26,694 nucleotides of DNA, from the IMG/VR virus record IMGVR_UViG_3300042326_000208, positions 1 through 26,694 of that record; one strand, written 5' to 3'. Below, piece after piece: positions 1 to 26,694 of the stretch (position 1 is the first letter of the stretch; each line of letters starts with the position of its first letter). Under the pieces are notes generated by a model that saw nothing but the letters and a program-made list of their open reading frames with translations, was not told where the DNA came from and made no database searches. Source of the stretch: a virus. The translations under genes and the position numbers were made by a program.

Positions 1-210
1 ACTGCTCTCTCTAACAGCTTGCAGCACCGTCAGTCCCGTTCCGAAGCAGATTCCCTGTCCAGTTCCTCCGGTGCTAGACAGGCATCCTGTAGTGGAAAAG
101 AGCTTTACCGAGAGGATGGGCAATTTCTTGTCAGGATCGCTGGAGAGGCCGACGAACTCAGAACAGCCCTCAAGCAATGCTACACCCAGTACGAAGCCCT
201 AAGAAAGTGA
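1..210 (+). CDS. C-terminal part of Rz-like inner-membrane spanin (truncated by window edge)
   Basis: The reading frame is open from the first base, so the gene starts upstream of the window; the TTG at 19 is unlikely to be the true start. The visible 69 residues are polar and helical, with ELYRED followed by a heptad-like stretch and an ending C-Y-x-Q-Y-E-A-L. This resembles the periplasmic coiled-coil end of Rz-type spanins, which fuse inner and outer membranes at the last step of lysis of Gram-negative hosts. The N-terminal membrane anchor, which would confirm it, lies outside the window. It converges with the leftward operon and overlaps the next gene's 3' end by 12 nt. The assignment rests on this C-terminal pattern only. 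Confidence 0.5.
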   Translation, partial: TALSNSLQHRQSRSEADSLSSSSGARQASCSGKELYREDGQFLVRIAGEADELRTALKQCYTQYEALRK

Positions 211-405
211 CTCTGAGGCTTGCGTAGCGATCTCTGAAGCCGTTTTTATCATCTGGTCATAGGTCTGACCGCTACCCCTAGCAATTAAGCCTCCTAGAGC
301 CGCTGCGAAGAAGATGCGCCAATCATCGTTGACTGGTACTCCCGTAACTTGTTCTGCCACAGGTTGCCACTTAGGATCATCAGGATTCTTTCTCGGTCTA
401 CCCAT
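199..405 (-). CDS. Small conserved-looking hypothetical protein
   Basis: A 68-residue protein beginning MGRPRKNPDDPKW, a basic GRPRK motif resembling an AT-hook, followed by a hydrophobic stretch (about residues 29-43, IFFAAALGGLIA) and a Ser/Thr/Ala-rich end. The hydrophobic part is short and could be an amphipathic helix rather than a true membrane span. The start overlaps the upstream gene's stop by 8 nt, as expected for a translationally coupled leftward operon. It is the last gene of that operon. Function unknown; the GRPRK motif only hints at nucleic acid binding. Confidence 0.6.
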   Translation of the reverse strand: MGRPRKNPDDPKWQPVAEQVTGVPVNDDWRIFFAAALGGLIARGSGQTYDQMIKTASEIATQASESLS

Positions 406-601
406 TACGTTCCCTTAGTTGTTTGACAATTCTATTAATGTGATTTACTGGTGTCGGTTTACCAGATAGGTTCCTGTAGATACTTGGGGATTTCTTCTCA
501 ATACAGGACTTGCAAATCCATCTGGTAGTGCCTTTAGTGGGTCTTGTTATGCCACCGTTCTCATCCCTAGTGGCTTGGCAACTCGTACAAAATCTAGTCA
601 T
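398..601 (-). CDS. Small zinc-finger-like protein (two CxxC knuckles)
   Basis: The 67-residue product has C5-x2-C8 near the N terminus and C30-x2-C33, a four-cysteine zinc-ribbon arrangement, with a basic C-terminal tail (NRIVKQLRERNG). Such small ribbons in phage early regions usually bind nucleic acid or host transcription proteins, but nothing here identifies the partner. It overlaps its neighbours on both sides (ATGA-type overlap at 598-601), placing it firmly in the leftward operon. A second protein of similar layout lies at 3306-3488. Real gene likely; function inferred only to the level of a zinc-binding fold. Confidence 0.7.
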   Translation of the reverse strand: MTRFCTSCQATRDENGGITRPTKGTTRWICKSCIEKKSPSIYRNLSGKPTPVNHINRIVKQLRERNG

Positions 602-792
602 AGTCTACGTTGGCAAGTAAAGGCTTGGATGTCTACGCGAAATGCCCCTGCAAACTTGCAATCAGAGGCTATCCGAGATTCTGTTTGAACCCCACCGATA
701 TACCAGCCGATAACGCAGAGGATGATGGCAACGATAGACTTAGCCCACCATTTATTGACCATTTCGATTGCTTTAGTGATGTCATTTGTCAT
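598..792 (-). CDS. Small single-pass membrane protein
   Basis: A 64-residue protein with a polar N terminus (about residues 1-18), one clear transmembrane segment (about 19-36, SIVAIILCVIGWYIGGV) and a polar, cysteine-containing C-terminal half (CKFAGAFRVDIQAFTCQ). The two cysteines could form a disulfide if the C terminus faces the periplasm. It overlaps the MazG-like gene by 11 nt and the zinc-finger gene by 4 nt. It lies near a lysis gene but has the wrong layout for a typical holin (one span, long soluble tail). Function unknown. Confidence 0.65.
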   Translation of the reverse strand: MTNDITKAIEMVNKWWAKSIVAIILCVIGWYIGGVQTESRIASDCKFAGAFRVDIQAFTCQRRL

Positions 793-1090
793 CTTTAACG
801 AATACTCCTTCTTTGTTTAGGTAGCCTTTACGATCCTTAATCTGCTCGTAGGCTGACTGGAAGCATTGCTTTAGATCGACATCTTCAATAGCAGCAACCA
901 TAGTAAGGCATACAAGAACGTCCCCAAGTCCATCGATAATTGATTCACGGTCTCGCTTGGTAATCGCATCTGCTAACTCTCCCATTTCAGAAAAAGCCTT
1001 CAATAGCTGCGTCTTAGCGTCAGAGTTCTGAATAATCCCTCTGGCCTCACCCCAACGTACCACTAACAGTTCGGTAGCCTCGTAGCTCAT
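782..1090 (-). CDS. MazG-like nucleoside triphosphate pyrophosphohydrolase
   Basis: A 102-residue all-helical protein with the MazG-type metal-binding signature: E35-x2-E38 in helix one (SEMGELADAI) and E49-x3-D53-x3-D57 (ESIIDGLGDVLVCL) in the next. These acidic residues hold Mg2+ for hydrolysis of (d)NTPs to monophosphates. The tail KDRKG...GVFVK is common in phage MazG-like proteins. Phage MazG homologues are proposed to clean up modified or unwanted nucleotides or to affect (p)ppGpp; which applies here cannot be told. The start overlaps the stop of the regulator gene by 4 nt. Family assignment is firm, substrate is not. Confidence 0.85.
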   Translation of the reverse strand: MSYEATELLVVRWGEARGIIQNSDAKTQLLKAFSEMGELADAITKRDRESIIDGLGDVLVCLTMVAAIEDVDLKQCFQSAYEQIKDRKGYLNKEGVFVKDDK

Positions 1091-1278
1091 AGGAAACTCT
1101 CAATCTCAACGATAGGCATATTGAAAGCCTTGTGAATGGCGATCTTAGTCTCAGCCGACACCCCATTGTGACCGTTACGAATCTTGCTAATCGTAGGCAT
1201 GGATACGCCTATTCTTAGGGCTAGTTGACGGTCGTTCTTGATCTTGTGCGTTTCTTTCAAATAGTCCAACAGTTTCAT
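1087..1278 (-). CDS. XRE/Cro-like helix-turn-helix transcriptional regulator
   Basis: The start at 1278 was chosen because a good ribosome binding site (AGGAG, 6 nt away) precedes it; an upstream in-frame GTG at 1329 has none. The 63-residue protein is a single Cro-like fold: RQLALRIGVSMPTISKIRNG (about residues 17-36) is a textbook helix-turn-helix, followed by a helix and a short beta tail (PIVEIESF). It most likely binds operators as a dimer, and candidates are the dyads at 1298-1314 just upstream and at 3158-3196 in the divergent region. With no C-terminal domain or integrase visible, it looks more like a Cro or early-gene switch than a prophage CI repressor. Confidence 0.85.
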   Translation of the reverse strand: MKLLDYLKETHKIKNDRQLALRIGVSMPTISKIRNGHNGVSAETKIAIHKAFNMPIVEIESFL

Positions 1279-1297
1279 TTTTTCTCCTGAGTTAGTA

Positions 1298-1314
1298 GAC
1301 CGCTTACGGCGGTC
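1298..1314. promoter_or_regulatory. Perfect dyad upstream of the HTH regulator (possible operator)
   Basis: GACCGC and GCGGTC form a perfect 6-bp inverted repeat around a 5-nt centre, 20 nt upstream of the regulator's start codon. It could be an autoregulatory operator or an mRNA hairpin in the 5' leader. No convincing promoter hexamers were found between 1279 and 1376. Confidence 0.3.
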
Positions 1315-1376
1315 AGTCGGCATACTCACATAGAAGGGGAGACAAACGTAAAGGAGCTATGCGTATGCTGCGTAGG

Positions 1377-1463
1377 TTACTTGCCACCTATCGCTAGGCC
1401 GAAGGGTGAGGTACTCGCTACACCAGTTCTATCCTTGACGATTATTAATCGAAAAGCTGGCAT
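1377..1463 (-). CDS. Possible 28-residue small protein
   Basis: An ATG-initiated frame between the cysteine-rich gene and the HTH regulator, encoding a 28-residue peptide rich in hydrophobic and glycine residues and ending FGLAIGGK. A GGGA-containing purine stretch lies upstream. It fills the largest gap in the leftward operon on the correct strand. There is no recognisable domain, and length alone gives little support. It could equally be leader sequence. Confidence 0.25.
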   Translation of the reverse strand: MPAFRLIIVKDRTGVASTSPFGLAIGGK

Positions 1464-1479
1464 CCGCTTTCCCTCATGG

Positions 1480-1626
1480 TTAATAGCAATTCGTATTGCA
1501 GCTAGCACCATAACAGCAAGTTGTACAAGTTACACACCGACCAGCATCACAGTATGTATGATAGGTACAAGTAGCGTAAACGAGTGGTGCTGTAACGGCT
1601 AACCAGAGTGCGAATAGGTATTTCAT
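1480..1626 (-). CDS. Secreted cysteine-rich microprotein
   Basis: A 48-residue protein with a classic signal peptide: MKYLF, a hydrophobic core (LWLAVTAPLV) and a probable cleavage site after V-Y-A18. The mature part is about 30 residues and contains eight cysteines (20, 26, 31, 34, 37, 38, 43, 47), including TCTTCC, and no long hydrophobic stretch. A perfect AGGAGG ribosome binding site (complement of 1631-1636) precedes the ATG and overlaps the stop of the upstream gene, which strongly supports translation. The mature peptide should be disulfide-rich and act in the periplasm or outside the cell. Small exported Cys-rich proteins of this kind occur in environmental phages, but I know of no assigned function. 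Confidence 0.75.
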   Translation of the reverse strand: MKYLFALWLAVTAPLVYATCTYHTYCDAGRCVTCTTCCYGASCNTNCY

Positions 1627-1635
1627 AACTCCTCC

Positions 1636-1875
1636 TTAGAATGGTGCGTCACTAAGATCATCGTCTTGAAACTCGGCCTTCTTTGCTGGCTTTTTAGTTT
1701 CCTTCTCCTTGACCGCTAGAGAGAAAAACTTACCGTTCTTGCCTTCCTTAAGCCAGCCAGAGAGCCAGTAATCCTTGCCATCGATGTTTATTGTGCCGCT
1801 ATAGTCCGGGTGCTTGTCAGACTGTTTGTTTGAGTTACGGCCTAGCATCCCGCGATTAGTGTTGTCGTATTCCAT
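1636..1875 (-). CDS. SSB-like small protein with acidic C-terminal tail
   Basis: The 79-residue product has a disordered N terminus (about 1-24), a short beta-rich core (TINIDGKDYWLSGWLKEGK, about 28-46, then FFSLAVKEKE) and an acidic tail ending DDDLSDAPF. The tail copies the DDDIPF-type tip by which bacterial SSB recruits partner proteins. The core is much shorter than a normal OB fold (about 110 residues), so it is not a classical SSB. Location one base from the ERF annealing protein suggests a role on single-stranded DNA during recombination or replication. This family is common in phages, usually unnamed. The SSB-like role is inferred from tail and context. Confidence 0.7.
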   Translation of the reverse strand: MEYDNTNRGMLGRNSNKQSDKHPDYSGTINIDGKDYWLSGWLKEGKNGKFFSLAVKEKETKKPAKKAEFQDDDLSDAPF

Positions 1876-1877
1876 GA

Positions 1878-2498
1878 TTATCCTTTAGTAAATTTCTTAA
1901 TTGCTGATCGTTGCTTGCTATCCAACTGGCTCCAGAGTGCAGTTTTCCAGTCTGCGTCTAGTTCCAGAGAATTGATGTACTCCACAGCTTCCGCTACCTG
2001 ATCCTTGTGAATCATTAGGATGATGTCTGCTGCGTAACTACGAATCTCATCTTGAGATTGTTCGTCTAACGTATCAAATACGGACTTAGTAATCGGTTTA
2101 GCGGACTTAGGTTCGTCTGAGCCTGTGGTTGCGTCTAGTGCGTCATGCTCACAGATTGCCAGAGCCATTACCAGCAGATACCGAGTAATGTAGGTAATTG
2201 ATGCACCTAGATTCTGTACTTCATGGCATCCCTTAAGTTGAGCCGAAGCCATAGGGCAGGTGAACTTAGCAATGCCACCGTTAACGGTATCAATAACCTG
2301 CATGGTTGCTAGGTCGCTGGTGAACTCTAACGTATGGCAAAGTCCGAGTTCGTTGAATATCGAGTTGACGGTAGGCAGGAAGTCGGTGAGTTCAAAGTAC
2401 CGATAACCTGCGAACTTATTGTGTCCTGACTTCTTGAGTTCTACATTCTGGAGTTTGACTCTAGCTTGCTGTAGCTTCTCATAGACTTTGGTATCCAT
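1878..2498 (-). CDS. erf: ERF-family single-strand annealing recombinase
   Basis: A 206-residue protein. The N-terminal half carries the ERF signature: VELKKSGHNKFAGYRYFEL (about 19-37), the region preceding the annealing core, and the GxSxTYxxRY motif (NLGASITYITRYLLVMAL, about 96-113). The C-terminal third (from about 125) is a charged linker and a helical domain ending KKFTKG, probably for partner binding. ERF proteins anneal complementary single strands and promote circularisation or recombination of phage DNA after injection. It sits with the SSB-like gene downstream and small unknown genes upstream in the leftward early operon. Its TAA stop lies inside the ribosome binding region of the next gene, consistent with coupling. 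Confidence 0.88.
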   Translation of the reverse strand: MDTKVYEKLQQARVKLQNVELKKSGHNKFAGYRYFELTDFLPTVNSIFNELGLCHTLEFTSDLATMQVIDTVNGGIAKFTCPMASAQLKGCHEVQNLGASITYITRYLLVMALAICEHDALDATTGSDEPKSAKPITKSVFDTLDEQSQDEIRSYAADIILMIHKDQVAEAVEYINSLELDADWKTALWSQLDSKQRSAIKKFTKG

Positions 2499-2501
2499 TA
2501 T

Positions 2502-2672
2502 TTATCCTTTAGCGAATTTCTTATTGAAGATGATATTGTTAGGTTGTGTTTCCTTAGTAGCTTGTATCTTTGCAGCCTCCTTTTGCTCTTTGCGAATACG
2601 GTCAAAAGTTTTACGAATGTTTGTTTTGCCAGACGGGACATATTTGAATGAAGGGTCTAGGATTGATGTCAT
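2502..2672 (-). CDS. Small basic hypothetical protein
   Basis: A 56-residue, Lys/Arg-rich protein without cysteines or hydrophobic segments, read from ATG at 2672 and overlapping the upstream gene's stop by 4 nt (ATGA). It ends KKFAKG and the ERF protein ends KKFTKG, with nearly identical DNA around both stops (AAAGGATAA). The last bases therefore double as the next gene's ribosome binding site. Central predicted helix about residues 21-42. Function unknown. The overlap pattern makes it a likely gene, and the opposing plus-strand frame here has no supporting context. Confidence 0.6.
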   Translation of the reverse strand: MTSILDPSFKYVPSGKTNIRKTFDRIRKEQKEAAKIQATKETQPNNIIFNKKFAKG

Positions 2673-2779
2673 AAGCTGTCCAAAAGTAACGCTAGGAGAA
2701 ACATTAGAAAGATGACTTTACCAGAATGGCGGTCAATGAAGTCAGCCAACTTATCGTCTGCTCTGAATAGTTTGTTCAT
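2669..2779 (-). CDS. 36-residue single-pass membrane microprotein
   Basis: The ATG at 2779 overlaps the stop of the preceding gene (ATGA), and the TGA overlaps the next ATG in the same way. The product has a charged N-terminal half (FRADDKLADFIDRHSGK) and a single hydrophobic helix to the end (VIFLMFLLALLL). This is a tail-anchored microprotein with its N terminus probably in the cytoplasm. It is perfectly nested in the leftward operon, which is the main evidence. Function unknown; membrane microproteins in early phage operons often target host membrane enzymes. Confidence 0.55.
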   Translation of the reverse strand: MNKLFRADDKLADFIDRHSGKVIFLMFLLALLLDSL

Positions 2780-3093
2780 ACGTCTCTCCCTTTATATTCA
2801 CGGTCTTTGCGTTCCTGATAGAGTCGATCTTCACGGTCAAAGTAACGATCTTCCTCAGTCTCCTCGTACTCCGGTAAATTCTTTTCCTTAACGGTACGGT
2901 TAATCATTCCGATAATGAACCGTTGCAGGTTGTCCCTAAGTTGGATAGGATTTTGGTGATGCTGCGACCAAACCCATAACATCTGCGAGAATTCTTCACC
3001 AATATCAGCGGCTGTCATGTGGCAAAGTACATCTTCAGGATGTCCTTCAAGTAGCTCATAAAGTAGGAACTGCTCGAATTCTTGTGCGTTCAT
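2776..3093 (-). CDS. Hypothetical acidic protein, first gene of the leftward operon
   Basis: A 105-residue protein with a helical N-terminal part (about 1-75, NAQEFEQFLLYELLEGHPEDVLCHM...) and a strongly charged C-terminal tail of alternating Asp/Glu and Arg/Lys (EETEEDRYFDREDRLYQERKDREYKGRD), which may form a long salt-bridged helix or stay disordered. A GGGGA ribosome binding site lies 5 nt before the ATG. As the promoter-proximal gene of the leftward unit it is probably expressed early. No recognised domain. Confidence 0.75.
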   Translation of the reverse strand: MNAQEFEQFLLYELLEGHPEDVLCHMTAADIGEEFSQMLWVWSQHHQNPIQLRDNLQRFIIGMINRTVKEKNLPEYEETEEDRYFDREDRLYQERKDREYKGRDV

Positions 3094-3220
3094 ATTTATC
3101 CCCTAGTAGTTACCGCTTCGAAATAGTGCCACAGATTAATAGGTAATTGTGAAATATTTTCTATAAAGAAATAGAAATCAATAGTGAAGTTCTATTACCA
3201 ACCGTCAACATTATGAGACA
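3094..3220. promoter_or_regulatory. AT-rich divergent control region with TTCTAT inverted repeats
   Basis: This region separates the leftward and rightward units and is clearly more AT-rich than its surroundings. TTTCTAT (3158-3164) and ATAGAAA (3171-3177) form a perfect dyad around AAAGAA. AATAGAA (3170-3176) pairs again with TTCTATT (3190-3196). Three copies of one half-site in 40 bp look like an operator array, plausibly for the XRE-type regulator. Possible leftward -35 boxes are TTGACG (complement of 3203-3208) and TTGATT (complement of 3176-3181), but their -10 partners are weak. I found no convincing rightward promoter. Confidence 0.45.
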
Positions 3221-3373
3221 ATGAAATACGAGAAAACATTACAAAAACTGAAAGAGACTCAACCTAAGTTAGATAAGTTCCCAGAACCAAGAAAGACTAC
3301 GCCACGTGGACAACCAATTGAAAGACGAAGATTTATCGTTCTCACCTCCAAAGTCAAACCCAGCACCTTCTAA
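3221..3373 (+). CDS. Possible 50-residue basic protein, or 5' part of a frameshifted gene
   Basis: An ATG-initiated frame encoding a Lys/Arg/Pro-rich 50-residue peptide (MKYEKTLQKLKETQPKLDKF at its start). It overlaps the zinc-finger frame at 3306 by 68 nt in another register. Its first 35 residues look like normal protein, and the end (RRRFIVLTSKVKPSTF) looks less so, which fits a gene whose real continuation is the zinc-finger frame. The ribosome binding site is weak. It may be an independent small gene, an artefact, or half of a gene joined by frameshift. Confidence 0.35.
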   Translation: MKYEKTLQKLKETQPKLDKFPEPRKTTPRGQPIERRRFIVLTSKVKPSTF

Positions 3374-3488
3374 GACTTATAGCTTTGGGTTGAGGTATTG
3401 CTATGGCTGTAAGAAGTCCAGATCAGCAGGACAGTTTAAGGAACACAATGTTTGTAAGATTTGTCAGCTAAGAAACATTACGGTATAG
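3306..3488 (+). CDS. Small zinc-finger-like protein, GTG start
   Basis: The 60-residue frame starts at GTG with no good ribosome binding site. The N-terminal third is Ser/Pro-rich and unstructured. The C-terminal half carries C32-x2-C35 (YCYGCKKSRS) and C50-x2-C53 (VCKICQLRN), a four-cysteine zinc knuckle like the 398-601 protein. The cysteine spacing argues that the frame is translated. Because the GTG is poorly supported, translation may start in the overlapping frame at 3221 and shift, or start within this frame. It is first in the rightward unit, just ahead of the replication genes. Confidence 0.6.
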   Translation: MDNQLKDEDLSFSPPKSNPAPSKTYSFGLRYCYGCKKSRSAGQFKEHNVCKICQLRNITV

Positions 3489-3601
3489 TTCACCGGGAAT
3501 GGCTAGGTTCGCTACCGAAAAGACGATTTCTCACCGTCCTGCCTGACCCACCTAATTTGTGAGATTGCCGAGGCTAACTGCCTCACGAGAAAGGCAAAGA
3601 T
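3489..3601 (+). promoter_or_regulatory. Structured leader that may occlude the replication gene's ribosome binding site
   Basis: This 113-nt gap holds several pairings. TCTCAC (3529-3534) pairs with GTGAGA (3559-3564). TTGCC (3565-3569) pairs with GGCAA (3593-3597), enclosing GAGGC (3570-3574) paired to GCCTC (3580-3584). The outer stem covers part of the AAAGG ribosome binding site of the gene at 3602. TGCCT (3579-3583) with AGGCA (3592-3596) is an alternative pairing. This suggests translational control of the replication protein; no promoter or T-run terminator is evident. Confidence 0.35.
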
Positions 3602-4285
3602 ATGCACTACTACCAGCACCATATCGGTGACTTCATCAAGGCTACTTCTCGCCTAACAGATTCACAGGCAATGGCATATTTGCGCCTGATCTGGATGTAC
3701 TACGACTCCGAAAAACCCCTTCCTAACGATATAGACGTTCTTGCTTTGCAGGTCGGGTTACCAGCCGATCAAGTCCATTTGCTGCTACGAGCCTATTTCC
3801 GGCTTGAGGATGGTGTATGGAAACACTCACGTTGTGATGCAGAACTTGATGAATATCGTAGCTTTGTTGGCAAGAAATCACTTGCTGGTAAAGCATCTGC
3901 TGAACAACGGAAGAACAAACGCTTAACACCTGTTGAACAGGTGTTGAACGAGTGTTCAACGGACGTTCAACTAACCAATAACCATAAACCAATAACCAAT
4001 AACCATAAACCAATAAAAACAAGTAAAGCGGACGTAGAACGTCCTGACGATATTCCTGAAGATTTATGGATTGATTTCCAGAAACATCGAAAGATTAAGA
4101 AAGCTCAGATAACGCAAAGAGTTATCGATACCTTACGAAAAGAAGGTGATAAGGCTGGACTAAAGTTACCTCAGGTAATGGAAAAAATGATTGTGAACAA
4201 CTGGCAAGGGTTTCACGCAGAGTGGGTTAAACCAAAAGAAACTAAGCAGACAGACTGGTGGATGAACGACAGGAGGATCAAATGA
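3602..4285 (+). CDS. DUF1376 (YdaU-like) replication protein
   Basis: A 227-residue protein. The N-terminal domain (about 1-90) matches DUF1376: HHIGDFIKATSRLTDSQAMA followed by the winged-helix-like YLRLIWMYYDSEKPLP. A low-complexity linker (about 100-148) contains a doubled TNNHKPI heptad. The C-terminal domain (about 149-220; LWIDFQKHRKIKK, then NNWQGFHAEW) is the kind found in phage helicase-loading or initiator proteins. The organisation parallels lambda O: DNA-binding N terminus, repeat-bearing linker DNA, helicase-contacting C terminus. It overlaps the primase-like gene by 4 nt and lies upstream of the replicative helicase, consistent with initiation of phage DNA replication. Domain family is firm, initiator role inferred. 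Confidence 0.82.
   Translation: MHYYQHHIGDFIKATSRLTDSQAMAYLRLIWMYYDSEKPLPNDIDVLALQVGLPADQVHLLLRAYFRLEDGVWKHSRCDAELDEYRSFVGKKSLAGKASAEQRKNKRLTPVEQVLNECSTDVQLTNNHKPITNNHKPIKTSKADVERPDDIPEDLWIDFQKHRKIKKAQITQRVIDTLRKEGDKAGLKLPQVMEKMIVNNWQGFHAEWVKPKETKQTDWWMNDRRIK
3925..4014. other. Candidate replication origin: phased iterons, palindrome and tandem repeat
   Basis: Inside the linker-coding part of the replication gene lie three elements. (1) AACACCTGTT and AACAGGTGTT form a perfect 10-bp dyad with a 1-nt centre (3925-3945). (2) GTTGAAC occurs at 3932 and 3943, and its complement GTTCAAC at 3954 and 3965, exactly 11 bp apart each time. (3) A 21-bp perfect tandem duplication (3973-3993, 3994-4014) is almost pure A/T/C and could unwind. 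Iterons followed by an easily melted A-rich repeat inside the initiator gene is the arrangement of the lambda origin. Confidence 0.6.
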
Positions 4286-4710
4286 TTGGAGACTTACTAA
4301 ACAAGCTGGAAAAGGTTAAAGGTTCAAAAGGTCGGTGGATAGCTTGCTGTCCTGCTCACGTTGACAGATCGCCAAGCCTTGCCATAACGGAAACTGACGA
4401 TGGTCGAATCCTGCTCAAGTGCTTTGCCGGATGTTCAGCACAACAAGTCGTTGAAGCGGTAGGAATGGACTTGACAGACCTATTTCCTAACGACAACAAT
4501 CTAAGTTCCCTTAAGGAAAAACATTTTAATAAACCAGTACGCAGACCGTTTTACGCATCAGACCTGCTGAAAATAATCCAATTTGAGGCACTTTTAACGT
4601 CCGTAGCGGCGTTTGATTTGAGCGAGGGTAGGCAGGTATCGGAAGTAGACAGAAAACGCCTTAAAACGGCTGTATCGAGAATCAACGAAGCAGTTTCTTA
4701 TATTCAATAA
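4282..4710 (+). CDS. Stand-alone primase-type zinc-binding protein
   Basis: ATG at 4282 was chosen because AGGAGG lies 5 nt upstream and the ATG overlaps the previous stop (ATGA). The 142-residue protein starts with a CHC2-like primase zinc ribbon: C22/C23-P-A-H26, then RSPSLAIT, then LKCFAGC (C47, C51) and AVGMDLTDLFP. The rest (about 75-142) is helical. There is no TOPRIM or other catalytic primase domain, so the protein cannot make primers by itself. The zinc domain of primases recognises template DNA, and here it may guide a host primase or helicase. Position between initiator and helicase supports a replication role. Confidence 0.75.
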   Translation: MIGDLLNKLEKVKGSKGRWIACCPAHVDRSPSLAITETDDGRILLKCFAGCSAQQVVEAVGMDLTDLFPNDNNLSSLKEKHFNKPVRRPFYASDLLKIIQFEALLTSVAAFDLSEGRQVSEVDRKRLKTAVSRINEAVSYIQ

Positions 4711-4713
4711 TTT

Positions 4714-5115
4714 ATGGAAATCTCTCAAACTTTTACGTTTGAAGCTGCTCATACGTTAGCTCGGTTAGTCCCATTAGTTGAATACGAGCCGAGTATGAGA
4801 ATTCATGGACATTCTTACGTTGCTACGGTTGCGGTCAAGGGTGAGATGGGTGCTGATGGGATGCTGCAATTTTTTAGGCTTCCAAAAAATAAGCGGCAAA
4901 GGGTTGACTTGTTTTACTTGCGGAAAGAAATCCAAGAGGTCAGAGCAAAGTTAGACCATCGTTTCCTTAATGAAATTGAGGATTTGCCGCACCAGACGCT
5001 AGAGGCACTATGCGTATTCATCTTTAATCACATTAATCAGTATTTCCCTGTCGCTTGGGTCAAGGTTGAGCGACCATTAAGCGGAGATGCTTGCCGATAC
5101 GATGGTGTCAAATGA
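4714..5115 (+). CDS. queD: QueD-like 6-carboxytetrahydropterin synthase homologue (catalytic Cys replaced)
   Basis: A 133-residue protein of the PTPS/QueD fold. QueD converts dihydroneopterin triphosphate to 6-carboxytetrahydropterin, the second step to preQ0. The zinc ligands are present: H13 in FEAAH (9-13) and H31/H33 in IHGHSY. The Asp-His pair is in LDHRFLN (D81-H82), and the late Glu is in VKVER. At the position of E. coli QueD Cys27 this protein has Ser27 (EPSMRIHGH). About 11 extra residues (around 52-62, rich in Lys/Arg) sit where the family normally reads GM-x-DF. The gene precedes dpdA with a 4-nt ATGA overlap, tying it to DNA 7-deazaguanine modification. Fold firm; activity uncertain because of Ser27. 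Confidence 0.85.
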   Translation: MEISQTFTFEAAHTLARLVPLVEYEPSMRIHGHSYVATVAVKGEMGADGMLQFFRLPKNKRQRVDLFYLRKEIQEVRAKLDHRFLNEIEDLPHQTLEALCVFIFNHINQYFPVAWVKVERPLSGDACRYDGVK

Positions 5116-5852
5116 TCCACTATCACGGCCTTCCAATAACCCCGGCAACAGCAGCTCTAAGGGCGATAAGTGGTGGTCATGCGTTTGTTTCCTTTAGACA
5201 TTCAGACCAACTAACGATAGCGTTAGAGGCTTCTCAGTCTTTTGCTGTGGATAACGGGGCTTTCAGCGCGTGGAAATCCGGCAATCCTGTAGAAGATTGG
5301 ATTCCGTTTTATCAATGGGTGGATAGATTGCGACGTTATCCAGCGTTTGATTTTGCTGTAATCCCAGACGTTATTGACGGTGACGAAAAGGCAAATGATG
5401 ACTTGCTGGATGAGTTTCCTTTTGCGGTTTATGTTGGCGCACCGGTATGGCATTTGCATGAGAGCCTAGATAGATTGGATCGGCTAGTAACTAAGTATCC
5501 AAGGATTTGTTTAGGCTCGTCTGGTGATTTTGCAAACATAGGAACCCCTGCTTGGTGGAGTCGGATGGCTGAGGCAATGGATGTTATTTGCGACGATGAA
5601 GGATTGCCAAAGACTAAGATTCACGGTTTGCGGATGCTGAATCCTGATGTCTTTACGAGATTTCCATTTTCGTCCGCTGATAGCACAAACATAGGTCAAA
5701 ACATCGGGATTGATAGCGCATGGCGTGGTACTTATACACCACCAACAAAAGAGGCTAGAGCTGCTCTAATGAGGGAGAGGATTGAATCACACCAAAGCGC
5801 ACAGGTATGGGATAGAACTGTTGCGCCTATTCAGGTAAATTTATTTGATTAA
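5112..5852 (+). CDS. dpdA: DpdA-like DNA 7-deazaguanine transglycosylase
   Basis: ATG at 5112 overlaps the queD stop; the 246-residue product starts MIHYHGLPITP, as phage DpdA proteins do. Its motifs follow the order of tRNA-guanine transglycosylase: DNGAFSAW (47-54), IPDVIDG (84-90), HLHES (114-118), CLGSSGDF (133-140), HGLRML (171-176) and SADSTN (188-193). By analogy D190 would be the nucleophile attacking the glycosidic bond. The Cys-x-Cys-x2-Cys...His zinc site of TGT is absent. DpdA swaps guanine in DNA for a preQ0-type 7-deazaguanine, protecting phage DNA from restriction. FolE, QueE and QueC are not in the window and would come from the host or elsewhere in the genome. Confidence 0.88.
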   Translation: MIHYHGLPITPATAALRAISGGHAFVSFRHSDQLTIALEASQSFAVDNGAFSAWKSGNPVEDWIPFYQWVDRLRRYPAFDFAVIPDVIDGDEKANDDLLDEFPFAVYVGAPVWHLHESLDRLDRLVTKYPRICLGSSGDFANIGTPAWWSRMAEAMDVICDDEGLPKTKIHGLRMLNPDVFTRFPFSSADSTNIGQNIGIDSAWRGTYTPPTKEARAALMRERIESHQSAQVWDRTVAPIQVNLFD

Positions 5853-5864
5853 CTAGGGGAAACT

Positions 5865-6863
5865 ATGAGTCTTGAGGCAAGAGCGATAGAACTAGACGAG
5901 GCTAGGAAGGCTCGAATCCTAAAGTCAGAAAGTATTGACGTAGAGAAGTATCTACATTCAAACGACGTAACGATACGGGTTAAGAAGGCTTCTGAATGGC
6001 TAGATTCCATCAAAGAGGCTTACTTATCGGAAACGGTAGAAAAAAAGATCGTTATGCCTTGGGTCAGAACCCATGATTCTTTTGCCTATCGTGAGGGTGA
6101 GGTAACTGTCTACGCAGGTTCTAACGGTGGTGGTAAGTCGCTTATCACGGGTCAGATAGCGTTGAGTCTGGTCAAGCAGGGTCAGTCAGTCTGCATAGCG
6201 TCGTTTGAGATGAAGCCTGAACGGACGCTACAGAGGATGCTTAGACAGTTTTCCGGGGAATCGTTGGATGATCCGTTGACTCACGACAGGGCAGGATTTA
6301 TCACGAAGATGGTTGACCGGATGGATAAGTTTCTATCCGACAAGATGTACCTGTACGACCAGCAGGGAACTACGTCACCGGAGAAGGTGATTGCTATGAG
6401 TCGGTATTGCGCCATCGAGCTAAAGGTCAAGCACATCGTTATCGACAGCCTGATGAAGTGCGTCAAGAACGAGGATGACTTCAACGGTCAGAAGTCTTTT
6501 ATCGACGAGCTAACGGCATTGGCTAGGGATCACAATGTACACATCCATCTAGTCCACCATATCCGCAAGCAGCAGACGGACGAGACACAGCCGAACAAGA
6601 ACGATTTGAAAGGGTCTGGAAGTATCTCGGATCAGGTGGATAACGTCTTTTTGGTTTGGAGAAACAAGAAAAAAGAAAACCAGAAGAACCGGGGTGAGCA
6701 GATAGACGAGACTCAGCCGGATACTTTCCTAATGTGCGAGAAACAGAGGAATGGTGACGGTCAGGAGTGGTACGGACTCTGGTACGACAGTCTAAGTCAG
6801 CAGTTTGTGGAGAGGATAGGAGCGAGAATTGACTTTGACAACCGAGGAAGTTTTAAGGCATAG
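5865..6863 (+). CDS. DnaB-type replicative helicase (RecA-like ATPase)
   Basis: A 332-residue protein led by GGGGAAA upstream of the ATG. The N-terminal ~65 residues are helical and charged. The ATPase core follows: Walker A GSNGGGKS (85-92), a DnaB-like SFEMKPER segment (113-120), Walker B HIVIDSL (190-196), HLVHHIRK (228-235) and DLKGSGSISDQVDNVF (248-262), close to DnaB motif H4 (DLRESG). It lacks the full DnaB N-terminal domain, so it resembles the C-terminal helicase half of T7 gp4 or DnaB. It would unwind the phage fork after loading by the DUF1376 protein. The last 35 nt overlap the next gene. Confidence 0.88.
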   Translation: MSLEARAIELDEARKARILKSESIDVEKYLHSNDVTIRVKKASEWLDSIKEAYLSETVEKKIVMPWVRTHDSFAYREGEVTVYAGSNGGGKSLITGQIALSLVKQGQSVCIASFEMKPERTLQRMLRQFSGESLDDPLTHDRAGFITKMVDRMDKFLSDKMYLYDQQGTTSPEKVIAMSRYCAIELKVKHIVIDSLMKCVKNEDDFNGQKSFIDELTALARDHNVHIHLVHHIRKQQTDETQPNKNDLKGSGSISDQVDNVFLVWRNKKKENQKNRGEQIDETQPDTFLMCEKQRNGDGQEWYGLWYDSLSQQFVERIGARIDFDNRGSFKA

Positions 6864-7029
6864 GTGTGAAGTCCGTCAGGTTCTGGCTTGGCGTACTGAA
6901 GACAGGGGCAAGGCAATGGAGTATTTGGCTAGGGTCAAGGGTGACAGGAGAGACCAGCTAGAGAAGGATTGCCGAATCCAATGGGAACGTGGAAACCGAG
7001 GTAAATGGGGGGATTGGCGTGGTCTATAA
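6829..7029 (+). CDS. Small hypothetical protein (DUF7696-like)
   Basis: A 66-residue basic protein. The TTG start at 6829 is supported by AGGAG at 6818-6822, so a 35-nt overlap with the helicase end is probable. The sequence RHRCEVRQVLAWRTEDRGKA followed by a YLxxVKGDRR segment resembles a small conserved phage family I know as DUF7696; this is recalled, not searched. It looks like a short helical, positively charged protein. Its place between helicase and nuclease suggests DNA metabolism, but no function is known. Confidence 0.6.
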   Translation: MTLTTEEVLRHRCEVRQVLAWRTEDRGKAMEYLARVKGDRRDQLEKDCRIQWERGNRGKWGDWRGL

Positions 7030-7300
7030 ACGGGTGGATTCAAATCAAGTCCAGATTGTTAAAGAGCTAAGACGCTTGGGGATGGAAGTCGAGCATCTTC
7101 ACGGGGTAGGCAAGGGATGTCCTGACATTCTTGTGGGATACCGGGGCAAGAACGTCCTGCTGGAGATAAAGAAGGACGATAAAGCCAAGCTGACCCCGGA
7201 TCAGGTCTTATGGCATCACAGTTGGAAAGGTCAGGTAGCTATTGTCACTAACGTAATCGATGCGGTTAAAGCGGTGAAAGAGGTTTGCCGAGAGCCATGA
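7019..7300 (+). CDS. VRR-NUC domain nuclease
   Basis: A 93-residue single-domain protein. The GTG at 7019 is preceded by GGGGGGA at good spacing; a GTG at 6989 in the same frame would add ten residues without an obvious ribosome binding site. The core pattern is GVGKGCPDILVGYRGKNVLL followed by EIKKDDKAKLTPDQ: D36 and E49-x-K51 form the PD-(D/E)xK active site, and KLTPDQxxWH is typical of VRR-NUC proteins. Stand-alone VRR-NUC proteins of phages cut branched structures or flaps and may act as Holliday junction resolvases. It is coupled to a second nuclease-like gene by a 4-nt overlap. Confidence 0.85.
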   Translation: MVYKRVDSNQVQIVKELRRLGMEVEHLHGVGKGCPDILVGYRGKNVLLEIKKDDKAKLTPDQVLWHHSWKGQVAIVTNVIDAVKAVKEVCREP

Positions 7301-7761
7301 AGACCATAACGATAACGGATGAGGACTACGATTTATGCGTGATGGTTGCAGCCATGAGGAATATGGTTTCTAGGGCTAGCAATACCAAAGACCGTCAAAT
7401 GGGCAATCAATCTGCGCTAGAGACAGACTTGACAGGGATCATTGGCGAGTACGCATTTTGTAAGCTACACAATGTTTTTCCAGACTTAATCGCTAAAACT
7501 AGGTCAGGGTCTTACGACTGTTTTTTTAAGGGACAGCGGATTGACATAAAAACAACCAAATACGAAGACGGTAGGTTATTGGCAACGACTAAGCTAAACG
7601 ACGATGTAGATGTCTATGTGCTGGCTATCGTTAATGGCAAGAGCGTAACTTTCCCCGGATGGACGAGAAAGAGCCAGCTAATCAAAGAGGAAAACCTAAA
7701 GAACTTGGGGCATGGAGAAACCTACGTCATGGATCAGGAGAAGCTAAACCCTTGGAAATAG
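7297..7761 (+). CDS. Putative PD-(D/E)xK nuclease
   Basis: ATG at 7297 overlaps the VRR-NUC stop (ATGA), giving 154 residues. The N terminus is helical (DEDYDLCVMVAAMRNMVSRA). The nuclease-like core is IIGEYAFCKLHNVFPD (E51), SYDCFFKGQRIDIKTTKY (D74, then D83-x-K85), and a beta strand VYVLAIVNGK. The order Glu, Asp, Asp-x-Lys is the usual PD-(D/E)xK arrangement, as in restriction-like endonucleases and resolvases. Whether it recombines phage DNA or degrades host DNA is not visible; self-DNA would be protected if the phage genome is 7-deazaguanine modified. Confidence 0.65.
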   Translation: MKTITITDEDYDLCVMVAAMRNMVSRASNTKDRQMGNQSALETDLTGIIGEYAFCKLHNVFPDLIAKTRSGSYDCFFKGQRIDIKTTKYEDGRLLATTKLNDDVDVYVLAIVNGKSVTFPGWTRKSQLIKEENLKNLGHGETYVMDQEKLNPWK

Positions 7762-7778
7762 CCGGGAATAGGATTTAC

Positions 7779-7804
7779 CTATCGAAAATGGCGTTTCCCG
7801 ATAG
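7779..7804 (+). promoter_or_regulatory. Hairpin after the nuclease gene
   Basis: CTATCG (7779-7784) pairs with CGATAG (7799-7804), extended by AAA/TTT across a 2-nt bulge, leaving a short loop. There is no T-run after it, so it is not a classical intrinsic terminator. It lies in the 128-nt gap before the gene at 7890 and might limit read-through or stabilise the upstream mRNA 3' end. The remainder of the gap shows no clear promoter. Confidence 0.3.
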
Positions 7805-7889
7805 AAATTATTTAGTTTACCGATGGAAACCTTTTGTGAGAGTATCTGTCCATACCGCAGCACACAGCGGGATGACTAAGGGGAATGAG

Positions 7890-8093
7890 ATGATGATTAC
7901 AGAGAAAACGATTCGCGGTGACAGCCAATGGGTCAAGATTACTCGTGACAACAAGAACCGCACATTCACATTTGCTCATGGTTACGCTGGTCAGTATCAG
8001 GCACACCATATTATGGAACTGCCATTTAAGTGGATTGCAAACTGGACTGAAGCAATCGACCATGCGAATCGCACAATAGCAACATACGCTTAA
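7890..8093 (+). CDS. Small hypothetical protein
   Basis: The frame is open far upstream (to 7659, inside the nuclease gene), but the likely start is ATG at 7890, since AAGGGGA precedes it by 5 nt. A second ATG follows directly. The 67-residue product (MMITEKTIRGDSQWVKITRD...) has alternating beta strands, then an aromatic, His-containing stretch (QAHHIMELPFKWIANWTEA) that looks amphipathic. No domain is recognised. It is the first of a series of small accessory genes, each with its own strong ribosome binding site. Confidence 0.6.
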   Translation: MMITEKTIRGDSQWVKITRDNKNRTFTFAHGYAGQYQAHHIMELPFKWIANWTEAIDHANRTIATYA

Positions 8094-8101
8094 TTAACTA
8101 A

Positions 8102-8117
8102 CCGGGGGAAACCCCGG
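8102..8117 (+). promoter_or_regulatory. GC-rich GAAA-tetraloop hairpin (copy 1)
   Basis: CCGGGG, GAAA, CCCCGG: a perfect 6-bp stem capped by a GNRA tetraloop, one of the most stable small RNA hairpins. It is followed by CGTTCT rather than a T-run, and then by AGGGGA and the ATG at 8135. A near copy occurs at 8359-8374. It probably acts as an mRNA processing or stability element, or a weak terminator. Confidence 0.55.
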
Positions 8118-8134
8118 CGTTCTAGGGGAACAAA

Positions 8135-8350
8135 ATGGGAATCGTAAAAGCTAGCATTTTTCAAGAGACCAACGGCTACGGCAAAACTTTCTTTATTGGT
8201 GAGTGCGAGGCATTGCCAATCCGCACCAACATTGCCGAGTTACAGGGTGAGTTAGTTGAGTTTCTTGGCGATACGCGACAGGATGTGATTGAGCAAATTA
8301 TCTCAGCCTTAAAGTCTCGCGGTATGTCAGGCAAGTTGCGTATTATTTAA
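8135..8350 (+). CDS. Small hypothetical protein
   Basis: A 71-residue protein with AGGGGA five nt upstream of the ATG. The first half is beta-like (KASIFQETNGYGKTFFIGEC) and the second half a helix (DVIEQIISALKSRG) ending in a short strand. No recognised motif, signal peptide or membrane segment. It lies between the two copies of the GAAA-tetraloop hairpin, which makes it a separately bounded unit in the transcript. Confidence 0.65.
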   Translation: MGIVKASIFQETNGYGKTFFIGECEALPIRTNIAELQGELVEFLGDTRQDVIEQIISALKSRGMSGKLRII

Positions 8351-8358
8351 TTAACAAT

Positions 8359-8379
8359 CCGGGGGAAACCCCGGTTTTT
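8359..8379 (+). terminator. Intrinsic terminator-like hairpin (GAAA tetraloop, copy 2)
   Basis: The same CCGGGG-GAAA-CCCCGG stem-loop as at 8102, here followed directly by TTTTT (8375-8379), which completes a Rho-independent terminator. The next gene starts 13 nt after the T-run with its own AGGGGAG ribosome binding site, so termination is probably partial and would tune down the distal genes. Confidence 0.65.
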
Positions 8380-8392
8380 CAAGGGGAGCAAC

Positions 8393-8710
8393 ATGGAATT
8401 AATCAAAGTTGGCACTTATGGTCAGATGATGGGGCATTTTGATGATGATAATTTATTTAAACCTGAAGCCAAGAATCTGATTGATGCTTATGAAAAGCTG
8501 TGTGATAGAACGCTATGGCGTATGAGGCATTCAGTATCTGACGATCAGTGTAGAAAAGAGGCTATTTGTTTTTACGCTGGAGTTAAAGCATTAGAGACAG
8601 CATTATGTATGTACCTAGTTGGAATCGCAGATGAAAAACCAGATTTTGAAGACCTAATTGATTTTGCGCGTGAAGTAAAAAGTATTAATTTTTTACCAAC
8701 AGAAAAATAA
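8393..8710 (+). CDS. Hypothetical helical protein
   Basis: A 105-residue acidic protein led by AAGGGGAG. It is predicted mostly helical: LIDAYEKLCDRTLWRMRHSV and a second helix around ICFYAGVKALETALCMYLVG (about 62-81), which is mildly hydrophobic but is probably buried rather than membrane-spanning. The gene is richer in A/T than its neighbours. No family is recognised. It lies downstream of the terminator-like hairpin. Confidence 0.65.
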   Translation: MELIKVGTYGQMMGHFDDDNLFKPEAKNLIDAYEKLCDRTLWRMRHSVSDDQCRKEAICFYAGVKALETALCMYLVGIADEKPDFEDLIDFAREVKSINFLPTEK

Positions 8711-8719
8711 GGGGATGAA

Positions 8720-8908
8720 ATGGAATCAATCAAAATCGAAGGTGTAGAGCAGCATACAGGTGTGTACGTTGGTATTGTAAATAATGGCGTATGGGTAAAC
8801 GTGCTGGTTAAGAACGGTAATGCAAATCTTTGCATAACTCCAGAGAACGCAGAAAAGCTAATCGAGGCAATCCGAGTCGCTATCGTAGAGGCTTCAAATG
8901 AAGGTTGA
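8720..8908 (+). CDS. Small hypothetical protein
   Basis: A 62-residue protein with AAGGGGA before the ATG. Several short beta strands (KIEGVEQHTGVYVGIVNNGVWVNVLV) precede a helix (PENAEKLIEAIRVAIVEA). The layout suggests a small alpha/beta domain. It overlaps the start of the next gene by 11 nt. No function can be assigned. Confidence 0.62.
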   Translation: MESIKIEGVEQHTGVYVGIVNNGVWVNVLVKNGNANLCITPENAEKLIEAIRVAIVEASNEG

Positions 8909-9224
8909 TCCTCACGAGGCAATCGACTTTATCTACCGAAACTCTACGGCTTACGCCAAGGCTAAGGCTGAAGTTACCTACCTTGAGGAGTTTCGCAAGA
9001 GCAAGAAAGCAATCTTATTCTCACAAGCAATCGGGAATACGGTAGCTGACAGGGAGAATCAGGCTTACGCTCACCCGGAGTATCAAGCCTTACTAAAGGG
9101 GCTTCAGGCGGCTGTAGAGGCTGCTGAGGAACTTAGATGGCAATTGATAGCGGCACAGGCTCGGATCGACGTATGGCGGTCTCAGGAGGCTAGTAATCGG
9201 ACTATGGATAGGGTGACTCAATGA
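8898..9224 (+). CDS. Conserved phage coiled-coil-like protein
   Basis: A 108-residue, almost entirely helical protein with charged heptad character (AKAKAEVTYLEEFRKSKKAI...). The stretch around YAHPEYQALLKGLQAAVEAA (about 56-75) and the following LRWQLIAAQARIDVWRSQEA (about 78-97) recur in many phage genomes as an unnamed family near replication and recombination genes. That recognition is from memory of the pattern and not from a search. The biochemical role is unknown. It overlaps both neighbours, at 8898-8908 and 9221-9224. Confidence 0.7.
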   Translation: MKVDPHEAIDFIYRNSTAYAKAKAEVTYLEEFRKSKKAILFSQAIGNTVADRENQAYAHPEYQALLKGLQAAVEAAEELRWQLIAAQARIDVWRSQEASNRTMDRVTQ

Positions 9225-9502
9225 CAAGAGATGACATTGTCCGCATGGCACGAGAAGTTGCTGGCGTTACTTATCCGGCTGGAATCGCTGGCGTAAAAAT
9301 TGGAATGTCAGAAGAACATCTCGAACGCTTTGCCAACCTAGTCGCAGCGGACAGCGCAAGCAAAGAGCGTGCGGCATGTGCGGATCTTTTGGATAAAGGG
9401 GTAGACCTATCTGGACTAGCTGGTAGTCCGTCTATGCAATTATTTTGTGCAACGTTACTAAAAGGTTTTGCTGACTCTATCCGAGAAAGAGGTGCGCCAT
9501 GA
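9221..9502 (+). CDS. Hypothetical protein, paralogue of the next gene
   Basis: A 93-residue protein starting MTRDDIVRMAREVAG, with a helical LERFANLVAADSASKERAAC segment. The protein at 9499 starts MNRDDIIRMAREVSG and has FAKLVAAAEREECAKV, so the two are clearly duplicates. The first has an extra central loop and a longer C-terminal part. Both have the feel of a small helical bundle with a conserved Cys. Function unknown. The ATG overlaps the previous stop (ATGA). Confidence 0.7.
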   Translation: MTRDDIVRMAREVAGVTYPAGIAGVKIGMSEEHLERFANLVAADSASKERAACADLLDKGVDLSGLAGSPSMQLFCATLLKGFADSIRERGAP

Positions 9503-9711
9503 ACAGAGATGACATTATCCGCATGGCGCGGGAAGTTAGCGGTGATGATTGGGGGCTATTCCGAGACTTTATGCCAGAGATTAAACGCTTTGCTAAGTTG
9601 GTAGCAGCAGCAGAGCGTGAGGAATGTGCCAAGGTTGTTGAGCAAGCTGGCATAGATGGATACGGAACTTTAGCCGCTGCTGTATTGGTGAGAGAAAGGG
9701 GTAAGCTATGA
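9499..9711 (+). CDS. Hypothetical protein, paralogue of the previous gene
   Basis: A 70-residue copy of the 9221 protein: the first 15 residues are nearly identical, and the helix with an E-R-E-E-C-A-K-V motif matches the E-R-A-A-C-A-D-L segment of its partner. It is shorter by the central loop and ends RERGKL, while its partner ends RERGAP. It overlaps the neighbours by 4 nt each side (ATGA). A tandem duplication kept in frame suggests the two act together or are diverging. Confidence 0.7.
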   Translation: MNRDDIIRMAREVSGDDWGLFRDFMPEIKRFAKLVAAAEREECAKVVEQAGIDGYGTLAAAVLVRERGKL

Positions 9712-9914
9712 CTGACCTACAAGATAACGTACCAGACGATAGCAATTTGGCACAATGTGAGTGGTGCGGTTGGGTAGTAGACTGGGATGAGGTTCCGAGG
9801 GCTAGGGACTTATCTGGCGAGATCGTTACTTGCTGCGAGGAATGTAATGAGGGTGAGTCGTTTGTAAATTATCCGTCTAAGAGGTTCAATGTACAGAAGC
9901 AAGAAGCTGCTTGA
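9708..9914 (+). CDS. Small zinc-ribbon-like protein
   Basis: A 68-residue acidic protein with C17-x2-C20 (QCEWCGWVV) and C42/C43-x2-C46 (VTCCEEC), spaced as in zinc ribbons, and a flexible Asn/Lys-rich tail. Its 3' end overlaps the following nuclease gene by 26 nt, a longer overlap than usual here. It may serve as a partner or DNA-targeting module for that gene, but this is only suggested by adjacency. Confidence 0.65.
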   Translation: MTDLQDNVPDDSNLAQCEWCGWVVDWDEVPRARDLSGEIVTCCEECNEGESFVNYPSKRFNVQKQEAA

Positions 9915-10176
9915 GAGAGCCAGACACCTACCTTGTCAGCATTGTGGCAGGGAGGACGGGACAGTAGTAGCAGCCCACTCGAATCAGTTGCGAGATGGGA
10001 AAGGAAAGGGTATAAAGGCTAGTGATTATCGAATTGCTAGCCTTTGTTTTTTTTGCCATTCTGAGCTAGATCAAGGCAAGAATCTTTCCAAGCAGCAACG
10101 GCTAGAGATGTGGGAGGAAGCCCATCGTAAGACGGTAGGGCTACTTTTTGAACGTGGCTACTTGGAGGTTGTATGA
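9889..10176 (+). CDS. YbcO-like (DUF1364) HNH-type nuclease
   Basis: A 95-residue protein with C16-x2-C19, VVAAHSNQLRDGKGKGIK (H30 region), and C53-x2-C56-H57-x3-D61 (CFFCHSELDQGK). This is the pattern of the DUF1364/YbcO family: a zinc-bound His-Cys nuclease fold found in lambdoid phages and prophages such as DLP12. In those phages the family lies in the nin/recombination region and may process recombination intermediates. H30 and H57 are candidate metal or catalytic residues. Family call is fairly firm; substrate unknown. Confidence 0.72.
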   Translation: MYRSKKLLERARHLPCQHCGREDGTVVAAHSNQLRDGKGKGIKASDYRIASLCFFCHSELDQGKNLSKQQRLEMWEEAHRKTVGLLFERGYLEVV

Positions 10177-10340
10177 AGAAGATGTCTAAGGCTCAAAAGA
10201 AGGTCGGTAAAGTTTTAGGTGAGTTCAAGGAAGGCACTCTCCATAGCGGCAAGGGTGGCAAGGTCGTAACGAACCCTAAGCAAGCCGTAGCTATTGCCCT
10301 AAGTGAAGCTGGCATGGCTAAGAAGGGCAAGAAGAAATGA
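10173..10340 (+). CDS. DUF6496-like small basic protein
   Basis: A 55-residue Lys-rich protein too short for usual cut-offs. It has GEFKEGTLHSGKGGKVV (about 16-32) and KQAVAIALSEAGMAKKGKKK, which is the DUF6496 pattern (gTLhSG.GgkV, then kQAiAIALSEAG) common in environmental phages. Its ATG overlaps the YbcO-like stop, and its TGA overlaps the next ATG. The charge suggests DNA association, possibly packaging or nucleoid-type binding, but no activity is established to my knowledge. Confidence 0.75.
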   Translation: MKKMSKAQKKVGKVLGEFKEGTLHSGKGGKVVTNPKQAVAIALSEAGMAKKGKKK

Positions 10341-10489
10341 AGCCCGGACTCTACAGTAATATCCACCGAAAACGTGAACGTATCGCTGAGGGTAGTGGCG
10401 AGAAAATGCGTAAACCGGGTTCTAAAGGTGCGCCAACTGCTAAGGCGTTTAAAGAATCAGCTAAGACAGCCAAGCCGAGGAAAAAATGA
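10337..10489 (+). CDS. Small basic phage protein (50 residues)
   Basis: A 50-residue, strongly basic protein: MKPGLYSNIHRKRERIAEGS, then EKMRKPGSKGAPTAKAFKES and a Lys-rich end. This KPGLYxNIHxKRxRIxxGSGExMRKPGxKG pattern recurs in environmental phages beside DUF6496 proteins and is probably disordered in solution. It is coupled on both sides by ATGA overlaps. No known function; nucleic acid binding is plausible from charge. Confidence 0.7.
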   Translation: MKPGLYSNIHRKRERIAEGSGEKMRKPGSKGAPTAKAFKESAKTAKPRKK

Positions 10490-10644
10490 AGAACGGTCAA
10501 AAGAAATCTGACAAAGAGTTGCTAAAAGAGTATCTCGACGAAGAAAAAGAGAAGAAAAAGAACGGTGTTAATGAGATAGAAATCGAGATCAAGATTCCTA
10601 TGGGTAAGCAGAAGCGGGGTAAAAATGGCCGCAGCATGGACTAA
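10486..10644 (+). CDS. Small highly charged protein (52 residues)
   Basis: A 52-residue protein dominated by Lys and Glu, with a helix (KELLKEYLDEEKEKKK), a short alternating strand (NEIEIEIKIPM) and a basic end. It is coupled by ATGA to the previous gene and overlaps the following gene by 20 nt. No homologue is recognised. Its presence inside an unbroken chain of overlapping small genes is the main reason to call it. Confidence 0.55.
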   Translation: MKNGQKKSDKELLKEYLDEEKEKKKNGVNEIEIEIKIPMGKQKRGKNGRSMD

Positions 10645-10924
10645 GAAGGCCGGTAAGAACCCTAAAGGTGGCTTGAATGAAAAGGGCAGAAAGTCCTACG
10701 AAGCTGCAAATCCCGGCTCTGATCTTAAGCCTCCTGTTAAATCTGGTGATAACCCTCGTCGTGCTTCATTTTTAGCGAGGATGGGCAATATGCCGGGAGC
10801 AGAGCGTAAACCTAACGGTGAGCCTACTCGACTACTTCTAAGCCTACAGGCATGGGGAGCTAGTTCTAAGGCCGATGCCAAGGCTAAAGCAGCCGCAATA
10901 TCCGCAAGAAACAAGAAAAAATGA
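10625..10924 (+). CDS. DUF6321-like small basic protein
   Basis: A 99-residue protein with the pattern WTKKAGKNPKGGLNEKGRKS (5-24), NPGSDLKPPV, RRASFLARMGNMPGAERKPN and GEPTRLLLSLQAWG. These match the DUF6321 family I know from phage and bacterial genomes, whose role is undescribed. A GGGGTAAAA stretch precedes the ATG. The basic, Gly/Pro-rich composition suggests an extended nucleic-acid-binding protein. It is the last of four consecutive Lys-rich small genes and overlaps the acetyltransferase by 4 nt. Confidence 0.75.
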   Translation: MAAAWTKKAGKNPKGGLNEKGRKSYEAANPGSDLKPPVKSGDNPRRASFLARMGNMPGAERKPNGEPTRLLLSLQAWGASSKADAKAKAAAISARNKKK

Positions 10925-11430
10925 GATATACCTACGGGCTGGAGAACATCCGGGTTCGGCATTGGGGTGAGGAAGCAGACATTCGGATCGGGTCTTTTTG
11001 CTCGATTGGCGATAACGTCGAGATATTTCTAGGAGGGAATCATCGGACAGACTGGGTAACGACCTACCCTTTTGGGCATATTCATGAGGATGTATTCCCT
11101 TGGCATGGTGAAGGGCATCCGGGTACTAAAGGCGATGTTGTCATTGGTAACGATGTTTGGATAGGGTCGGGATGTACGATTATGTCTGGCGTTACGATAG
11201 GTGACGGTGCTGTCCTAGCGGCTAAGTCTGTGGTTACAAAGGATGTCCCTGCTTATGCGGTAGTCGGTGGGAATCCAGCCAAGGTCTTAAAGTACCGTTT
11301 CAACGGGGATCAGATAGACAAGCTGCTAGAGAATCCTTGGTGGGAACTACCAGAAGCCCGTATAAACGATTTAATCCCGTTGCTGTGTTCAGACAAGGTA
11401 GAGGACTTAATTGCAGCCCTTAACGCTTAA
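10921..11430 (+). CDS. CatB-like hexapeptide-repeat acetyltransferase
   Basis: A 169-residue left-handed beta-helix acyltransferase. Hexapeptide repeats are visible around IGSFCSIGDNVEIF and VVIGNDVWIGSGCTIMSGVT (about 73-92), IGDGAVLAAKSVV, and the typical end VPAYAVVGGNPAKVLKYRF (about 109-127). GGNHRTDWVTTYPF (38-51) holds H41, the position of the catalytic His of xenobiotic acyltransferases. It should transfer acetyl from acetyl-CoA to a sugar or similar acceptor in the cytoplasm. Together with the next two genes it forms a small transferase cassette overlapping head to tail, perhaps for surface or DNA decoration. Acceptor unknown. Confidence 0.85.
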   Translation: MRYTYGLENIRVRHWGEEADIRIGSFCSIGDNVEIFLGGNHRTDWVTTYPFGHIHEDVFPWHGEGHPGTKGDVVIGNDVWIGSGCTIMSGVTIGDGAVLAAKSVVTKDVPAYAVVGGNPAKVLKYRFNGDQIDKLLENPWWELPEARINDLIPLLCSDKVEDLIAALNA

Positions 11431-11941
11431 TTTAGGCTCTGGTAAGGATTGGCGGGATGACTGCTTAAACGCAGACATTCAGGCTAGGGTAAAGCCGGAC
11501 TGGGTGGCAGACATTTCTCGGGTGAACTTTGGCGAGGTTATAGCTACTCGGTTTGGGGAAATTCAGATCAAGCCTTATATGTTTGATAAGATCATTGCTA
11601 ACGATGTCTTGGAGCATATTCCAGACTTGGTAGGCGCGATGACGAACTGCAAGAATCTGCTAAAGCCGGGAGGTGAGTTCCATATTCACGTTCCTTACGA
11701 GCTAAGTCTAGGAGCATGGCAAGACCCGACTCACGTTAGGGCGTTCAACGAGAATAGCTGGCTGTACTACACAGATTGGCATTGGTACTTAGGGTGGGAA
11801 GATCGGTTTTACATGAAGCAGCTAGCGTTTAACCTGTCTGAGTACGGAAATGAGTTAGCAGAAAAGAAAGTAACAGACGCAGAAATACTGAGAACTCCAA
11901 GGGCTGTAGATTCGATGAGTGTTATTTTATGCAAGCAATAG
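11411..11941 (+). CDS. Class I SAM-dependent methyltransferase
   Basis: A 176-residue protein with motif I LNLGSGKDW (6-14), an acidic post-I strand (LNADI), motif IV-like IIANDVLEHIPDL (61-73), and KNLLKPGGEFHIHVPYE (81-97). The stretch WQDPTHVRAFNENSW (103-117) is typical of small methyltransferases found in sugar biosynthesis and phage gene clusters. It uses TTG at 11411, overlapping the acetyltransferase by 20 nt; no better start lies before motif I. It lacks the target-recognition domain of a DNA methyltransferase, so a small molecule or sugar acceptor is more likely. Confidence 0.82.
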   Translation: MQPLTLNLGSGKDWRDDCLNADIQARVKPDWVADISRVNFGEVIATRFGEIQIKPYMFDKIIANDVLEHIPDLVGAMTNCKNLLKPGGEFHIHVPYELSLGAWQDPTHVRAFNENSWLYYTDWHWYLGWEDRFYMKQLAFNLSEYGNELAEKKVTDAEILRTPRAVDSMSVILCKQ

Positions 11942-12636
11942 TTATATGTACGGTAAACAACCCCGGCATTACTGTGCTGCTGGAGTCTATTCGTTGCTAT
12001 GGTGACAAGTTACCCGTGTACTTATGTAGTAATAATCTTGGACTCTGGGCTAGAGCAAGAGAGATCACGGAAAACCTTATCTACCGACCCAATCCTGCTA
12101 CCAATTTCGGAGATGCTTATAACGCAGCCTGTGACTATGCCTTTGAACATGGCAAGTTTGACTCATTGATTTTAGCTAACGATGATGTGGTTCTTAATCC
12201 AGATACGCTATCGTTAATGCGGGAAGATGCTGGGATTCTGGAATCTCGTGGCGTGAAATACGGATTCTTAGGTGCTAGGTCGGACTATGTATTGCCGGAT
12301 CAGAACATCAGGTTCCCGGTGGATGGTGACAGACGGGCAGGATTGAAGTGGGAAAGCGAGCATCAGATCAAGTTGACTCCGGTGATTGCGCCTATTTTCG
12401 CGTCAATAAGCCGGGAAGCATGGGAAGTAGCTAAGTTTCCGTCAACTAATTGGTATTCAGATAATATAATATGCCATGACTTGAACGTGGCGGGTTATCA
12501 GCATTTCGTCAGCAGGGCTTATGTGCATCATGCAGGAAGCCAGACGGTAGGTGTTGATTTCAAGAAATGTCACGAAGAACCGAAGGCGTGGATATTAGAG
12601 AACCGCCCAGATATGTATGAAGCGATATACGCATGA
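11929..12636 (+). CDS. Family 2-like glycosyltransferase
   Basis: A 235-residue GT-A-type protein: MQAIVICTVNNPG (first beta strand), a nucleotide-sugar region with YNAACDYAFEHG, and the metal-binding signature LILANDDVVLNP (80-91, D85-D86 in place of DxD). The later part (SISREAWEVAKFP, CHDLNVAGYQHFV) fits the acceptor half. It has no membrane segment, so it would work in the cytoplasm. It follows the methyltransferase with a 13-nt overlap. The sugar could be placed on LPS precursors, a virion protein or modified DNA; the sequence does not tell which. Confidence 0.75.
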   Translation: MQAIVICTVNNPGITVLLESIRCYGDKLPVYLCSNNLGLWARAREITENLIYRPNPATNFGDAYNAACDYAFEHGKFDSLILANDDVVLNPDTLSLMREDAGILESRGVKYGFLGARSDYVLPDQNIRFPVDGDRRAGLKWESEHQIKLTPVIAPIFASISREAWEVAKFPSTNWYSDNIICHDLNVAGYQHFVSRAYVHHAGSQTVGVDFKKCHEEPKAWILENRPDMYEAIYA

Positions 12637-12656
12637 CACTGGAAAGGTAGTGCAAA

Positions 12657-13826
12657 GTGCAGATAAAGACAGTATCAGTAGAGAAACTCATCCCTTACGT
12701 CAGGAACAGTAGGACACATTCTGACGGTCAAGTAGCACAAATCGCGGCAAGTATCAAAGAATTCGGATGGACTAACCCTATCCTTGTGGACGGGGAAAGC
12801 GGCGTTATAGCTGGTCATGGTCGGCTATTGGCTGCAAGAAAGCTAGGCCAGAAGGAAGTTCCGGTCATCGAGCTAAAGCATATGACGGAGAGCCAGAAAC
12901 GGGCTTACGTTATTGCCGACAATCAATTAGCCATGAACGCAGGTTGGGATACGACCTTGTTATCGTTGGAACTAGCCGACTTAAAGGAACAAGGGTTCGA
13001 GATGGACGTACTCGGATTCGATCCTAAAGAGCTAGATAAGCTGCTGGAGCCTGAGCAGGTAGATGGATTAACGGACGAGGATGCCGTACCTGAGACTCCG
13101 GTAGAGCCTAAGACGAAGCTAGGGGATATTTATCAACTTGGCAATCATCGGTTAATGTGTGGGGATAGTACGAGCATTGATGCGGTAGAGAAGCTGATGG
13201 ATGGCGGCAAGGCTGACGTGTTGTTTACCGACCCTCCATATGGGATTGATTTTGCTCCGCAACGTGGTACGCATGGAAAGATTCTTAACGATGCTTTAAC
13301 TGGAACTGAATTTGATGACTTTCTTGATGATGTATTTGGTGCGGCATTGCTGTCAATGAAGCCAGATACATATGCGTTTGTTTGGACTGGGTGGCCTAAA
13401 ATTGGAGCATTTGAGCGTTCATTAGGGAAATATTTTAAGATTCAGGCAATGCACGTTTGGGTAAAAAATAATTTTGGCATTGGTTACTATTCTCGACCAA
13501 AACATGAGCCTTTCTACCTTTGCCTCAATGGGAAGCCTGTTTATCCAAATAAAGCACCGGCTGACGTATGGGATTTTGCTAAAGTCCAGAAAACAATTCA
13601 TTCATGCGAAAAACCAGTTGGCTTAATTCAAGAGATTTTAGATGTTTACCATAAGAACAGCATAGTTTTAGATTTGTTTGGCGGCAGCGGGAGTACGCTA
13701 ATTGCTTGTGAGAAAACAAATCGTCATGCAATGCTAATGGAACTAGACCCTAAATACTGTGATGTAATAGTAAAGAGATGGGAAGATTTCACCGGCAAGA
13801 AAGCCGTACTGTTAGCAGACAGTTAA
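12657..13826 (+). CDS. ParB/Srx domain fused to beta-class DNA methyltransferase
   Basis: A 389-residue, two-domain protein. Residues 1-125 are a ParB N-terminal-like domain: VEKLIPYVRNSRTHSD, GVIAGHGRLLAA (50-61), IADNQLA. Residues 150-385 are a DNA methyltransferase: catalytic TDPPYGIDF (191-199) comes first, SAM-binding LDLFGGSGSTLIAC (338-351) last, followed by ELDPKYCD. That is the beta order, with DPPY favouring adenine-N6 (or cytosine-N4). It has a GTG start. The second half of the gene uses more A/T-rich codons than the first, suggesting recombination at about 13245. It is probably an orphan methylase guarding phage DNA, with the ParB fold binding DNA or CTP. Confidence 0.88.
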   Translation: MQIKTVSVEKLIPYVRNSRTHSDGQVAQIAASIKEFGWTNPILVDGESGVIAGHGRLLAARKLGQKEVPVIELKHMTESQKRAYVIADNQLAMNAGWDTTLLSLELADLKEQGFEMDVLGFDPKELDKLLEPEQVDGLTDEDAVPETPVEPKTKLGDIYQLGNHRLMCGDSTSIDAVEKLMDGGKADVLFTDPPYGIDFAPQRGTHGKILNDALTGTEFDDFLDDVFGAALLSMKPDTYAFVWTGWPKIGAFERSLGKYFKIQAMHVWVKNNFGIGYYSRPKHEPFYLCLNGKPVYPNKAPADVWDFAKVQKTIHSCEKPVGLIQEILDVYHKNSIVLDLFGGSGSTLIACEKTNRHAMLMELDPKYCDVIVKRWEDFTGKKAVLLADS

Positions 13827-13850
13827 CAGTTCCCCTTAAGAAAACAGATT

Positions 13851-14204
13851 ATGAGCCACGAGCATATTCCTAGTGAAGAAAACAAGCGGATAGTCGAGAC
13901 ATCGGCAGGACTAGGCTTGCCCCATGAGCAGATAGGCGCATTGATTGGCATTGATGATAAGACGCTGCGGAAACATTATCGGACTGAGCTAGACGTAGGT
14001 AAGGCTAAAGCCAGCGCACAGATAGCCAAGACGCTGTTTAGCAAGGCTCAGGGCGGGGATACGACTGCGTTGATCTGGTGGACTAAGGCTCAGATGCGAT
14101 GGGCTGAGACGCAGAAGCAAGAGGTTACTGGCGCTAACGGTGGCGCACAGGAAATGGTCGTCCGATGGGGCGGAAAGGCTAAAGATGACGTACAAACAGA
14201 CTAA
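13851..14204 (+). CDS. Small terminase subunit-like protein
   Basis: A 117-residue protein: IPSEENKRIVETSAGLGLPH (6-25), EQIGALIGIDDKTLRKHYRTEL (about 26-47), a helix-turn-helix, then a helical oligomerisation region (KASAQIAKTLFSKAQGGDTT) and W-rich ALIWWTKAQMRW. This matches phage small terminases that recognise packaging sites and regulate TerL. It lies upstream of terL, separated by a 27-residue zinc protein and an HNH gene. A perfect 7-bp dyad (13808-13814 with 13824-13830) sits over the previous stop. Confidence 0.8.
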   Translation: MSHEHIPSEENKRIVETSAGLGLPHEQIGALIGIDDKTLRKHYRTELDVGKAKASAQIAKTLFSKAQGGDTTALIWWTKAQMRWAETQKQEVTGANGGAQEMVVRWGGKAKDDVQTD

Positions 14205-14268
14205 CTGCCCGATGTGCAGCGCGTTCCTAGTGAACAACAAGTGCTTGAACTGCGGATACGTTAAGTGA
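14185..14268 (+). CDS. 27-residue zinc-ribbon microprotein
   Basis: This ATG-initiated frame overlaps the terS end by 20 nt and ends in GTGA, so its stop overlaps the GTG of the HNH gene. The peptide has C8-x2-C11 (CPMC) and C20-x2-C23 (CLNC) followed by G-Y, a minimal rubredoxin-like zinc ribbon. AAAGG lies upstream. Four correctly spaced cysteines in 27 residues are unlikely by chance. Its role may be tied to packaging or to its neighbour nuclease, but this is unknown. Confidence 0.6.
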   Translation: MTYKQTNCPMCSAFLVNNKCLNCGYVK

Positions 14269-14669
14269 CTGAGATATGGCTTCCGTTGAACCATAACCCT
14301 GATTACGAGGTAAGTAATACGGGCAAAGTCCGATCAATCGATAGGATAAAGCCGCTTTTGTCTCGCTGGGGGATGATGACAACTAGGAAACACAAGGGGA
14401 GAGAATTAAGGCCTAGTGTAGCCGGAAGTGGATATTTGACTGTGAATTTCCAAATGCGCGGGAAAAAATACTATATCCATAGGCTTGTTGCAGAGCATTT
14501 TATTGACGGGGATAGTTCCCTTGAGGTGAATCATAAGGACGGGGATAAAAAAAATAATTACGTTAGTAATTTGGAATGGGTAACGAGGAAGGAAAATAGC
14601 ATCCACCTTACTCACGTTTTGGGCTGTAAAAAGGGTCAATTTATGTTGGGTGGTGGGCGACACACATGA
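14265..14669 (+). CDS. NUMOD4/HNH homing endonuclease
   Basis: A 134-residue protein: EIWLPLNHNPDYEVSNTGKV (3-22) is a NUMOD4-type DNA-binding motif. GYLTVNF and then KKYYIHRLVAEHFI (H72), EVNHKDGDKKNNYVSNLEWV (N89-H90, N98, N102) form an HNH_3 nuclease. Such genes are mobile: the nuclease cuts genomes lacking the insertion and is copied by repair. It lies exactly between the small and large terminase genes, a site often invaded by homing genes. The GTG start overlaps the zinc protein's stop, and its end overlaps terL by 4 nt, so the insertion is well fitted into the operon. It probably has no role in packaging. Confidence 0.88.
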   Translation: MTEIWLPLNHNPDYEVSNTGKVRSIDRIKPLLSRWGMMTTRKHKGRELRPSVAGSGYLTVNFQMRGKKYYIHRLVAEHFIDGDSSLEVNHKDGDKKNNYVSNLEWVTRKENSIHLTHVLGCKKGQFMLGGGRHT

Positions 14670-15925
14670 CAAATGAGATCATTATTAACTACAGTCCAAG
14701 GGAGCAGCAGGAGGAAATCCACCATGCCATTGAGCAGCATCGTTTTACTGTGGTGGTTGCCCATCGTCGTATGGGAAAGACTGTTAGCGCAATCAATCAC
14801 CTTATCAAAGCCGCGATAGAGTGCGACAAGCCTAATCCTCGGTTTGCATATATTGCACCTACCTACAGCCAAGCCAAGAGAGTCGCTTGGGATTACCTAC
14901 TAGAGTACACAAGGCCGCTTAATGCAACTGCCAACATTGCTGAGTTACGGGTTGATTTTTGGGGGCGTAGGGTTAGTCTTTATGGGTCTGACAATCCTGA
15001 TAGCTTGCGCGGTCAGTATTTCGATGGCGTGGTTATCGACGAAGTTGGCGATCAGAATCCGAGAATTTGGAACGAGATCATCCGACCTGCTCTTTCCGAT
15101 CGTCTTGGGTGGTGTGCTTTCATTGGTACTCCTAAAGGCGCAAATTCCTTTCAAACTCTAGCCGATAGAGCCAAGTCCGAGGAAGGTTGGAAGTACCTAG
15201 AGTACAAGGCTAGCCAGACCAAGATACTGCCTGAGTCCGAGCTTAAAGCTGCCTATCGAGAGATGGGAGAGGACAAGTACAACCAAGAGTTCGAGTGTTC
15301 CTTTAACGCAGCGGTCGAGGGTAGTTACTATGGGAAACTTATTAACGACCTTGAGAGGGATCATCATATTACTGATTTTCCTCGTGACGATCTGTGTCGT
15401 AGCTTTACTGCATGGGATTTGGGCATGGGTGACTCTACAGCTATATGGGTTGCTCAGGTGGTTGGAAAGGAAATTAGACTCCTTGATTGCGTCGAAAATC
15501 ATGGGCAAGCGTTAGATTGGTACGTTAATTGGCTAAGAGACAACAAGTACGAGGGATTTACCCATATCCTGCCCCATGACGTACAGGTAAGGGAGCTAGG
15601 CACAGGCAAGAGCCGTAAGGAAGTCTTAGAGGAAGCAGGGCTGTCCATAACGGTTGCGCCTAGATTGCCTGTAGCTGACGGAATTCAGGCTGTGAGGAGA
15701 CTATTGCCTCGGTGCTGGTTCCATCCGAGGACTAAGCAGGGGCTAGATGCCTTACGGAACTACCGCAGGGAACACGACGAGAAACGGCAGATATTCTATG
15801 AAAAGCCGTTGCATGACTGGTCTAGCCATATGAGTGACGCTTTCAGATACCTAGCGATAGGTCTTGACGAGGGCGATAGTTCGTGGCAGACATCGTTGCC
15901 AATTTCAACGAAATGGATTGTATAA
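14666..15925 (+). CDS. terL: Large terminase subunit (packaging ATPase and nuclease)
   Basis: A 419-residue protein with the two terminase domains. ATPase: a Walker A variant VVAHRRMGKT (30-39), the adenine-sensing region YIAPTYSQAKRV (62-73) and Walker B GVVIDEVGD (121-129), with the coupling motif IGTPKG (153-158). Nuclease: D251 in TAWDLGMGD, D305 in LPHDV and D391 in SHMSDAFRY, the usual RNase H-like triad. It uses ATP to drive DNA into the procapsid through the portal and cuts the concatemer. The length is normal for small terminases of this group. Confidence 0.95.
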   Translation: MTNEIIINYSPREQQEEIHHAIEQHRFTVVVAHRRMGKTVSAINHLIKAAIECDKPNPRFAYIAPTYSQAKRVAWDYLLEYTRPLNATANIAELRVDFWGRRVSLYGSDNPDSLRGQYFDGVVIDEVGDQNPRIWNEIIRPALSDRLGWCAFIGTPKGANSFQTLADRAKSEEGWKYLEYKASQTKILPESELKAAYREMGEDKYNQEFECSFNAAVEGSYYGKLINDLERDHHITDFPRDDLCRSFTAWDLGMGDSTAIWVAQVVGKEIRLLDCVENHGQALDWYVNWLRDNKYEGFTHILPHDVQVRELGTGKSRKEVLEEAGLSITVAPRLPVADGIQAVRRLLPRCWFHPRTKQGLDALRNYRREHDEKRQIFYEKPLHDWSSHMSDAFRYLAIGLDEGDSSWQTSLPISTKWIV

Positions 15926-15926
15926 T
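15896..15926 (+). promoter_or_regulatory. Possible promoter upstream of the portal gene
   Basis: TTGCCA (15896-15901) is followed after 19 nt by a perfect TATAAT (15921-15926), 24 nt before the portal ATG and overlapping the terL stop. The spacing is longer than the ideal 17 nt, so strength is uncertain. It would give late head genes their own sigma70-type promoter. Confidence 0.35.
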
Positions 15927-15950
15927 AAGCAAAACCCATAAGGATTTGCT

Positions 15951-18077
15951 ATGAAGATGGATGAGGGTCAAATCAAGGGGATTATCGAGAATGAGATCGA
16001 TAACTCCATCGGTTACATTGATACCGAGACTACGGATCAGCGATCCAAAGCACTAGAGTATTACCTGCGTTATCCGTATGGCAACGAGGTAGAAGGCCGT
16101 AGCCAGATCGTAACCGGAGAAGTAGCCGAAGCAATAGATGGATCTCTCCCGCAGCTAATACGTGTTTTTACGACAACAGAGGATATTGTCTCCTTTGAGC
16201 CTCAGACTCCAGAAGATGAGGAGTCCGCTAAACAGGCTACCGACTACTGTAACTGGGTGTTTTACCGTGAGAACGACGGTCTAATCATCCTGCATAACTG
16301 GTTCAAAGATGCGCTGATGATGAAGGTTGGCGTGGTCAAGGCGTACTGGGAAGCCAAAGAGGACGTAAATAAAGAGTCCTACAAGAACCTGACCGAGGAC
16401 GAGCTAGCCCTATTGCTGTCTGATCCTGCCATTGAGGTAGTGAGCCAGAAGGTTGAGATGGTTGACGGTGGTGTGGATATGATGGGTATGCCTGTCCAGA
16501 TTCCTTACTACTCGGTCAAGGTCAAGAAGGTTAAGAAGTACGGCTGCGTCAAGATTGAGAACGTACCGCCGGAAGAATTCCTAATTAGCAAATCGGCAAG
16601 AACTATTGAGGATAGCCCGTTCGTAGCTCATCGTCGCTTGATGACTCGTTCGGAACTCATAGCGATGGGTTTCGACAAGGACATCGTAGAGGGATTGCCT
16701 AGCTACGACGATCTTCAGTTCACGACTGAGCGTATTGCTCGATTCAGTCAGGGTGAGCAGCCGGATGAGAACATCAGCCTAGACCCAACGATGCAGGTTG
16801 TTGAGGTCTACGAGTGCTACATCAAGATCGACGTTAATGGTGATGGTATCGCTGAGTTGCGGAAGATTGTCTATTCTGGCAACGAAATCCTAGATGACGA
16901 AGAATGTGATCTAGTGCCGTTCCATAGCCTGTGTCCTATCCCGATCCCGCATAAGTTCTTTGGTCAGTCTCTAGCAGACCGGACGATGGACATCCAGCTA
17001 ATCAAGTCTACGGTTACAAGACAGATGCTGGATAACCTGTACCTAACGAACAATGCCCGTTTGGGTGTGGTTGATGGTCAGGTCAACTTGGATGATGCTC
17101 TTAATGCAACTCCGGGTGGCATTATCCGTGTTAAGTCGGCTAATGCGATTGTGCCTATCGAGGTTCCTGCTGTAACGGCTCAGGCTTTCCCATTGCTTGA
17201 GTACATGGATAGCGTTCAGGCCAAGCGTACAGGTGTTAGCGACCAGCAGCAAGGTCTTGATCCTGACGTAATGAACAACGTATCGGCTACGGCTATTGCA
17301 GCCATGATGAAGTCTAACTCTGGCAAGCTGGAGTTGATTGCTCGAATCTTTGCTGAGACAGGCGTTAAGAGCTTGTTTAAGGGGATTCTGCACCTATTGG
17401 GCAAGTATCAGGATCAGGCCAAGATTGTCCGCATGAGAGGTCGATTTGTAACGTTTGACCCTCGGACATGGACGAATCAGTACGATGTGGCGATTAACGT
17501 CGGTCTTGGTTCAGGAGATCGTGAGCAGAAGCTAGCCATGTTGCAGATGATCCTCGGAAAGCAAGAGCAGATTCTGACTCAGTTTGGCGCATCGAATCCT
17601 GTGGTATCTGTGGCTCAGTACCGCGATACCTTAGCGAGACTGATTGAATCGGCTGGTTTCAAGGATGCCAAGGCGTTTATTAACGAGATCAGTCCAGAGC
17701 AGAACGAGGCATTGTCTCAGCCACAGCCACCTGCTCCAGATGCTCAGGCTGAAGTAGCTCAGATGCTAGCTCAGGTAGAGAGAGAGAAGACCGAGGCGAA
17801 GGCTCAGATTGAGGCTGCAAAACTAGAACTGCAGAGAGAGCAACTAGAGGCAGAGTTCACCCGTAAGGGTATTGAATTGTCGATGCAGAAGGAGCGTACT
17901 GCTTCTGAGATGCGAATTAAAGAGGCTGAGTTGGCTGTTAAACAACTACAGGCTATCTTGGCGATGGACATTGCTGACGAGGACAGCCGTAACAAACAGG
18001 CTGACATTGTCCTAAAGGCGATTAAAGAGCTAGGTAATATGAATAAGGGTATGAATGGACAAATCCCAATGGGCTGA
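15951..18077 (+). CDS. Portal protein, P22-like
   Basis: A 708-residue protein, close to P22 gp1 (about 725). The N-terminal and middle regions (EGRSQIVTGEVAEAIDGSLP, about 45-64; LMMKVGVVKAYWE; IENVPPEEFLISKSARTIED; VPFHSLCPIPIPHKFFGQSL; LDNLYLTNNARLGVVDGQVN) follow the P22/SU10-type portal pattern of clip, wing and stem. A C-terminal helical coiled coil (about 590-700, full of Glu/Lys/Gln/Ala) corresponds to the barrel or crown. Twelve copies would form the channel for DNA packaging and ejection. AAGGA precedes the ATG. A 23-nt overlap links it to the next gene. Confidence 0.92.
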   Translation: MKMDEGQIKGIIENEIDNSIGYIDTETTDQRSKALEYYLRYPYGNEVEGRSQIVTGEVAEAIDGSLPQLIRVFTTTEDIVSFEPQTPEDEESAKQATDYCNWVFYRENDGLIILHNWFKDALMMKVGVVKAYWEAKEDVNKESYKNLTEDELALLLSDPAIEVVSQKVEMVDGGVDMMGMPVQIPYYSVKVKKVKKYGCVKIENVPPEEFLISKSARTIEDSPFVAHRRLMTRSELIAMGFDKDIVEGLPSYDDLQFTTERIARFSQGEQPDENISLDPTMQVVEVYECYIKIDVNGDGIAELRKIVYSGNEILDDEECDLVPFHSLCPIPIPHKFFGQSLADRTMDIQLIKSTVTRQMLDNLYLTNNARLGVVDGQVNLDDALNATPGGIIRVKSANAIVPIEVPAVTAQAFPLLEYMDSVQAKRTGVSDQQQGLDPDVMNNVSATAIAAMMKSNSGKLELIARIFAETGVKSLFKGILHLLGKYQDQAKIVRMRGRFVTFDPRTWTNQYDVAINVGLGSGDREQKLAMLQMILGKQEQILTQFGASNPVVSVAQYRDTLARLIESAGFKDAKAFINEISPEQNEALSQPQPPAPDAQAEVAQMLAQVEREKTEAKAQIEAAKLELQREQLEAEFTRKGIELSMQKERTASEMRIKEAELAVKQLQAILAMDIADEDSRNKQADIVLKAIKELGNMNKGMNGQIPMG

Positions 18078-18285
18078 ACACTTACTGAGGGATGAGGGCT
18101 TCCAGATGATGATGGAAGAACTCCGATCAGTAGAGGTCAGTAAGTTTGCGATGAGTGCTGCTAGCGAGGCTAACGTAAGGGAAGATGCTTACCACCAGCT
18201 AAGGGCATTAGAGAAGATTGAAGCCTACCTTGAAGGATTATCGGCACAGAAGCTGATAGACGAAAAGCGGCTGAAAATTTTGTAA
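18055..18285 (+). CDS. Small helical hypothetical protein between portal and scaffold
   Basis: A 76-residue protein: MDKSQWAEHLLRDEGFQMMM, then VREDAYHQLRALEKIEAYLE and a Lys-rich end. Predicted all-helical. Small helical genes in this position occur in many podoviruses, but none has been assigned a role that I can recall. Its AAGG ribosome binding site is inside the portal reading frame. Likely expressed with the head genes; function unknown. Confidence 0.7.
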   Translation: MDKSQWAEHLLRDEGFQMMMEELRSVEVSKFAMSAASEANVREDAYHQLRALEKIEAYLEGLSAQKLIDEKRLKIL

Positions 18286-18290
18286 CTGAG

Positions 18291-18311
18291 TCGGGCAGTT
18301 CCCGATATAAT
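18291..18311 (+). promoter_or_regulatory. Hairpin followed by TATAAT before the scaffold gene
   Basis: TCGGG (18291-18295) pairs with CCCGA (18301-18305), and TATAAT (18306-18311) comes directly after, 14 nt before the scaffold ATG at 18326. TTGTAA at 18280 is 20 nt upstream, too far for a good -35. It could be a weak promoter or only an mRNA hairpin. Confidence 0.25.
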
Positions 18312-18325
18312 TTAGGAAACAATAT

Positions 18326-19294
18326 ATGAGCGATACTGGAAGTATGACCCCGGAAGGGAATACTCAGTTAGACGTAGGTGGTGCAGCCGACGCTATCATG
18401 GGTCTTATGGGTACGGAAGAAGGCTCCGAACAGGAACAACCTGAAACCCAACTCGAAGCCAATGATAGCGAAGCCGAATCCGAGGAATCTTACGATGAAT
18501 CGGAGGTAGAACAAGATGAAGGCGAGGATGAGCAAGAGGAGCCTCCGAAATACAGGGTGAAAGCCGCTGGTGAGGAACGTGAGGTAACCCTTGATGAGCT
18601 TATCAAGTCTTATCAACTTGGCACAGACTATACGAAGAAATCGCAAGCAGTAGCTGAAGAACGCAAGGTTGTTGAGGCCGAACGCCAGCGTATCGAGGAA
18701 GCTAGGTATCTCCGCGACCAATATGCGGAACGGTTGCAGGTCATTGAGCAGATGCTTAACCAGCAGCCGGAAACTGAGAATCTGGACTATCTGAAGGAAA
18801 CCGATCCAATCGGTTACGCAGTTAAGGTCGCAGAACTGTCTCAGCGGGAGAAGCAACTAGCCCAAGTTCGAGCAGAACAGGCTAGGATTTATGAGCAGCA
18901 ACAGAGGGAGCAGCAGGAGCAACTTGGTCAGGTAGTACAGGCTGAGTCTCGTAAGCTGGCAGAGGTAATCCCTGAGTATGCTGACCCGCAGAAGGGCGAG
19001 ACATTACGTCGTGAACTCCGTGAATTCGGAATGAAGGCGGGATTCTCAGATCAGGAATTAGCGAATGTTTATGATTCGCGAGCAGTATTAACGTTGTGGA
19101 AGGCAATGCAGTACGACAAGCTACAGTCTGCAAAGCCGGGAATCACGAAGAAGGTTAACGAGGCTCCGAAGGTAATGAAGTCGGGAGTTTCACAGCCTCG
19201 TGATAGCAGCGACGAGATGAAGAAACTTAAGGCTAGGGCAAAGCAGACCGGAAGGGTCGCTGATGCCGCTAAAGCATTTGAACGTTTTTTATAA
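18326..19294 (+). CDS. Scaffolding protein
   Basis: A 322-residue protein located between portal and capsid. The first ~75 residues are extremely acidic (runs such as ESEESYDESEVEQDEGEDEQ), followed by a short beta segment (KYRVKAAGEEREVTLDELIK), a long coiled coil (about 105-220, Gln/Glu/Arg-rich) and a basic C-terminal tail (DEMKKLKARAKQTGRVADAA, near 295-315). Acidic, rod-like, with a basic capsid-binding end is the usual design of phage scaffolds that direct procapsid assembly and are then released or degraded. No protease domain is seen. Confidence 0.85.
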   Translation: MSDTGSMTPEGNTQLDVGGAADAIMGLMGTEEGSEQEQPETQLEANDSEAESEESYDESEVEQDEGEDEQEEPPKYRVKAAGEEREVTLDELIKSYQLGTDYTKKSQAVAEERKVVEAERQRIEEARYLRDQYAERLQVIEQMLNQQPETENLDYLKETDPIGYAVKVAELSQREKQLAQVRAEQARIYEQQQREQQEQLGQVVQAESRKLAEVIPEYADPQKGETLRRELREFGMKAGFSDQELANVYDSRAVLTLWKAMQYDKLQSAKPGITKKVNEAPKVMKSGVSQPRDSSDEMKKLKARAKQTGRVADAAKAFERFL

Positions 19295-19303
19295 GGAACT
19301 ATC

Positions 19304-20248
19304 ATGCCTACATTTACAGCACATACCGCGATTGGTCAGCGGGAAGATTTGACCGACATCATCTATGACATCTCGCCAACTGAGACACCATTCATGTCTT
19401 CGATTGGCAAGACCAAAGCTACTGCCGTGTATCACGAGTGGCAGACTGACTCGCTGGCTGCTGCTACTACTGCTAACGCTGCGATTGAAGGTGCTGACGC
19501 TACATCGGCAACTCTGGCTCCTACCGTTCGCCTTGGTAACTACACCCAGATCATCCAGAAGACCGTTCAGGTTTCTGGTACTTTGGACACAGTAAACAAG
19601 GCTGGTCGTAAGTCCGAAAAGGCTTATCAGTTGGCTAAGGCTTCTGCTGAACTGAAGCGCGATCTGGAGACTATCCTGCTGGCTAACCAAGGTCGTTCGG
19701 CTGGTACATCGACTATCGCTCGTAAGCTCGGTTCGATCCTGTCGTGGATCAAGACTAACTCGGACAAGGCTTCTGACGGTTCCGATCCAGCAACTATCGG
19801 CGTATCGACTCGTACTGACGGTACTCAGCGTACCTTCACCGAGGCTCTGCTGAAGACTGTTGTTTCGGAAGTGTATGTCTCCGGTGGTTCGCCGAAGATT
19901 CTGATGGTTGGTGCTGCTGGTAAGCAGAAGGTATCGTCGTTTGCTGGTATCGCTGCACAGCGTTACATGGCTCCCGGCAATACTCCGACCACTATTATCG
20001 GTGCGGCTGACGTTTATATGTCGGACTTTGGCACGATGTCGGTTGTTCCTAACCGCTTCATGCGTACCCGTGATGCTCTGATCCTTGATCCTGAGTACGC
20101 AGCACTTGCTTATCTCCGTCCATTCCAGACTAATGATCTGGCTAAGACTGGTGACAGCGAGAATACTCAGCTTCTGGCTGAAGTTACTCTGGAAGTCAAG
20201 AACGAAGCTGCTCATGGCATCGTTGCTGACCTAGATATGGCTCTGTAA
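19304..20248 (+). CDS. Major capsid protein, SU10-like (DUF5309)
   Basis: A 314-residue protein beginning with a sequence typical of SU10-type capsids: REDLTDIIYDISPTETPFMS (13-32), followed by HEWQTDSLAAA (about 44-54), NYTQIIQKTVQVSGTLD, and a C-terminal YLRPFQTNDLAKTGDSENTQ (about 266-285) with LEVKNEAAHG. This is the HK97-fold family. Codon use here is the most uniform in the window (GCT, GGT, CGT, CTG), as expected for the most abundant virion protein. AAGGA sits 7 nt before the ATG. It would form the capsid shell around the scaffold. Confidence 0.93.
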   Translation: MPTFTAHTAIGQREDLTDIIYDISPTETPFMSSIGKTKATAVYHEWQTDSLAAATTANAAIEGADATSATLAPTVRLGNYTQIIQKTVQVSGTLDTVNKAGRKSEKAYQLAKASAELKRDLETILLANQGRSAGTSTIARKLGSILSWIKTNSDKASDGSDPATIGVSTRTDGTQRTFTEALLKTVVSEVYVSGGSPKILMVGAAGKQKVSSFAGIAAQRYMAPGNTPTTIIGAADVYMSDFGTMSVVPNRFMRTRDALILDPEYAALAYLRPFQTNDLAKTGDSENTQLLAEVTLEVKNEAAHGIVADLDMAL

Positions 20249-20259
20249 TAAGTAGCAAC

Positions 20260-20285
20260 TCTCCCCTGCCTGATGGTGGGGGAGA
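20260..20285 (+). terminator. GC-rich hairpin after the capsid gene
   Basis: TCTCCCC (20260-20266) pairs with GGGGAGA (20279-20285) around a 12-nt loop. No T-run follows, so it is at best a partial terminator or a 3' stability element, which is common after capsid genes to raise capsid mRNA over distal genes. Confidence 0.45.
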
Positions 20286-20300
20286 ACTACGAAAGGATTT

Positions 20301-20603
20301 ATGAGTACTCCGATACGGACTCAGACAGCATTTGAAGACGGTGATGGTGGGATTGTCATCGAGACTAAGCAGGATGTAACCGAGATTATTGAGGCCAATA
20401 AGCGACAACTGGACTTTGACAAATCTCGACAAGGACACCTAAACGAGCTTCATCACGTAGCCAGAATACCCTTTACGGTGATTGACGTACTGAATCAGCA
20501 AGGGATTATGAAGGGCTTTAACGTGGTGGATGAGATCGGATTTGCTAGGTGGCTGAACGATCCTGATAATGCTGTCTGGAAAACGTACCGGGGAACTGTA
20601 TGA
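20301..20603 (+). CDS. Hypothetical protein downstream of capsid
   Basis: A 100-residue protein: an N-terminal flexible part, then QLDFDKSRQGHLNELHHVAR (36-55), IPFTVIDVLNQQGIM, and a C-terminal RWLNDPDNAVWKTYRG. The pattern HLNELHHVARIPxTV followed by LNDPDN-x-W recurs next to capsid genes in several phages. It might be a minor capsid or head-completion protein, but I know of no experimental role. It overlaps the glycosyltransferase by 4 nt (ATGA). Confidence 0.7.
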   Translation: MSTPIRTQTAFEDGDGGIVIETKQDVTEIIEANKRQLDFDKSRQGHLNELHHVARIPFTVIDVLNQQGIMKGFNVVDEIGFARWLNDPDNAVWKTYRGTV

Positions 20604-21253
20604 GAGTAGGAGTTTGCGTACCGTGTAGGGATGAGGTTCATACTGGTTTTGCTTTTGACTTTGCGAGGATGACAGCACACGATGCGTCAGTTCGTTGCAA
20701 GGACGGTAAGGGTGGGTTAAGCCTTTACACAATGCCGGGGACGCTGATTTTCGATCAACGGGAAAAGTTAGCGCAGGTTGCTTTAGGTGAAGGGTGTGAC
20801 GCATTGCTGTTTATCGATAGCGATATGCGTTTTCCACACGACATCATTAGCATCATGTTAAGCCGCAATGTGCCTATCGTTGGGGTTAATGCTACGACTC
20901 GGAGAAAGCCTGTCACACCTACGGCAAAGGTTTTGACTAGGTACATGGATGGGGATACTGAGGTTCGTAAGTGGTCGAATGTAGATTCTCGCGGTAAAGA
21001 GGGAATTGAGGAGGTTACAGCGGTTGGGTTTGGTGCTGTAATGATCCGTAAGGAAGTATTTGAGAAGACTGGTAGACCTTGGTTTGATGCTGGATGGGGT
21101 TCTAACGGTGTATGTGGTGAGGATGTATATTTCTGCGTCAAGGCTGGTTCTGAGGGCTTTCAGACGTATGTAGACCATGAGCTATCGATGCACATTAGGC
21201 ACATAGGTACATACGAATATGGCTGGAAGGACTTTGAGCAGTTAGAGGAATAA
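20600..21253 (+). CDS. Glycosyltransferase-like protein within the head module
   Basis: A 217-residue GT-A-type protein: MRVGVCVPCRDEVHTGFA (first strand), LIFDQREKLAQVALGEGCDALL, then the metal-binding motif FIDSDMRFP (71-79, D73-x-D75), followed by IVGVNATTRRKP and a late EDVYFCVKAG (acceptor/catalytic region). It is coupled by ATGA to the hypothetical gene before it and separated by only 2 nt from the adaptor gene. Glycosyltransferases of this fold add sugars to proteins, lipids or DNA. Position among virion genes raises the option of capsid or tail glycosylation, but the acceptor is unknown. Confidence 0.75.
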   Translation: MRVGVCVPCRDEVHTGFAFDFARMTAHDASVRCKDGKGGLSLYTMPGTLIFDQREKLAQVALGEGCDALLFIDSDMRFPHDIISIMLSRNVPIVGVNATTRRKPVTPTAKVLTRYMDGDTEVRKWSNVDSRGKEGIEEVTAVGFGAVMIRKEVFEKTGRPWFDAGWGSNGVCGEDVYFCVKAGSEGFQTYVDHELSMHIRHIGTYEYGWKDFEQLEE

Positions 21254-21255
21254 AT

Positions 21256-21876
21256 ATGCCATTTGCAAGCTATTCGGAACTAAAGACTACGGTAGCGAAT
21301 TATCTAGCCCGTAGTGATCTAACATCGGTGATACCCGACTTTATCCGACTAGCTGAGGAAAGGCTACGTCGAGACATTCGGACTCGGCAGATGTTGATTG
21401 TCGCAACGGCATCGACTACAGGTGGGGATTCTACTGTTGGATTACCTACAGACTTCTTAGAGATGCGCGATATTCACCTGAACACTAATCCGGTGACTAC
21501 ATTGCGCTACAAGGCTCCTAATTCGTTCTACGCTGAGTCTAGGGTTACAGAGGGTGGTAAGCCTGTCGATTACACGATTCTAGGCTCTGAGATACAGCTA
21601 GCACCATCTCCAGACGGTACTTACGTTCTCCAGATGTTGTACTACGGCAAGCCACCATTATTGTCGGATACGAACGCTAGCAACATCTTCCTAGCTAACT
21701 ATCCTGATGCTTTGCTGTATGCGTCACTAGCGGAAGCAGAGCCGTACCTAATGAATGATGCCCGTATCCAGACATGGGCAACCTTATACGATCGTGCTGT
21801 AACGGCGATTACGAACTCTGACCAATCGAGTGAATACAGCGGTCAGCCTATGTCTATGTCTTATAACGTGAGGTAA
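21256..21876 (+). CDS. Head-to-tail adaptor protein, SU10-type
   Basis: A 206-residue protein with the pattern of the phage adaptor family: SELKTTVANYLARSDLTSVI, PDFIRLAEERLRRDIRTRQM (27-46), VGLPTDFLEMRDIHLN and PVTTLRYKAPNSFY (about 78-91), then DYTILGSEIQLAPSPDGTYV with LQMLYYGKPPLL. Twelve copies would sit beneath the portal and connect it to the tail nozzle. The C-terminal third is helical (ALLYASLAEAEPYLM). Confident by pattern and by position. Confidence 0.82.
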   Translation: MPFASYSELKTTVANYLARSDLTSVIPDFIRLAEERLRRDIRTRQMLIVATASTTGGDSTVGLPTDFLEMRDIHLNTNPVTTLRYKAPNSFYAESRVTEGGKPVDYTILGSEIQLAPSPDGTYVLQMLYYGKPPLLSDTNASNIFLANYPDALLYASLAEAEPYLMNDARIQTWATLYDRAVTAITNSDQSSEYSGQPMSMSYNVR

Positions 21877-21879
21877 ATC

Positions 21880-22266
21880 ATGGCAGAGATGTCGAATTAT
21901 CTTGAGAACGCGCTTATTAACGCGACTCTGAGAAACACAAGCTACACCAGTCCGTCAGTCGTTTATTTGGGTCTGTTTACCAGCGATCCAACAGACGCTA
22001 ATACGGGTACTGAAGTATCTGGCGGGTCTTATGCTCGTCAATCTATTACGTTTGGCGCACCTAGTAACGGCGTATCAACAAACTCTGCTGCGATTGAGTT
22101 CCCTGCTGCAACTGGATCATGGGGTACAGTTGGCTGGATCGGCATCATGGATGCCTTAACAACTGGAAACTTGCTCTATCACACAGCTTTAGATGCGTCT
22201 AAGACGATTGACACGGGCGATATTTTTAAGATTGCGATTGGTAATCTATCTGTGACACTTGCTTAA
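21880..22266 (+). CDS. Conserved phage structural protein (tail/fibre-associated)
   Basis: A 128-residue beta-rich protein: MAEMSNYLENALINATLRNT, YLGLFTSDPTDANTGTEVSG (about 29-48), SYARQSITFGAP, SAAIEFPAATGSWGTVGWIG, and ending KIAIGNLSVTLA. This fold occurs in many phages in the tail or fibre region, usually annotated loosely as a tail fibre protein. It is a single small domain without repeats. It begins the run of fibre-related genes. Confidence 0.7.
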   Translation: MAEMSNYLENALINATLRNTSYTSPSVVYLGLFTSDPTDANTGTEVSGGSYARQSITFGAPSNGVSTNSAAIEFPAATGSWGTVGWIGIMDALTTGNLLYHTALDASKTIDTGDIFKIAIGNLSVTLA

Positions 22267-22269
22267 ATT

Positions 22270-22983
22270 ATGTTCGGCATAAGCGCATTTTCGCAGACAC
22301 CATTTTCCTCCTTAGCTGGAGGGGTTGTTCTATTTGGTACTGCGAGTGTAAATGCGTCTGCCACAGTTACTGCCGATGCAACAAGGATACGAACTAATTC
22401 AGGGTCAGTAAGTTGTGTAGCTACCGTTTCTGCTAATGGTGGCAAATTATCTAATGCTGTTGCTTCAGTTAATTGTTTAGCAACGGTATCTGCTAGTGCG
22501 ACTGCGATATATTCAGAAAATGCCTCTGTTAATGCAACTGCAACAGTATCGGCATTAGGAACACGCATACAGTTCGGCAATGCTGCTGTTGCCTCTAATG
22601 CAACTGTTACTGCTGACGGAAACAGAATCAGGACTTCATCAGCTTCTGTCGCAGCGCAAGCAACTGTCACAGCTAATGGCGGTGTGGTTTATCAAGGCAA
22701 TGCTTTAGTTAATGGTGTGGCAACTGTTGTATGTACTGGCGGGTTAGTTCTTTCTGGAATAGGCTCTGTTAATGCGTTAGCGACTATTGTTGCAAATGGC
22801 GGGATAGTTGGCGAGGAATGGTCGGATGTTGTTCCTGAAGCAAATACATGGACTGAGCAAACTGCGGTTGATAATACTTGGACTGAAATAAATCCAAGTT
22901 CAAGCACTTGGGATGTAGTTGCAGCAAATAGCAACACATGGACACAGGTGAGTGGAAGTTCTAATAACTGGTCGAGGGTGTAA
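22270..22983 (+). CDS. Repeat-built tail/fibre protein with 20-residue repeats and periodic tryptophans
   Basis: A 237-residue protein made of two repeat arrays. Residues 25-184 are eight tandem 20-residue repeats (A-S-V-x3-A-T-V-x-A-x9), a periodicity fitting a beta-solenoid. Residues 184-234 carry Trp at exactly every tenth position (184, 194, 204, 214, 224, 234), usually as N-T-W-T. It has no signal peptide. Low charge and high Ala/Val/Thr/Ser suggest a stable extended surface element of the virion, probably a fibre or adhesin. The next gene follows with a 1-nt overlap. Family not recognised. Confidence 0.75.
22342..22821 (+). repeat. Eight in-frame 60-bp degenerate repeats
   Basis: Eight repeat units of exactly 60 bp (20 codons) encode A/G-S/A/L-V-x3-A-T-V/I units. 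The DNA copies have diverged, while the register is perfectly kept (no indels), so the length, and not only the motif, appears to be under selection. It lies inside the gene at 22270-22983. Confidence 0.8.
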
Positions 22984-23477
22984 TGCCACTTGTTTTAGCT
23001 GATCGTGTAAAAGAAACGACTACAACTGCGGGAACTGGAACACTTACGCTTGCTGGTGCGGCTAATGGTTTCCAATCTTTTGCCGCTATTGGCAACGGCA
23101 ATACAACTTTTTACACAATAGTTGATAGTAACGCTGGCACTTGGGAAGTAGGGATAGGCACATATACGGCATCTGGAACAACTCTTTCCAGAGATATCGT
23201 ATTGTCAAATTCATCAGGAACAACCACACAAATCAATTTTGCAAGTAATAGCAAAGATGTTTTTGTTACCTACCCAGCAAGTAAGTCAACATACGAAGAT
23301 GAGGGTAACGCTGTATATGGTGGTGCTGGTACTGCGGCTATTTACTTGACTGCCAGCACAATAAATGCGAATACAACGATACCAGCTAACTACAACGGAA
23401 TGAGTGCAGGGACTGTAGCGGTTGCAAATGGTGTAACGCTAACGATAGCTGATGGTTCTAGATTGGTAGTTGTTTAA
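22983..23477 (+). CDS. Tail fibre-related structural protein
   Basis: A 164-residue protein: [20 protein letters not shown] (5-24), [20 protein letters not shown] (about 29-48), [20 protein letters not shown] (about 54-73), and [10 protein letters not shown]. This is a frequent fibre-proximal module in environmental phages. The C-terminal part (about 112-164) is an independent, repeat-like beta segment ([20 protein letters not shown] then [18 protein letters not shown]), probably a trimeric beta-prism or an attachment tip. Strong likeness to structural proteins; exact position in the fibre unknown. Confidence 0.75.
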
Positions 23478-23486
23478 GGGTTATAC

Positions 23487-24161
23487 ATGGCAACAATAAT
23501 CACAGCAGGAAATGCCACAAACGGGTTAAAAATAACTCCCGATAATACCGGCATACTAGAACTCAAGACGGGTACAGGTGCGGGTACGACTGCTTTGACG
23601 TTAAACGCTTCGCAAAATGCGACGTTGGCAGGTACTTTGCAAGTAGCAGGTGTAACGACTAGTTTGTATCCGATTGTGTCGGGTACCGCTGTTGCTTCGA
23701 CGTCCGGTACGTCGATTGAATTCACTGGCATACCGTCGTGGGCAAAGCGGATTACGGTGATGTTTAGCGGGGTTAGCACAAACGGCGCAAATCCGCTTCA
23801 AGTTCAGTTAGGAACTTCTAGCGGGTATGAAATAGCTTCATATAACGCCACGGCTGGCGTAGTTACTGGAGGATACCCCGGTGTAGCAGCCGCTATAAAT
23901 TTTACTACTGGTTTTGGGATGGAATACACCTCTCAAAGTTCTGCGTTTTTGGTTAGTGGACATATGGTTCTTACAAATATCTCAGGAAATATATGGGTTG
24001 CTAGTGGCGTTATCGGGACAAGTTCTACCGGAACTTTGTTTTTATTTTCAGGGAATAAAACAACCGGAGCAGCATTAGATAGAGTGCGCGTAATTGGTAG
24101 TGCAAGCGGAAATCCATCCGACACCTTCGACGCTGGCACCATCAACATCATGTGGGAGTAA
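23487..24161 (+). CDS. Tail fibre/receptor-binding-like protein
   Basis: A 224-residue protein. The N-terminal region (NGLKITPDNTGILELKTGTG, then ALTLNASQNATLAGTLQVAG) is a short fibre-shaft module. The C-terminal part (from about 60) is a compact beta-sandwich-like domain: IEFTGIPSWAKRITVMFSGV, the central strands, and a typical end of DRVRVIGSASGNPSDTFDAG with TINIMWE. This domain type ends many phage fibre proteins and may contact the receptor. The start has no strong ribosome binding site other than AAGGG upstream. Confidence 0.75.
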   Translation: MATIITAGNATNGLKITPDNTGILELKTGTGAGTTALTLNASQNATLAGTLQVAGVTTSLYPIVSGTAVASTSGTSIEFTGIPSWAKRITVMFSGVSTNGANPLQVQLGTSSGYEIASYNATAGVVTGGYPGVAAAINFTTGFGMEYTSQSSAFLVSGHMVLTNISGNIWVASGVIGTSSTGTLFLFSGNKTTGAALDRVRVIGSASGNPSDTFDAGTINIMWE

Positions 24162-24164
24162 AAA

Positions 24165-24887
24165 ATGACCGCAGGTATTAAAGCGAATGTTGATGGAAGT
24201 GCATCCGTTCAGGTAGGCGGTACAGATTTTATAACCACGACATCTGGTGGCGCAGTAACTATACCGGGAACACTTACAGTTACTGGTGCTGTTACGCTTT
24301 CAAATACTTTAGGTGTAGCTCAGGGTGGCACAGGTCAAACATCTTATACCGACGGTCAGCTTTTAATTGGCAATACAACTGGCAACACACTTACTAAAGC
24401 CACATTAACTCAAGGTAATGGGCTATCGATTACTAATGGTGCTGGAAGTATTACGGTTAACATGGGTACGCCAAGCACTCTAACTAACACAACAACAAAT
24501 TCTGCATCAGGCACAACTCACTCTCATGAGCTTACTGGTGAACTTGTAGAAACGACTTCTGGTAGCCCACTTTATTATGGTGCAAGAGCGTGGGTTAATT
24601 TTAACGGTACAGGTACAGTTGCTATAAGACGATCAGCTAATGTAACAAGTATTACAGATAACGGTGGACTTGGCTGGTACTCGGTGAACTTTGCAACTGC
24701 TATGCCTGATGAACAATATGTGACTGTTGGTTCTACTGGGCAGTCAATTCTTGCGTTGTTCAACCCATACATAAACACATCAAACGTCATTGTTGCGCCA
24801 ACTGCGTCAACCTTTACTTTTATAACGAGAACCCCGTCAACAGCCACCATAGACGTAACATACAACCTTGTAGCTGTTTTTCGTTAA
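24165..24887 (+). CDS. Tail fibre protein with C-terminal receptor-binding-like domain
   Basis: A 240-residue protein. N terminus: IKANVDGSASVQVGGTDFIT, then GGAVTIPGTLTVTGAVTLSN, and the classic fibre motif GVAQGGTGQTSYTDGQLLIG with NTLTKATLTQGNGLSITNGA. The C-terminal domain (about 138-240; YYGARAWVNFNGTGTVAIRR, the SITDNGGLGWYSVNFATAMP segment and NLVAVFR end) matches that of the 25196 protein (YGCRAWATF... AIFR). It is followed by a chaperone-like gene, and the fibre-plus-chaperone pair is repeated directly downstream. Confidence 0.8.
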   Translation: MTAGIKANVDGSASVQVGGTDFITTTSGGAVTIPGTLTVTGAVTLSNTLGVAQGGTGQTSYTDGQLLIGNTTGNTLTKATLTQGNGLSITNGAGSITVNMGTPSTLTNTTTNSASGTTHSHELTGELVETTSGSPLYYGARAWVNFNGTGTVAIRRSANVTSITDNGGLGWYSVNFATAMPDEQYVTVGSTGQSILALFNPYINTSNVIVAPTASTFTFITRTPSTATIDVTYNLVAVFR

Positions 24888-24896
24888 AGGTCAGTC

Positions 24897-25199
24897 ATGC
24901 AACCTAGAATAATTTACGAAAATGATGAAGGCGGGATTTCTATCGTAGTGCCTTCACCAGAGGCTTTGCAAACATTTACAGTTCAGCAAATTGCTTTCAA
25001 GGATGTCCCTACTGGTAGGCCGTTTAAGATTGTTACAACGGATGATATTCCCTCTGATCGTACATTCCGTAGTGCATGGGAGGTAGACCCTTCTATTTTG
25101 ACTGATGGAGTAGGTGCTGATTACGGTATTGGCTCTACAAAAGATGTTATCGGGTGGGATGAAAATAACAATCCCATTCTTAGAGGAGATGTGGGATGA
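24897..25199 (+). CDS. Fibre-associated assembly/chaperone-like protein (copy 1)
   Basis: A 100-residue protein with the pattern RIIYENDEGGISIVVPSPEA (3-22), IAFKDVPTGRPFKIVTTDDI (about 32-51), DRTFRSAWEVD and GVGADYGIGSTKDVIGWDEN (about 71-90). Small proteins of this kind directly follow fibre genes in phages and are thought to assist or cap the fibre. It is a paralogue of the 25706 protein: both contain GADYGIGS and WDENN. It overlaps the next fibre gene by 4 nt. Confidence 0.7.
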   Translation: MQPRIIYENDEGGISIVVPSPEALQTFTVQQIAFKDVPTGRPFKIVTTDDIPSDRTFRSAWEVDPSILTDGVGADYGIGSTKDVIGWDENNNPILRGDVG

Positions 25200-25696
25200 C
25201 TGTAGTTATTGATGGTACGAACGGTATATCAGGCGTAGATGGTACTGCGTCCAACCCTTCCTATGAAGGCACAGACAGCAACACGGGCATATTCTTTCCT
25301 GCTGCGGATACGATTGCGTTTGCTGAAGGTGGCGTGGAGGTCGGTCGATTTGATTCTAGTGCTAACTTTCAATTCAACTCTGGCTATGGTTCTGTAGCTA
25401 CGGCTTACGGCTGTCGTGCATGGGCAACTTTTACTCCTTCAACAGGAACGATATTAGCAAGCGGAAATATGACAAGTGTTTCAAGAAATAGTATAGGTAA
25501 CTACACCGCTACTTTTACTAATGCAATGCCAGACGAGAATTACGCGATGGCACTTGGTATAGCAAACGATGGTGCTGGTAACTCACGAAACTATTATGGT
25601 GTCACAAGTAAAACGGCTAGTGCGTATAGGTTTTCTGCTAATGCGAATGGAACTGCATTTGACCCACCAAATATGTCTGTAGCCATTTTCCGATAA
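25196..25696 (+). CDS. Tail fibre protein (second cassette copy)
   Basis: A 166-residue fibre protein: MTVVIDGTNGISGVDGTASN and PSYEGTDSNTGIFFPAADTI (a common fibre anchor with GIFFPAADTIAFAEGG), followed by the receptor-binding-like domain (about 77-166: YGCRAWATFTPSTGTILASG, the SRNSIGNYTATFTNAMPDEN segment, and a VAIFR end). Its tip domain is homologous to that of the 24165 protein but has diverged widely in the loops, as expected for receptor-contacting regions. It probably gives an alternative or second specificity. Confidence 0.8.
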   Translation: MTVVIDGTNGISGVDGTASNPSYEGTDSNTGIFFPAADTIAFAEGGVEVGRFDSSANFQFNSGYGSVATAYGCRAWATFTPSTGTILASGNMTSVSRNSIGNYTATFTNAMPDENYAMALGIANDGAGNSRNYYGVTSKTASAYRFSANANGTAFDPPNMSVAIFR

Positions 25697-25705
25697 AAGG
25701 TAATT

Positions 25706-25996
25706 ATGAGCCAAGTAATTATTTACCCAAACGATGAAGGATGGCTAACAGTAGTTTATCCTGCTGCTGAGTGTGGTCTGCCTATTGAAGAAATAGCAAA
25801 AAAAGACGTATCAGCAGGTAAGCCCTATCGCATCATTGATGCCGCACTACTGCCGCAAGATAGTACGTTTTTTAACGCATGGGAGGCTGATTTTAGCAAT
25901 CCAGATGGCATAGGCGCGGACTACGGTATCGGCTCTGATAATGTTGTTATTGCTTGGGACGAAAACAATAAACCTATTATTAGGGAGGTAGCATGA
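25706..25996 (+). CDS. Fibre-associated assembly/chaperone-like protein (copy 2)
   Basis: A 96-residue paralogue of the 24897 protein: VIIYPNDEGWLTVVYPAAEC (4-23), IAKKDVSAGKPYRIIDAALL, DSTFFNAWEAD and GIGADYGIGSDNVVIAWDEN. The match covers the whole length. Its neighbour at 25993 overlaps by 4 nt. Retention of one copy after each fibre gene suggests that each copy is dedicated to its own fibre. Confidence 0.7.
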   Translation: MSQVIIYPNDEGWLTVVYPAAECGLPIEEIAKKDVSAGKPYRIIDAALLPQDSTFFNAWEADFSNPDGIGADYGIGSDNVVIAWDENNKPIIREVA

Positions 25997-26226
25997 TTAC
26001 GATTAACCTCAATAAGGCCAAAACAATAGCTCACGATATGCGTCGTGCTGCTCGTGCGGAGGAGTTCAAACCGCATGATGAGACTATTATGAAACAGATT
26101 CCCGGCGTGGATGCTCAAGCAGTAGAAGCGGAGCGACAAGCAATTCGAGAAAAATATGCAGCAATGCAGATTGCTATTGATTCGGCTAATTCTCCAGAAG
26201 AAATTAAAGCAGTTATTAACGTATAA
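25993..26226 (+). CDS. Small helical protein of the fibre cassette
   Basis: A 77-residue helical protein: INLNKAKTIAHDMRRAARAE (4-23), FKPHDETIMKQIPG, and a coiled-coil-like C terminus (AVEAERQAIREKYAAMQIAI). Proteins beginning MITINLxKAKxIAHDxRRAAR are common beside phage tail fibre genes and may act in fibre assembly. No catalytic motif is seen. The end lies 9 nt before the next gene's ATG. Confidence 0.72.
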   Translation: MITINLNKAKTIAHDMRRAARAEEFKPHDETIMKQIPGVDAQAVEAERQAIREKYAAMQIAIDSANSPEEIKAVINV

Positions 26227-26235
26227 ACATAAATT

Positions 26236-26694
26236 ATGGCTACGACAAAGCTAACTTTTGGAGAATGGTTGCCAGATCAGCCCGGAGTAACAGGGGCGAT
26301 TACTGACGCTAAGAACTGTTATCCCGTTGCTAACGGCTATGCGCCTTTTAGGTCTGAGGCTGATTATTCTGATGCTGCTGCTCAGAATTTGCTTATTACG
26401 TTTGGTGGCAAGTTCGGCGGTGAGGTGGCTTTATTTGCTGCTGGAGCAACTCAGGTTTACAAGTTTGACTCGTCTGATGCTAGTTTAGATGCGGTAACAA
26501 CAACGGGGTATTCAACGGTTGAGAGTTGGGATGTAACGCAGTATGGGTCTAAGATGATTCTGGCTAACGGTCAGGATAAGTTGCAAGCCTATGAGATTGG
26601 CGTATCAACTTACTTTGCTGACCTAGCTGCTGCTGCTCCTACGGCTAAGTTTGTGACTGTGGTTCGTGATTTCGTTGTTGCGGCTAACGATGGA
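26236..26694 (+). CDS. Tail nozzle-like protein (P22 gp10-like), truncated by window edge
   Basis: The frame is open to the last base, giving 153 N-terminal residues. LTFGEWLPDQPGVTGAITDA (6-25), KNCYPVANGYAPFR and the later beta strands (VALFAAGATQVYKFD, then WDVTQYGSKMILANGQDKLQ) resemble the start of P22 gp10-like tail hub or nozzle proteins, which have a beta-propeller. The ribosome binding site is weak, perhaps coupled to the previous gene. Fibre genes precede it and the portal-adaptor line leads to it, matching a nozzle. Because it is partial, confidence is moderate. Confidence 0.6.
   Translation, partial: MATTKLTFGEWLPDQPGVTGAITDAKNCYPVANGYAPFRSEADYSDAAAQNLLITFGGKFGGEVALFAAGATQVYKFDSSDASLDAVTTTGYSTVESWDVTQYGSKMILANGQDKLQAYEIGVSTYFADLAAAAPTAKFVTVVRDFVVAANDG

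Follow-up and report, generated by a model that had tools for sequence, protein, structure and literature searches.

The window analysed here, a 26,694-base stretch of a virus record, carries two overlapping genes within its run of replication genes: one for a compact DpdA and one for a QueD-like T-fold protein in which serine stands in place of the signature cysteine (Ser-QueD) (Table 1). We consider it probable that they form a two-gene module in which DpdA inserts a host-made preQ0 derivative and Ser-QueD boosts the supply. The pair as such is a known kind of system; a QueD of the Ser type that is strictly paired with dpdA, and a QueF-Like neighbour of dpdA, mark it as a variant. An initial annotation had connected the locus with 7-deazaguanine metabolism, a link that our analysis supports; two features go beyond it, namely that the QueD-like protein has no catalytic cysteine and that the DpdA is of the compact, dpdA-only kind.

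Table 1 Features of the queD–dpdA locus and the adjoining replication genes in the window
Feature	Coordinates	Strand	Length and evidence
Primosomal/replication-initiation O-like protein	3602..4285	+	phrog_6451 E 2.8e-33; opens the replication gene run holding the pair
Short DnaG zinc-ribbon (primase-like) protein	4258..4710	+	phrog_6088 E 5e-16; PF01807 E 5.8e-5, under cut-off; directly upstream of the pair
QueD-like T-fold protein (Ser-QueD)	4714..5115	+	133 aa; PF01242 E 2e-18; TIGR03367 57.9 bits, cut-off 89.25
ATGA overlap, queD stop/dpdA start (4 bp)	5112..5115	+	sequence; overlap retained in relatives
Compact DpdA, TGT-superfamily transglycosylase	5112..5852	+	246 aa from ATG 5112; phrog_887 E 1.2e-69
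DnaB-like helicase	5865..6863	+	PF03796 E 2.8e-20; directly downstream of the pair

The layout of the locus agrees with the initial annotation, both in the ATGA overlap of the QueD-fold gene with dpdA, a putative translational coupling, and in the position of the pair between primase-like and helicase genes. In a Pfam search the QueD-like reading frame scored 66.9 bits against PF01242 (PTPS; cut-off 22.4), and phrog_887, to which DpdA is assigned, bears the database label 'queuine tRNA-ribosyltransferase'. A PADLOC search returned no match. Elsewhere in the window, positions 12657-13826 contain another gene of this phage for DNA modification, whose product joins a ParB-like domain to an N6/N4 DNA methyltransferase (phrog_498, E 4.7e-131); tblastn did not find it in the relatives G004-G006. 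Ahead of the packaging genes, genes for a hexapeptide-repeat transferase, a methyltransferase and an unassigned 235-aa protein stand in a row (10921-12636), and a NUMOD4-HNH homing-endonuclease-like gene (14265-14669) lies directly ahead of the large terminase gene.

The assignment of the downstream gene to DpdA holds. All four motifs named earlier (DNGAFSAW, IPDVIDG, HLHES and SADSTN) are present, hhalign paired an alignment of 66 family proteins with the 9g and KurtStettler phage DpdAs at E 8e-10 (96.5%), and blastp comparison with characterised DpdA gave E values of 6e-11 and 2e-8. The hhalign pairing sets D47 against the Asp of the 9g DSGAF motif, H171 against 9g His196 and D190 against the Asp of CDSS. 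Among 155-156 viral DpdA relatives, D47 (in DNGAF) and D190 (in SADSTN) are invariant, as are H114, P85, D86, I88 and G90, while H171 is kept in 154 of 155; by this alignment, D47 and D190 are the catalytic Asp residues of the window DpdA, both intact. His196 was named by Hutinet et al. as a residue kept in DpdA and absent from DpdA2 (PMC6884629).

The nearest experimentally studied member that we found is the DpdA of Pantoea phage MED16, 40.5% identical to that of the window, and the compact DpdAs of MED16 and Salmonella phage SEN1 align over most of its length at 39-41% identity. The same clade takes in, besides SEN1, Epa33 and lambdoid Salmonella and Shigella phages. By sequence comparison, the window DpdA is thus a member of the compact 'dpdA-only' clade of proteobacterial phages and not of the 9g/CAjan kind, than which it is shorter and with which it shares ~25% core identity. 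Its AF2 model (pLDDT 86.6, pTM 0.85) alternates strands and helices in a TIM-barrel-like manner, and Foldseek returned several TIM-barrel families near E 0.001-0.02, including the archaeosine (archaeal) TGT 1j2b (query TM-score 0.55, E 0.02). The structural comparison with the TGT fold proposed in the initial annotation was decisive only in part: the model has the build of a TIM barrel, yet none of the PDB matches got past E 0.001. It is the sequence that identifies TGT, which the fold taken by itself does not. The Pfam TGT family had no match in the window DpdA, and a PDB sequence search with it gave no meaningful match.

Insertion of 7-deazaguanine into DNA by the window DpdA is predicted, with MED16 as the precedent. 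Virion DNA of MED16, a phage without preQ0 genes, contains 354 dADG per million nt (~0.13% of Gs), a modification that had no visible influence on the restriction enzymes tried (PMC8306585). Hutinet et al. (2019) left open the case of singleton DpdAs in phages without the preQ0 pathway; in their measurements Salmonella phage 7-11 had 50 dADG per million nt and mycobacteriophage Orion had no modification (PMC6884629). On these data, DNA modification by the clade is supported, but neither substantial replacement nor an anti-restriction effect is. Insertion of 7-deazaguanines by DpdA has been established chiefly for the 9g/CAjan type, with traces or nothing measured in dpdA-only phages; likewise, of the proposed guanine replacement and restriction evasion, some replacement is likely but protection is not established for this clade.

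Comparison with known systems sets the window apart in several respects. MED16 and SEN1 have the same compact DpdA, and in MED16, which lacks folE, queE and queC, host preQ0 is presumed; no QueD adjoins their dpdA, in contrast to the window with its translational coupling of dpdA to a QueD of the Ser type. Enterobacteria phage 9g and Escherichia phage CAjan also have a DpdA of the TGT superfamily, which in 9g shares its catalytic residues and His196 with the window protein, and a QueD-family gene in the cluster, but they encode the whole preQ0 pathway (FolE, QueD, QueE and QueC or Gat-QueC), whereas the window has only a QueD relative without the cysteine. The QueD of 9g restores queuosine in E. 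coli (PMC6884629). Bacterial dpd restriction-modification islands combine DpdA with preQ0 genes, and the dpd-like cluster of MT835580 shares the Ser-QueD; unlike these islands, the window phage group has no other preQ0 genes and its DpdA is of the compact phage type.

In QueD enzymes the Cys is catalytic and the Glu of the E-T motif anchors the pterin. In an alignment with solved QueD structures, Ser27 of the window protein falls on Cys27 of E. coli, and Arg120 occupies the position of the Glu in the C-terminal E-T motif; one of the aligned structures, 4ntk, has Ala at position 27. Among 160 relatives (80 viral and 80 chromosomal), which were picked by similarity to the window type and so describe the Ser-QueD subfamily rather than all QueDs, Ser27 is found in 160 and Arg120 in 159, the remaining one not being covered at that position, and the zinc ligands His13, His31 and His33 and the Asp81-His82 dyad are present in every one. 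The window protein falls under the cut-off of TIGR03367, the NCBIfam QueD equivalog (Table 1), as do eight other Ser-QueDs (55-85 bits), and a Pseudomonas Cys-QueD passes at 109.7 bits.

Published signatures of the COG0720 subfamilies are CxxxHGH for PTPS-I (QueD), CxxxxxHGH for PTPS-II and ExxHGH for PTPS-III (PMC5041015). While the window protein has PF01242, the three zinc-binding His residues of the family and the Asp-His dyad in common with these subfamilies, its SxxxHGH motif fits none of the three; the PTPS-II and PTPS-III signatures are absent, since the window reads YEPSMRIHGH, and the Glu at -6 is not kept in relatives. The label 'QueD' needs correction, given a missing catalytic-Cys signature and a failed equivalog cut-off, and the earlier remark that QueD belongs to the preQ0 pathway does not stand as worded. 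CPH4 synthesis by Ser-QueD is putative and unproven because the protein has neither the Cys signature nor the Glu anchor and scores under the equivalog cut-off, a point that counts against the preferred explanation.

The association of Ser-QueD with DpdA extends well beyond the window. A same-strand dpdA was present at 79/80 viral Ser-QueD loci, no more than 120 bp away at 78, with the order dpdA-queD at 53 and queD-dpdA at 26. Because the ATGA overlap is retained in relatives and the genes adjoin at nearly all viral loci, the coupling is not due to chance. In a tree, phage Ser-QueDs nest among betaproteobacterial ones, the Ser type stands apart from the four Cys QueDs included (support 96/92), and at least three changes of label per phage group are required by the branches that have support, albeit with few columns and many open forks; this suggests that Ser-QueD was captured or shuffled repeatedly beside dpdA. 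No QueD was found in 37 of 50 compact-dpdA viral records, and QueD is therefore not required for DpdA.

Bacterial chromosomes provide a second context, in which relatives of Ser-QueD adjoin queE and/or queC. A single PTPS match was present in 10 of the 22 genomes examined, all ten of the Ser type; nine of these have a QueE gene with the Cx14CxxC motif directly adjoining Ser-QueD together with a full-length QueC, and the tenth (G072) lacks both QueE and QueC. QueF was present in all 13 bacterial genomes tested. Cys-type QueDs co-occur with the Ser type in some of the same genomes, and where there are two PTPS, as in Cupriavidus, the Cys type lies beside queE and the Ser type beside queC; in G060 and G061 (Cupriavidus and Massilia), the Cys-type QueD beside queE carries an insertion and the queC beside the Ser type is a second copy. 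MT835580 has its Ser-QueD gene flanked by queE and queC, with a TGT-family gene upstream, an arrangement like that of dpd islands. Its dpd-like island (MT835580.1 33198-41548), in a human-gut record annotated as phage, holds a TGT-family DpdA-like protein, QueE, Ser-QueD, QueC and a DGQQR-motif protein. Because Ser-QueD is the sole PTPS beside queE in QueC-bearing genomes, and because of the MT835580 arrangement, the genomic context speaks for the Ser type as the provider of the QueD step or of a closely similar one. The same chromosomal occurrence beside queE weakened the idea of a neofunctionalised, phage-only QueD. A Salmonella match (H62) considered as a dpd island was rejected, its neighbourhood being a housekeeping queD locus.

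The incompleteness of the pathway noted earlier extends from the window to all closely related records, from which FolE, QueE and QueC are missing. Across 50 dpdA-bearing viral records there was no match to FolE or to radical SAM/QueE and none to QueC over the cut-off, four records giving only weak QueC matches under it that cover ~70 positions, and none of the 50 holds the complete 9g/CAjan-type set (FolE, QueD, QueE and QueC). QueC was likewise found in none of another 20 viral records, in each of which the stretch retrieved contains both Ser-QueD and dpdA. The families were searched in G007, which is identical to the window save for the window's last 5.6 kb, where the listed reading frames are virion-like. 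In the relative G005 (36,483 bases), whose DpdA is 95% identical to the window's, the two ends repeat each other at 95% identity (the first 268 aligned bases and the last 268), and the replication and head genes of the window, when mapped onto it, run over the end join, so that it is probably a complete, circularly permuted genome or circular map; folE, queE and queC are absent from it as well. These genes are thus probably absent from this phage group, judging from the related sequences, and the middle of the pathway would have to come from the host. Of the two sources suggested in the initial annotation, host preQ0 is preferred, and we rejected genes outside the window, as the related records, including this 36.5-kb relative with overlapping ends, have none.

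Other phages of the compact DpdA clade carry different neighbours. An 82-residue protein (phrog_37496) with no Pfam family over the cut-off is encoded upstream of dpdA, and at 80/80 loci found by its own alignment (L013, L020, L032, L036, L060, L063, L066, L067, L073-L075 and L327-L403; for example, L032:7756-8001) dpdA lies on the same strand, always within ~525 bp. Pseudomonas phage Epa33, which is in culture, has both this protein and dpdA. The AF2 model of the 82-residue protein (pLDDT 96.5) has the T-fold order; its closest PDB matches, with E 7e-4 at best and TM-scores ≤0.80, are 5jyx and 5k0p, two structures of archaeosine synthase QueF-Like, and Cys12 and His49-Glu50, which never vary, correspond in position to the CP and FHE motifs of QueF. 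When compared by hhalign with QueF alone, the protein gave a weak match of low probability (E 0.007-0.02), and we regard the match of the modelled structure as the better evidence; on this model, phrog_37496 is predicted to be a minimal QueF-Like partner of DpdA. The sequence of MED16 gp37, encoded upstream of dpdA, led us to reject the proposal that it is this mini T-fold protein. At L347 and L351 (4243-4713), a gene of the YhhQ family (Vut_1, PF02592) lies between the phrog_37496 gene and dpdA. YhhQ proteins are known preQ0 importers, and by its family this gene possibly serves preQ0 import by the phage. Both neighbours lend further weight to placing the compact DpdA clade in deazaguanine metabolism.

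The family and residues of DpdA, the coupling of the genes and the absence of the others are directly observed; we infer the substrate, the product, DNA as the target and CPH4 as what Ser-QueD makes. Host FolE would provide dihydroneopterin triphosphate, which the phage Ser-QueD, with or instead of host QueD, would convert to CPH4; host QueE and QueC would carry this on to preQ0 (or ADG), and DpdA would swap guanines of the replicating phage DNA for the preQ0 or ADG base. The phage would in this way retain the entry step of the committed branch and the insertion step, with the middle left to a queuosine-making host, and the expected product would be dPreQ0 or dADG, possibly at a low level as in MED16. 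The pair recurs in dozens of phages and is probably a minimal kit for modifying phage DNA with host precursors. Against this explanation, modification was slight or absent in those dpdA-only phages that have been tested (PMC6884629, PMC8306585), and it offers no reason why the QueD step alone should be limiting. The many compact-dpdA records without QueD and the Foldseek matches of the DpdA model to TIM barrels in general also count against it.

The main rival holds that Ser-QueD is not a CPH4 synthase but a T-fold protein repurposed as a partner of DpdA, which would bind the base and pass it to DpdA or further modify it once inserted; its ligand would be the 7-deazaguanine base or some other pterin or purine. 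It would account for the change of Cys to Ser and of the anchor Glu to Arg in all readable relatives, for the near-obligate viral pairing with DpdA and for the scores of all tested Ser-QueDs under the QueD cut-off, and the consistent pairing of phrog_37496, a second T-fold protein with QueF-Like resemblance, with DpdA fits it too. However, the zinc ligands and the Asp-His dyad are invariant, and chromosomal Ser-QueD is the sole PTPS in genomes with queE and queC, where queuosine needs a CPH4 synthase; we judge this rival unlikely, although it ranks ahead of the others. A joint reading, which we hold tentatively, is that compact DpdAs use small T-fold partners (the Cys-less QueD here and elsewhere phrog_37496, which would turn DNA-bound preQ0 into archaeosine or the amide) in minimal, host-dependent systems, with Ser-QueD making CPH4 or another product without the signature Cys. 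Such small T-fold partners of compact DpdAs are described in none of the papers that we found.

Two further readings carry very little weight. The pair could serve queuosine in host tRNA during infection rather than phage DNA, with either the TGT-like protein or the QueD enhancing tRNA modification, as the label of phrog_887 would have it and as Hutinet et al. propose, in the form of boosted tRNA queuosine, for phages with preQ0 genes and without DpdA (PMC6884629). This is most improbable, since the closest kin are phage DpdAs and the DpdA His196 is retained, dADG is present in MED16 DNA (PMC8306585), and dpdA is placed among replication genes and encodes a protein with no Pfam TGT match. Just as improbable is a degenerate or nearly silent pair, with trace insertion by DpdA and Ser-QueD as an inactive relic: the trace dADG in 7-11 and MED16 and its absence in Orion (PMC6884629, PMC8306585) would agree with such decay, as would the missing catalytic Cys, but active-site residues and gene adjacency are kept over wide divergence and Ser-QueD was apparently captured repeatedly beside dpdA.

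Our preferred reading, a host-fed DpdA with a supply-boosting Ser-QueD, narrows the question raised by Hutinet et al. (2019) of whether dpdA phages without the preQ0 pathway modify their DNA and how they are supplied. A conserved Ser-QueD, a YhhQ-type transporter and a QueF-Like mini-protein occur beside dpdA in different phages, each of them indicating 7-deazaguanine metabolism, and together they single out particular phages and genes for experiments. Lastly, a branch of the QueD family sits in queuosine operons without the cysteine on which annotation relies, so that the catalytic requirement as now accepted, or else the way these genomes are annotated, should be re-examined.
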